Assembly (NCBI GenBank): GCA_934757245.1
Contig: CAKVLH010000014.1
Coordinates: 1-50,180, forward strand
Direction of reading: 5' to 3'
Length of the DNA: 50,180 nucleotides
Source of the DNA: an uncultured Candidatus Melainabacteria bacterium
GTDB lineage: Bacteria; Cyanobacteriota; Vampirovibrionia; Gastranaerophilales; Gastranaerophilaceae
Shown here: piece by piece, positions 1 to 50,180 of the stretch
How the letters are laid out: each line of letters starts with the position of its first letter
How positions within the stretch are numbered: the first letter of the stretch is position 1
Translations under genes and position numbers: made by a program
Notes under the pieces: model-generated
What the model was told of the DNA's origin: nothing
The model's input: only the letters and a program-made list of their open reading frames with translations
Databases searched by the model: none

Positions 1-33
1 CTCCTAAGGAGAGAGTTTCCAATTGCAAAATAA

Positions 34-83
34 ATTAACCAGAGATGTAACACAATGTATATTGTGTTACATCTCTGGTTAAT
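34..83. repeat. Perfect 23-bp inverted repeat upstream of the prepilin gene
   Basis: Arms 34-56 and 61-83 are exact reverse complements around the four-base centre GTAT. The arms are AT-rich with a TGTTACATCTCTGG core. The palindrome ends 24 bases before the prepilin ATG and is followed by a T-rich stretch (TATTCTTT), so as RNA it would be a long hairpin close to the ribosome-binding site. It could terminate an upstream gene lying outside the window or act as a regulatory hairpin. The sequence alone does not decide. Confidence 0.8.
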
Positions 84-106
84 ATTCTTTACACAAGGAG
101 AGCTCG

Positions 107-1780
107 ATGAAAAAATTTGGATTTACGCTGGCGGAATTATTAATAGCCCTAGGTATAGTAGGAGTTATATCAGCGTTACTTGCAACCGCGCTTATAACCC
201 TTCAACCGGATCAGCAGAAAGCTATATATCTAAAAAACTATGATGCACTTTCAAAAGCTGTCAAGGAGCTTGCACATAATAATAGACTATTTCCTATATG
301 CCAAGATAATCTTAATTGTCAAGAGCATCCGCTTTTTAATACTTCAAATGGTGTTGGTGGGCGCTTTGTAGCAATAGGCGAGGGCAATGGCAAACTTTGC
401 AGAGGTCTTTCATATGTTTTCAACGGTCAAATGCTTCCAAATTTGAATTGCGATAATCAACCCCTTACTTATGAAGACGGAGATTGGACTCCTTCATTTC
501 GAACTTATCGTACAGAGTGGCTGGTTTCTACATTACGTGAGCTGAGTGGGAGCTCCGCAACTTACCAGAGCGATGTTTATTTTGACTTGAATGGTCCAGC
601 AGCTCCAAATTGTGTTTACGGTGATAATTGCAAAAATCCAGACCGCTTCAAATTTTTGGTAGCCGCAAACGGAACAGTAATTCCGGCTGACCCAATTGGA
701 CAAGAATATATCAAAACCCGTAAAAATTGGCGTAAATCTAATTTGAATATTTCAGAAGACCGCTCCACTAAAGAAACCCTGCTTGCAGACCTCCGAAGCT
801 TCATCCTAAATCCGTGTGCTAGTGAAAGTGGCGGCAATGGTGCTGGTGGAGGTGGTGCTACCGGTGGAGAAGGTGATAATGACGGAGAATTATTATATTT
901 TATAACAAGAATACCTTGCGGATTTGAATATAATGGCAGAATTATTAATTGTTTTTCTACAAGATTTTATTTCAATCAAGAGACTAATATAAAATATACT
1001 GAAGTTTCAAATTATCCATATCCAGCATTATTTAATCCAATTACTTTCGAATTCGATTATCCTGTTGCAAGTAATATAACTTTTGATGCTGACATTACAT
1101 GTCCATTTATTTCTGATACTGGCGAACTTGGCGGTAGTGGACGCACAAGTAATATATTTCCTAGCAAATGTCCTAAGGCGCGCTGTACAATTGTTCAAGG
1201 CAGTACGAAATGTACTCAAAATTATTTTTATGAATGTGGTAAAGAATCAGTTTCGTTGAAATATCCGTCAAATATTACAGAAGTTTTAAATAATAGAAAA
1301 AATAATCGTGAATATTGGGGCAATGGGCGAAACATGGAAGTAAGAGATGATAATTATTTAACTTTTAGAGGAGGTGCTGGTCTCTGGTTTGGAATAGTAA
1401 ATTCTAGTTTATATTTACCTAACGGGGATTATGAACCTTATCTTGACAGTAAGTATATATATTTACCTTCTAATTTACATAATCCAGTATATGAACCGTT
1501 TGCTAGTGGTATGGATTCAGATATAGTTAACGGACAAAAATTTACACATCAATCACAAGGGCTTATGTACATTGCTTACGGTTATACTTTTAATACTAAA
1601 GTAAATGATACCGAAGCTGCTGCTTGGCACAATTATTGGTGGAATTTGGACAATGCATATACAATAAAATTTCGTCCTATAATTAAGCAAGCTATACAAG
1701 AAGGAAAAAATGTTTATGTTTGTAATGGTGGACACTATCCTGCTCAATGTATCCAAGCTAAAAAATTAACATTAAAATAA
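107..1780 (+). CDS. Type IV prepilin-like protein with large extracellular domain
   Basis: The N-terminus is a class III signal: a short leader MKKFG, cleavage expected between G5 and F6, then FTLAELLIALGIVGVISALL, with E10 at the conserved Glu+5 position of mature pilins. Such proteins are cleaved and N-methylated by prepilin peptidase and assembled into type IV pili or type II secretion pseudopili. At 557 residues it is far longer than a major pilin (about 150). A Gly-rich linker near residues 243-258 separates two Cys-containing halves, so it resembles a minor or tip pilin, or an adhesive pseudopilin. The ATG at 107 has an AAGGAG site six bases upstream. No pilus assembly genes lie nearby. 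The pilin-like start is clear; the function of the C-terminal 500 residues is unknown. Confidence 0.85.
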   Translation: MKKFGFTLAELLIALGIVGVISALLATALITLQPDQQKAIYLKNYDALSKAVKELAHNNRLFPICQDNLNCQEHPLFNTSNGVGGRFVAIGEGNGKLCRGLSYVFNGQMLPNLNCDNQPLTYEDGDWTPSFRTYRTEWLVSTLRELSGSSATYQSDVYFDLNGPAAPNCVYGDNCKNPDRFKFLVAANGTVIPADPIGQEYIKTRKNWRKSNLNISEDRSTKETLLADLRSFILNPCASESGGNGAGGGGATGGEGDNDGELLYFITRIPCGFEYNGRIINCFSTRFYFNQETNIKYTEVSNYPYPALFNPITFEFDYPVASNITFDADITCPFISDTGELGGSGRTSNIFPSKCPKARCTIVQGSTKCTQNYFYECGKESVSLKYPSNITEVLNNRKNNREYWGNGRNMEVRDDNYLTFRGGAGLWFGIVNSSLYLPNGDYEPYLDSKYIYLPSNLHNPVYEPFASGMDSDIVNGQKFTHQSQGLMYIAYGYTFNTKVNDTEAAAWHNYWWNLDNAYTIKFRPIIKQAIQEGKNVYVCNGGHYPAQCIQAKKLTLK

Positions 1781-1920
1781 GACACTTGCTTTTTGTACAC
1801 ATTTAGTCTTGATGAACTCAATCTTGTTTACGCTCGAATTTCGTGGAACATTACAATTAAGAGAATATTTATTTGGTCATATCGTTCTAAGTTCTACCTC
1901 CAATATACTTATGCTGCGCG

Positions 1921-1949
1921 TTGTATTTTTGCTACAAATAGTGTATTAT
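1921..1949 (+). promoter_or_regulatory. Predicted sigma-70 promoter for the mgtC-like gene
   Basis: TTGTAT (1921-1926), a 17-base spacer and TATTAT (1944-1949) predict a start near 1956, just before the GGAGAG ribosome site (1961-1966). The preceding 1781-1920 holds no recognisable gene. Confidence 0.5.
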
Positions 1950-1973
1950 ATTCTTTATATGGAGAGAGTTTAG

Positions 1974-2693
1974 ATGGAATCATTATTTAATTCAGAATTT
2001 ATTATAAGGCTGTTAATGGCGCTTGTTTTAGGCTTTGCACTTGGTTTAGAAAGAGAACTTACAAATAAATACGCAGGTCTCAGAACACACATTCTGGTAA
2101 CTCTTGGTGCGTGCATTTTTACAATAATTTCAATTTACGGCTTCCCGACATTTGCGCAAGGCGATAATGTAATATTGCATCAGGCGACAGGTATCAGAGA
2201 TACATCTCGTGTAGCCGCACAAATCGTTACCGGTATTGGTTTTATCGGTGCCGGAACTGTTTTAAGAAATGGTCCGATGGTATTCGGTTTAACAACAGCT
2301 GCAACTTTGTGGATAGCTGCAAGTATTGGAATGGCTTGCGGTGCCGGAATGTATGGTATTTCAATTTTCGCGACAGTTTTGAGTGTTGCAGTATTAACTC
2401 TTATCAGAATTTTTGAAAAACAATTCTTACCTTCAAGTTCAAAACAATCCAAAAGATGCAGAATTATTATTCATTGTGCAGGTGATGATGTAAAAAAAAT
2501 TCACGATTACTTAGGTTCAAAAGTAGATTGTATGTACGAATTTACATCTAAAAAGTTAATTGAAAATCCTATTAAATCAAAAATTTCTTCAACATTTGAA
2601 GTTGGTCATAAAAAAGTAGTGAAAGAGCTTTATGATAATCTAAACGTGTTGGCAGATTTAGATTCTATAACTATTCAGGAGCTAAATGATTAA
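1974..2693 (+). CDS. MgtC/SapB family membrane protein
   Basis: A 239-residue protein whose first 150 residues are hydrophobic, with about four to five membrane segments, and carry the family pattern GLERELTNKYAGLRTH followed by LVTLGACIF and a Gly-rich GIGFIGAGTVLR block. MgtC/SapB proteins are inner-membrane proteins tied to magnesium limitation and, in pathogens, to control of the F-type ATP synthase. The soluble C-terminal 80 residues look like a small ACT-like regulatory domain, as in longer family members. The ATG has a GGAGAG site seven bases upstream. Its last eight bases overlap the next gene, so the two are probably cotranscribed and translationally coupled. Family membership is clear; transport activity should not be assumed. 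Confidence 0.85.
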   Translation: MESLFNSEFIIRLLMALVLGFALGLERELTNKYAGLRTHILVTLGACIFTIISIYGFPTFAQGDNVILHQATGIRDTSRVAAQIVTGIGFIGAGTVLRNGPMVFGLTTAATLWIAASIGMACGAGMYGISIFATVLSVAVLTLIRIFEKQFLPSSSKQSKRCRIIIHCAGDDVKKIHDYLGSKVDCMYEFTSKKLIENPIKSKISSTFEVGHKKVVKELYDNLNVLADLDSITIQELND

Positions 2694-4008
2694 AGAAGGC
2701 AAAAAAAGTAAATACGTAAAAACTAAGCAGCAAATCCTTATGGAATATTTAAGGACAATAGGTTTTTCATTTTCTTTTGCACTTGTTTTTACCGTTGTTT
2801 TAGCAATTCATGCCAGAAGCGAGATGATTCGCAATCTCTATATTAATCCTGAAGAAAAGTTTAAAATGGATGAAGCTGTGGCACGCCAAATTATTGCGCA
2901 ATCTGATTTGTTGAAGGATTTAAAGAACAAAAAATACGCTATTTGCATGCAAGTCGGCAATCTTTATGAAACAATCCACGATTATCAAAATGCCCAGTTT
3001 GCTTATGAATTGGCGCTCGAAAGAGCTAATAGCGGAAATTATACTCCATACTATAAATTGGCAGTTGTACTTATTGCACAAGAAAAATTTGACGAAGCGA
3101 ATGCTTTAATTAACTCTGTAGAAGATGTACAAAACAAAAAGCTTATTAAATTTAAATCTCGTTCATACATTGTTATGGGTGATAAATATTACTCAATCGG
3201 CAAATTTTTAAGCGCAGCTAAGAGTTATGAGAAAGCAAAATATTATTACGATAAATTTGCCAAAAAAGACAAAGTTGTAGATAAGGCTATTCTTGAGAGA
3301 GTTGTAAATGCTTATGTTCAAACTGCGGATGTGTTAGTTAAGCGAGGACAAAATTCGGATGCTGTGCGTTTCTTAGAAAAAGCAGAAAAATACAGACCGG
3401 ACGATTTTATAATCAAATATAAACTTGCGATTATTTATTCGGATTTGGATCCTCAAAAATCGGTTAAGTATTTTGAACCTTTATTGGAAGAAAAACCGCA
3501 GGATATTGATTATGGTGTGTTTAATAAAGCGCTTATGAAATCCGCAAACATTGCTGATTTAGAAGGAAATAAAATCCAAGCAAAATATTATAGATATAAA
3601 ATTCATTCGGTTGATATTTTTGTTAACCAAAAAGTTGTTTACAAAAATGATATAGATGTATTGTTAGATTCATTTAAAGTACGTAAAATATTTTTTAAAT
3701 ACAAATTAAAATCTAAGTTTAAACTCAAGAATGTTTCTAACAATGATATAAGAACATTGAGAGCCGATTTTATTCTAAAGCAAGATAATAAAATTTTGGA
3801 ATCCGTTAGTAAGACTTTTGCTGACAAATCCAAACCGCTTTATTCAAACGGTGGCGAAACTCCAGAAGTTGAAGTCGTCTTTGGTAAAAATATTTTTACC
3901 CGTTCAGAATTAGAACGCTACAGTATTGATATCTATTTATACAAAGACGAAAAGTTCAAAACGCTTGTAACTACCATGCCTGTATCTGAGCTCTATTCTT
4001 CTAAATAA
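2686..4008 (+). CDS. Membrane-anchored TPR protein
   Basis: A 440-residue protein with a basic N-terminus, one membrane segment at about residues 22-43 and an extracytoplasmic region. Several tetratricopeptide-like helical repeats lie at about 85-290 (for example NAQFAYELALERA, SAAKSYEKAKYYY, DAVRFLEKAEKYRPDD). The last 120 residues look beta-rich and match nothing I recognise. TPR arrays usually serve as protein-binding scaffolds. The gene starts inside the end of the mgtC-like gene (eight-base overlap) and its 3' end overlaps the convergent acidic-protein gene by 16 bases. Confidence 0.75.
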   Translation: MIKEGKKSKYVKTKQQILMEYLRTIGFSFSFALVFTVVLAIHARSEMIRNLYINPEEKFKMDEAVARQIIAQSDLLKDLKNKKYAICMQVGNLYETIHDYQNAQFAYELALERANSGNYTPYYKLAVVLIAQEKFDEANALINSVEDVQNKKLIKFKSRSYIVMGDKYYSIGKFLSAAKSYEKAKYYYDKFAKKDKVVDKAILERVVNAYVQTADVLVKRGQNSDAVRFLEKAEKYRPDDFIIKYKLAIIYSDLDPQKSVKYFEPLLEEKPQDIDYGVFNKALMKSANIADLEGNKIQAKYYRYKIHSVDIFVNQKVVYKNDIDVLLDSFKVRKIFFKYKLKSKFKLKNVSNNDIRTLRADFILKQDNKILESVSKTFADKSKPLYSNGGETPEVEVVFGKNIFTRSELERYSIDIYLYKDEKFKTLVTTMPVSELYSSK

Positions 4009-5492
4009 AGCATATCACCCCATTTGTAGAGTTTGTCGCCTGCAACAAACATTTCTTCATCTAAGATGCTTGCGTTAACTCGTTTTTCGCTACCCATAAT
4101 TCTGAAATCTGCTTCACTATCATCAATATAGTTGCTTTTTTTCTCGTTATCACCCCAGAAAGAAGCAACGTCCGGTTTTTGCGGTTCTTCTTTGAGTTTG
4201 TTAAGCTCTTCTTTTAAAACAAGCATTTCATTTAACATAGCTTGCATAACAATGTTATCAGAATTTTGTGCACAAATTTCTTCAATTTCATCGTTTTTTG
4301 GAGCTTCATAAAAACCGGCTAAGCATTCTTGAATTTCATCTTCGTTGATATCTGTGTTTTCATCATTTTGTTCATCTTGAGCCTTATCTTCTGCAATAGT
4401 ATCAACTTCTGTTTCTGCATTTGCTTCAGCTTTTACAGGCAATTCTTCAAGTGCTTCAATTTTTTCTTCTTTTAAGCCTTCGATTTCAATATTTTCGATA
4501 TTTATTGTATTAATAGTATCATCACTTTCGGAACAATCATTTTCAACGGAGTCTGTTTCTTTAGCTTCTTCTGTGAAAGTTGGTTCTTCAAATTTATCTT
4601 CAAAAACAGGTTCTTCTACTGTATCATTTATCTCTGTATCCGATTCAACAGCAGAAGTTTTAGATGTATCGCCGGAAATAACTTCATCTGCTTCTCCTAT
4701 TTTATATTCGGTTTCTAGATTTTCCTGAGTAGCCGTTTGTGAAACTGTTTGAGCATTTTGTTCTGCTATTTCTTGTTGTGCAGATACTTGCTGAGCCGGT
4801 GCTTGAATAACTTGTATTTGAACCGGCGGAACTTTTTGTGCATTTTTTGCCAAATCATTTACGAGCATAGAAATTGCATCTTGCGTTTTTGCAAGAGTTT
4901 CTGTCATATTCTCAGCTGGGGCTTGTTCCGTTTCTTCTACATGTGATTCTTCTTTTGCTTCGTATAAATCAGCAATCGCATCTTCCGGATTTTCCTCAAT
5001 ATTTTCTTCTGAAGCTTCAATTTCGTCTTCAATTTCTGCAACTTCAGTCTCATCTGATGTTTCAGCATCGCTAATTACATTATCTTGTTTTACTTCTACT
5101 GTTTCAGTCGGCAATTCTTCTAAAGTTTCTTCGCCCTCTTCACATTCTTCTTCAATAACTTTTGTCGCAACTTCTTCAACTGGAGAATTTGGTGCAAAGA
5201 ATGTAAGATTTTTGTCTGTCAATTCCGGAATTCCGTTGTGCAAACGAAAATACAAATCTGCCATGCCGTCAATTTGAGAATTTGTAAACTCAATTTCTAT
5301 ACTGTTGTTGTCTAAAAAATTGAATTTTTTAATAGCAACAGCTTCGTCTAATTTATCTATTTGATTAATTAACTTAACAAATTCAAGCATTACAAATGGC
5401 GCCATGGAACTTATTGTTCTAAACATTCCGTTCACAACGACATTTTCACCTAACCATTCGCCATTAATAGTAATTCCTTTTAATTTTCTCAT
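3993..5492 (-). CDS. Very acidic hypothetical protein
   Basis: A 499-residue protein in three parts. Residues 1-115 look globular (MRKLKGITINGEWLGENVVV). Residues 120-430 are low-complexity and dominated by Glu, Asp, Ala and Val. The last 70 residues hold a short coiled coil (LNEMLVLKEELNKLKEE) and a tail ending GDKLYKWGDMLYLEE. There is no signal peptide or membrane segment, so it is probably cytoplasmic. I do not recognise it. The N- and C-terminal parts look like two ends of a scaffold joined by a disordered acidic linker; this is inference. It is monocistronic and convergent with the TPR gene. The 5493-5681 stretch upstream is an AT-rich divergent promoter region shared with maf. Confidence 0.7.
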   Translation of the reverse strand: MRKLKGITINGEWLGENVVVNGMFRTISSMAPFVMLEFVKLINQIDKLDEAVAIKKFNFLDNNSIEIEFTNSQIDGMADLYFRLHNGIPELTDKNLTFFAPNSPVEEVATKVIEEECEEGEETLEELPTETVEVKQDNVISDAETSDETEVAEIEDEIEASEENIEENPEDAIADLYEAKEESHVEETEQAPAENMTETLAKTQDAISMLVNDLAKNAQKVPPVQIQVIQAPAQQVSAQQEIAEQNAQTVSQTATQENLETEYKIGEADEVISGDTSKTSAVESDTEINDTVEEPVFEDKFEEPTFTEEAKETDSVENDCSESDDTINTINIENIEIEGLKEEKIEALEELPVKAEANAETEVDTIAEDKAQDEQNDENTDINEDEIQECLAGFYEAPKNDEIEEICAQNSDNIVMQAMLNEMLVLKEELNKLKEEPQKPDVASFWGDNEKKSNYIDDSEADFRIMGSEKRVNASILDEEMFVAGDKLYKWGDMLYLEE

Positions 5493-5681
5493 AGTTTATC
5501 CTTAGTTATCTTACAATCTAACTATCGGCATTTTTTTGAAAAACTTTAGAGTTTAGAAACAAATTTTTACAAATCGTTACATTGCATTTGCAAATTGCTT
5601 CATTGTCTAAAAGGTTTGTATTAAATTTTTCATAAGAGTATTATTAAATATATATATTAGCAATTAAGATAGGATAAAAAA

Positions 5682-6245
5682 ATGAAATTAATACTTGCGT
5701 CAAACTCACCAAGACGAAAGCAAATCTTAAAAGATATGGGTTTGAATTTTGAAATAATACCTTCTAATTATGATGAAAAATTATCGGATGATATTTTCAC
5801 TTATGAAAAAATCGAAGATTTGGCAACACAAAAATGTCTAGATGTGGTAAGGCGTGTAAAAGACGGTGAAACTGTTATAGCTGCGGATACCGTAGTTGTT
5901 TTGCATAATAAAATTTTGGGCAAGCCACATTCCAAAAAAGAAGCTTTTGACATGTTAAAAGCTTTGTCTGGTGCAACGCACTCTGTAGTAACTGCTATTT
6001 GCGGTATTAATACTAAAACAAATCGTGCAGCTTTATTATCAACGACAAGTTATGTGAGATTTACCGAGTGGACAGACGAGATGATTCATTATTATATTGA
6101 TGAATTTAATCCGCTGGACAAAGCCGGAAGCTATGGTATACAGGAACTTCCTCCGAATTATTTAGATAAATATGAAGGAAGCTTTGAAAATATTGTAGGT
6201 TTAGCACCTGAAAGTGTTACAGCCGTGCTTGATAAGATTAAATAA
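5682..6245 (+). CDS. maf: Maf-like nucleoside triphosphate pyrophosphatase
   Basis: A 187-residue protein of normal family length. It has the N-terminal ASNSPRRKQIL signature, the AADTVV motif with the catalytic Asp at about 68-72, a GKPHSKKEA segment, and the late DKAGSYGIQ motif. Maf proteins hydrolyse dTTP/UTP or modified pyrimidine nucleotides to monophosphates, a house-cleaning role, and were first linked to septum inhibition. AGGA lies about ten bases upstream of the ATG. It is followed by dnaG on the same strand after about 130 bases. Confidence 0.93.
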   Translation: MKLILASNSPRRKQILKDMGLNFEIIPSNYDEKLSDDIFTYEKIEDLATQKCLDVVRRVKDGETVIAADTVVVLHNKILGKPHSKKEAFDMLKALSGATHSVVTAICGINTKTNRAALLSTTSYVRFTEWTDEMIHYYIDEFNPLDKAGSYGIQELPPNYLDKYEGSFENIVGLAPESVTAVLDKIK

Positions 6246-6340
6246 AAACTCCAACGTTTTTCTTCTTTGTTAATTTTACATAGAGAGATTGCCAAAGACT
6301 GGTACGACTGTTCATTCCCTTGGAGAGAGAACTAATCCAA

Positions 6341-6369
6341 TTTATAGACTTTTACTTTTGTGCTACAAT
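6341..6369 (+). promoter_or_regulatory. Predicted dnaG promoter, near-leaderless
   Basis: TTTATA (6341-6346), a 17-base spacer and TACAAT (6364-6369) preceded by TGC (extended -10). A start seven bases on (6376) leaves only three bases before the ATG at 6379, which has no Shine-Dalgarno sequence. Confidence 0.45.
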
Positions 6370-6378
6370 ATTATTACT

Positions 6379-8259
6379 ATGGCAAATTCATTTGAAGATG
6401 TTATTTCACAAATTAAAGACCGGCTGGATATAGTAGATGTAGTTTCTCAATACGTAGTGCTTAAAAAAAGCGGTGCTAACTATTGGGGAATTTGTCCTTT
6501 TCATAACGACAAAAAGCCTTCTATGTCAGTAAGCCCATCTCGCGGAATTTTTAAATGTTTTTCTTGCGGTGCTGGCGGAGATGCTTTAGCATTCCTTGTA
6601 AAAATCCAAAACAGAGAATACAAAGACGTAATTTTAGAACTTGCCGACAAATATGGAATTGAACTTCCTAAGAAATATAGCGCATCATCTGAAACAAAAA
6701 GCCTAAAAAAAGATATGATAAAAGCATGCACCAAAGCTGCAAAATTTTATCACATACAACTTAGAAGTGCCGATGATGCAAACAAAGCAATGACAGCTCT
6801 TCGCAAACGTAATGTAGACGACAATGTTATTGATAAATTTACTCTGGGTTGGGCGCCAAACAAGTATGATACTTTGTATAAAGAACTCAAAAGAGAATTC
6901 AAAGATGAAATTTTAGAAAAAGCCGGACTTATTCTAAAATCAAATTCCGGCGGATATATTGACAGGTTCAGAAATAGAATTATTATTCCTATCCAAAACG
7001 AAAACAGAGAATATGTAGCATTTGGGGCACGTGCGGTTGATGAAGGACAAAATCCCAAATATTTAAATTCTTCCGATTCTTTGATTTACAACAAAAGCAA
7101 ATTATTGTTTGGTCTAAATTCTGCTCAAGATGCGATTAAAGCAGAAGATGGCGTTGTAATTATGGAAGGATATTTTGACGTAATTTCAGCTCAAGCACAT
7201 GGAGTTGAAAACGCAGTCGCATCTTGCGGAACAGCTTTAACACCAGATCACGTTAAATTATTGTCCAGATACACAAAATCAAGAAGAATTTTTCTATCTT
7301 TCGATACTGATAAAGCCGGAGTTAACGCAACGACAAAAGGAAGCAATGTTATTAAAGAAACATTATCAACATTGGGTGATGTTAAGCAGTTTGACGAAAG
7401 CCATATAGCTTCTGCCGTTGATAACAAATACGCTTGCGAAATCCGTGTAGTTTCTCCTCCACAAGGCAAAGACCCTGATGAATTTATACGCACAATGGGC
7501 GGAGATGTTTTTAAAGAATATATTAAAAATGCACCACTTTTAATTGATTTTCTTTTAAATAATATTTTGAGAGAAAAGAATTCTGCACAAACTCCACAAG
7601 AAAAAGCAGAATTAGTTGAAAAAATTATTGAAATTCTAAAAGATGTAAACAACAAAATTATTCAATCAGAATATGTAAAAATGGTTTCAACAGTTTTAGA
7701 AATCGACGAAGAAGCCATCCTAAAAGAGCTTGCGCGTCATGAAAGACAAGGCGCATTAATCGAAAGAAATTTGAATACAAAAAAAGTTGTAACAAATTCT
7801 TCACAATTCGAAATAAAAGCGCAAAAAAATTTATTGAGTGTTTTTTTAGCAAATGACAGTTCGTTAACTTTCAACCAAATAAACGAAATGTTACCCGAAA
7901 ATATCATTCGAGATGAAACGTTAATAATTGTAAAAAATACAATTGACAAATTAGCATGTACAATAAATAATGTTAAGGAATTGACCAAAAGCTTATTTAC
8001 GGAATTCATCGAGGATGAGAATTTGACCCAAATAATTACAGATTTAGTAGAACTTTCGGAAGCCTTTAACGGGCTTGAACCCGATGAGTTTGAAAGCGCT
8101 GTAAGGGAAAACATCATAAGATTAAAAAGATGTTACCAAGAAAAAGAAGCCGAAAAACTTCGTCAACAATACAAGCAGGTCAACGATGACGAAATAGAAG
8201 CCTTAAAAATTCAAATGCAGCTTAGAGATAAAATTAAATTAAGGACTGGAGATAAATAA
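6379..8259 (+). CDS. dnaG: DNA primase DnaG
   Basis: Makes the RNA primers for chromosome replication. From the ATG at 6379 (MANSFEDVISQIKDRLDIVD) the protein is 626 residues. It has a CHC2 zinc finger (C39, H42, C60, C63), a catalytic core, a Toprim domain with the EGYFDV and SFDTDKAG metal-binding motifs at about residues 260-320, and a C-terminal helicase-binding region. The frame stays open upstream to a TTG at 6289, but those 30 codons add nothing resembling DnaG, whose N-terminus normally begins as here. There is no good ribosome site before 6379; a promoter sits so close that the mRNA may be leaderless. The stop codon directly abuts the rpoD start codon, as in primase-sigma operons; rpsU is absent. 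Confidence 0.95.
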   Translation: MANSFEDVISQIKDRLDIVDVVSQYVVLKKSGANYWGICPFHNDKKPSMSVSPSRGIFKCFSCGAGGDALAFLVKIQNREYKDVILELADKYGIELPKKYSASSETKSLKKDMIKACTKAAKFYHIQLRSADDANKAMTALRKRNVDDNVIDKFTLGWAPNKYDTLYKELKREFKDEILEKAGLILKSNSGGYIDRFRNRIIIPIQNENREYVAFGARAVDEGQNPKYLNSSDSLIYNKSKLLFGLNSAQDAIKAEDGVVIMEGYFDVISAQAHGVENAVASCGTALTPDHVKLLSRYTKSRRIFLSFDTDKAGVNATTKGSNVIKETLSTLGDVKQFDESHIASAVDNKYACEIRVVSPPQGKDPDEFIRTMGGDVFKEYIKNAPLLIDFLLNNILREKNSAQTPQEKAELVEKIIEILKDVNNKIIQSEYVKMVSTVLEIDEEAILKELARHERQGALIERNLNTKKVVTNSSQFEIKAQKNLLSVFLANDSSLTFNQINEMLPENIIRDETLIIVKNTIDKLACTINNVKELTKSLFTEFIEDENLTQIITDLVELSEAFNGLEPDEFESAVRENIIRLKRCYQEKEAEKLRQQYKQVNDDEIEALKIQMQLRDKIKLRTGDK

Positions 8260-9342
8260 ATGACCCAAAAAAGAAACTCACATTCATCAGTAATCAGCGT
8301 AGAAGACGAAAACATGGATTTGTTGGACTACGATTCTGAAAAAGAAGAAGATGATTACATTGAAACTGATTTAGGTACTGATAATATTGAAGATATTATT
8401 ACTTCATCTAAACTAAGCGGTGTAAAGAGCGATGATTTTTATATGATGGATTCAAGCGATTCTCATCATGAAACAACAGAAGTAGAAGCACCAAAAGGTG
8501 TTGCAGTAGAAGATCCTGTAAGACTTTATTTAAGAGAAATCGGTCGTATTAAATTATTGTCAACAAGTGAAGAAATCGAATTAGCACGTAAGATTATGCA
8601 AGGCGGAACTCCGGGTGCTATCGCTAAAAGAAAATTAGTTCAAGCAAACTTAAGATTGGTTGTAAGTATTGCTAAAAAATATGTAGGTCGTGGCATGCTT
8701 TTCTTAGACCTTATTCAAGAAGGTAACTTAGGTTTAATTAGAGCAGCTGAAAAATTTGACCACGAAAGAGGATTTAAATTCTCAACTTATGCAACATGGT
8801 GGATTAGACAAGCTATTACAAGAGCTATTGCAGACCAAGCGAGAACAATTCGTATTCCTGTTCACATGGTTGAAACAATTAATAAACTTAAGAAAGTTAC
8901 AAGAAGATTGGCTCAAGAGCTTTCTAGAAAACCGACCGAAGATGAGTTGGCAGCAGAAATGGGCGTTTCTATTTCTAAATTGAGAGAAATCGTTAAAATT
9001 GCTCAAGAACCACTTTCTTTAGAAACTCCAATCGGTAAAGAAGAAGATTCAAGATTAGGCGATTTTATCGAAGATAAAGAAGCTGATGCGCCAATCAAGA
9101 CTGTTGCTTCTGAACTTCTTAGAGAAGATTTGGCGGAAGTTCTTTGCACACTTTCTCCTCGTGAAAGAGATGTATTGAGATTACGTTTCGGTATGGACGA
9201 CGGTCGTCAAAGAACATTGGAAGAAGTTGGTCAATTGTTCGGCGTAACTCGTGAACGTATCAGACAAATCGAAGCTAAAGCTTTGAGAAAATTGCGTCAT
9301 CCAAATCGTAGCAAACGATTAAGAGAATATGTAGAAAACTAA
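8260..9342 (+). CDS. rpoD: Primary sigma factor RpoD (sigma-70/SigA)
   Basis: The housekeeping sigma subunit, which directs RNA polymerase to -35/-10 promoters. Residues 1-85 are acidic and variable. Region 1.2 starts at [13 protein letters not shown]. Region 2 holds the core-binding and -10 recognition helices ([31 protein letters not shown]). Region 3 follows [16 protein letters not shown]. Region 4 ends with the -35 helix-turn-helix [20 protein letters not shown]. At 360 residues it is a compact SigA without the long non-conserved insert of the E. coli protein. The ATG follows the dnaG stop with no gap, and the ribosome site lies inside dnaG, so the two are coupled. The predicted promoters in this window fit its expected consensus. 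Confidence 0.96.
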
Positions 9343-9349
9343 AAAATCA

Positions 9350-9389
9350 AAACGGACAATTGAAAAGATTCAATTGTCCGTTTATTTTT
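9350..9389 (+). terminator. Intrinsic terminator after rpoD
   Basis: Arms 9350-9364 and 9369-9383 pair perfectly (15 bp, core CGGACAATTG) around an AAGA loop and are followed by ATTTTT. This is a strong rho-independent terminator seven bases after the rpoD stop. Confidence 0.9.
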
Positions 9390-9393
9390 AAAA

Positions 9394-9537
9394 GTTATTG
9401 GTGCAAAAAATTGCACCCTACCATCTTTCAATGGAAAATTGAAAGTGGAAAATGGAAAATTGTATTAAATAATTTTCAATTGTCCATTTTTCATTTTCAA
9501 TTTAGAAAAGTAGGGTGCAATTTTTTGCACCAATAAC
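9394..9537. repeat. 144-bp nested palindromic element (MITE-like)
   Basis: Terminal arms 9394-9421 and 9510-9537 are 28-base perfect inverted repeats. Each arm is itself a hairpin (GGTGCAA...TTGCACC). The interior holds a second, imperfect palindrome of TTGAAAATGGAAAATTG type. No coding potential is evident. The GGTGCAA/TTGCACC module recurs in the terminator at 28574-28603. A small non-autonomous element or a complex terminator are both possible. The rest of the rpoD-to-9637 gap is promoter. Confidence 0.75.
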
Positions 9538-9573
9538 TACCCATTTTTAAATTTAACAAAACATAACAAACCA

Positions 9574-9602
9574 TTGGACTTTAAGCATGTTTAAAATATA
9601 AT
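9574..9602 (+). promoter_or_regulatory. Predicted promoter of the coiled-coil gene
   Basis: TTGGAC (9574-9579), 17 bases, TATAAT (9597-9602). The start is predicted near 9609, followed by a GAGGGAG ribosome site before the ATG at 9637. Confidence 0.65.
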
Positions 9603-9636
9603 TGTTCTTGAAGTAAACCTATGAGGGAGTAACAAT

Positions 9637-10227
9637 ATGCCGAATAACGAAAGTGTTGGGAAAAAGATTGTAGAAGCTTTGAAAAAACAAGCTGAAACTA
9701 TGGATATACAAGAAGAACAAATGGATAGTTTTTCTTCAAATTCTGATGATGTTTTTACATCATCAGCACCAGTGCAAGAAGAAGATGATTTCTTTGCAGA
9801 ACCTGTAAAACCTGCAAAAACAACAAATTTCTTTGATGATATTGAAGAAGAAAAAGACCCATTCTTTGCAGAGCCAAAAACCGTAAGTTCACCAATCACA
9901 GAACCTGTAAGTGAACAATTTGAAATGCCTGCAAATATTACAGTTTTGAAAAAGTTAATTTCTCAATTGCCAAGTGGTGTTTCAAGACACACAGGTGCTC
10001 AAATCATTAAACAAACTATGGAAGCTTTAGGAATTTCTATGAAGAGTGTTTTACAAGATGCTCAACAAGTTCAAGAAAACTTAAAAGTTTCTGCAAGAGA
10101 ATGCCAAGCTTCAATTCAAGAATACAAAAAACAAATTTTGACTCTTGAAAAACAATCTCAAAGCTATCAAAAACAATATTCAGCTTTGAATGATTTGATT
10201 AGCTTGTTTATTCAAACTACGAAGTAA
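9637..10227 (+). CDS. Coiled-coil hypothetical protein
   Basis: A 196-residue protein. Residues 1-95 are acidic and low-complexity with repeated DDFFAEP / DPFFAEP motifs, probably disordered and possibly short binding motifs. Residues 96-145 form a conserved-looking helical block (ITVLKKLISQLPSGVSRHTG). Residues 145-196 are Gln-rich and strongly helical, ending in a coiled coil. There is no signal peptide or membrane segment, so it is cytoplasmic. I do not recognise a named family; the repeated FFAEP tags suggest it docks onto a partner. It has its own promoter and terminator. Confidence 0.75.
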   Translation: MPNNESVGKKIVEALKKQAETMDIQEEQMDSFSSNSDDVFTSSAPVQEEDDFFAEPVKPAKTTNFFDDIEEEKDPFFAEPKTVSSPITEPVSEQFEMPANITVLKKLISQLPSGVSRHTGAQIIKQTMEALGISMKSVLQDAQQVQENLKVSARECQASIQEYKKQILTLEKQSQSYQKQYSALNDLISLFIQTTK

Positions 10228-10250
10228 TTAAAAATAAAAATTTATAATAA

Positions 10251-10287
10251 AAAAAACATTGAAGATAAGCTCTTCAATGTTTTTTTA
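10251..10287. terminator. Bidirectional intrinsic terminator
   Basis: Stem ACATTGAAGA (10256-10265) pairs with TCTTCAATGT (10271-10280). It is bracketed by an A-run on the left and a T-run on the right, so it works for both convergent genes (ending at 10227 and 10302). Confidence 0.85.
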
Positions 10288-10301
10288 TTTGTTTTTAAAA
10301 C

Positions 10302-10754
10302 TTAAATTCCTTCATCACTGGAAGCATCATCCTCACTTGTTGTCGGTGTCGCAACTTTTACTCCCATTGATTCTAAGGCTGCGCGAGCTTTAGGTGCTAA
10401 TGCCGTATCAGAAAAGTTTTCCAAAATGGTTTGATAACATTCAATGGCTTCAGGTTTCATTTCGCGTAATTTATAAATATTACCGGCCTTGTAATAAAGC
10501 GGCGCAAGCTCAGTAGAAGATGATACAAGCATTTGGTTATCCAATTTGATTTTAATTCCAATCAATGTTTCATTATCTTGTGGAGATAATAACGCACGAC
10601 CATAAATCTTTTCGGTTAATTTGTCTATATTGTCTGACATTTCAGCTATAGTTTCTTTAGAAAGTTTTGAAGATTTTTTTGCAGCAGATACATCTAACGA
10701 AATTGCTGATAATAGCAAAAATCCCACTAATATTGATAACAAAATTCTTTTCAT
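10302..10754 (-). CDS. Small secreted protein with a TPR-like repeat
   Basis: The start is taken at MKRILLSILVGFLLLSAISL, not at the TTG codon four codons upstream, because the only ribosome site (GGAG) lies within those four codons, six bases before the ATG. A typical signal peptide ends near SAA at residues 23-25. The mature part is about 125 residues and contains one clear TPR-like helix pair (LYYKAGNIYKLREMKPEAIECYQ) and a C-terminal acidic Ser/Asp tail. It is probably a periplasmic tetratricopeptide-type protein. Function unknown. Confidence 0.7.
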   Translation of the reverse strand: MKRILLSILVGFLLLSAISLDVSAAKKSSKLSKETIAEMSDNIDKLTEKIYGRALLSPQDNETLIGIKIKLDNQMLVSSSTELAPLYYKAGNIYKLREMKPEAIECYQTILENFSDTALAPKARAALESMGVKVATPTTSEDDASSDEGI

Positions 10755-10773
10755 TTTATACTCCAATGATATT

Positions 10774-10802
10774 ATTATATCCTATTTCCTTTTTGCTTGC
10801 AA
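10774..10802 (-). promoter_or_regulatory. Predicted promoter of the small secreted protein gene
   Basis: On the minus strand TTGCAA (10797-10802), 17 bases, TATAAT (10774-10779), about 20 bases before the ATG at 10754. Confidence 0.65.
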
Positions 10803-10839
10803 TGAAAGCAAATTCCTCCATATTAATTATAATAAAAAG

Positions 10840-10869
10840 TTGATTTTTGTGTTCAATTAAATGTATGAT
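10840..10869 (+). promoter_or_regulatory. Predicted leaderless nagZ promoter
   Basis: TTGATT (10840-10845), 18 bases, TATGAT (10864-10869), then exactly six bases to an in-frame ATG at 10876. No ribosome site precedes either possible ATG (10861 or 10876). Confidence 0.45.
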
Positions 10870-10875
10870 TGTTTT

Positions 10876-11814
10876 ATGAAAAAATTAGTTTATCAAATGT
10901 TTATTTTAGGAACAGGTGAAGCTTTAGATGAAGCTTTAAAAAAAGGTTTAGGCGGAGTTATTTTTTTCACTAAAGATATTCAATCAAGAGAGCAATTTAA
11001 AAATTTAGTTAGTGGTATTAAGTCTAAATCACTAATTCCGCCATTTTTATCAATTGATCAAGAAGGCGGACGCGTAGAAAGAACCGAAAATATTCACCCG
11101 CGTTATTTATCGCCAAGATTTGCATTCCAAGAAGGTGAAGACTTTTTGCATGAACAGAGCGAAAAAATCGCGTTGGAGTTAAAAGATTACGGATTGAATT
11201 TAAACTTTGCGCCTTGTGCGGATGTTAATACTAATCCGAATAATCCGATTATTGGCGAACGCTCGTTTTCATCCAACACAGATGATGTTATAAAGGGCAT
11301 CAATATTGTATCAGAAGAATTTAGAAAAAATGGAATTATTCCATGTCTAAAACATTTCCCAGGACATGGTGATGCGGATAAAGACAGTCATTTAACGCTC
11401 CCTTGTATTGATTTGCCACTAAACGAAATGGAAGAAATACATATTCGTCCATTTAAAGAAAAAGCTGATATGATTATGGTTGCTCATTTGCATTGTACTT
11501 GTTTTGATAAGAATGTGATTCCTGCCTCATTAAGCAAAAATGCTGTAGGTTATTTAAGAAACAATATTGGCTATAATGGCGTTGTTATAACTGATGACAT
11601 GGTAATGAAAGGTGTTCAAAATTTTGGTGCAGTTGAAGCGTGCATAATGGCAATTGAAGCCGGTGTTGATATGTTTATATATAGAAACGCCAATAAAGAA
11701 ACTATCGGAATTATAGAAGAAGTTATTAAGAGAGTGGAAAATAGTGAGAGTCTAAAAGAGCGTGTCTTGGCTTCAAATAAACGAATTGCGGAATTAAAAA
11801 GTAAATTTTTGTAA
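10876..11814 (+). CDS. nagZ: Beta-N-acetylhexosaminidase NagZ (GH3)
   Basis: Removes N-acetylglucosamine from muropeptides during peptidoglycan recycling. The 312-residue protein (from MKKLVYQMF) has the GH3 fold signatures: IDQEGGRV at 60-67, the KHFPGHG motif at 159-165 followed by D170-S171-H172 (catalytic His/Asp dyad of NagZ), and the nucleophile in VITDDM (D240). The N-terminus could instead begin five codons earlier at 10861, but that ATG overlaps the predicted -10 box. No signal peptide is present, which agrees with a cytoplasmic recycling enzyme. Confidence 0.92.
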   Translation: MKKLVYQMFILGTGEALDEALKKGLGGVIFFTKDIQSREQFKNLVSGIKSKSLIPPFLSIDQEGGRVERTENIHPRYLSPRFAFQEGEDFLHEQSEKIALELKDYGLNLNFAPCADVNTNPNNPIIGERSFSSNTDDVIKGINIVSEEFRKNGIIPCLKHFPGHGDADKDSHLTLPCIDLPLNEMEEIHIRPFKEKADMIMVAHLHCTCFDKNVIPASLSKNAVGYLRNNIGYNGVVITDDMVMKGVQNFGAVEACIMAIEAGVDMFIYRNANKETIGIIEEVIKRVENSESLKERVLASNKRIAELKSKFL

Positions 11815-11923
11815 ATTTTTATCCGTCAACTAGCAAAAAAATTTATTTACGCGTTTTAGAACAAATGGATGGTTGATAAATTCTAAAATATGATATAATT
11901 AATAAATAAAAGCGAGGTAAAAC

Positions 11924-12259
11924 ATGAGTGAAATTAATGGTCCAAAATTTAGTGTTAATCAAGTAAATTTTAGTGGAGTTCAAAAGCCTCAAGTTGATGT
12001 TCCACAACAAGCTCCTGTAGAAGCTGATGCCCCAAAAATTAGTGATTTTTCTGATCCGAAAGCAGAAGCTCTAGGTCGTTCAATGTTGTTTAAGGGTGCT
12101 GATGATACACAACATGATTTAAAAGTTTTATTAGATAACCCACAAATTGCAGAAAATTCAGATGACACATTTGAAACAGCTTTGAAAGTTGCTCAAGATG
12201 CCGGTGTTGCAAATCCATACGAAGAAGCTACAAGCTTTGCAACTACATCTATGAACTAA
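11924..12259 (+). CDS. Small hypothetical protein, possibly lineage-specific
   Basis: A 111-residue acidic protein with no signal peptide or membrane segment. Residues 1-40 are low-complexity and Pro/Gln-rich with a VNQVNFSG motif near residues 10-17. The rest looks helical (DFSDPKAEALGRSMLF, ETALKVAQDAG). It has a GCGAGG ribosome site and an extended -10 promoter (TGATATAAT at 11891-11899). I do not recognise it. The N-terminal F-x-G motif resembles that of the glucanotransferase in this window. Confidence 0.65.
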   Translation: MSEINGPKFSVNQVNFSGVQKPQVDVPQQAPVEADAPKISDFSDPKAEALGRSMLFKGADDTQHDLKVLLDNPQIAENSDDTFETALKVAQDAGVANPYEEATSFATTSMN

Positions 12260-12269
12260 TAAAAATTTA

Positions 12270-12358
12270 AAACAAAAATTGTACTCTACAATAAAAAAAT
12301 AAAATATATTCTGTTTTGAGCATATTTTATTAGAACTTGTAGAGTACAATTTTTGTTT
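12270..12358 (+). terminator. Long hairpin downstream of the small hypothetical
   Basis: Arms 12270-12290 and 12338-12358 are perfect 21-base inverted repeats (core TTGTACTCTACA), enclosing a second AT-only stem (12298-12307 with 12322-12331). The 3' arm ends in a T-rich run. It is much longer than an ordinary terminator and lies 11 bases after the stop codon. Confidence 0.7.
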
Positions 12359-12375
12359 CATTATTATCATTCTCT

Positions 12376-12404
12376 TTGCCCAAATTATAATTATATGCTA
12401 TTAT
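12376..12404 (+). promoter_or_regulatory. Predicted thyX promoter
   Basis: TTGCCC (12376-12381), 17 bases, TGC-TATTAT (-10 at 12399-12404, extended). The start is predicted near 12411, with GGGGA before the ATG. Confidence 0.65.
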
Positions 12405-12437
12405 GAATAAAAAATATCAATGGAGAAATAGGGGAAT

Positions 12438-13133
12438 ATGGAAAATAACAACAAGCCGGTGGTTAATTTAATTTCTAAGCCGGAGAATATGTTAAAGACT
12501 ATTTATACAGCAGCTAGAACTTGTTATAGTGCTGATACACCGTTTAACATTTACAATAGCACCGATGACGAAGAAAAAATGCTTAAGCTTATTGAAAGAG
12601 TAATTTCTTCAGGTCATTATTCTGTTATTGAGCACATTCAAGTTACATTTGCAATATCAAATGTTTCAAGAGCTTGTACTCACCAATTCGTACGCCATCG
12701 CCACATGTCGTTTTCTCAAAAATCTCAAAGATATGTTAAAGAAAAAGGACAATTTGATTATTTGATTCCACCTACAATTGCGCGTGATGAAGAATTGAAA
12801 GCAAAATTTGAAAACTTTATGGAAGAAATTTCTAAAAAATATTTGGAATTCACAGAAGCTGGAATTCCGGCTGAAGACGCAAGAGCGGTTCTTCCTAACG
12901 CAGCTTCTACTTCTATAGTTGCAAGTTTAAACTTGAGAGAAATGATACATTTGGCAAATTTAAGACTTTGCACACGTGCTCAGTATGAAATCCGTTCTAT
13001 GATTAAAATGATGTGCGACGAATTAATTAAGGAAGAAGCATGGCTTAAACCTTATTTAGTTCCAAAATGCGAACGCTTAGGTTATTGTGATGAAGACAAA
13101 TCTTGCGGAAGGATGCCAAAATTAGGACAATGA
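12438..13133 (+). CDS. thyX: Flavin-dependent thymidylate synthase ThyX
   Basis: Methylates dUMP to dTMP using methylene-tetrahydrofolate and FAD/NADPH. The diagnostic RHRxxS motif is at residues 86-91 (RHRHMSFSQKSQR). Other family segments include EHIQVTFAI and NLREMIHLANLRL. The 231-residue length is typical. The C-terminus carries a four-Cys cluster within CERLGYCDEDKSCGR, unusual but not unknown among ThyX proteins. It overlaps the next gene by four bases (ATGA), so the two are coupled. Confidence 0.95.
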   Translation: MENNNKPVVNLISKPENMLKTIYTAARTCYSADTPFNIYNSTDDEEKMLKLIERVISSGHYSVIEHIQVTFAISNVSRACTHQFVRHRHMSFSQKSQRYVKEKGQFDYLIPPTIARDEELKAKFENFMEEISKKYLEFTEAGIPAEDARAVLPNAASTSIVASLNLREMIHLANLRLCTRAQYEIRSMIKMMCDELIKEEAWLKPYLVPKCERLGYCDEDKSCGRMPKLGQ

Positions 13134-13924
13134 GAGCTTTAGGAATTTTACTTTCAATATTATTTTTAATACTTGTTGCTGTTTATTTCATATTTATTAA
13201 ACCGGAAAAATATGAAGATGCAGATTTGTATGATGAAATTCTACACAGAGGAAAGTTAAAAGTCGGCATTAACACTGATTCTAAACCTTTTGGCTTTATG
13301 GACAAAGATTGGAAAATCGTCGGATATGACGCAGATTTGGCACATTACATGGCTCAATATATTTTAAAAAATCCGGATGCGGTTGAATTTTATCCTGTAA
13401 CTCCTGCTAATAGAATGTTAAAAGTTTCAACAGGCGAATTGGATATGGTAATTGCGACAGTTACAATAACTCCGCAAAGACAGGAAATCATTAATTTTTC
13501 AGTACCGTATGATTACGCAGGACAAGCGCTTTTAGTACGTTCTAATAGCAAAATTACATCACTTGCAGATTTATCAGGTCAAAATGTTGGTGTTGTTTTT
13601 GGAACGACCGCGGAAAAAAACATGCTCGCACTAGCACCTGATGCCACAGTTATTGGGTTTAGAAACTACCGTACTGCATACGAAGCCTTAAAAGCCGGCA
13701 AAATCGACGCATTAACATCTGACGATACGATTTTGAGTGCATTTGCATTTGAAGATAATTCGGTTAGACTTCTGCCTAAAAGATATACCAGAGAACCTTA
13801 TGGAATTGCGATAAGAAAAGGCAAAGGCACAGTTAGGTTGAAAGAAAATGTTGATTTTGCGATTGGTGATATGAAACAAAAAAACGTAATAGTTCGCATG
13901 CGTCGCAAATGGGGCTTGAAATAG
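13130..13924 (+). CDS. Periplasmic solute-binding protein, family 3 (amino-acid type)
   Basis: The chosen start is the ATG overlapping the thyX stop (MRALGILLSILFLILVAVYF); the frame extends nine codons further up but only inside thyX. A single hydrophobic segment at 3-22 has no clear signal-peptidase site, so it may stay anchored in the membrane. The rest is a bacterial extracellular solute-binding family 3 domain: LKVGINTDSKPFGF, VGYDADLAHYMA, ELDMVIATVTITPQR, INFSVPY, LADLSGQNVGVV and GKIDALTSDD. These bind amino acids or small polar ligands for ABC importers; no permease or ATPase gene is adjacent. Next on the strand is a metal-dependent hydrolase. Confidence 0.88.
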   Translation: MRALGILLSILFLILVAVYFIFIKPEKYEDADLYDEILHRGKLKVGINTDSKPFGFMDKDWKIVGYDADLAHYMAQYILKNPDAVEFYPVTPANRMLKVSTGELDMVIATVTITPQRQEIINFSVPYDYAGQALLVRSNSKITSLADLSGQNVGVVFGTTAEKNMLALAPDATVIGFRNYRTAYEALKAGKIDALTSDDTILSAFAFEDNSVRLLPKRYTREPYGIAIRKGKGTVRLKENVDFAIGDMKQKNVIVRMRRKWGLK

Positions 13925-13942
13925 GTTTTCGGAGAATTAATT

Positions 13943-14596
13943 ATGAATATCAAATATTTAGGTCATAGCGCTTTTGAAATTGAAACTTCAAATAGAAAAA
14001 AGATTTTAATAGACCCTTTTTTAGTTGTAGCGCCAAATTATAAACCACAAAATATCAGCGATATTTTTGTAACACATGCGCATGGCGACCACTTGGGCAG
14101 TGCAATTGAGATTGCAAAATCAAACGGTGCAACAATTACAGCGGTTTTTGAGTTAGCAAATTATGCAGCAAAACATGGCGCTAAAACCATTGATATGGGC
14201 TTAGGTGCTTGGAGAGAATATGATTGGGGCAGAGTCATTTTAACTCCGGCATTTCATTCAAGTTCTTTCGCGGATGGTAGTTATGGCGGATGTCCTTGTG
14301 GGTTTGTATTTGAAATTGATGGTCAAACAATTTACCATGCCGGCGATACTTGCTTGAATTCCGAAATGAAGATGATTGGCGAACTTTATCAACCGGATAT
14401 TGCAATGCTTCCAATTGGTGGCAAATACACAATGGATATTGAACACGCCGTTAAAGCCTCTGAATGGCTTGGAGTAAGCGAAGTTATCCCAATGCATTAC
14501 AACACTTTCGAGGCCATAAGAGTTGATATTTCTGAGTTTGAACGCCAGATTAGAGAAGTCGGTAAAATTCCAAGAGTGTTACCAATTGAAGATTAG
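13943..14596 (+). CDS. UPF0173 metal-dependent hydrolase
   Basis: A 217-residue metallo-beta-lactamase-fold protein of the UPF0173 (YtkL-like) family. It starts MNIKYLGHSAFEIET and has the di-metal motif HAHGDH at 45-50, then YHAGDT and a late MHYNTF motif supplying further metal ligands. The substrate is unknown for the family. A GGAG ribosome site precedes the ATG. It converges with hemW, eight bases away. Confidence 0.92.
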   Translation: MNIKYLGHSAFEIETSNRKKILIDPFLVVAPNYKPQNISDIFVTHAHGDHLGSAIEIAKSNGATITAVFELANYAAKHGAKTIDMGLGAWREYDWGRVILTPAFHSSSFADGSYGGCPCGFVFEIDGQTIYHAGDTCLNSEMKMIGELYQPDIAMLPIGGKYTMDIEHAVKASEWLGVSEVIPMHYNTFEAIRVDISEFERQIREVGKIPRVLPIED

Positions 14597-14604
14597 CTAA
14601 AAAC

Positions 14605-15684
14605 TTAATTTATAAATTCTGCTAATATCACATTACTAAGCAAAAAGCCTTTCAGATTGAATTTAAAACCTTGTGGTGTGCGCTCAAAAAACTCGGCATA
14701 CTTTTGCAAAACATTTATATAACGAGCTTCAAAATCAACATTAAAGCGTTCTTTTATGCGTGCGCAATTAATTCCTTCTGTCTTTCTAAACCCCAAAAAG
14801 ATTTCTTCTTCCAATTTTTCTTCTTCTGACAAAATATGTCCAATTTCATGTGTGGAAGGTTTTTCCATATATTCTTCAAGCGTTGTAAAATTCGAATACC
14901 TAGCTCCGTCCAAATACCCATGCGCAGCTACACCAAAACCATAATATTCATTATTATCCCAATAATTCAAATTATGACGCGATTCAAAACCTTTTTGCGC
15001 AAAATTACTTACTTCATAACGGTAAAAGCCGTTTTGTTCCAATTTTTGATTAATTAATTCATACATATCTGCTTGAATATCATCATCAGGAACATTAGGT
15101 GGATTTTTACCCCAAAAAGAATTTGTTTCTATTTTTAAACCGTAAGTTGAAATATGTTGAATGCCAAGTTCTAAAAATTTCTCTAAATCAGAAGATAGTT
15201 TTTCTAAAGTTTGAGTAGGCAAACCATAAATTAAATCAACGCTTATATTTTCAAAACCAGGTTGTTTTGCAAGATTAACTGTTTCTACGATTTGCGCAGA
15301 ATTATGCCGTCTGCCAATTAATTTTAAAATCTCATCATCAAAAGTTTGTGAACCGATACTCAAACGGTTTATACCAATTTGTTTTAAACCTGCTAAATAC
15401 TCTTGCGTCGCATCATCCGGATTGAGTTCAAGTGTTACTTCTGCGTTTTGAGCCAGTTTAAATTTATTGATAACTTTTTTAAGTAGTTCTATTGGAACAA
15501 GAGAAGGTGTGCCTCCGCCAAAATAAAGCGTTCTAAGTTGTTCGCCCTTATAATTATCAGAAATATCTTTAAGCAATGCAAAAATATAACCTGTTATTAA
15601 TTCGGGGCAATTAAACGACACGAAAGAACAATATTTGCATTTTGATTTACAAAACGGGATGTGAATATAAGCGCTACCTGCCAT
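14605..15684 (-). CDS. hemW: Radical SAM heme chaperone HemW-type protein
   Basis: A 359-residue radical SAM protein with the [4Fe-4S] Cys triad C12-x3-C16-x2-C19, the TLYFGGGTPS motif, SIGSQTFDDEIL, and the LIYGLPTQT segment. HemW-type proteins carry heme to target proteins and lack the coproporphyrinogen oxidase activity of true HemN. HemN also has extra N-terminal residues that are missing here. It lies two bases after ftsQ and is the last gene of the mur/fts cluster. A ribosome site overlaps the end of ftsQ. Confidence 0.88.
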   Translation of the reverse strand: MAGSAYIHIPFCKSKCKYCSFVSFNCPELITGYIFALLKDISDNYKGEQLRTLYFGGGTPSLVPIELLKKVINKFKLAQNAEVTLELNPDDATQEYLAGLKQIGINRLSIGSQTFDDEILKLIGRRHNSAQIVETVNLAKQPGFENISVDLIYGLPTQTLEKLSSDLEKFLELGIQHISTYGLKIETNSFWGKNPPNVPDDDIQADMYELINQKLEQNGFYRYEVSNFAQKGFESRHNLNYWDNNEYYGFGVAAHGYLDGARYSNFTTLEEYMEKPSTHEIGHILSEEEKLEEEIFLGFRKTEGINCARIKERFNVDFEARYINVLQKYAEFFERTPQGFKFNLKGFLLSNVILAEFIN

Positions 15685-15686
15685 GA

Positions 15687-16541
15687 TTACTCATCCAATT
15701 TTATATAATTAGAATCCCAACGCAAATCAACATATTTAACTTTTTTGTTAAGCATTTTTACTTGCGGAAGCAAAGACGGTAATCTGTGAATTTTGTCATA
15801 AGTTCCGGCATTAAAACTTCCCAGTCTTATATTAACCGTTGGTATTTTCACATAAACATCTTGAGGATTTCTATAATCAATGTATTCAACAGTTTCTCCT
15901 GATGCCATTTCAACAGTCATAGCAAGCTTTTTAAAATTATTGATTTTAGTTTTATCCCAATTTCGATAATCATCACCGCGTCCAAAAGTAAGAACGCGCA
16001 CAGTTTTAAATTCATTACTTAATGGCATATAATCATGTCCGATTAATTTGCCGTCAGATGAAAAGAATGCAATCGGTGCTACTTTTTCATCCGGCGCAAT
16101 CGTGATTACAGGAGTTCTTTCAATTATAATAATTTGCATTCTTGCCGGAAACCAAAAACGCCTTATATAAACATCTTGAATTGGGTCAAGTTGCATAATG
16201 CTCTTTTTGAGGTTATCAGTCTTAACCATAAAAATAGGTTTTAGCGGAACTTGATTGCGTCTTAGCGCTGAAAGAATTTTTTGCGAAGGTACAATCCTAT
16301 TATTTACAATCTCCAAAGCAGGACTGTTTAAGCTGTCAAAAGCGTTTGAGTGCAAACGCCATTGAGGCATTTTTAGAATAAAAATGCCAACGCATATCAA
16401 GCCAATTGTAATAAACAATTTCCACAAAGCGCGCAACTGATTAAGTCGTCTTTGCGACTTTCTAACTTGACGTTGCATTTTTGCTTGCTGTAAACGTCTA
16501 TTCTGGTGATATCTAGGATGTTCTTGTCCTTCGTTTGACAT
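15687..16541 (-). CDS. ftsQ: Cell division protein FtsQ (POTRA domain)
   Basis: A 284-residue bitopic protein: a very basic cytoplasmic N-terminus (about 40 residues rich in Arg and Gln), one membrane helix (LFITIGLICVGIFIL), then a periplasmic POTRA-like domain and a beta-domain (IYIRRFWFPARMQIIIIERTP-like segment). FtsQ links the early and late divisome and acts in septal peptidoglycan synthesis. The ATG shares one base with the ddl stop (TAATG), a strong sign of coupling. The assignment rests on topology and on position after murC-murB-ddl; the primary sequence is weakly conserved, as usual for FtsQ. Confidence 0.85.
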   Translation of the reverse strand: MSNEGQEHPRYHQNRRLQQAKMQRQVRKSQRRLNQLRALWKLFITIGLICVGIFILKMPQWRLHSNAFDSLNSPALEIVNNRIVPSQKILSALRRNQVPLKPIFMVKTDNLKKSIMQLDPIQDVYIRRFWFPARMQIIIIERTPVITIAPDEKVAPIAFFSSDGKLIGHDYMPLSNEFKTVRVLTFGRGDDYRNWDKTKINNFKKLAMTVEMASGETVEYIDYRNPQDVYVKIPTVNIRLGSFNAGTYDKIHRLPSLLPQVKMLNKKVKYVDLRWDSNYIKLDE

Positions 16542-17482
16542 TATTTATTTAATCCTACGCTATTAAGTATCATTAAAACAAGATTGTCATAATCTATTCC
16601 ACAAACCTTCGCTTGTGCCGGTAAATCACTTGTATCCGTCATACCCGGGTTTGTATTAATCTCCAAGAAATAAGGTTTATCGTCTTTTACCATAAAATCA
16701 ACTCTTGAAACCCCAGAACAACCTGCTGTTTCGTGTGCTTCAACTGCGATTTTCTTTGTTAATTCAGTTGCTTCTTTTGATAAGCCTGTTGCCGGAACGA
16801 TAAATTCTGACAAGCCTTTTGTATATTTTGCATCAAAATCATACCATTCAGTTTTCGTTCTAATTTCAAGAATTTCTGTCGCAAAAGCTTTACCGTCTTT
16901 TTCTAAAACGCCAACTGTTATAAAACAGCCATCAATAAATTCTTCAATCAAAACATCATCGTTATATTTTATAGCTTCGTCATAAGCAGCTTGTAATTCT
17001 TCCGGCTTATTAACTTTTGTCATACCAAAGCTTGAACCTTCTGAAACAGGTTTTGTAATTAAAGGATATTGAAGTCCTTCAACCGCCTTCATCAAATCCT
17101 CTCCTTTTCTTACAAAAGCGGATTTAATAAGAGGAATATTTTTGTTTGTAGAAAGAACTTTCTTTGTGTATTCTTTGTTCATACAAATTGCACTTGCCAT
17201 TACGCCACAACCTGTATAAGGGATTTTCATTATTTCTAAAACACCTTGAATACAGCCGTCTTCACCATATTTACCATGAAGAGTATTGTAAGCGTATTCA
17301 AATCCTTTTAAATCGTTCATAACGTTTGGTGAAACATCTACTATTTCAGCGTTTTTATAACCTAATCTGTGCAACGCGCCTAAGCAGTTTTTGCCGGAAC
17401 GTAATGAAACTTCACGTTCTGATGACATACCGCCACATAAAACTGCTATTTTTGCGTCTTTGTTTTGTATAGTATATTGCAT
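16541..17482 (-). CDS. ddl: D-alanine--D-alanine ligase
   Basis: ATP-grasp ligase making the D-Ala-D-Ala end of the peptidoglycan stem. 313 residues, the usual Ddl length. Motifs: AVLCGGMSSEREVSLRSG near the N-terminus, NTLHGKYGEDGCIQG, KPVSEGSSFGM in the ATP-grasp core, and YDFDAKY, whose Tyr is typical of D-Ala-D-Ala rather than D-Ala-D-Lac ligases. The C-terminal EINTNPGMT supplies metal ligands. The ATG has a GAGGAAG site and starts 37 bases inside the 3' end of murB. No later Met precedes the nucleotide-binding motif, so the overlap appears real. Confidence 0.95.
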   Translation of the reverse strand: MQYTIQNKDAKIAVLCGGMSSEREVSLRSGKNCLGALHRLGYKNAEIVDVSPNVMNDLKGFEYAYNTLHGKYGEDGCIQGVLEIMKIPYTGCGVMASAICMNKEYTKKVLSTNKNIPLIKSAFVRKGEDLMKAVEGLQYPLITKPVSEGSSFGMTKVNKPEELQAAYDEAIKYNDDVLIEEFIDGCFITVGVLEKDGKAFATEILEIRTKTEWYDFDAKYTKGLSEFIVPATGLSKEATELTKKIAVEAHETAGCSGVSRVDFMVKDDKPYFLEINTNPGMTDTSDLPAQAKVCGIDYDNLVLMILNSVGLNK

Positions 17483-18357
17483 AATTCTTCCTCTTTTTTC
17501 GTTTTATCGCCGATAAAAATAATTTCCGGCTTTAATTCTATTGTATAAATATCTTTAACAGCTTGATACATTTTGACCATAAGTTCAAGCACATCTTCTG
17601 ATGTCGCACCGCCCTTATTCACGATAAAATTTGCGTGCTTATCCCAAACTCTAACCGTATCAGTTTCAAAACTTTTTACACCTGCTTTATCTAAAAGTCT
17701 GCCAGCAGAATCGTTTTCAGGGTTTTTAAAAACACTTCCTGCATTTGGATCTTTTAGTGATGGTTGAATATTTTTTCTAAATGTCAAATTCCTTTCCATT
17801 AATTCTTTGATTTCTTCTTGTGGAAGTTTTTTTAGTTCAAATTCGGCAGAAAGTAAAATATAACGACCTTCATGCAAAATTGAATGTCTGTAAGAAAAAT
17901 TCATTTCTGATTTTTGTTTAAAAACAACTTCTTTAGTTTCTTTATCAAATAAACAGCAAGAAACAATTACATCTGCAATGCATTGACCATGCGCGCCTGC
18001 ATTCATATAAACCGCACCACCGATAGTCCCGGGCAATCCAATCAAAAATTCTAAACCACTCAAAGAAACATCCGCAACTTTTTGAGATAAAAGCGGATCT
18101 TTAACACCGCAATCAGCATAAACTTTCGTACCGCGTATTTCAAAATTTTTCATCTCAGTCGTTAAAATAATATTTCCTTTATAACCGTTTGATGAAAACA
18201 AAACATCAGAGCAACTGCCAAGAACTATATAATTATCCAATTCTCTTAGCAAATTAGTAAATTCTTCCAATGTTTCAGGAAGGTAAAGTTTTGCGACTTG
18301 ACCACCAATTTTAAATGTTGTTAAATTTTTGATTTCGAAATTTTCTTTTATTTGCAT
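17446..18357 (-). CDS. murB: UDP-N-acetylenolpyruvoylglucosamine reductase MurB
   Basis: FAD enzyme that makes UDP-MurNAc. 303 residues. It has the FAD-binding start LTTFKIGGQVAKL, a PP-loop-like LGSCSDVLFS, GLEFLIGLPGTIGGAVYMNAG, the SYRHSIL segment, and the proton-donor Ser in NAGSVFKNP. It resembles the shorter MurB type found in Gram-positives and cyanobacteria. AAGGAA lies seven bases before the ATG. The 187 bases separating it from murC contain a palindromic repeat. Confidence 0.94.
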   Translation of the reverse strand: MQIKENFEIKNLTTFKIGGQVAKLYLPETLEEFTNLLRELDNYIVLGSCSDVLFSSNGYKGNIILTTEMKNFEIRGTKVYADCGVKDPLLSQKVADVSLSGLEFLIGLPGTIGGAVYMNAGAHGQCIADVIVSCCLFDKETKEVVFKQKSEMNFSYRHSILHEGRYILLSAEFELKKLPQEEIKELMERNLTFRKNIQPSLKDPNAGSVFKNPENDSAGRLLDKAGVKSFETDTVRVWDKHANFIVNKGGATSEDVLELMVKMYQAVKDIYTIELKPEIIFIGDKTKKEEELCNILYKTKTQK

Positions 18358-18429
18358 AATTTTTTCCTTAAGTGAATAGGTGAATAAGGTAATAAGTGAA
18401 TAAGTTCGTTTTAGATATTTAATTTGGTG

Positions 18430-18540
18430 TGTTGCGTTTTTCTTTTGGGGGATAAGCCCCCACCCTAGCCCTCCCCCGAGGAGAGGGAATAACCGAGACG
18501 CGTTTTTTAATTGTAGGTTAGGCTTTCAGCCCAACAATAA
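18430..18540. repeat. REP-like palindromes between murC and murB
   Basis: A GGGGG...CCCCC hairpin (18447-18461) runs into CACCCTAGCCCTCCCCC and GGAGAGGG (18461-18488), the degenerate core of the repeat family seen at 35-39 kb, with the usual trailing GAATAACCGAGACG. A second small palindrome (GTTAGGCTTTCAGCCCAAC, about 18517-18535) follows. The 18370-18410 stretch holds several short GTGAATAAG repeats. Confidence 0.75.
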
Positions 18541-18544
18541 CTAA

Positions 18545-19882
18545 TTACTTATTCGCCTTTTCCAATTCTTTCCCCAACGCCGTAATTGTACCTGCACCCA
18601 AACCAATTACGATGTTGCCGTTTTCAAGCGTCGGTAATAATTTTTCTGCAACTTCCTGCATATTACCGCCAATATATTCTGCGCCTAAATCTTTTGCGAA
18701 AGCTTGTCCGCTTATACCTTCAATCGGGTCTTCTGACGCTGCATAAACATCTGTTACAACAACTCTACCGGCTTCTGAAAATGCATTCTTAAACTCTTTC
18801 CACAAAGATTTAAGCCTTGTATATCTGTGCGGTTGGAATACCGCAACAATATTTTCTTGCCCAAATTTAGAAGCTGCAGCATCCAATGTAGCCTTGATTT
18901 CAGTAGGATGATGCGCATAATCATCATAAACTTCTACGCCATTAATTTCACAAACCTTTTGAAAACGTCTTCCCATGCCGGTAAATTCAACAAAATAATC
19001 GGCAATAGCTCTAACGTTTACACCGGCTTCGTTTAAAGCTGAAACAACAGCCAAAGTGTTGTAAACATTATGAATTCCGGCTAATTGAATTTTCATGTTA
19101 GTTAAGAAGTTATTATGATGATAGATTTCAAAAGATGTACCACCTCTTGAAAACTCAAGATTTTTAGCTACGTAGTCCGCATCATCAAGCCCGAATGTGA
19201 TGAATTCTCCGCTCAATTCTTGAATGCCGGCATTATCATTATTCACAATAACCTTTTTTGCTTGAGAAATCGCTTGATTGAAGGTTTTAACCAAATCCTT
19301 CATGCCATTTTTATAAAAGTCCAAGTGGTCTTCTTCTAAGTTATTAATAACTAAAATATCAGGATGATACTTAATAATTGTTCCGTCGCTTTCATCAAGT
19401 TCTGCAACAAATTGCTTACCACTTTTGTGTTGAGCATTTGTGTTTAATTCGGGAATAATTCCACCATCTACAAAAGACGGATTTAAACTTCCTTTATCAA
19501 GCACAAACGAAGCTAAACCGCTTGTTGTAGTTTTGCCGTGAGTGCCTGAAAAACCGATAAAGCATTTTCCGTTTTCTTGCGCAGTCTTAGCAATTTCTGC
19601 AAGCAAATCTGAACGGTGATAAATTGGCAAACCTAATTCTTTTGCTCTTACAACTTCAGGATTATTATCTCGAATTGCTGTACTTTTAATTATAATTGCG
19701 TCATTAGACACATTTTCAGCTTTTTGTCCGATAAAAATTTCTGCGCCTAATTCTCTTAATTTTTCTACATATTTTGAATCTACAATATCAGAACCGGAAA
19801 CAGTATGCCCGTCTTCCAATAAATACTTGGCTAAACCGCTCATTCCGATTCCGCCTATTGCTATAAAATGATATCTTCCCAT
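18545..19882 (-). CDS. murC: UDP-N-acetylmuramate--L-alanine ligase MurC
   Basis: Adds L-Ala to UDP-MurNAc, the first amino-acid step of stem peptide synthesis. 445 residues with the Rossmann start FIAIGGIGMSGLA, the ATP loop GTHGKTTT at 113-120, LNLEEDHLDFY-like segment (VINNLEEDHLDFY), GIHNVYNTLAVVSA, and VYDDYAHHPTEI. A GGAGAGA ribosome site precedes the ATG, with a TATAAT box further upstream. First gene of the minus-strand mur cluster, divergent from valS. Confidence 0.95.
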   Translation of the reverse strand: MGRYHFIAIGGIGMSGLAKYLLEDGHTVSGSDIVDSKYVEKLRELGAEIFIGQKAENVSNDAIIIKSTAIRDNNPEVVRAKELGLPIYHRSDLLAEIAKTAQENGKCFIGFSGTHGKTTTSGLASFVLDKGSLNPSFVDGGIIPELNTNAQHKSGKQFVAELDESDGTIIKYHPDILVINNLEEDHLDFYKNGMKDLVKTFNQAISQAKKVIVNNDNAGIQELSGEFITFGLDDADYVAKNLEFSRGGTSFEIYHHNNFLTNMKIQLAGIHNVYNTLAVVSALNEAGVNVRAIADYFVEFTGMGRRFQKVCEINGVEVYDDYAHHPTEIKATLDAAASKFGQENIVAVFQPHRYTRLKSLWKEFKNAFSEAGRVVVTDVYAASEDPIEGISGQAFAKDLGAEYIGGNMQEVAEKLLPTLENGNIVIGLGAGTITALGKELEKANK

Positions 19883-19998
19883 AATCTCTCCAATTCTAGA
19901 TTAATTATATTATAAAGAAGTTATTATTTACAAGAGATTTTTATTGATATCTTTTTTGTGGTATTCTTTTAACTATAAAACACTAGTGAGGATTTTTT

Positions 19999-22671
19999 AT
20001 GACAGAAACTAAAATAAAAGTAGAAGATTTACCTACTGTTTATGACGCAAAGTCAACAGAAGAAAAAATGTATAAATTTTGGGAAGACGGCGAGTATTTT
20101 AAAGCTGATGCTCATTCTAAAAAACCGCCTTTCACAATTGTTATTCCGCCACCAAACGTAACCGGCGTTTTACACATGGGACACGCGCTTGACGGAACTT
20201 TACAAGATATTTTAACTCGTTACCACAGAATGAGCGGATACGAAGCTCTTTGGGTACCGGGTACTGACCACGCAGGTATTGCAACTCAAGCTGTTGTTGA
20301 AAAACAATTAAGAAAAGAAGGTTTAACTCGCCACGATTTAGGACGCGAAGAATTCTTAAAAAGAACTTGGGCTTGGGCAAATGAACACAAATCTGCAATC
20401 CTAAACCAATTTAAACGTTTAGGCGCGTCTTTTGACCGTTCAAGAGAAAGATTTACATTTGACGAAGGTTGTTCAGAAGCAGTTAAAGAAGTTTTTGTAA
20501 CTCTTTACAACAAAGGCTTAATTTACAAAGGCGCGTACATTGTAAACTGGTGTCCTCGCTGTCAATCAGCTATTTCCGATATCGAAACAGAATACGAAAC
20601 AGAACAAGGACATTTGTGGGAAATTTCTTATCCGCTTGTAGGTGAATCAGGCGCAATTATTGTTGCAACAACTCGTCCGGAAACTATGTTTGGTGATGTT
20701 GCAATCGCAGTAAACCCATCCGATAAAAAATATTCAGAATTAATCGGCAAAACTGTTATGATTCCGTTATCAGGACGTCAAATTCCTATTATTGCGGATG
20801 AATACGTTGATAAATCATTCGGTACAGGTGCTGTTAAAATTACTCCTGCGCACGACCCTAACGATTACGAAGTAGGCAAACGTCATAACTTCAAACCAAT
20901 TTGGGTTATTGACGAAGAAGGTAAGATGAAATCTTGCGCAGAAGTTCCTCTTGATTATCAAGGTTTAGACAGATACGAAGCTCGTAAAAAAGTTGTTGAT
21001 ATGCTTAGCTACAACAATTTCTTATTGAGAGTAAAAGACCACGAACACAACGTTGGTAAGTGTCAAAGATGTAATACAACCATTGAACCATTGCTTTCAG
21101 AACAATGGTTTGTAAAAATGGGACCTTTGGCAAAAGAAGCTATCGCAGCAGTTAAAGACGGCAGAATAGAATTTATCCCTGAACGTTGGGAAAAGAACTA
21201 CTTAGGCTGGATGGAAAACATTCGCGATTGGTGTATTTCTCGTCAATTATGGTGGGGACACCAAATTCCTGCATATTATCATAAACAAACAGGTGAAATG
21301 GTTGTAGCTAAAGAAAATCCTGATCCTGAAAATTACGTACAAGACACTGACTGTCTTGATACTTGGTTCTCATCAGGTTTGTGGCCATTCTCAACAATGG
21401 GATTCCCAAACGCTGAAACGGATGACTATAAGAAATTCTATCCAACATCAGTTCTTGTAACAGGTTTTGATATTATCTTCTTCTGGGTTGCAAGAATGAT
21501 TACAATGGGTCTAGAATTCACAGGAAAAGCACCATTCTCTAAAGTTTATATCCACGGTTTGATTAGAGATGAAAAAGGTCAAAAGATGTCAAAATCTAAA
21601 GGCAACACAATCGACCCTGTTCAAATCATCGACAAATACGGATGTGATGCTTTAAGATTTACAATGACTTCACTTTGTACTTACGGTGGACAAGATATCA
21701 AGGTTTCTGACGAAAGATTTGAATACGGTAGAAATTTTGCAAACAAAATTTGGAACGCATCAAGATTTGTTATGATGAACCTTGAAGGTGTTGATAATAA
21801 AGCAATTGATAAATCTAAATTGACTCTTGTAGACAAATGGATTTTGAACCAATTGAACGAAACCGCTAAAATTGTAAACGACAATATGAAGGAATACAGA
21901 ATTGGTGAAATTGCTCACACATTATATGATTTCTTCCGTAGTGAATATTGCGATTGGTACGTTGAAATTGCTAAGATTCAACTTCAAGACCCAGAATTAA
22001 AAGCTAATACTCAAAGAGTTTTGAGATATGTTCTTGATATGTCATTAAGAATGCTTCATCCGATTATGCCACATATTACAGAAGAAATTTGGCAAGATAT
22101 TAAAGCAATCAGCGGATTTGGTGCTGATGAAGATGTGCCAAGCGCTTTAATTATTGCTAATTTCCCTAAATATGATAAAGAATGGGCATTCCCTAAAGAA
22201 GCAGAAGAAATGAATTTGGTATTTGAAACAATTAAGTCTTTGAGAAACGTAAGACAAAGTTTCAATATTCCAACTTCAGCAACTGTTGATGTAGAAATTA
22301 GAGCTGAAGGCAAAGAAAAAGAAATATTTGGTGAAATAGAAGCTTATATTCACAGACTTGCAAAAGTTAATAATATAACTTATGCAGCTATTGATGCGCC
22401 TGTTCCTCCAAAATCAGCAACCGCAGTTGTTTCAACTTCTAAGTTAATCGTACCGCTTGCAGATTTGATTGATTTAGAAGCGGAAGTTAAACGTCAAGAA
22501 AAGAAATTGGAAAAATTGACAAACGAAAAGAATTCTTTAATGGGCAGAATGAAAAACGAAAAATTTGTTGCAAATGCACCAAAAGAACTCGTTGAACAAA
22601 CAAATGCAAGAATTGAAGAAATTACTGCTCAAGAAGGTGTTATTAAAGATTTGATTGAATCTTTAAAATAA
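19999..22671 (+). CDS. valS: Valyl-tRNA synthetase
   Basis: Class I synthetase charging tRNA-Val. 890 residues, close to the bacterial norm. The HIGH-type motif is HMGH in PPPNVTGVLHMGHALDGT, the editing (CP1) domain includes TTRPETMFGD, and the KMSKS loop is GQKMSKSKGN. The C-terminal coiled coil (VKRQEKKLEKLTNEKNSLMG) is the ValS tRNA-binding arm. GAGGA precedes the ATG. A strong terminator follows. I see no T-box leader in the 116 bases upstream. Confidence 0.97.
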   Translation: MTETKIKVEDLPTVYDAKSTEEKMYKFWEDGEYFKADAHSKKPPFTIVIPPPNVTGVLHMGHALDGTLQDILTRYHRMSGYEALWVPGTDHAGIATQAVVEKQLRKEGLTRHDLGREEFLKRTWAWANEHKSAILNQFKRLGASFDRSRERFTFDEGCSEAVKEVFVTLYNKGLIYKGAYIVNWCPRCQSAISDIETEYETEQGHLWEISYPLVGESGAIIVATTRPETMFGDVAIAVNPSDKKYSELIGKTVMIPLSGRQIPIIADEYVDKSFGTGAVKITPAHDPNDYEVGKRHNFKPIWVIDEEGKMKSCAEVPLDYQGLDRYEARKKVVDMLSYNNFLLRVKDHEHNVGKCQRCNTTIEPLLSEQWFVKMGPLAKEAIAAVKDGRIEFIPERWEKNYLGWMENIRDWCISRQLWWGHQIPAYYHKQTGEMVVAKENPDPENYVQDTDCLDTWFSSGLWPFSTMGFPNAETDDYKKFYPTSVLVTGFDIIFFWVARMITMGLEFTGKAPFSKVYIHGLIRDEKGQKMSKSKGNTIDPVQIIDKYGCDALRFTMTSLCTYGGQDIKVSDERFEYGRNFANKIWNASRFVMMNLEGVDNKAIDKSKLTLVDKWILNQLNETAKIVNDNMKEYRIGEIAHTLYDFFRSEYCDWYVEIAKIQLQDPELKANTQRVLRYVLDMSLRMLHPIMPHITEEIWQDIKAISGFGADEDVPSALIIANFPKYDKEWAFPKEAEEMNLVFETIKSLRNVRQSFNIPTSATVDVEIRAEGKEKEIFGEIEAYIHRLAKVNNITYAAIDAPVPPKSATAVVSTSKLIVPLADLIDLEAEVKRQEKKLEKLTNEKNSLMGRMKNEKFVANAPKELVEQTNARIEEITAQEGVIKDLIESLK

Positions 22672-22685
22672 TTAAAATTGTTTTT

Positions 22686-22720
22686 ATATGGCGCGCCTTA
22701 AAAGGCGCGCCATATTTTTT
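22686..22720 (+). terminator. Intrinsic terminator after valS
   Basis: ATATGGCGCGCC (22686-22697) pairs with GGCGCGCCATAT (22704-22715) around TTAAAA, followed by a run of T. It is a GC-rich stem in an AT-rich background. Confidence 0.92.
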
Positions 22721-22743
22721 ACTAAAAAATCCGCAACCCCCTA

Positions 22744-22772
22744 TTGCGAAAAAAAGAAAATATCTCTATAAT
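22744..22772 (+). promoter_or_regulatory. Predicted promoter of the 22812 gene
   Basis: TTGCGA (22744-22749), 17 bases, TATAAT (22767-22772); start near 22779. Confidence 0.7.
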
Positions 22773-22811
22773 ATCAATAGAAGCACAAGTTTGTGTTAGC
22801 GGGGCGTTAAT

Positions 22812-23783
22812 ATGAGAAAAAAAGTAGTTGGTGGAATCGTTTTAGGAGCAGTCATTTTAGCTTGTTGCGCAGTTTTAGTTTTAACCAAAGAAACAAAACA
22901 AGAAGACGAGATTATTGAAAAAGAAATCAAGAAAATTGAAAAACCTACAAATTCGCAAACTCAAAAAACTTCTAAACCTCAACAAGTAAAAAAAGTTAAA
23001 AAAGAACTTGGAATAAAAACTGATTTATATAAAGGAGTACCTGATAATCTGTTACCATTATCAGCAATTAGTGAAATCGCGAACTTAAATGGCGGAGTTC
23101 ATAAAACAATAAAAGAATTGGTTGATAATTCTACCGGAGTTTTATATGCAAAACGCAGTGGCAACAAGCTTATTATGGTTGTAGAGAATCCTGATGATAA
23201 CAGGCATGGACTAGAATTTATAGAAATTTCAGCGGACGGAAAGCACGAAAAAACAAGTTTTCTTCTATCAAAGTATTCAGAATCTGATACAGAAAATGAT
23301 ACCTGGGAATATGAAGAAACTGAAGATGTCAAACGTCCGATTAAGCACATGAAGCATAATTCTAATGGAGAAATTGAGTTTACTGAAACTTGGAATTATT
23401 CATCAGATGAGCCTATTAAATACGAACTTAAAAACAAAGATGACAAAGTCGTTTCAATTTTGAAAGAAACAATAGATGATAATAACAGCATGCGCCAAGA
23501 ACACTTAATCTATGACAAAGAAGGTAAAACAAAAGTAAATCTAACCGTTAATTATGACGGTGCGGATTTGACCAGATTTACTTATTATAATGCTGACAAA
23601 CAAGATGAAAGCGGTAGTGTATTCAGCGAATATCAAGACGGAGTAAAAACTAAAGAAACAGTCTACACTTCTGATTACAAAGTAAAAAATGTTTATCAAC
23701 CACAATACAAAGACGGCGAACGTTCTGAAATCAAAGTTTTTGATAATGAGAACAAAGAAATCGAAAAGTTAATATCAAACTAA
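22812..23783 (+). CDS. Membrane-anchored hypothetical with RHS/MORN-like strands
   Basis: 323 residues. A membrane segment at 5-25 (VVGGIVLGAVILACCAVLVL) includes Cys residues but no clear lipobox. A Lys-rich linker follows to about residue 70, then a beta-rich domain. Its C-terminal half repeats short strand-turn units around Y-D-K-E-G-K / N-Y-D-G-A-D, like the toxin-antitoxin YwqK or RHS-type repeats. Probably envelope-anchored and facing the periplasm. Function unknown. Confidence 0.65.
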   Translation: MRKKVVGGIVLGAVILACCAVLVLTKETKQEDEIIEKEIKKIEKPTNSQTQKTSKPQQVKKVKKELGIKTDLYKGVPDNLLPLSAISEIANLNGGVHKTIKELVDNSTGVLYAKRSGNKLIMVVENPDDNRHGLEFIEISADGKHEKTSFLLSKYSESDTENDTWEYEETEDVKRPIKHMKHNSNGEIEFTETWNYSSDEPIKYELKNKDDKVVSILKETIDDNNSMRQEHLIYDKEGKTKVNLTVNYDGADLTRFTYYNADKQDESGSVFSEYQDGVKTKETVYTSDYKVKNVYQPQYKDGERSEIKVFDNENKEIEKLISN

Positions 23784-23819
23784 ATTTTAACCTTCGTCAT
23801 AATATGCTAAAATGATATT

Positions 23820-24044
23820 ATGCTAGATATAAAAACAGGAGAACAAATCGAAGCCCTTTATAAAATGGTTCAAATAAAGGGTGGACAACGGATTGAGAAA
23901 TTTAAGACGACAGATATTAAACGCGCCTTGAAATTTCATAAATGGTATGTGGCAAAATATAAGCAAGGTTTGCTTATGGAGATTTTGCCACAGAAAAAGA
24001 ACTACAATTGGAAAGAAAAAACCGTAACTTATACGTTTGAATAA
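23820..24044 (+). CDS. Small hypothetical protein upstream of the UmuC-like polymerase
   Basis: A 74-residue basic protein (MLDIKTGEQIEALYKMVQIK) with no signal peptide. It ends three bases before the polymerase start, so the two form an operon. An extended -10 (TGCTAAAAT, 23805-23813) lies exactly six bases before its ATG and there is no ribosome site, so the mRNA may start at the AUG. It is not UmuD (no Ser/Lys protease motif, too short). It could be a partner of the polymerase; that is inference from position only. Confidence 0.65.
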   Translation: MLDIKTGEQIEALYKMVQIKGGQRIEKFKTTDIKRALKFHKWYVAKYKQGLLMEILPQKKNYNWKEKTVTYTFE

Positions 24045-24047
24045 ATT

Positions 24048-25268
24048 ATGACAAATCAAAAATATATAGCATTAATAGATTGTGATAGTTTTTTTGTTTC
24101 GTGCGAAAGAAAACTGAATCCGGAATTGAAAAGTTTGCCGGTATCTGTTGTATCTGGCGAACGCGGATGTGTTATTGCTCGTTCAAGAGAAGCTAAAGCA
24201 CTCGGAATTCCTATGGGGATTCCACTTTTTCAAGCTGTCGAAAAACATCCTGAGTGTATTTATATAACAGCAAATCATTATGCTTACACAAAGATTTCTG
24301 CAATGGTAATGCTAATTTTAAAAGAATACAGCCCTAATGTGCAGGTTTATTCAATTGATGAAGCTTTTGTTGATTTTACAGGACTTACGAAATTGTATAA
24401 GAAAAACTATTTTAAACTAGCTTATGAAATTCAACAAAGAATTCTAAAAGAAGTTGATATTCCGGTATCAATTGGTATCGGTAAAACAAAGACCATTGCA
24501 AAATTGGCGTCAGATAAATCGAAAAATACCAGCACGCATATTTCTCTTGTTGGCAAATCTAAATTAACGGAAGTCTTACACCACACAGATATTCAAGAAG
24601 TTTGGGGTATTGGACGAAAACTCGGAGTTAAACTTCGTGGATTAGGAGTAAGAACCGCTTATGATTATGTTATGCGTGATGATAGTTGGATAAAAGCCCG
24701 ATTTGGCAAAAATGGACTTGCAATAAAATCGGAACTTTTAGGAATAATGGTTTCACCGATATCAAACGAAATTGAACTTCCAAAATCAATTAGTGATACA
24801 AAATCGTTTTTGGAGTTTACATCAGATTTGCAATTTTTAAAAAATGAACTTTCTATCCATATCCATGATGTATGCACAAGGCTTAGAAAAATTAATTGCA
24901 AAGCATCTACAATTGGTGTAATTTTAAAAACAAAAGATTTTAGAACTCTTTATTCTAAAGTCCAAGTTGCTGTTCCTATTAATTTTGAATTTGAAATTTC
25001 AAAGTACGCGTTTCCTGTTTTAGAAAAAATGTTTTCTTCGGACACTTTATACAGAAGCGTTGGAATTGTATTAGAGGATTTTAACCTCTGCTCGCAAGAA
25101 CAACTGATACTTTTTGATACTGATACTAAACGTGAACAAAAAGAAAAATTAGGTAAAAGCCTTGATAAATTAGAACAAAAATTTGGACGTAATATTGTAA
25201 GAACAGGTTTTACTAATAAAGATGTTCCATTTTCTCAAGGATTTTTGACAACGCCTAAAGACATATAA
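24048..25268 (+). CDS. umuC: Y-family translesion DNA polymerase, UmuC-like
   Basis: 406 residues. Catalytic motifs are ALIDCDSFF (D11; steric-gate Phe at F16) and YSIDEAFVDF (D104, E105 at 101-110). GCVIARSREAKALGIPMG is closer to UmuC than DinB. Helix-hairpin-helix and little-finger regions follow. A clamp-binding motif QLILF occurs near residue 350, as in UmuC C-termini. Such enzymes copy damaged DNA, often under SOS control, but no umuD lies beside it and I see no obvious LexA box upstream. No ribosome site is evident; translation is probably coupled to the 74-residue gene. Confidence 0.88.
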   Translation: MTNQKYIALIDCDSFFVSCERKLNPELKSLPVSVVSGERGCVIARSREAKALGIPMGIPLFQAVEKHPECIYITANHYAYTKISAMVMLILKEYSPNVQVYSIDEAFVDFTGLTKLYKKNYFKLAYEIQQRILKEVDIPVSIGIGKTKTIAKLASDKSKNTSTHISLVGKSKLTEVLHHTDIQEVWGIGRKLGVKLRGLGVRTAYDYVMRDDSWIKARFGKNGLAIKSELLGIMVSPISNEIELPKSISDTKSFLEFTSDLQFLKNELSIHIHDVCTRLRKINCKASTIGVILKTKDFRTLYSKVQVAVPINFEFEISKYAFPVLEKMFSSDTLYRSVGIVLEDFNLCSQEQLILFDTDTKREQKEKLGKSLDKLEQKFGRNIVRTGFTNKDVPFSQGFLTTPKDI

Positions 25269-25319
25269 TCTTTGAGCTTTATTTATGGTAAAATTAATGG
25301 CAACAAGAGGAGAATTTTG

Positions 25320-26681
25320 ATGTCTATTATTATAATGATTTTGCTATTGAGCTTACTGATTCTTGTACACGAAGCCGGACACTTTCTGGCAGCACGCGCT
25401 TGCGGAATTAAAGTCGATAAATTTGGTTTTGGTTTGCCAATTGGGCCAACATTATTCAAGACAAAAATAGGTGATGTTGAAGTTTTAGTACATGCATTCT
25501 TATTAGGTGGATATGTTTCATTTCCTGATGATGAAAAAGATTGCGATTTACCTAAAGATTCTCCTGAAAGATTTGCCAATAAGCCTGCATGGCAACGCGC
25601 AATTGTAGTATCAGCCGGCGTTATTGCAAATGTAATTTGCGCAATTGCTTTAGTAATTTTAGTTGCTGTAGTTTCTCACAAATTACCTTCAGGTAATTAC
25701 GAAATCTATGCCGGAGAGATTAGCGCTCCTAAAGAAGCCAGCATTTGGAATTCCGGCTTGCAAAAGGGCGATAGAATTCTAAAAGTCAACAATTGTGAGA
25801 TTAATAATGTATATTCTTTTATTACAATTGTTAAAAATAGTGCTAAAGATAACGGCATTGTTACGGAAGCTACTGTTGATAAGAATTTTACAAGACTAAA
25901 AGAACTTAACCCAGGACTTGCAAAAGATGAAATCATACCTGATGGAATCGCAATAAGACTTCCTGAACAATTGGATGAAGATGTTGTAACAATGGATAAA
26001 TATGCGCTCAAAGGCGCAAAATACTTCAAAAAAGAAGGTTTCCAAATTGATGATAATTTGAAAGCACTTGCAAAAGTTGTAAAAGGTAAAACCGTTTACA
26101 ACTCAAATGGACAATTTACAATGTATGATGTTGCAAAAGTTCTTTCAAACGGAGTTCACCCGATTAATTTATTGGTAGAGAGAAATGGACAACAAATTAA
26201 ACTTAATCCGATTTATCCTGATGAAAAAGGAATTATAGGAATTGGTTTAGGTGCAAAACAAACAATGATTGAGACAACAACTCCTGTAAGCATTGTTAAA
26301 GAAAGTTGTACATATCTTTGGGACAATACGTACATGATGATGTACTCTTTAGGTCAATTATTTACCGGAAATATTCCGCTTAAAGATATGCATGGAGTAG
26401 TTGCAATTACAAAAATCGGTGGAGATATGATTGATAAAAGCGGTAAATCTTCCGGTATTTTGCTTGCTGCATTAATTTCTATGAACCTTGCAATTTTAAA
26501 CTTTTTGCCAATTCCGGCACTTGACGGCGGACATATAATGTTTTTAATCATAGAAAAAATAATGGGCAAACCGCTTAACGAAAAAGTTATTGAAGTAATA
26601 TCTACAGTCTTTTTCTCATTGTTAATTATTTTAATGATTTTTGTTGTGTTTAATGACATTACGCTTATCGTGAGAAAATAG
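25320..26681 (+). CDS. rseP: RseP-type site-2 intramembrane metalloprotease
   Basis: 453 residues from the ATG with the good AAGAGGAGA ribosome site; a TTG 16 codons upstream is open but includes that site. Zinc motif HEAGH at 17-21 in the first membrane helix. The C-terminal ALDGGH motif in the last third provides the third zinc ligand. A PDZ-like domain lies between (ISAPKEASIWNSGLQKGDRILKVN). RseP-type proteases cleave membrane anti-sigma factors and signal peptides. It has three to four membrane segments. comF follows, with its ribosome site overlapping the rseP stop. Confidence 0.92.
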   Translation: MSIIIMILLLSLLILVHEAGHFLAARACGIKVDKFGFGLPIGPTLFKTKIGDVEVLVHAFLLGGYVSFPDDEKDCDLPKDSPERFANKPAWQRAIVVSAGVIANVICAIALVILVAVVSHKLPSGNYEIYAGEISAPKEASIWNSGLQKGDRILKVNNCEINNVYSFITIVKNSAKDNGIVTEATVDKNFTRLKELNPGLAKDEIIPDGIAIRLPEQLDEDVVTMDKYALKGAKYFKKEGFQIDDNLKALAKVVKGKTVYNSNGQFTMYDVAKVLSNGVHPINLLVERNGQQIKLNPIYPDEKGIIGIGLGAKQTMIETTTPVSIVKESCTYLWDNTYMMMYSLGQLFTGNIPLKDMHGVVAITKIGGDMIDKSGKSSGILLAALISMNLAILNFLPIPALDGGHIMFLIIEKIMGKPLNEKVIEVISTVFFSLLIILMIFVVFNDITLIVRK

Positions 26682-26690
26682 GAATTAACT

Positions 26691-27344
26691 GTGGTTGATA
26701 TCAAAAAATTTCTATTCTCACTTCTAGATTTGATTTATAGAAAGAAGTGCTATTTTTGCTCTTCTTCCAAATATTCTGTAAAAATGTGCCCCAAATGCTA
26801 TGACGAACTTTCGTTTTGCGATATTCGCGCGCAAAGAATCATTAATGGCGTTAATATTTTTTGCGCAGGAACTTATGACAAAAATTTGCAAAAACTTATT
26901 AGGGGTTTAAAATATCATAACCAAAAAGAATTGGCGTATTATCTTGCAAAATTTCTTTATGAATATTGGGAAAAACTTGAAGATGAACGCAAATTTCAAG
27001 TTGTTGCCGTTCCTTTACACGTAAATAGGATTAAAAAAAGAAAATATAATCACATGGAACTTGTTGTTGAAGAATTTTGTAAAATGACAAAGTTAACTCC
27101 GAATTCTGAATTAATAAAAAGAATAAAAGACACAAAACCACAGTACAAATTGACGCGCAAAGAAAGATTGGTTAATTTGGCTGAAGCGTTTGAGGTTGAT
27201 AAGAGTAAGGATTTAGGTATGCCGGTTTTGATACTGGATGATATTTGCACAACAGGTACTACGTTTGAAGAAATAATAAAATGTTTAAAAAATTGTGGAA
27301 TAAATGAGATAGTTTGTATGGCATCTTCGTCGCCAATATGTTAA
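26691..27344 (+). CDS. comF: ComF family phosphoribosyltransferase-like protein
   Basis: 217 residues, GTG start with AGGA overlapping the rseP stop. N-terminal zinc ribbon C20-x2-C23 ... C33-x2-C36, then a type I phosphoribosyltransferase fold with the PRPP loop LILDDICTTGTTFEE at about 180-194. The KKRKYNHMELV segment matches the family's RGFNQ-like region. ComF proteins support DNA uptake or recombination in competent bacteria; together with the prepilins this hints at natural transformation, which is inference. Confidence 0.9.
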   Translation: MVDIKKFLFSLLDLIYRKKCYFCSSSKYSVKMCPKCYDELSFCDIRAQRIINGVNIFCAGTYDKNLQKLIRGLKYHNQKELAYYLAKFLYEYWEKLEDERKFQVVAVPLHVNRIKKRKYNHMELVVEEFCKMTKLTPNSELIKRIKDTKPQYKLTRKERLVNLAEAFEVDKSKDLGMPVLILDDICTTGTTFEEIIKCLKNCGINEIVCMASSSPIC

Positions 27345-27365
27345 AATAAGAATGGTTGAGCATTA

Positions 27366-27420
27366 CCCTCCCCTTGAGGGAGGGTCGAAATCTTTGATTT
27401 CGGGGTGGGGTTTTCACCTA
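27366..27420. repeat. REP-like palindrome, second subtype
   Basis: CCCTCCCC-TTGA-GGGAGGG hairpin (27366-27384), then CGAAATC-TTT-GATTTCG (27386-27402) and GGGGTGGGG. Read on the minus strand it begins ACCCCACCCC and matches the third copy inside the helicase gene. It lies between comF and the SIS gene. Confidence 0.75.
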
Positions 27421-27490
27421 CATTAGCAAAGCTCACAAACAACAGCTTCCTCTCGCTATTGGGACGAAGAAATAAAAAACAAGGAGAGCA

Positions 27491-28570
27491 ATGTTTAACA
27501 AAAAACCAAAAACAAACATGGAATTAGAAATCGCAGAACAAGCAAAAATCATTCCTTACATATTAATGAAATACATAAATTCAGAAACAGGCGAAATCAA
27601 ACTTGATTTACCGCAAAATATCACAAAAATCGTTTTGGTTGCAAGCGGTTCTTCTTATCATTGTGCAAGATTTGCTGTTGATTTATTAGAAAAAATTTCT
27701 AAAATTGAATCAAGAGCAATTTACTCCAGCGAATTTTTACTTAAAAACGTTATTCCGCATGATGAAAATACGCTTTATATTTTTATCACCCAATCAGGGG
27801 AAACCAGCGATACTCTCAAATCAGTAGAAAAAGTAAAATCGTTATCAAATTTACCAACTCTTTGTATTACAAACAATGAAAACTCAACCATTTGGAAAAT
27901 GTGCGATTACAAAGTTGCTTGTTTTGCCGGTACAGAACAAGGAATCGCGGCAACAAAATCTTTTACCTCTCAAATGCTTTGCTTGATTTTAATTTCATTA
28001 AAGTTGGTTGAGAATGTACATGGTATCGAAGCCATAGAAAATTACAAAAAATCGCTTTTTGATTTACCAATAATAATTGAAAAAGCGCTTGCAAGACGCG
28101 ACGATATAAAAGAACTTGCGCATATTTTATCTAAAGAAAATTTGATTGTTATTACGGCTGACGGAATTTCGTATTCTTTGGCAAAAGAAGCTGCACTTAA
28201 AATAAAAGAAACTTCTTATAAGAATATTAGCGCCGCGATTTTGGGCGAGTTTATGCATGGACATGTTGCTGTTTTTAATAATAAAGGCGCATTAATCTAT
28301 ATTGCAGTCGACAAAATTTCTAAACGCTCAGTCGCAAATCTTGAAAAAATTAAAGCTGATTATAATCCAAGACTTGTAATTATTGGTCCAAGCGCTGAAG
28401 AATTACGTCCAAATTTTCATATAAATATTACTTGCGAAAATGAAATTCAACAATTATTTGCAAATGTCTTAATTTGCCAACAACTTGCGCTTGAAATAGC
28501 TTTAAAACTTAAACGTAATGTTGATAATCCTCGGGGCTTACATAAAGTTGTAGTTGATAAAAACATTTAA
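27491..28570 (+). CDS. GlmS-like sugar isomerase lacking the glutaminase domain
   Basis: 359 residues, two SIS domains, corresponding to the C-terminal half of glucosamine-6-phosphate synthase. It starts with the MELEIAEQAKIIP segment that normally follows the glutaminase domain. It keeps VASGSSYHCA, TQSGETSDTL, KIKETSY with the equivalents of E. coli K485 and E488, GEFMHG with the H504 equivalent, and a PRGLHKVVV tail with the K603 equivalent. Without an N-terminal Cys amidotransferase it cannot use glutamine itself. It may work as a deaminating isomerase (as in GlmD/AgaS/FrlB-type proteins) or with free ammonia. AAGGAGAG ribosome site. Confidence 0.82.
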   Translation: MFNKKPKTNMELEIAEQAKIIPYILMKYINSETGEIKLDLPQNITKIVLVASGSSYHCARFAVDLLEKISKIESRAIYSSEFLLKNVIPHDENTLYIFITQSGETSDTLKSVEKVKSLSNLPTLCITNNENSTIWKMCDYKVACFAGTEQGIAATKSFTSQMLCLILISLKLVENVHGIEAIENYKKSLFDLPIIIEKALARRDDIKELAHILSKENLIVITADGISYSLAKEAALKIKETSYKNISAAILGEFMHGHVAVFNNKGALIYIAVDKISKRSVANLEKIKADYNPRLVIIGPSAEELRPNFHINITCENEIQQLFANVLICQQLALEIALKLKRNVDNPRGLHKVVVDKNI

Positions 28571-28573
28571 AAC

Positions 28574-28603
28574 AATAATGGTGCAATTTCTTGCACCATT
28601 ATT
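28574..28603. terminator. Bidirectional terminator with GGTGCAA/TTGCACC stem
   Basis: 13-bp perfect stem (28574-28586 with 28591-28603) around TTTC, flanked by A- and T-rich tracts. It lies between the convergent SIS and HD-GYP genes and uses the same core as the 9394-9537 element. Confidence 0.85.
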
Positions 28604-28605
28604 AT

Positions 28606-29973
28606 TTATCCGTTTATAACTTCAAATAAAGCGTTTACAACTACAGGATCCCACTTGATACCTGCTTCGTTCTTAATTACAGTTAAAGCTTCGTCTTTAT
28701 CCATTGCTTTTCTATAAGAACGGTCAGAAGTCATGGCTGTGTAAGCATCCGCAACAGCTATAATTCTCGAACCGAACGGGATTGAATTGCCTTTCAAACC
28801 TTCCGGTTCGCCACCACCATCCCAGCGTTCTTTATGGTAATGGATGTAAGGAATAACTTCTGATAAGAAATTAATGTTCATAAGTAAATTTACACCAACA
28901 TTCGGGTGGTTTTGCAATTTTTCCCATTCTTCTTTTGAAAGTTTACCTTTATTTGTAAATAATGATTCCGGAAGAGTGATTTTACCGATATTCTGTAACA
29001 AACCTGCGTAGTAAACTAAATCTGTTGTCTTTTCATTCAAACCAAGTTGACGACAAAGTTTGCGTGAAAGTTCTGCTGTGTTTTGAGAATGAGCAACTTT
29101 GTATTGACCTTTTTCGTCAACCGCTTTTGCTAATTTTTCTACAAACGCTTGTTGCTGAACACCTAAATCACCAATTAAAGCAGTTAATTCAGCTCTTTGG
29201 TGCTGTAATTCTTCTGCTGTAACATTTTCATCTTTGATTAAACCATTTACTTCATCAATAGTTTTTTGCAAATGCATAGAAGTTCCAAATAATCTTCCGA
29301 TTGTTTCAAGAAGATTCATGTATGCGCGCTTAATAGTCTTTTCTTTATAATTTTCAATTACAATAACACCAACTACGTGTGCATTATTATGCATTGGAAC
29401 AATTGCCAATGACTTTACATCAAATTCTTTTAATTCGTATTTTGGCGTAAAATTATCAATATTTGTAACATCTTTTATTTGTACTGTTTCAAGAGTTTTA
29501 AATGCTTTAACAACTATTGATTTGTCATCATCTGCGTAACTCAATTTCTTAGCGTAAATATCTTCATCAAATTCGATAGATGAACCAGCAAGGCCTAGAA
29601 TTTTATCTTCAATATTCAAACCTTTTGTGAATTCTTTTGTAAGATAAATATGGCATGCGTCAACATCAAGAATTTGCGTTAAAGTCTTTGCAATTGAATT
29701 GTAGACTACGTATTCGTCTTGAGAATTGAAACCTAAAACGCAAAGTGTGTTATCCAAAGAATAAATTGAAACAAGCTCTTGTAGCTGAGATTTAAGCTTT
29801 GTTGTTTTATCTTTAACATCCTTACCGATTTTATTAGCCAAATCTTCTGAAATCAGGTACTCGGAAATAAAATCACCCAAGTTTAGAGCGAAAATTTCTT
29901 CAAGCGGATCATCTTCCATTAAGTCAATTGAACGGCTGAAGAGTGATGCACCTAATTCTTCTTTATCTGTCAT
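28606..29973 (-). CDS. GAF plus degenerate HD-GYP domain protein
   Basis: 455 residues. An N-terminal helical region, a GAF-type sensor domain at about 75-235, a coiled coil at 235-275, and an HD-GYP fold at 280-455. HD-GYP proteins are c-di-GMP phosphodiesterases. Here metal-binding positions are changed: H295 is present, but the HD pair is Q327-N328 (LLQNIGK), HHE is H380-K381-E382, and GYP reads G388-E389-P390. H356 and the ADAYTAMTSDRSYR segment are kept. It is therefore probably catalytically impaired and may bind a ligand or a partner. GGAAGG ribosome site. No membrane segment. Confidence 0.85.
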   Translation of the reverse strand: MTDKEELGASLFSRSIDLMEDDPLEEIFALNLGDFISEYLISEDLANKIGKDVKDKTTKLKSQLQELVSIYSLDNTLCVLGFNSQDEYVVYNSIAKTLTQILDVDACHIYLTKEFTKGLNIEDKILGLAGSSIEFDEDIYAKKLSYADDDKSIVVKAFKTLETVQIKDVTNIDNFTPKYELKEFDVKSLAIVPMHNNAHVVGVIVIENYKEKTIKRAYMNLLETIGRLFGTSMHLQKTIDEVNGLIKDENVTAEELQHQRAELTALIGDLGVQQQAFVEKLAKAVDEKGQYKVAHSQNTAELSRKLCRQLGLNEKTTDLVYYAGLLQNIGKITLPESLFTNKGKLSKEEWEKLQNHPNVGVNLLMNINFLSEVIPYIHYHKERWDGGGEPEGLKGNSIPFGSRIIAVADAYTAMTSDRSYRKAMDKDEALTVIKNEAGIKWDPVVVNALFEVING

Positions 29974-30272
29974 AATATTCCTTCCTACAAAATAAAATTC
30001 TTCTTATGTCATGTATAACGGCACAAATTTTAAAAACTTTAATGTTTTTTGAAAAAATTATACTTTAGTTGTAGATTAATTATACTAAATGCCGAAAATA
30101 GAGAGTTTGAGGTGTTTACAAAAGTTAATATTTTCTTTGTTGAACGGTTGTGAACTTAAAGAAAATCGATTTTTTACCAATAAACATGACAGTATTTACT
30201 TTAATAAAATCATCCTTAATAAATATACAGGCGAGTAATTTTTTTAGTTATTGAGAGTTTAATAATAAGCGT
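29974..30272. other. Divergent intergenic region
   Basis: 299 AT-rich bases between two divergent genes. It holds the HD-GYP ribosome site and presumably promoters for both genes. A 12-base palindrome AAAATCGATTTT lies at 30162-30173. I see no RNA gene or ORF with coding signs. Confidence 0.6.
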
Positions 30273-31061
30273 ATGAAAAAATTATTAAGTATATTTATTA
30301 TTTCATCTTTTTTGCTACCGGCAATTTCACCTGTCATTGGAGCAACGTTTCAGGGTGGAGTTGCAGAGCAAGGAACCGGGAATTCCAGCAGAATTATTGA
30401 TAAACAAACCGGTGAAGGTATCGGTGGCGCAAATATTACCCTGCCAAAACAACGATATTCAACCAAAACAGATAAAGACGGCTTTTTTGAATTAAATACT
30501 CAAATCGACGGAACGAGTATCATGTCAGTACAAAAGGATAACTATAAACCTTTTAGCATGACAATTAATGATAGAACGCTTAGTGCACCAATTGTTGTTG
30601 GCATTGAAAAATCCAACGCTTCAGGTCAAGCAATTGATACGAACATGTACCATTTAGGAGACGGAAATTTTTCAGATTTGTCCGCAAATGCTGGCGAATT
30701 TAACATGCAAACAATTGGACCTTTTTATACCAAACGTTTTACTTTGAAGAATATAAATATCGCAAAACCTGTTTACCTTGTAATCGGCTCAATTATCGGA
30801 ATTGACACTGCTATGGCGCGTTCTATGGGACAGAATAAAATTCCAAACGCGTTTGCTTCACCTCCGGAAGTTTATTTTAACGGCAATAAAATTTCAGAAA
30901 TCCAGCTTAATGGCGACGGACAAAGAATTAAGCTACCTTCCGGGCTTATACGTAAAAATCAAGTTAACGAAATTACGATTAAAACTGGCAGAAATCTTAT
31001 GCAAACAGCCTATATCGACTATGACGATATAGAATTCATGAATCTTATTATAGAAAACTAG
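30273..31061 (+). CDS. Secreted protein with carboxypeptidase-regulatory-like domain
   Basis: 262 residues. Signal peptide MKKLLSIFIISSFLLPAISP, cleaved near IGA at 22-24. Residues 38-100 look like a carboxypeptidase D regulatory (transthyretin-like) beta-sandwich: IIDKQTGEGIGGANITLP, KTDKDGFFEL, SVQKDNYKPF. The second half is beta-rich and may bind sugar or protein. Expected in the periplasm or on the surface. It is followed 11 bases later by an MCE protein, so the two are probably cotranscribed. Confidence 0.75.
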   Translation: MKKLLSIFIISSFLLPAISPVIGATFQGGVAEQGTGNSSRIIDKQTGEGIGGANITLPKQRYSTKTDKDGFFELNTQIDGTSIMSVQKDNYKPFSMTINDRTLSAPIVVGIEKSNASGQAIDTNMYHLGDGNFSDLSANAGEFNMQTIGPFYTKRFTLKNINIAKPVYLVIGSIIGIDTAMARSMGQNKIPNAFASPPEVYFNGNKISEIQLNGDGQRIKLPSGLIRKNQVNEITIKTGRNLMQTAYIDYDDIEFMNLIIEN

Positions 31062-31072
31062 TGTGGGGAAAA

Positions 31073-31969
31073 ATGAAGAAATTTCTCATTTTAATTTTAG
31101 GTGCAATTCTCGGAATTGCAGGTTTTACATTTGTCGTACATAATCTTTTTAACATGCACATAACTGCTGTGTTTGAAGATTTGGAACCATTTCCCAAAAA
31201 TCTTAATGTTTATTATAAAGGTTTTAAACTAGGAAGAACTGTTCGAGTGCATCCTTCAAAAGATTTTACAAACACGCACGTTGAAATGATTCTGAATGCA
31301 AAAGACTTGAGTCTTCCTGATAACACAACCGCAAAAATGAAAACCAAAAATAAAAAGGACTATATTGAACTTGAATATCCCACTGCACCTTCGATTACAT
31401 ATTTAAAAAATCATTCAATGATTTATGGTAAAAAAAGCTTGAATATCGGTGATTACATTGACAAACAAGCTGAAGCAGGTGGCTTAGACGAAATCAAAGA
31501 GAATTTAAACAATACAGTTGCATCCGCAGGCGACACATTAGATGCTTTAACAGAATTATTCGGAACAGCAAATGATATTCTAAAAGATTTGCGTCCTTCT
31601 CTTAAAATTACAGGTGAAAATTTAGCCACAACAAGTCAAAATCTAGCCGAAACATCCGCTGAACTTAATCAATCTGTAAGACCGAAAAGGCTACATAATT
31701 CGTTTGCAAATATCGAACAGACAACCAAAAACATAGAGCGCACAACTAAAAATCTTGAGCAAGCCAGCCAAAATATTTCTAACGTAACAGCGCACGTTAA
31801 CAATAATACAATTACGATTATGGACTGCGTAATTGCAAACTCTAATACAATTATTGATAATATCAATAAAATTTTAGCTAATACAAATGATATCGTTAAC
31901 GGGTTTAAAGTAACATTGTCTAAGCGTTTTGGTGGCATGAAAATAATGTTTGGCAAACCAATTTCTTAG
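31073..31969 (+). CDS. MCE/MlaD-like membrane-anchored protein
   Basis: 298 residues; ATG with GGGGA site (a GTG four codons earlier overlaps the previous stop). N-terminal membrane helix (FLILILGAILGIAGFTFVV), then an MCE-like domain at about 30-130 (NVYYKGFKLGRTVRVHP), then a long helical region made of Asn/Thr-rich repeats (TTKNIERTTKNLEQASQNIS). MCE proteins form hexameric rings that move lipids between inner and outer membranes; the helical tail resembles the tube-forming part of larger members. No MlaE/MlaF genes lie nearby. Confidence 0.78.
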   Translation: MKKFLILILGAILGIAGFTFVVHNLFNMHITAVFEDLEPFPKNLNVYYKGFKLGRTVRVHPSKDFTNTHVEMILNAKDLSLPDNTTAKMKTKNKKDYIELEYPTAPSITYLKNHSMIYGKKSLNIGDYIDKQAEAGGLDEIKENLNNTVASAGDTLDALTELFGTANDILKDLRPSLKITGENLATTSQNLAETSAELNQSVRPKRLHNSFANIEQTTKNIERTTKNLEQASQNISNVTAHVNNNTITIMDCVIANSNTIIDNINKILANTNDIVNGFKVTLSKRFGGMKIMFGKPIS

Positions 31970-31976
31970 GTGAAAA

Positions 31977-32630
31977 TTAAACTAATGCAATAAACAAAAG
32001 CAACACTAACGAAATAATTGAAGCAACACTAACGAAAATCCAAAATGCCGAAATTCGACCTTTTTCTTTTGTCTTAGCGGGTTTCATTGTATATGATTGT
32101 TTAACCGTTGTTTTTTTAGGCGCATTTTTAGAAGATGTTTTGCTTTCTGATTTACGCGTAGATTCTTTTCGCTCTTGATATTTTTCACTCAAACCGCGTT
32201 TTCCCGTAACAAGCAATTCAACATCATAATGTTTTTTCAAAATAGTTTTACTGCCTTTTTTATAAAACACAGCATAATTAATTGCAGCTTCAAACGCTCT
32301 TTGCAAACATTCTAAAGCTGTCATGCCATCATGTTTTACAGTCGAAGAATGCACAGAAAGATTACCCTGCTTTTTCAAAAAATACAAATCGTCAATAAAT
32401 TCTTTTTCCGGAAGTGTTGTTGCTTGGTCTTTCAGAGTTGCAAGCATTTCATCAAAACTTCCGTCAAACTGTCTTCTGTCAGCTAAAATTGCTTTACACA
32501 TCTGCTCTCCAAACCTTCTGGTCTGTCCCATGCATTGTTCAAAGAATTCAGATGCATAAAGTTTTTCAGCTTCCGCAACTATTTCATACAAATTGGAATC
32601 AATCTTCTTTAGAAAATCAAAATTTGTCAT
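31977..32630 (-). CDS. DUF4145-like protein with C-terminal membrane anchor
   Basis: 217 residues. Residues 10-130 form a helical domain of DUF4145/HEPN-like style (RFGEQMCKAIL, LYFLKKQGNLSVHSS). A Lys/Ser/Thr-rich linker is followed by one C-terminal membrane helix (FWIFVSVASIISLVLLLFIAL), so the domain faces the cytoplasm. The ATG lies two bases after the secA stop, so it is probably cotranscribed with secA. Function unknown. Confidence 0.68.
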   Translation of the reverse strand: MTNFDFLKKIDSNLYEIVAEAEKLYASEFFEQCMGQTRRFGEQMCKAILADRRQFDGSFDEMLATLKDQATTLPEKEFIDDLYFLKKQGNLSVHSSTVKHDGMTALECLQRAFEAAINYAVFYKKGSKTILKKHYDVELLVTGKRGLSEKYQERKESTRKSESKTSSKNAPKKTTVKQSYTMKPAKTKEKGRISAFWIFVSVASIISLVLLLFIALV

Positions 32631-32632
32631 AT

Positions 32633-35275
32633 TTAATTTTCTACAACCTCAACTCCGTCATCAGAAACGAATTGTATGCCAAATTTCGCTCTGAATAAGT
32701 ATCTTACAGTATTGCTTTGAATTTCAAACATCATTTTATTGAATAAATCGTAAGCCTCTTTTTTATATTCAATCAACGGGTCTTTTTGACCGTAAGCACG
32801 CAAGCCGATGCCATCTTTCAACATATCAATATTGTGCAAGTGGTCAATCCATTGATTATCAACAACTCTCAAAAGAATATCTCTTTCTAAAGAGCGCATA
32901 ATATTGTCAGAAGAGAATAATTCTTGTTTTACAAAAGACGGGTCATATTGTTCTGAAATCGAATTGTAAAATCCTATAATTTCTTCTTCATGTTCTTTGT
33001 AAGCCTTTTGTGCAGCATCCTTTAGAGAATCGTAAATTCTATTAAATCTTTGACCTTTAATATCATCAATTGTAATATAAGACATTTGCGGAATTGTTGC
33101 ATGCAATTCTTTAATAAGAGTTTCCAAATCTTCTTGGATGTATTCTTCAGGATTCATTTCAGGCGCAATATAGCTTTTTAGAAGTCTGTCAATTTCTTTA
33201 TCTATCATAAATTCAATATCACTTCTCAAATCTTTGCCTTCAAGCACTTTGCGTCTTTGGGCATAGAATTTTTCTCTCTGAATATTCATAACATCGTCAT
33301 ATTGAAGCACGTTTTTACGAATATCAAAGTGATATGTTTCAACTTTTTTCTGTGCGGATTGAATTTGACGAGTAATCAAAGAAGATTCAATCGCCATATT
33401 TTCTTCTACATTAAGCATGTTCATTAAGCCTGTAATCTTATCACCGCCGAAAATTCTCATCAAATTATCTTCCAATGATAAGAAAAATCTTGTAGAACCA
33501 GGATCGCCTTGACGAGCTGCACGACCTCTTAACTGGTTATCAATTCTTCGAGATTCGTGTCGTTCTGTACCAATTACGTGAAGTCCGCCTAATTCAATTA
33601 CTTTTGCATGTTCTTTTTCAGTAATGGCGCGAGCGTTAGCGAGCGCTTCATTTTTTAAAGCTTCGTAATTTTCATCATCCTGTGAAACTCCGCGTCTTTC
33701 TAGTTCTTCTTTTGCCAAGAATTCAGCGTTACCACCTAACAGGATATCTGTACCACGACCGGCCATGTTTGTTGCGATTGTAACTGCGCCGACACGACCT
33801 GCTTGAGCGATAATATAAGCTTCGCGTTCGTGCTGTTTAGCGTTCAATACGTTGTGTTTAATACCTTTTCTATTTAAAAGTGCTGAAATGTATTCGGATT
33901 TTTCAATACTAACCGTACCAACCAGAACAGGACGTCCGAGTTTGTTTTGTTCAATAATATCTTCAACAACGGCATCATATTTTGCTTTTTCTGTTTTATA
34001 AATAACGTCAGGATAATTTATTCTGATATCAGGTTTGTTTGTAGGAATTACAGTTACTTCCAAGTTGTAAATTTTGCCGAATTCGGCTTCTTCTGTCATT
34101 GCAGTACCTGTCATGCCTGATAATTTCGGATAAAGTCTGAATAAGTTTTGGAACGTAATACTTGCCAAAGTTTGAGTTTCGTCTTGAATATCTACACCTT
34201 CTTTCGCCTCGATTGCTTGGTGCAAACCGTCTGACCAGCGTCTACCAGGCATTAAACGACCGGTGAACTCGTCAACAATCATAATTTCGCCGTCTTTAAC
34301 AACGTAATCAGTATCGCGAGTAAATAATTCTTTAGCTTTTAATGCGTTCAACAAATCGTGCGCGTATTGGTTATTTATATCAAATAAATCTTTGCAACCA
34401 ATTATGTCTTGCGCTTTATCAATACCTTCTTCCGTTAAAATAACGTTTTTGTTCTTTTCATCAACTTCATAATCTGTATTTTTTTCTAATTGCGGTGCAA
34501 CTTTTGCCATTAATGTATAAGTGTCAGCAGATTTTTCAACACGACCGCTAATGATAAGAGGAGTTCTTGCTTCGTCAATTAAAATACTGTCAACTTCGTC
34601 GATAATCGCGTAGTTGAAAGGTCTTTGCACAAGCATTTCTTTAGAAGCTGCCATATTATCACGCAAATAATCGAAACCGAATTCGTTATTTGTACCGTAA
34701 GTGATATCGCAATTGTAAGCTGCACGCTTGCGGTTAAATTCTTCCGCGTCGTGCTGATTGGAAAGAATTACACCAACTGATAGACCTAAGAATTTGTAAA
34801 TTTTACCCATCCACTCGCTATCACGTTTTGCAAGGTAATCGTTAACGGTTACAACGTGAACACCTTTTCCTGTAAGTGCGTTTAAGTACGCAGCAAGAGT
34901 TGCAACAAGAGTTTTACCTTCACCGGTTCTCATTTCGGCAATGTGTCCGTTGTGCAAAAAGTATGCACCTATTAACTGAACGTCAAAATGGCGCATGTTC
35001 AAAACACGTTTGCCTGCTTCTCTTACTACCGCAAAAGCTTCCGGTAAGATTTTATCTAATGCTTCTTTTTCTAAAATCTTATCTGCTTTTTCATTGTCAG
35101 AAGTCGGACGAGCGTCTAAAATCTTTTTGAATTCGGCAGTTTTACCTCTAAGCTCTTCGTCTGAAAGCTTTTCGAGTTCTGGCTCAAGTGCGTTTATATG
35201 GTCAATAATCCCTAGTATTTTTTTAACTTTTTTTTCGTTCGGGTCGCCTAATAGTTTTAATAAAAAATTAATCAT
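32633..35275 (-). CDS. secA: Preprotein translocase ATPase SecA
   Basis: Motor that drives secreted proteins through SecYEG. 880 residues from MINFLLKLLG; a TTG five codons upstream is discarded because the GGAGAGG ribosome site lies within those codons. Walker A region EMRTGEGKT, DEAD-like region DEVDSILIDEARTP, the preprotein cross-linking domain, the motif ATNMAGRGTDI, and the helical scaffold and wing. The C-terminus ends GIQFVSDDGVEVVEN without the CxC...CH zinc tail, so SecB-type docking through that tail is not expected. A possible extended -10 (TGCTACCAT) lies just upstream. Confidence 0.97.
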   Translation of the reverse strand: MINFLLKLLGDPNEKKVKKILGIIDHINALEPELEKLSDEELRGKTAEFKKILDARPTSDNEKADKILEKEALDKILPEAFAVVREAGKRVLNMRHFDVQLIGAYFLHNGHIAEMRTGEGKTLVATLAAYLNALTGKGVHVVTVNDYLAKRDSEWMGKIYKFLGLSVGVILSNQHDAEEFNRKRAAYNCDITYGTNNEFGFDYLRDNMAASKEMLVQRPFNYAIIDEVDSILIDEARTPLIISGRVEKSADTYTLMAKVAPQLEKNTDYEVDEKNKNVILTEEGIDKAQDIIGCKDLFDINNQYAHDLLNALKAKELFTRDTDYVVKDGEIMIVDEFTGRLMPGRRWSDGLHQAIEAKEGVDIQDETQTLASITFQNLFRLYPKLSGMTGTAMTEEAEFGKIYNLEVTVIPTNKPDIRINYPDVIYKTEKAKYDAVVEDIIEQNKLGRPVLVGTVSIEKSEYISALLNRKGIKHNVLNAKQHEREAYIIAQAGRVGAVTIATNMAGRGTDILLGGNAEFLAKEELERRGVSQDDENYEALKNEALANARAITEKEHAKVIELGGLHVIGTERHESRRIDNQLRGRAARQGDPGSTRFFLSLEDNLMRIFGGDKITGLMNMLNVEENMAIESSLITRQIQSAQKKVETYHFDIRKNVLQYDDVMNIQREKFYAQRRKVLEGKDLRSDIEFMIDKEIDRLLKSYIAPEMNPEEYIQEDLETLIKELHATIPQMSYITIDDIKGQRFNRIYDSLKDAAQKAYKEHEEEIIGFYNSISEQYDPSFVKQELFSSDNIMRSLERDILLRVVDNQWIDHLHNIDMLKDGIGLRAYGQKDPLIEYKKEAYDLFNKMMFEIQSNTVRYLFRAKFGIQFVSDDGVEVVEN

Positions 35276-35363
35276 AGTAATCCTCTCCAATTACAATAAT
35301 GGTAGCATAAACAAGGAAAAATGAAAAATTCGACAGTTGTGGGATAGAGTTTTAGCAGGAAGA

Positions 35364-35493
35364 CACCTCACCCTAGCCCTCTCCTGTAAGGAGAGGGAAT
35401 GACCGAGACTTGCTAACTTATATAAAATTAAAAGTTAAAGCGAACATCTTTAGCATTTTCCCTCTCCTTACAGGAGAGGGCTAGGGTGAGGTG
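35364..35493. repeat. Paired inverted REP-like palindromes
   Basis: Arms 35364-35399 and 35458-35493 are 36-base perfect inverted repeats. Each contains CACCTCACCCTAGCCC and a CCCTCTCCT-GTA-AGGAGAGGG hairpin. The 58 bases between them are AT-rich without coding signs. The right-hand arm is also the left end of the DUF559 element. Confidence 0.9.
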
Positions 35494-35523
35494 AAGACAA
35501 AAAAAATAAACATTAAGAAAACA

Positions 35524-35552
35524 TTGCGTCAATCAACAAAAAATGTTAAACT
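35524..35552 (+). promoter_or_regulatory. Predicted leaderless promoter of the DUF559 gene
   Basis: TTGCGT (35524-35529), 17 bases, TGT-TAAACT (-10 at 35547-35552), then six bases to the ATG at 35559. No ribosome site. Confidence 0.45.
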
Positions 35553-35558
35553 TTCAAT

Positions 35559-35906
35559 ATGGATAAACAATTCCAAATAGCTCGAAAATTACGTAAAAAT
35601 TCAACTAAAGAAGAACGCATACTATGGCAACTTTTAAGAAATCGGCAATTTTTGGGACTTAAATTCAAACGTCAATTTCCCATTGGAAATTATGTAGTAG
35701 ATTTCGTTTGCGAAGAAAAAAAATTAATAATAGAACTTGACGGTGGACAACATAATGAGGCGAAGAATATACATTTAGACCGCGTTAGAACTGAATTTTT
35801 AGAAAGCAAAGGTTATACCGTTGTTAGATTTTGGAACAAAGATATTAATCTTAATATAAGTGGTGTGTATAGCTATTTATTAGATTTCGTTGAGAAGTTA
35901 AAGTAA
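35559..35906 (+). CDS. DUF559 (Vsr-like) endonuclease-domain protein
   Basis: 115 residues, the typical DUF559 length. Starts QIARKLRKNSTKEERILWQLLRN, then FKRQFPIGNYVVDFVC, LIIELDGGQH and YTVVRFWNKDI. DUF559 shares the PD-(D/E)XK fold with Vsr mismatch nucleases; the putative metal ligands are the Asp of VVDF and the acidic residues of IELDG. It is framed by inverted palindromic repeats and stands alone between secA and a convergent pilin-like gene. The natural substrate of DUF559 proteins is unknown. Confidence 0.85.
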   Translation: MDKQFQIARKLRKNSTKEERILWQLLRNRQFLGLKFKRQFPIGNYVVDFVCEEKKLIIELDGGQHNEAKNIHLDRVRTEFLESKGYTVVRFWNKDINLNISGVYSYLLDFVEKLK

Positions 35907-35914
35907 AAATAGAA

Positions 35915-35954
35915 TCTTCACCTCACCCTAACCCTCTCCTGTAAGGAGAGGGAA
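35915..35954 (+). repeat. REP-like palindrome downstream of DUF559
   Basis: Forward copy with CACCTCACCCTAACCC and CCCTCTCCT-GTA-AGGAGAGGG. It differs from the copies at 35364 and 35458 by one base in the shared core. It ends ten bases before the stop of the pilin-like gene. Confidence 0.9.
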
Positions 35955-35963
35955 GGTGTACAA

Positions 35964-37379
35964 CTATTTTGCTTTTTTCTCAATTTTTGTTAAGCGTTTT
36001 TCGAACTCAGCGTTTTGAGCTTGCAATTCTTCTATCAATTTTTGTTGTGCCTCTATCACTTGTTGTTGCTCATCAACTTTCCTTGATAAAGAAGTTACAT
36101 TCTCAACAATTTCTGCAATCTTAGTATCAAGTTCCTTGACTGCATTGATTACCGCATAAAACATATCTTCCATACGGATTCTCAAATATCCGTCTTCACC
36201 TTTTGTTACAGCATCTGGAAATACTTTTTGCAAATCTTGCGCCATAACACCGACATGTGGAGTTTTTGCTTCGTCTTTTTTAAATGTGTAATGGAAGAAA
36301 TCTAGCTTCTTAAGCTCGTCCAAACCCGCGGTATATACTTCGCCAACATTCTTCAAACGACGGTCAGATATAACAGTTTTATTGAAGTAATTATCACGAC
36401 TGTACGACACAATTAAAGAGGGAAACTTCCCTGCACCATTATTTTGAGCAGTGATATACCCAGAGTTTGCTCCTGCCGTTGTCCAAAGAGCATCCTTTCC
36501 AAGACGTCTTGTTCCTATAGCTGCAATATTTCCAACAATTAAATTTCCCGGAATATACACGGTAGTGCTATCATCTCCGAGAACAATCTGATTACTTTCA
36601 GTAGCCGTGGCATTATATCCTATTGCAACAGAGTGGGAGCCTGTTGCTTGAGTACGATCTCCAATCGCGATAGCATTACCACTAAGGGCACTCGCATACG
36701 CAGAAGAACCTATGGCAATCGCACCAGCACTTCCTACCGAAGATTTAGCAGTTGCATTGTGGCCGATTGCAATATTATATCCGTCAGCGAGGGATGGTCG
36801 AGAATTTCTTTCAGTAGAAGCACCACTACCAATTGCAATACTGCCGTCTTTACCAGCAGTAGCTACGCCTATTACAATAGAATTATTTGCAGTAGCAGTA
36901 GCACCTTTACCTATAGCAACAATACTGTCTAAAGTATCAGTTATATTTTGTTCAGAACCAAACGCCACAGAGTTGTTTGGAACTGTCTGATTTGATATAC
37001 CGATTCTACCATTTGCTGGGTCGGCTGTGATGCCTAATGGAACTGCATTTCCATTACCAAAAGCTATATGAGAAGCAGTATTACCGGAATCAATAAAAAG
37101 TCTGGTTGGAGCGGTTAAAGACGCAGGAGTCGAGGTTGCACCAATAATTACAGGCGCATTGTCATTCCCGTTTAAGTTATAAGCAATACTGCTATTCAAA
37201 CCTGTAAACACCCAAGGACTGTCGCCGTTTCCTGCACTGCGCGCCATTTTCTTGGTTACCATTGGAGCTGTTGCAGCTGCCAAAATCGCAACGATTAGCA
37301 ATACAACCATCATTTCCATAAGTGAAAATGCATTTTTAAAATCTTTATATCTTTCAATCCTCGCCCAATTGCTATTCAC
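35964..37379 (-). CDS. Prepilin / YadA-head-like / peptidase S74 fusion protein
   Basis: The GTG at 37379 is preferred: it has a GAGGAAG site four bases away, while the more upstream ATG (37415) lies inside the predicted -10 box. Length 471. Residues 1-45 are a class III prepilin signal, leader ending NA and cleavage before FSLMEMMVVLLIVAILAAA. About residues 125-270 carry about nine 14-residue repeats of the type SVAIGYNATA, IAIGDRTQA, as in the beta-roll head of trimeric adhesins (YadA). Residues about 325-415 are a peptidase S74 / intramolecular chaperone domain with the SDRRLK motif (catalytic Ser338 and Lys343), GVMAQDLQKVFPDAV, followed by a coiled coil. S74 domains trimerise phage tail spikes and cleave themselves off. 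A surface adhesin on a pilus-like anchor is the likely reading. Confidence 0.82.
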   Translation of the reverse strand: MNSNWARIERYKDFKNAFSLMEMMVVLLIVAILAAATAPMVTKKMARSAGNGDSPWVFTGLNSSIAYNLNGNDNAPVIIGATSTPASLTAPTRLFIDSGNTASHIAFGNGNAVPLGITADPANGRIGISNQTVPNNSVAFGSEQNITDTLDSIVAIGKGATATANNSIVIGVATAGKDGSIAIGSGASTERNSRPSLADGYNIAIGHNATAKSSVGSAGAIAIGSSAYASALSGNAIAIGDRTQATGSHSVAIGYNATATESNQIVLGDDSTTVYIPGNLIVGNIAAIGTRRLGKDALWTTAGANSGYITAQNNGAGKFPSLIVSYSRDNYFNKTVISDRRLKNVGEVYTAGLDELKKLDFFHYTFKKDEAKTPHVGVMAQDLQKVFPDAVTKGEDGYLRIRMEDMFYAVINAVKELDTKIAEIVENVTSLSRKVDEQQQVIEAQQKLIEELQAQNAEFEKRLTKIEKKAK

Positions 37380-37413
37380 AGGCTTCCTCGCTTTCTTATT
37401 AATTCGGACATAC

Positions 37414-37443
37414 ATTATAGTTTAATAATATCATATTTTGCAA
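37414..37443 (-). promoter_or_regulatory. Predicted promoter of the pilin/S74 gene
   Basis: Minus strand TTGCAA (37438-37443), 18 bases, TATAAT (37414-37419); start near 37407, upstream of the GTG at 37379. Confidence 0.65.
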
Positions 37444-37469
37444 CCTTTGTGAAGTAGGATAAGAGAAAT

Positions 37470-37756
37470 TCACCTCATCCTAGCCTTGTCTTATTCGAGC
37501 GAGGGAATGAAATTGGCGACGAAGCACTTCAGAATACAAATGAGGAGTTAATAAAACCCTCTCCCGCCTTCGGCACCCTCTCCATGTCAAATGGATAAAA
37601 GGAGAGGGAGTAGCATGCGTTTTATTGAACGTCGCAAGCGTGTCCCCTCTCCCTTGGGGGAGTTTTCTGCTTCACTTCCAAGCTAGTAGTTGTGCTTACT
37701 CATTTGGAAGTGTAGTGTAAAGGGAGAGGGTTTTATTAACATACACCTCATCCTAT
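37470..37756. repeat. Composite REP-like repeat cluster
   Basis: Fills the gene-free stretch 37444-37760. A degenerate copy lies at 37470-37507 (CACCTCATCCTAGCC ... GCGAGGGAATGA). A 194-base unit at 37547-37740 has 19-base perfect inverted ends (GTTAATAAAACCCTCTCCC). Inside it are a CCCTCTCC/GGAGAGGG pair (37576-37583, 37601-37608), a CACTTCCAA/TTGGAAGTG pair (37674-37682, 37704-37712) and a reversed copy with a GAACGTCGCAAGCGTG tail. A fragment CACCTCATCCTA follows at 37744-37755. No coding signs. Confidence 0.85.
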
Positions 37757-37763
37757 ATATAAC

Positions 37764-37796
37764 AAAAACGAGAGCAACATTTGTCGCTCTCGTTTT
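37764..37796 (-). terminator. Intrinsic terminator of the winged-helix gene
   Basis: AAAACGAGAGC (37765-37775) pairs with GCTCTCGTTTT (37786-37796). On the minus strand the stem is followed by a T-run. Confidence 0.85.
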
Positions 37797-37818
37797 ACAC
37801 TTTCGATTTAAATCAAAA

Positions 37819-38046
37819 CTATCTTAATTTTACAGTTACTGATTTAGCTTTTTGAGTGTATTCTAATTTATCTTCTCTTGATAACCAGCCTAAACCCATT
37901 TCAGCAAAGTTTTCGTTCAAGCTAAGGTCTTTTTTCATCTTATTGATTGAAACTTCACCTTTGTTTGAAAGGTAGTTGTAAATTTGTCCAGCTGATTCAA
38001 TAATTTGTTCTTGGATACCTTTTCTTTCTTCTTTAACTCTTGCCAT
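37819..38046 (-). CDS. Small winged-helix protein (DUF2582-like)
   Basis: 75 residues. ESAGQIYNYLSNKGEVSINKMKKDLSLNENFAEMGLGWLSREDKLEY follows the pattern of the small winged-helix DUF2582 family: helix, recognition helix, and the conserved GWL-REDK wing. Probably a DNA-binding regulator or chromatin-like protein. AAGGAG ribosome site. It is divergent from the helicase gene with a 119-base shared promoter region. Confidence 0.78.
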   Translation of the reverse strand: MARVKEERKGIQEQIIESAGQIYNYLSNKGEVSINKMKKDLSLNENFAEMGLGWLSREDKLEYTQKAKSVTVKLR

Positions 38047-38165
38047 TTTAAATCTCCTTCTTAAATAGTGTCGTCTGTAAAAACTTACTCCTCAATTGTA
38101 GTAAAAATTTTCTTTTTTGGCAATACTTTTGAACTGTATTTGTGATAAAATAGTCCATAAGGAGT

Positions 38166-41100
38166 ATGTTATTAAATTTTATTAAAGTCGATTTTCGCAC
38201 TAAAATTTTAGTCGATAAATATTTAGAGCTTATATCTGTCGGTGTAAAACCGTCAGAAATACTGGTGCTTGTCCAAAATTCAACTCTAAAAAAACAATTT
38301 AGCGACAAAGTTTTAGAAAAAATTAGTGTTAACGCTATCGAAAAATTAAACATACATTCTTTTTTTTCAATCGTCTATAATACACTGATTGAAAATTGGT
38401 GTTTTATAGAAAATGCAATTCCTGCAGATAAACATTTTATCCTCCCAAACCTTGTTGGTTTAGAAGTTTCACAATTTTTGTTAAAAGATATTTTAAAGAA
38501 AGTTGAAGTAAAAGGTTATAATTCAAAAAAATCATTGCTTCACCAAATTTTTAGAAGATATTCGCTAATCGTTCAGAATAATTTAACAAATGATGAGGTT
38601 AGAGAGCGTTCAAAAGTTTTGAAAGAATCGTTTGCTGATGATGCGGAAATTATTATAAAAAGATTATTGTCTTCAACTCTAAAAAGCAGAAGTTTAGACT
38701 ATTTGAGACAAACGCTTATTTTTAATCATGTTTATAAACACACGGATTATTTTAAGAATATTAAATATTTGCTTGTTGATGATGCGGATGAAATGACGCC
38801 GGTTTGTTTTGATTTTATCAAATATTTAAAACCGCAACTGAATGATTGGATTATTTGTTTTGACTCCCTCGGTTCAAGCAGGTGTGGGTATTTGAGTGCG
38901 GATACGTCGATTGAGTGTAAGTTGAAGAGTGTGTTTGAGGAAGGTGTTATCAATGATTATAAAACCCTCTCCCAAGGAGAGGGAACGTGCGAGGACGTTC
39001 AATTAACTTCGCAATCTTCACCTCACCCTAACCCTCTCCTCAAAGGAGAGGGAATGCGCGAAGGCGTTCTTTCCGATACTACCCCACCCCCTAACCCCCT
39101 CCCTCAAGGGGCGGGGGAACGCGCTTTCGATGTTCAAGATTTGCAAAATACTTTTCCGCAAGGTGAAATTATTTTCTCCAACATATTAGAAAACAAACAT
39201 GAAAGATTGGAAAATTTTACATTAACCTCTCTATCCAAACGTGCGGAAATACTGGATTACACGATTGAAAAGATACAAAATTTATTCAAAAAAAACATCT
39301 TGCCAAAAGATATTACGATAATAACTCCACTACAAGATGACATGCTTCATTTTACTTTGAGAGAAAATCTAAAATGCAATCTTCTTTTTCTATCAGGCAG
39401 CGAAAAACTTATTGATAATCAACTCGTAAAAGCAAGTTTGAACATCCTGAAACTTATGCTGGGCTTGGAAATTACAGAGATGGATTTGCGCGTAATTTTA
39501 TCAGATTATGTTGGAATTCCGATTAAATATTGCCACAAGATTTTAGAAGTTTACAAACAATCAGGACTTCTTCCTGTCATGAAACTCGATTTTTATGATG
39601 ATAAGTATCAAAAATTTTATGAAGCATTTGAAAGCGTAAAAGAAAAAGTTGAAAACGGCAAATGCAAATTATCAAATGCAGTCTATACAATGTTCTATAG
39701 CGTTGTAAGTTACGTTGATGAAACAAAGATTAACAAGTTTAATTTCTTCATCAAACAATTGAAAGATTTTGAAAGTGTTTTGGGTTGGAAAAACGTAATA
39801 GAACGCGCTAATGAAATTATTATTCAAATTGAAAATTCAATTATTGCAGAAAAACCAAGTTCCACTTTAGATATTAAAGATGATGATTTAATCGTTGCAA
39901 CACCTCAAAAAATTATTGATAATAAGATTTCAACTAAATATCAATTTTGGCTGGATGTTTCTCACTCAGATTGGGTTAAAAACGATACCGGACCTTTGTA
40001 TAATGCTTGGGTAATGCAAGCAGATTGGACAAAAGACGAATACACAATTGAAGATGATATCTTTTTATCAAAACAAAAAACTGCAAGAATTTTGAGAAAG
40101 TTATTATTGCTTGCTGAAAATCATATTTGGGCTTGTTCAAGTTTATTTGACCCAACCGGTGCTGAAAATTTAGGCGGAATTGAAGATTATTTAGCAGGTG
40201 GCGATGATAACGAACCAATCGAAGATAAAAAAGTTTTCAAAATTATTCCGCGTGATGATCAAAAACCGGTTTTAGAATATAAAAAAGGCTCAATGGCAAT
40301 TTCTGCTGTCCCCGGGGCAGGAAAAACCACAATTTTACTTGCACTTATTATAAAGCTTATTAATCGTGGAGTTGTTCCAACAAATATTTTTGTTTTAACT
40401 TATATGGACTCTGCTGCCAGAAACTTTAGAGAGCGTATCAAAAACATGTGTCCAAATTCAACGCTTTTGCCAAACATAAGCACTATTCACGGACTGGCTT
40501 TAAAAATTTTGAAAGAAAATTCAAATTATGAAAGATTAAATTTGTCGTCTGATTTTGACATTTGCGATGATACGCAAAGAATGAGAATAATTAAAGGAAT
40601 TGTGGGTAAATTTACGAAAACCGAAATGGAAGAATTTGACTGCGCAATTTCCGTTCTTAAGCTACAAGAAGGTAATATTGACACACCGTCTTCCGATAAA
40701 AAAATTGAAAAATTTAAAACATTTTTTAAAGAATATCAAGCTCAATTGAGAGAAGGAAATTTGATTGATTATGATGATATTTTGATTATGTCAGTTAAAT
40801 TGCTTGAACAAAATTCTGATATATTAGAATACTATCAAAATATTTGCGAATATATTATTGAAGACGAAGCGCAAGACTCTTCAGGAGTTCAACAAAAATT
40901 AATCGGACTTTTAAGCGGAAAACATAAAAATTTGATTCGTTGCGGTGATATTAACCAAGCAATTACTACAACTTTTTCTAACGCAGACGTGGAAGGTTTT
41001 AGAGCGTTTATTAAAAACGCAGATACAACAGTAGAAATGAACCACTCTCAGCGTTGTACGCAAGATGTAATGACTTTAGCAAATAATCTTGTAGATTTCG

Positions 41101-42173
41101 GAAACGGAATTTTACCGAAAGCATTTTTCACAAGTTATATGCAAGGAGTTAAAGGTAAAAATCCTGAAAGTGAAAATGCAATTTATTCTAAAATTTTTGA
41201 AAACGCGTTTGCAGAAAGAAATTTTGTATTAAAAGAAATAAAAAATATTTTGACAAGAAATAAAGATGCGACTATCGGAATTTTATTGAGGAACAATTTT
41301 CAAGTTGCGAATTGGACGCATTTTATTAATGATGCCGGTTTAAAAACTATCACCAGAAGCGAATCTTTAGGTCAAAAAGGAGTGTTTAATACAATTTATT
41401 CAATCCTTAAATTTATTCAAAATCCTTTTGATAACGAAGTTTTGGTTTCAACTTATGAAACACTTTCAGACTTAGGATTTTATCGTCAAAGATTGCAGTT
41501 GGAAATCAGAAATTCTGAAACTCCGTTTATTGAAAAAGATGGTGATGATATAGAATCAACAAGCCTTTCGCAATTTTTGTGGGATATGCAATATTGGCTA
41601 AACTCATCAACACTTCCATTAGAAGAATTAGTTATAAGAATTGGGTTATTTTATTACACAAGTGATATTGAAAAATCAAACGTGTATTTAATTGCAACGC
41701 TTGTAAAACGACTTAACGCCAGCGGGAAATTCGATTTAACATTGCAAAGATTAGAAGAACTATCTAAAAAGCCGTCTTTAAGCGGTTTTAAATTCTTCTC
41801 GGAAGAAGAGGATAAAGACGCCGCAAAAGGCAAAGTTCAAATAATGACTCTGCATAAATCTAAGGGTGATGAGTTTGAATATGTATTTTTACCTGAGATG
41901 GCTGAAAAAAATCTTTCAATTGACGTAAATCAAGCAAAACTCAAAGCCTCATCTTTATTTATGGAAGAAGTTAAAGCGTTTAATCCAAAATACAAGCGCA
42001 AATCAGAATTAGAGCTCAAAGAATTTAATTCTGAAGAAAGCTTAAGACTTTTGTATGTTGCGATTACTCGTGCGCAAAAGAAATTGTTTATCACAACATC
42101 AGCAAAAGCTAAAGGTTGGGGAAATAAAGAAGTCGAACAAACTCCAAGCGTTGTGTTTACTGGTGTGTTGTAG
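38166..42173 (+). CDS. Large SF1 helicase: degenerate N-terminal half, UvrD-like C-terminal half
   Basis: 1335 residues, about twice UvrD. The C-terminal half (from about 700) has all SF1A motifs: PGAGKTT at 716-722, LTYMDSAARNF, STIHGLAL, the Walker B-like EDEAQDS, CGDINQAI, MNHSQR, MTLHKSKGDEFEYVF, and LLYVAITRAQKKL. The N-terminal half mirrors the same order without a Walker A loop: FRTKILVDKYLEL, ILVLVQNS, NIHSFFSIVY, LLVDDADEMTP, CFDSLGSSRCGYLSAD. It thus looks like an inactivated helicase copy, like AddB. Residues about 266-320 are translated REP-like repeats. No nuclease domain follows motif VI. An extended -10 (TGATAAAAT) lies close upstream; AAGGAG is only one base from the ATG. Confidence 0.85.
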   Translation: MLLNFIKVDFRTKILVDKYLELISVGVKPSEILVLVQNSTLKKQFSDKVLEKISVNAIEKLNIHSFFSIVYNTLIENWCFIENAIPADKHFILPNLVGLEVSQFLLKDILKKVEVKGYNSKKSLLHQIFRRYSLIVQNNLTNDEVRERSKVLKESFADDAEIIIKRLLSSTLKSRSLDYLRQTLIFNHVYKHTDYFKNIKYLLVDDADEMTPVCFDFIKYLKPQLNDWIICFDSLGSSRCGYLSADTSIECKLKSVFEEGVINDYKTLSQGEGTCEDVQLTSQSSPHPNPLLKGEGMREGVLSDTTPPPNPLPQGAGERAFDVQDLQNTFPQGEIIFSNILENKHERLENFTLTSLSKRAEILDYTIEKIQNLFKKNILPKDITIITPLQDDMLHFTLRENLKCNLLFLSGSEKLIDNQLVKASLNILKLMLGLEITEMDLRVILSDYVGIPIKYCHKILEVYKQSGLLPVMKLDFYDDKYQKFYEAFESVKEKVENGKCKLSNAVYTMFYSVVSYVDETKINKFNFFIKQLKDFESVLGWKNVIERANEIIIQIENSIIAEKPSSTLDIKDDDLIVATPQKIIDNKISTKYQFWLDVSHSDWVKNDTGPLYNAWVMQADWTKDEYTIEDDIFLSKQKTARILRKLLLLAENHIWACSSLFDPTGAENLGGIEDYLAGGDDNEPIEDKKVFKIIPRDDQKPVLEYKKGSMAISAVPGAGKTTILLALIIKLINRGVVPTNIFVLTYMDSAARNFRERIKNMCPNSTLLPNISTIHGLALKILKENSNYERLNLSSDFDICDDTQRMRIIKGIVGKFTKTEMEEFDCAISVLKLQEGNIDTPSSDKKIEKFKTFFKEYQAQLREGNLIDYDDILIMSVKLLEQNSDILEYYQNICEYIIEDEAQDSSGVQQKLIGLLSGKHKNLIRCGDINQAITTTFSNADVEGFRAFIKNADTTVEMNHSQRCTQDVMTLANNLVDFGNGILPKAFFTSYMQGVKGKNPESENAIYSKIFENAFAERNFVLKEIKNILTRNKDATIGILLRNNFQVANWTHFINDAGLKTITRSESLGQKGVFNTIYSILKFIQNPFDNEVLVSTYETLSDLGFYRQRLQLEIRNSETPFIEKDGDDIESTSLSQFLWDMQYWLNSSTLPLEELVIRIGLFYYTSDIEKSNVYLIATLVKRLNASGKFDLTLQRLEELSKKPSLSGFKFFSEEEDKDAAKGKVQIMTLHKSKGDEFEYVFLPEMAEKNLSIDVNQAKLKASSLFMEEVKAFNPKYKRKSELELKEFNSEESLRLLYVAITRAQKKLFITTSAKAKGWGNKEVEQTPSVVFTGVL
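38961..39125. repeat. Three REP-like palindromes inside the helicase coding region
   Basis: Copy 1 at 38961-38993 (ACCCTCTCCC-AAG-GAGAGGG then GTGCGAGGACGTTCAAT). Copy 2 at 39015-39054 differs from the DUF559-flanking copy at two loop bases. Copy 3 at 39080-39120 (ACCCCACCCCCTAACCCC, CTCCCTCAAGGGGCGGGGGAA). All are read through in frame, giving peptides such as SPHPNPLLKGEG and PPPNPLPQGAGE. Confidence 0.9.
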
Positions 42174-42249
42174 ATTGTTTGCAATATTATAGATAAAAGT
42201 GTAATTTTTAAGGACTTGCTGGGGTAAAATCCAACCTACTACTCAATTT

Positions 42250-42639
42250 TTAGTAATCAATTCTTTCAATTTTAAAAATTACAGGACGTGTTCCGTCAGA
42301 ACAACAAGTAATCATTGTGTTCTCGTTTTTCATCCAACCCTTCATTATTGAACCGCCTTGCAATCCTGTATAAATATATCGAGAAATCGCATCCCAAGCT
42401 TCTGAACAATGCGGAAGTTTTGGCCCACCGGCTACAGTATCAGGATTTGCAGAAGTTTTAACAAGCGTATTTAAGCCCATGTGCCAAAAATCATCTTTGC
42501 CATCTTCGCGTTCAAAAATGAATTCATCACCGACATTATAACAAGGACAAGCTCCGGAATTAGGTTCAGCACAATATTCTTGTTGAAGTTCCGGATATAA
42601 TTTTTTGTCAATTACAGTTAATTTAACTTTGTGTTTCAT
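42250..42639 (-). CDS. TIGR04076 family protein
   Basis: 129 residues from the ATG at 42639; the AAAGGAG site lies in the seven codons between this ATG and the further upstream TTG. It starts MKHKVKLTVIDKK, has a Cys-rich centre (GACPCYNVGDEFIFER), and ends with the family signature ITCCSDGTRPVIFKIERID. Function unknown; the conserved Cys residues suggest metal or redox chemistry. It follows the antitoxin gene by 13 bases. Confidence 0.8.
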   Translation of the reverse strand: MKHKVKLTVIDKKLYPELQQEYCAEPNSGACPCYNVGDEFIFEREDGKDDFWHMGLNTLVKTSANPDTVAGGPKLPHCSEAWDAISRYIYTGLQGGSIMKGWMKNENTMITCCSDGTRPVIFKIERIDY

Positions 42640-42652
42640 TAGGTCTCCTTTA

Positions 42653-42973
42653 TTATACACAGTCTAAACTTTTAAAAGTAATTGTAATTCCCAAAGCTTT
42701 CAAAATTTTTGATAAAGTATCAAAACGAGGACTTATCTTGTTAGAAAAAATTCTATACAAATTTTGACGATTTAATTGTGTTGTTTCTGCTAATTTTGAA
42801 ATTCCACCTCTTGCTTCTGCAACTCTTTGAATTGCAAGCATTAGTGCTTTTGTGTTGCCATCCTTTTGATAATCTTCTAATGCCAGTTCAAGATAAGCAA
42901 CAGCTTCGTTACAATCGCTTAAAGTTGTATCCATATAGCTGTCCCAAGAAATTTGATTTTTATTTTTTGTCAT
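42653..42973 (-). CDS. Addiction-module antidote protein (HI1420/HigA-like)
   Basis: 106 residues from MTKNKNQISWDSYM. N-terminal segment EAVAYLELALED, then a helix-turn-helix (GISKLAETTQLNRQNLYRIFSN) and the family tail FDTLSKILKALGITITF. This matches the downstream antitoxin of HI1419-HI1420 type modules. The ATG overlaps the 3' end of the toxin remnant by 14 bases, the standard toxin-first layout. The HTH looks intact, so it may still bind DNA although its toxin is broken. Confidence 0.85.
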   Translation of the reverse strand: MTKNKNQISWDSYMDTTLSDCNEAVAYLELALEDYQKDGNTKALMLAIQRVAEARGGISKLAETTQLNRQNLYRIFSNKISPRFDTLSKILKALGITITFKSLDCV

Positions 42974-43182
42974 TATGAACTTCTTTGTAAGAAAGCAAAT
43001 AAGCTTTTGCTTTTTCAATATCTTTAGTTTGTATCGACTTATCTCCACCACTAAACAGTATTACTAAATGTTCATCTTCTATTGTGTAATAAACTCGATA
43101 ACCCGCTAAAAGAATTTAACCAATCTGGAAAAGGGCTTTTGCCATCATTTGTTACAAAAATAGAAATTTTAAATTCTTTCAT
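42960..43182 (-). pseudogene. Deleted HI1419/HigB (Gp49)-like toxin gene
   Basis: From the ATG at 43182 the frame reads MKEFKISIFVTNDGKSPFPDWLNSF, a typical start of RelE/HigB-superfamily Gp49-like toxins, then leaves frame and stops. In another frame from 43103 the sequence resumes GYRVYYTIEDEHLVILFSGG and DKSIQTKDIEKAKAYLLSYK, the family C-terminus, ending at 42960. About 30 residues between WL and GYRVYY, including the usual ELR region, are missing, with a frameshift. The remnant is 223 bases against about 310 expected. Confidence 0.82.
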
Positions 43183-43188
43183 GTTATT

Positions 43189-43217
43189 ATTGTAGCATTT
43201 ATGCGACAAAATTTCAA
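43189..43217 (-). promoter_or_regulatory. Predicted leaderless promoter of the toxin-antitoxin operon
   Basis: Minus strand TTGAAA (43212-43217), 17 bases, TGC-TACAAT (-10 at 43189-43194), then six bases to the toxin ATG. A likely autoregulation target of the HTH antitoxin. Confidence 0.55.
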
Positions 43218-43230
43218 TTATATTATTTTC

Positions 43231-44199
43231 TTAAAATTTAACAGCCAATATCCCATCAAGCTTTTTAAAAATTTCTTTTAAATCGTTCATCAAAACCAGT
43301 TCACCCCTCAATCTTGATGCACCTTGGAAACCATTTACATAATAAGGGTAAAATTTTCTGCAGAATTTTACACCAATATCTTCTCCACGAAATTCAACTT
43401 CTTTGTTTAAATGTTTCTTTAATGTTGTAATTTTTTCTTCCAAAGTTGGTGGAGCGATATATTCTCCACAATTAATATATTTTTCTACTCGATATAAAAG
43501 TGAAGGGTCGCCCAATGCTCCGCGTCCGATTGCAACTCCGTCCGCTTGAGATTCTTCTAAACATTGAACGGCTGTTTCAATCGAAATCACATCACCGTTT
43601 GCAAAAACAGGAATATCAACATTTCGTTTAAGCTCTGCAATCTTTTTCCAATCAGCTTTTCCGCCATACATTTGAGAGCGAGTTCTTCCATGGATTGTAA
43701 TAAAATCCGCGCCGGCTTCTTGCATTTTCTGACCGTATTCAACAAAATTTAATTCATCAAACGTATAGCCCAAACGGAATTTTACGCTCAAAGGAATTGT
43801 AATGTTAGCTTTCGTTGTGCAAACAATTTCTTGCGCTAATTCTACATTTCTCATCAATGCACAGCCGTCAGTTCCTTTAACAACCTTATTTACAGGACAG
43901 CCCATATTTATATCTATCATATCAGCGTATTTTTGAAGATAATTTGCGCATTCTGCAATCATTTTTGGCTTATGTCCGCTCAACTGATAAGATATAGGTG
44001 AATGGTCTTCGCCTCGTGCCACAATATCCGTGTCTTTAACTTGTGTCAAAGCTTCTGAACTTATCATCTCAGTTGTTAAAAGACAGTTTTTTGAATATTC
44101 ACGCACAAGAGAGCGTAAAACATAGTCGGTAATTCCTGCCATTGGCGCAAGCGAAACCCTGCTTGATATTAGTGCTTGAACCTTGTTTTTATCCTGCAT
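43231..44199 (-). CDS. dusB: tRNA-dihydrouridine synthase
   Basis: FMN enzyme reducing specific uridines in tRNA D-loops. 322 residues. APMAGITDYVLR near the N-terminus, DINMGCPVNKVVK, the catalytic Cys in TDGCALMRN, KFRLGY, HGRTRSQMYGG, FANGDV and GVAIGRGALGDP. Length and the NMGCP-(V)NKV segment favour DusB/Nifr3. The first 11 bases overlap the end of the TPR gene. Confidence 0.93.
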   Translation of the reverse strand: MQDKNKVQALISSRVSLAPMAGITDYVLRSLVREYSKNCLLTTEMISSEALTQVKDTDIVARGEDHSPISYQLSGHKPKMIAECANYLQKYADMIDINMGCPVNKVVKGTDGCALMRNVELAQEIVCTTKANITIPLSVKFRLGYTFDELNFVEYGQKMQEAGADFITIHGRTRSQMYGGKADWKKIAELKRNVDIPVFANGDVISIETAVQCLEESQADGVAIGRGALGDPSLLYRVEKYINCGEYIAPPTLEEKITTLKKHLNKEVEFRGEDIGVKFCRKFYPYYVNGFQGASRLRGELVLMNDLKEIFKKLDGILAVKF

Positions 44200-46309
44200 A
44201 AGCCTTTAATTCACCCATTCTTGTTTTTGCATATTTTAAATATTCATCATCCGTTGTGTAGCTTGAAATAAACTTTTGATAATATTTATAAGCTTCTTTA
44301 TAATTGTTCAAGCTGTCATAATCAACCGCAACCATGTAATTTGTAATCGGAAATTCGTTTGAATATTTAAGTACATTCAAATAATCATTAATCGCAAGTT
44401 TTGGTTGTTTTTGCTCATCATAAATCAAAGCTCTATAATAATATGCATACGCATTTTGCGCATCTTTTTTAATTACATCATTAAACTTTAACATAGCTGT
44501 TTGAAAATTGTTTTTTTCAAACAAATCAATACCTTCATTTAAAATTCCAACAGAACCATTTTGCACAACATAAGTCAACAAATCTTTTGCGTCAGAATTA
44601 GGATTAAGTCCGACAGCTTTTTTTAGATACGTTTCAGCAAGCGACCAATTTTGTTGTTCGGAATACAAATACCCGATATAGTAAGGAATTTCTGCATTCT
44701 TAGGATTAATTTGTTCTGCTTTTTTGTAGTATTCGATAGCACTGTTGAAATCGTTTAAAGCCTGATAAGATGATGCAACACCGAGCATAGAATCTTCTGT
44801 TGCAGGACTAATTGCCAAATACTGCTGAATAGCTTTTTTGTAATCCTTGTTATCAAAACTTGAAGATGCTGCTGCAAGTTTTGTTGAAACAGAGTCATTT
44901 TGAACGCTTTGCAAAGTTTTAAGTACTAAATTGTTTGTTGGGAACTTTGTTTTAGCTGCATTTAGTGTGCTTATTGCGTTGTTGTAATCTTCTTTTGACG
45001 CATAACAAATCGCCAAATTTACATAAGCATCAATATTTGAGGCATTTTTTGAAATAACAGCCTTATATCCGCTGATTGCATCATCAATTTTATTATCTTG
45101 GTGCAATTTGTATGCGTATTCGTAAATTTCTTCATCTGTACCGTTTTGATTAAGGTATGCGATGTATTCGGATGGTGAAAGCGCATCCTTCATTGCTCCT
45201 GAAATTTCAGCCTTCGCACCTGCATTATTAGGGTCGATAGCAAGAATGCGTTTATATAAATTTAAAGCAGTTTTATTATCACCCATTTCTTTAAACACTT
45301 GTGCTTTATACAAAAGAGCTTGAGTGTTATTCGGATATAAAGTCAAAACAGAATCATACGACTGAATTGCTTTTTGATATTCTTTTCTTTGCTGAAAAAG
45401 AGTTCCGACATTCAAACGTGTTGTAATGTTAGAAGGATTAATTTGTTCAGCTTTTCCGTAATAACTTAAAGCCGTTTCATAATCGCCTTGTGCTTGTTTA
45501 ATTGCGCCTAAGTTTGCGTTAAGCTCAGCGTCTGAAGGAGTTACGGCAAGTTTCTTTAAATAAATTCTTTCTAAGGCATACAAAACTTCCATATCACCCT
45601 TAGAGTTTGCTAAAGCTTCATTATACTGAGTTACAGCCTCATCATAATTACCCAATTTATCGAGCGTTCTTGCGTATTTCATTCTAAGCACGCCGTTATT
45701 TGGATTTAAATCAAGTGCGATTTTGTAATAATCAGCAGAACGAGGTTCGTTTCCTAAAAGTTTAAGCAAATCTGCAACTTGCATGTTCGCGTCAGACGCC
45801 ATTTTTTCGCCTTCCGTAGCTCTTGAAAACTCATAAGCAGCAGCGGATAAATTACCCATTGCTCGCAATTCTTCACCGCGCTTATATCTTCCGCTAGGAG
45901 TTGTATCAGCACCAACGACCTTTAAACATTGGCTCAAATTTCCTGTCGCTGAAGAAATCATGCCGGCTGAATTTTGAACGTTTTGTTCTTTGTTTGGATA
46001 AATTTTGAGATAAAAAAGCGCACTTCTAAAATCATTAGCAGCTTTATCATAGTTTTTTTCTTGATTTGCATAAAACGTAGCTCTTGCAAGATAAGCGTTA
46101 ATAAGCCCAATTCTTGCAGAGTTATCAAGATAATTAATCCTTAAAGCCTTTCTAAATTCAACAATTGATGATGAATATTGACTTGACATCAAATAATTCT
46201 GCCCTGCATTATAATGTTCTGTAAATGCTCCGTTTGGCGCAGCAAAAATCTGATTTTGCCCTAAAACTGCACATATAGCTAAACAACAAATTAAAAGTTT
46301 TCTTTTCAT
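44189..46309 (-). CDS. Secreted protein with a long TPR array
   Basis: 706 residues. Signal peptide MKRKLLICCLAICAVLGQNQIFAA. Then roughly fourteen tetratricopeptide repeats across the whole mature chain (for example DEAVTQYNEALANSKGD, ETALSYYGKAEQINPSN, SAIEYYKKAEQINPKN). Such periplasmic TPR proteins act as assembly platforms in outer-membrane and pilus biogenesis. No ribosome site is clear. Overlap with dus suggests cotranscription. Confidence 0.82.
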   Translation of the reverse strand: MKRKLLICCLAICAVLGQNQIFAAPNGAFTEHYNAGQNYLMSSQYSSSIVEFRKALRINYLDNSARIGLINAYLARATFYANQEKNYDKAANDFRSALFYLKIYPNKEQNVQNSAGMISSATGNLSQCLKVVGADTTPSGRYKRGEELRAMGNLSAAAYEFSRATEGEKMASDANMQVADLLKLLGNEPRSADYYKIALDLNPNNGVLRMKYARTLDKLGNYDEAVTQYNEALANSKGDMEVLYALERIYLKKLAVTPSDAELNANLGAIKQAQGDYETALSYYGKAEQINPSNITTRLNVGTLFQQRKEYQKAIQSYDSVLTLYPNNTQALLYKAQVFKEMGDNKTALNLYKRILAIDPNNAGAKAEISGAMKDALSPSEYIAYLNQNGTDEEIYEYAYKLHQDNKIDDAISGYKAVISKNASNIDAYVNLAICYASKEDYNNAISTLNAAKTKFPTNNLVLKTLQSVQNDSVSTKLAAASSSFDNKDYKKAIQQYLAISPATEDSMLGVASSYQALNDFNSAIEYYKKAEQINPKNAEIPYYIGYLYSEQQNWSLAETYLKKAVGLNPNSDAKDLLTYVVQNGSVGILNEGIDLFEKNNFQTAMLKFNDVIKKDAQNAYAYYYRALIYDEQKQPKLAINDYLNVLKYSNEFPITNYMVAVDYDSLNNYKEAYKYYQKFISSYTTDDEYLKYAKTRMGELKAYAG

Positions 46310-46384
46310 ATCAATATATTACTATAAGTTATGTTGAAAGTGAATAAGAAAACAGGATAAGTTAAAATCTGTTAATAATTATAA

Positions 46385-48193
46385 TTATGCATTCGCAATA
46401 ATTTTAGCAGACTCGTCAAGATTACGCATTAATTCATCTCTACCTTTATCCAACCCGCGTTGTCTCAATGCGGTTGCAACTGCATTGGCAAAGTTTGGTG
46501 CTTTACCTTCTGCTGCTGCTTTATAATAATCTTCCTCGAAATTTTCACCCAATCTTAAAGACCAATTGCCGGTACTAGTTCCAGGGCGGTTATAAGTTTT
46601 TGCAATTCCGAAAAAGTCTGTAAAGAAAATTTGAACACGTTTTGCAGGACTTGTAAATAATTCCGCAAAACTTGCTGCAACAAAACTACGTTTATCTTTT
46701 CTAATATTTTCTCTATATTCCTTAATTTCTTTAGTAGTTGCATCTTTTGGTGCTGTATCTCTAGCCAATAGTCTTGTTTTTCTCAAAAAACCTTTGTCTT
46801 TAACATTTCTAAATTTAGCTTCTACATATTCTAAGAATGACTGGTTATCATGTGAGCCAATCATAATAGTATTTTTAGCAGGAGTAGTAGCACCTCTATG
46901 ATCAAATTGTGTTACAGAAATGCCGGATAACTCTAATTTCTTCATTATTTCTTGAACAGGCTTTGTTGCATCACCCAAATCTTCGCAAATTAGTGAAGAT
47001 TTATCTAATCCATATTTTTCAGCCGCAGGCATAATGATTTTTGTGAAAAGCATAGCATATTCATCCAAGCTATGTTTCTTGTATTTGCCTTCAATTGAAT
47101 AAATTCTACCTGAATTTTGTGGCGTCATTTTTTTAGAAGCTGTTGTGTAAATAAACGGATCAATCAAACCAATAACGTGGTCTATTCTGATTCCTCCGGG
47201 GAAGCTTGCAAAATATTCTTCATATTTTTGTTTCAAGACTTCACCAGCTTCTCCTAAAGAGCCGTCTTTATTGAAAATCTTTTCCGGATCATAATACTTA
47301 AATCCCCAACGCTGACCATTTTTAGAAAAATAATCAGGAGGACAACCAATTGCTTTACCTTTTAAAAACAAATTTTTATGAACCCACTCGTCAACTGCTG
47401 TTTGCGCAACAGGAGAATCACCAATAATTTTCAATCCTGTTTCTTGTGCTAATTTATTTGATTTTTCATTTTCTTTTTCTAAAATCATTTGGTTGAAGAT
47501 AAAAAAGTCATAGTCATTTTTGTATTGAGTTTTAATTTCTGCAATTCTTGTCGCAGCTTTCTTCTTATCTGCTGTAGAATATAAACCCAAATCTAAGGCT
47601 GACCATTTTTTGCCATCATTTACTGTGCTTAAGATATGAAAAATCGCACTTTGCTCATATTTAGCTTCTTTTTGAGCTTTAAAATCCAAAAATTCTTTAG
47701 ATTCTTTTGCATTATTAAAAGCTTCTTTTAATGCAATATCATAAGCGCTTCTTACGTAATCATAATCTACATTTTTTTTGTCAGGATTGTTTGCAACAAT
47801 TTTTTCAAAAGTTTCTTTAGATAAAATATTACCGTATTCTTTAGAAGCCAATTTTTCTAAAGGAATCATAAGAATATTTTTCGCGCTTGATTCAGGAGCA
47901 TAAGGCGAATTATCCTTCGCTTTTCTTAATCCGTTCGGCTCTTGTTGAACTCCGGAAATCCCATGCTCTTTTAAAAATGGAAAAAGTTTTTTAACAGAAG
48001 TCTTTGAAAATAGTGAACCTATACCAACATTTTCAGCTTTAACAGAAGGTGCTGAAGCGTTATGCAAAATAATATCAACTTGCTTACCCAAAAGTTCTAA
48101 ACCTTGATTAAGTGAACTTGTATAAACTTGCATTTCTTTAGCATTTGGTTTTCTTCCAAATGCAGGAGTTTGTCCGATAGCATTGATTTTCAT
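46385..48193 (-). CDS. malQ: 4-alpha-glucanotransferase (GH77, MalQ-like)
   Basis: 602 residues from MKINAIGQTPAFG, with a GGAGAAG ribosome site; the TTG/GTG codons before it are not needed. GH77 motifs: SPYAPESSAKNILMIPLE, GIRIDHVIGL (nucleophile Asp), ICEDLGD (acid/base Glu), and IGSHDNQS in place of the usual GTHDND. It transfers maltooligosaccharide chains in glycogen/maltodextrin metabolism. The sequence is divergent from E. coli MalQ and has an N-terminal extension with the INAIGQTPAFG motif. No other glycogen genes lie nearby. Confidence 0.85.
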   Translation of the reverse strand: MKINAIGQTPAFGRKPNAKEMQVYTSSLNQGLELLGKQVDIILHNASAPSVKAENVGIGSLFSKTSVKKLFPFLKEHGISGVQQEPNGLRKAKDNSPYAPESSAKNILMIPLEKLASKEYGNILSKETFEKIVANNPDKKNVDYDYVRSAYDIALKEAFNNAKESKEFLDFKAQKEAKYEQSAIFHILSTVNDGKKWSALDLGLYSTADKKKAATRIAEIKTQYKNDYDFFIFNQMILEKENEKSNKLAQETGLKIIGDSPVAQTAVDEWVHKNLFLKGKAIGCPPDYFSKNGQRWGFKYYDPEKIFNKDGSLGEAGEVLKQKYEEYFASFPGGIRIDHVIGLIDPFIYTTASKKMTPQNSGRIYSIEGKYKKHSLDEYAMLFTKIIMPAAEKYGLDKSSLICEDLGDATKPVQEIMKKLELSGISVTQFDHRGATTPAKNTIMIGSHDNQSFLEYVEAKFRNVKDKGFLRKTRLLARDTAPKDATTKEIKEYRENIRKDKRSFVAASFAELFTSPAKRVQIFFTDFFGIAKTYNRPGTSTGNWSLRLGENFEEDYYKAAAEGKAPNFANAVATALRQRGLDKGRDELMRNLDESAKIIANA

Positions 48194-48565
48194 TTTCTTC
48201 TCCAAATATACACACATAACCTAGCGATATACGCCTTATATCGAGATTGTACTACATCAAGATATATTTGCAAGAAAATTGAATTGTGCAAACTCATCTA
48301 CAGGATTAAATTTATATTATAAGACCTTTTCTAGTTGTAATTGACTTGAATGATAATAGCCAAAATAGTATTCTTTTGCAAATCCTGTTTTTTAGAGTTT
48401 AAAAGGATGCACTATAAATTTATGTCGTAACAAAACGAAGTTTATCATTGTTAGATAAACTTCGTTTCATTCCTATGGTTGGAATTGCTTACACTTTTTG
48501 AAATAGAGACTTAGCCAGCCTGCGTTTCTAAAACTTATTTAATAGATCATTAAGTCATACCAATT
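48194..48565. other. Intergenic region with a terminator
   Basis: 372 AT-rich bases between two minus-strand genes. It includes the malQ ribosome site. At 48433-48467 there is a 14-bp perfect stem (AAACGAAGTTTATC) with a seven-base loop, T-rich on the minus strand, probably the terminator of the 48566 gene. I see no other gene. Confidence 0.65.
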
Positions 48566-50167
48566 CTATTGACTATTTGTAAGTTCTTGCAATATTGCAT
48601 CCATATCTCTAACGCCTCGCTCGGTATGATGAACGATAGTAACTTTACCGCTAGGTGATATAACCTCAATATCACTTGTTACAGAGTCATCACGTGTTTC
48701 ACGACCATGTACTACAATTTCATAGCCTTTTTTTGCTAAAAGCTCTAATCTTACAGCTACCCAAGGCTCTATTATTGCGTTTGCAGCACTGTAATCGGCA
48801 AATTTAATAGCTTTTGACTTAGTGTAGTCATTTGGATAACAATAAAAATCTCTTCGTTCAGCAAAATTACCAGCCAATGATGTTTTAGGGTTAAAGTTAT
48901 TGTCAAACCATTCAGCTGCTTCATTTCTTATCTGAATTGGCATTTCTTTAATTACACGATTTTTATAATCAGATTGGAATTTTTTTGCATAGATTTTTTC
49001 TGCCAAAGAAAATTGTTGTGTGTTAAATTTTGTCCCCCAAGTAGGTTCAACTCCTTCATATGCTACTTTTACAGCTGTAGCAATTTCACCTTTATCAAGA
49101 TTACCGCAATCAAAGACTTCATTACCAATTTTCACTTTGTTGTCTCGCAAAACATCAATATCCAATCCATATTGTTCTTTTACGAACTTAACATCTGCTC
49201 TAGCTTGTTTGTTAATTACAGTGTTTTTCCAGATAGGTTTTTCAAATGCAGAAGATGCTATATCTTCTTTTGAAGCAAGTTCTGTTGTACTTACTTCAGG
49301 TTTTACATAAGTTTTCTTAGTTGACACTGTAGATGTTTGTTGATATGTTTTTGCGCTAGGTTTTGTAGCATTACCACTAATAGCAATTTGTGATTCTGGT
49401 ACAGGTTCTCCATTTTTCAATCTAGCATATAACGCTTCTGATTCTGCATCACCTTTCAGAGGTTCTTGGCGTTTCAAGAAATTCTTCTTAGGCATTACAT
49501 AAGGGTCGCCATCAGTATCATATACAACTATTTCATCTGGTTGTACTACTCTTGGTCCTTCTTTTGTTTGAATTTCAGTTCCAGGTTTTACAATTTTGTA
49601 TGCGGATGGAACTTGGTCTTTTACGATATCTATTGCATTGCTTTTGCCCGGTTTTGCGCTATATAATGGATCCAATTCGCCTGTTACAGGATTTTTGTAT
49701 GTTGAAGCAATTGTCGTTGGATCGCCTACTGCAAAATCGCCACCAGCTTCATCATAAACCATGATTACAGATGCAGGTTTGCCGTCAGCACCGGTGCTTA
49801 CTTCATATGGATGTTCTGGGTCCCATTTGTTTGGAACATACATTTTTCCGTCTTTGCCTTGGTAAACAATTCCATCCGGTTGACCGTCTGTTGTATACGC
49901 AGTTGCTTTGCCAGCTTTACTTAAAGATTGATGAGCATCAGTCGGGAAGTTTGCTCTTGTTTTTGAATAATCCGGAGTTGGTAATTTTGCTCGATACGTA
50001 GACGGACTACTTTGGACAACAGGAGCATTAGGTGTTTTTGTACTTACAGTTGGCATATTCTCACCGGCAGACGCTTTTGGTTCTGCTGTAGAAGCAGTAG
50101 TTATTGCAAGTGTGCCACCTTTTAGTTCTTTCAATAATAAACTTGCGGCATCATTGATATTTTGCAT
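48566..50167 (-). CDS. Large hypothetical protein, possibly truncated by the window edge
   Basis: At least 533 residues. The frame stays open beyond the Met at 50167 to the window end, and that ATG has no strong ribosome site, so the true start may lie outside. Residues 1-90 are Thr/Pro/Ala-rich and look disordered. About 90-250 carry Asp/Gly-rich strand-turn units (YQGKDGKMYVPNKWD, VYDTDGDPYVMPKKN). The C-terminal 230 residues look globular and may bind or cut something (VHGRETRDDSVTSDIEV, IVHHTERGVRDMDAI). No family recognised and no signal peptide visible. Confidence 0.65.
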   Translation of the reverse strand: MQNINDAASLLLKELKGGTLAITTASTAEPKASAGENMPTVSTKTPNAPVVQSSPSTYRAKLPTPDYSKTRANFPTDAHQSLSKAGKATAYTTDGQPDGIVYQGKDGKMYVPNKWDPEHPYEVSTGADGKPASVIMVYDEAGGDFAVGDPTTIASTYKNPVTGELDPLYSAKPGKSNAIDIVKDQVPSAYKIVKPGTEIQTKEGPRVVQPDEIVVYDTDGDPYVMPKKNFLKRQEPLKGDAESEALYARLKNGEPVPESQIAISGNATKPSAKTYQQTSTVSTKKTYVKPEVSTTELASKEDIASSAFEKPIWKNTVINKQARADVKFVKEQYGLDIDVLRDNKVKIGNEVFDCGNLDKGEIATAVKVAYEGVEPTWGTKFNTQQFSLAEKIYAKKFQSDYKNRVIKEMPIQIRNEAAEWFDNNFNPKTSLAGNFAERRDFYCYPNDYTKSKAIKFADYSAANAIIEPWVAVRLELLAKKGYEIVVHGRETRDDSVTSDIEVISPSGKVTIVHHTERGVRDMDAILQELTNSQ

Positions 50168-50180
50168 AGCTTCTACTGAT

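Follow-up and report, generated by a model that had tools for sequence, protein, structure and literature searches.

The window analyzed here, a 50,180-nucleotide stretch of Candidatus Melainabacteria DNA, harbors a 115-residue open reading frame (ORF) assigned to DUF559 (PF04480; Pfam E=1.4e-40) that lies at 35559–35906 between two 40-base palindromic hairpins in opposite orientation (Table 1). The left arm (35458–35497) matches the reverse complement of the right arm (35915–35954) at 39 of 40 bases, which confirms the framing first read from the sequence alone and corresponds to a feature of REP/RAYT systems, palindromes inverted on both sides of an enzyme gene. The DUF559 protein is free-standing, has a Vsr-like fold with the conserved E..D..H..D residues present, and finds its closest relatives in Gastranaerophilales. 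The half-site CCCTCTCC occurs 16 times in the window, both strands counted, and in 100 shuffles of the window it occurs 0.22 times on average and once at most. An additional hairpin at 35364–35399 matches positions 35458–35493 of the left arm in inverted orientation without a mismatch over 36 bases, and in this extra pair the tails point outward. The ten or so further copies claimed in the sequence-only reading are an over-count; the window has five complete CTCTCC hairpins with a short loop, both arms counted, plus one long-loop, one G+C-richer and one degenerate copy, and the in-frame copies within the helicase ORF (38960–39117) were absent from that reading. An Rfam scan of the window gave no match at the gathering threshold, and a structured RNA was rejected on this basis as a reading of the window. 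On the minus strand at 35964–37415, we note a 483-residue protein with a prepilin-like N terminus and a C-terminal region that, by reading, resembles an intramolecular chaperone.

Table 1. Features of the DUF559 unit and related repeat copies in the window
Feature	Position	Strand	Description
Left terminal hairpin	35458..35497	-	Outer stem CCCTCTCC..GGAGAGGG, inner tail GGGTGAGG toward gene; TM/BoxC/PIT type; 39/40 to right arm
DUF559 endonuclease-like gene	35559..35906	+	115 aa, Vsr-like PD-(D/E)XK fold; E19, D48, E59, H65 and D74 conserved
Right terminal hairpin	35915..35954	+	Inner tail CTCACCC, then outer stem
Additional hairpin outside left arm	35364..35399	+	Orientation opposite to left arm
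UvrD-type helicase ORF, 1335 aa (target gene)	38166..42173	+	In relatives, site empty, repeats only, or repeats plus DUF559
Two hairpins in frame in helicase ORF	38960..39054	+	Translated SPHPNPLLKGEG type
Third hairpin in frame in helicase ORF, G+C-richer variant	39082..39117	+	Translated TPPPNPLPQGAGE type
Longer-loop and partial copies clustered between ORFs	37557..37730		Long-loop hairpin at 37576-37608
Degenerate isolated copy	18469..18488		From window scan for the repeat

Judged by stem and tail, the repeat of the window is the known intrastrand triplex motif (TM), earlier named BoxC and PIT (PMC4666352). The window arms have the G/C-rich stem and mirror-related tail that characterize the TM, for which triplex formation was demonstrated in vitro with the E. 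coli motif, not with this copy (PMC4666352). In 33% of 264 arms, at least 7 of 8 tail positions mirror the stem of the same arm; the share is 11% against the stem of another locus and 2% for shuffled tails. The stem letters vary across loci (CCCTCTCC, CCTCCCC, CCTTCTCCC and CCTTCCCCC), and the layout is nearly constant. Known from E. coli since the 1990s, such repeats are reported from more than 260 bacterial genomes, and they have no known means of spread (PMC4666352); the same authors reported inverted pairs and instability, and never found mobility-providing activities around the E. coli sites (PMC4666352). The terms DUF559, nuclease and Vsr have no occurrence in the main text of that paper, and we found no link between DUF559 and these repeats in the accessible text of open-licence PubMed Central papers, to which a subscription paper could add one. 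In E. coli K-12 itself, a TM copy separates the DUF559 gene ycjD from fabI, and degenerate copies adjoin the ycjD end; the main text of the TM paper draws no connection to DUF559 (PMC4666352). The gonococcal DUF559 gene (L083) has related GAGAG-type hairpins both upstream and downstream, in direct rather than inverted order on the printed strand, and further copies downstream.

The layout with the stem outside and the tail toward the gene recurs in two phyla. Inverted flanking repeats with a score of at least 40 (a threshold of our choice; counts were also made at 36–50) are found at 51 of 89 Pseudomonadota DUF559 loci (shuffles, 0/445), at 70 of 106 Cyanobacteriota loci (shuffles, 0/530; 0/975 for the two phyla combined) and at 44 of 77 loci of the closest relatives (shuffles, 0/385), compared with six of 700 control ORFs of 90–400 residues on the same contigs. 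The alternative raised at the outset, that most DUF559 genes lack flanking palindromes, is therefore not what these loci display, with 38 of 89 Pseudomonadota and 36 of 106 Cyanobacteriota loci falling below the threshold. The Pseudomonadota set consists of the top-scoring PF04480 matches from 200 genomes (29 plus 60 loci; L087 and weaker-scoring matches are omitted), the Cyanobacteriota set comprises 108 loci, 106 of them usable (28 among the matches listed plus 80 more), and the closest-relative set, which overlaps the latter, is the top 80, of which 77 were usable. In a sequence-blind comparison of the flanks of 29 Pseudomonadota loci, 14 reached a score of at least 36, and none of the 29 did so when the flanks were shifted by 750 bases. 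Mis-paired flanks were dropped as a null because different loci share the repeat.

The orientation of the hairpins is equally regular. In 279 of 282 cases, the closest purine/pyrimidine hairpin within 200 nt has the tail on the gene side, and the median distance from the edge of the DUF559 domain is 45 nt. A hairpin is present on both sides with tails inward at 108 of 195 loci, one side is reversed in a single locus and the other side in one more, and 23 of the 195 have a hairpin of this type on neither side. Close pairs that enclose no gene, counted among the pairs listed per genome, are arranged tails-inward in 42 of 47 cases in Pseudomonadota and in none of four in Cyanobacteriota (42/51 in both phyla). 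In another form of the repeat, denoted class II, an extra stem separates the first stem from the tail; 43 of the 62 distinct inner sequences listed keep a stem of at least four pairs (20 different arms), compared with 5.5% of shuffled sequences. This class II repeat, CCCTCATCCG-stem2-CACCTTCTCCC, presumably resembles the alphaproteobacterial RIME (RIME/CIR intergenic elements), an identity that is unproven. One DUF559 gene (L109) is surrounded by long (~135 nt), nearly identical inverted repeats and is perhaps a young unit.

At the level of whole genomes, repeats and enzyme occur together. Using a best E value of up to 1e-10 to define a strong DUF559 match, at least four class I copies are found in 24 of 47 Pseudomonadota genomes with DUF559 and in 12 of 153 without (200 genomes; odds ratio (OR) 12.3, p 6e-10), and 47 of 96 Cyanobacteriota genomes with DUF559 are repeat-rich, compared with five of 98 without (194 genomes; OR 17.8, p 9e-13); genomes are not independent in these Fisher tests, and the p values are thus nominal. 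The repeat is accordingly far from equally common in genomes without DUF559, the outcome that the sequence-only reading had named as counting against it. A strong match is missing from 12 of the 36 repeat-rich Pseudomonadota genomes and five of the 52 in Cyanobacteriota; G040, G148, G169, G207 and G159, which have many class I repeats and no strong DUF559, may be incomplete, may hold relic populations or may have another driver. No PF04480 match is present in the E. coli control genome, presumably a strain without the ycjD that K-12 has. Any copy of the class II repeat is accompanied by DUF559 in 17 of 19 genomes, and at least five copies in 15 of 15 (200 genomes; p 5e-11). Y1_Tnp, the RAYT family, is not associated with class I repeats in the 200 Pseudomonadota genomes (OR 0.94) and falls below 1 for class II (OR 0.36 and 0.22; p 0.048 and 0.012), and RAYT was rejected as a hidden general driver. 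Vsr was likewise set aside (OR 1.8, p 0.19 at ≥4 class I copies), though its OR is 2.5 (p 0.049) at ≥10 copies.

The variant of the hairpin also goes with the DUF559 lineage as well as with DUF559-carrying genomes. The variant CCCATCCC..CCTTCCCCC, which flanks the DUF559 gene of G027, reaches more than one copy in that genome alone (six copies); six other genomes have one copy each. On the DUF559 tree, 34 changes of stem type are counted, compared with a mean of 56.5 and a minimum of 48 in 200 shuffles within phylum; such shuffling controls only in part for genome ancestry and base composition, which stem type could track, and the count excludes 35 "other" stems. Class changes eight times (shuffled 15.3, minimum 12), with class I/II labels covering 99 of 186 proteins. 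Such co-variation bears the marks of a cognate enzyme–repeat pair.

Comparison of empty and occupied sites in close strains, proposed in the sequence-only reading, yielded alternative states at the helicase gene and no clean DNA-level empty site at the window unit itself. Among 24 aligned helicase homologues (of 120 listed), the site is empty in some (P0161, P0195 and P0201, for example), others have one or two translated hairpins, and P0190 has an in-frame DUF559 between hairpins; proteins 92–96% identical to that of the window differ in which hairpins are present. At the DNA level, 29 of 30 genomes searched have a helicase match, of which 12 are empty (96–129 bases between anchors), one has repeats only (309 bases) and two have DUF559 (699 and 1011 bases; the first carries the P0190 insert), with 14 of the 29 unscored as the anchor motif was not found; P0190 and G478 are the same insert, counted once. 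Empty, repeat-only, and repeat plus DUF559 states thus exist at one site. The 20 loci closest to the window by secA share only secA and adjoin neither a DUF559 nor an S74-type gene, and therefore do not provide a clean empty site for the window unit. No target-site duplication is visible by eye at this unit, for which there is no close DNA-level empty site to compare.

Two sites in E. coli were considered as presence/absence cases and rejected. The whole ycjD region is present in 3333 of 5426 E. coli genomes, and in two inspected strains without it an efflux operon takes its place; the eef operon is described at this position in the available text of PMC12817139. Between sapF and fabI (L082, L320 and L321), a strain has the efflux operon or else ycjD accompanied by TM copies. 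Toward fabI, the strains become alike again directly after the TM; we read this as a rearrangement whose border lies close to a TM, not as a clean insertion. At the ypfG–tkt site (L355–L359 and L324), ATCC 25922 and strain 300444 have a TM unit of about 70 bp. Four other strains (K-12, O18, no107 and O157) have at this place what we take to be REP-like sequence, and where the TM is absent the site is therefore not empty.

The helicase is one of many hosts. The reading frame extends more than 60 residues beyond the DUF559 domain at 99 of 298 loci (a redundant set). Of 30 of these analyzed with Pfam, 27 have host domains, and one further locus, L263, is the helicase described above. Hosts found around the insert include PriA, RecJ, HydF, PrmA, GHMP kinase, class I tRNA synthetase and MmeI/ISP-type methylases; in HsdM, MurB and radical SAM proteins DUF559 is at one end, and in L061, L115, L110, L063 and L136 it occupies an end of the host frame instead of the interior. 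When aligned with PDB sequences, the insert falls within HydF, where 207 residues stand opposite 16 of 5lad, and likewise within PriA and a synthetase of the Val/Ile type; PDB matches at E near 1 were disregarded as chance, and a fold missing from the VIA listing is not thereby excluded. The frame is open for more than 60 residues on both sides of the domain at 34 of 197 loci; all 34 of these retain the candidate catalytic residues, which are conserved in 193 of 196 sequences overall. The gene was not found within a group I intron or an intein: it is free-standing in a window with no Rfam match, and no intein splicing domain is listed in the 30 long frames scanned. That the frames are open through the insert argues for translation rather than RNA splicing. 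DUF559 units occupy intergenic positions as well as in-frame positions inside essential genes.

In PriA (L135, L137, L154, L223 and L092), in-frame DUF559 units recur at a position that separates the 3'-DNA-binding domain from the helicase core; these loci come from Gastranaerophilales and an alphaproteobacterial MAG. In L067 (9872–11602), two DUF559 domains flank a GHMP kinase domain in one open frame. Nine cyanobacterial loci (L242, L259, L267, L285, L288, L294, L297, L298 and L299) have DUF559 in frame in MmeI/Eco57I/Type ISP restriction-methylase genes, the apparent favorite host among the frames scanned.

We consider it likely that the window harbors a REP-like mobile unit that is driven by a Vsr-like endonuclease, DUF559, instead of a RAYT, and that is bounded by inverted triplex-type hairpins. 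Cleavage, binding and movement were not observed in this sequence analysis; we strongly infer mobility, and DUF559 would cut or process the hairpins rather than be carried by them. In keeping with this reading, a Caulobacter DUF559 protein is required for an SOS response in a methyltransferase mutant (PMC12907096). Weighing against it are the repeat-rich genomes without strong DUF559, the DUF559 genes that lack clear flanking repeats, the tails-outward extra pair of the window, the gene-less pairs of Cyanobacteriota, the direct order at the gonococcal gene and the lack of a visible target-site duplication. In the proposed mechanism, DUF559 would recognize its cognate hairpin and nick or cut it, probably when the hairpin folds in single-stranded DNA, after which repair or replication would copy the unit, or the bare hairpin pair, to a new place. 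The hairpins without a gene may be non-autonomous derivatives or remnants of the unit, with the gene-less tails-inward pairs as the putative non-autonomous form. DUF559 would thus play for these hairpins the part that RAYT plays for REPs, by a different chemistry. Enzymes of the PD-(D/E)XK type use metal-dependent hydrolysis, and HUH enzymes a tyrosine.

A homing model, which we regard as unlikely, is the first alternative to be weighed. Here DUF559 would act as a free-standing homing endonuclease of the Vsr-like (EDxHD) type with the hairpins as its landing sites, cutting copies elsewhere and being copied into them by recombination via the repeat, while the hairpins were spread by something else. 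This leaves unexplained both the enrichment of repeats in DUF559 genomes and the tracking of repeat variants with DUF559 lineages; furthermore, the EDxHD enzyme described so far carries long extensions that bind DNA, according to PMC3943268, whereas the DUF559 protein here is a bare 115-residue domain. Less probable still, DUF559 may be cargo, kept for mismatch repair or defense, for example, while another enzyme mobilizes the hairpins. The repeat-rich genomes that lack DUF559 are in keeping with this, as is the functional link of the Caulobacter DUF559 protein to a solitary cytosine methyltransferase (PMC12907096). However, neither Y1_Tnp nor Vsr has a comparable association (for Vsr, the p 0.049 at ≥10 copies given above), hairpins so close to the domain edge mean that the unit cannot hold a further gene, and the candidate catalytic residues persist in every copy in frame on both sides. 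That the hairpins are immobile terminators or operators of the DUF559 gene is very improbable; they do lie near it, but many copies are located away from DUF559 and inside ORFs, and BoxC/PIT had neither promoter nor terminator activity in the earlier work cited in the TM paper (PMC4666352).

Returning to a unit driven by DUF559, we lean, with some reserve, toward a broader reading, in which the units form a new class of bacterial mobile element without a known transposase. A Vsr-like endonuclease of approximately 110 residues would recognize its own triplex-type hairpin ends and spread them, along with itself, through intergenic DNA and, in frame, into essential genes, to be translated there as an additional domain that the host tolerates; this one system would account for BoxC/PIT/triplex and further repeat families in Pseudomonadota and Cyanobacteriota. 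This names a candidate enzyme for the spread of these repeats and, as the candidate is present in E. coli K-12 as ycjD, makes the question directly testable. It also proposes a role for a large family of "unknown function," DUF559. Elements that enter essential genes in frame, with no sign of splicing, would constitute a route to domain gain, and the finding may bear on the instability of triplex-motif sites.

Among known systems, Vsr-like EDxHD homing endonucleases (I-Bth0305I) have the same fold and the same order of conserved acidic and His residues; DUF559 differs in that it resides in neither an intron nor an intein, lacks the DNA-binding extension and has terminal hairpins instead. Rickettsia palindromic elements are likewise palindromes in frame inside many unrelated genes, as described in PMC10969869, but carry a short peptide ORF, while DUF559 units contain a whole nuclease domain with conserved residues. 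The closest parallel is the REP/REPIN and RAYT (TnpA-REP) system, which also has short palindromes, two of which in inverted orientation enclose the gene of a small nuclease, as well as inverted pairs without a gene and a repeat variant that matches the enzyme lineage. The RAYT precedent invoked in the sequence-only reading holds for inverted palindromes that flank a small nuclease gene, and fails for RAYT itself, which is not associated with the repeats. REP/RAYT systems follow a rule in which a GTAG or CGTC tag is located at the hairpin foot (PMC3733652), and neither tetranucleotide is found in the two window arms. Furthermore, REP/RAYT relies on a Y1 (HUH) tyrosine transposase, in contrast to the Vsr-like PD-(D/E)XK protein (PF04480) of the window unit, and in-frame insertion in essential genes belongs to the DUF559 units. 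The unit thus works like REP/RAYT and is not a member of it, given its different enzyme and gene-invading habit, and arguably represents a new class if the role of the enzyme is proven.
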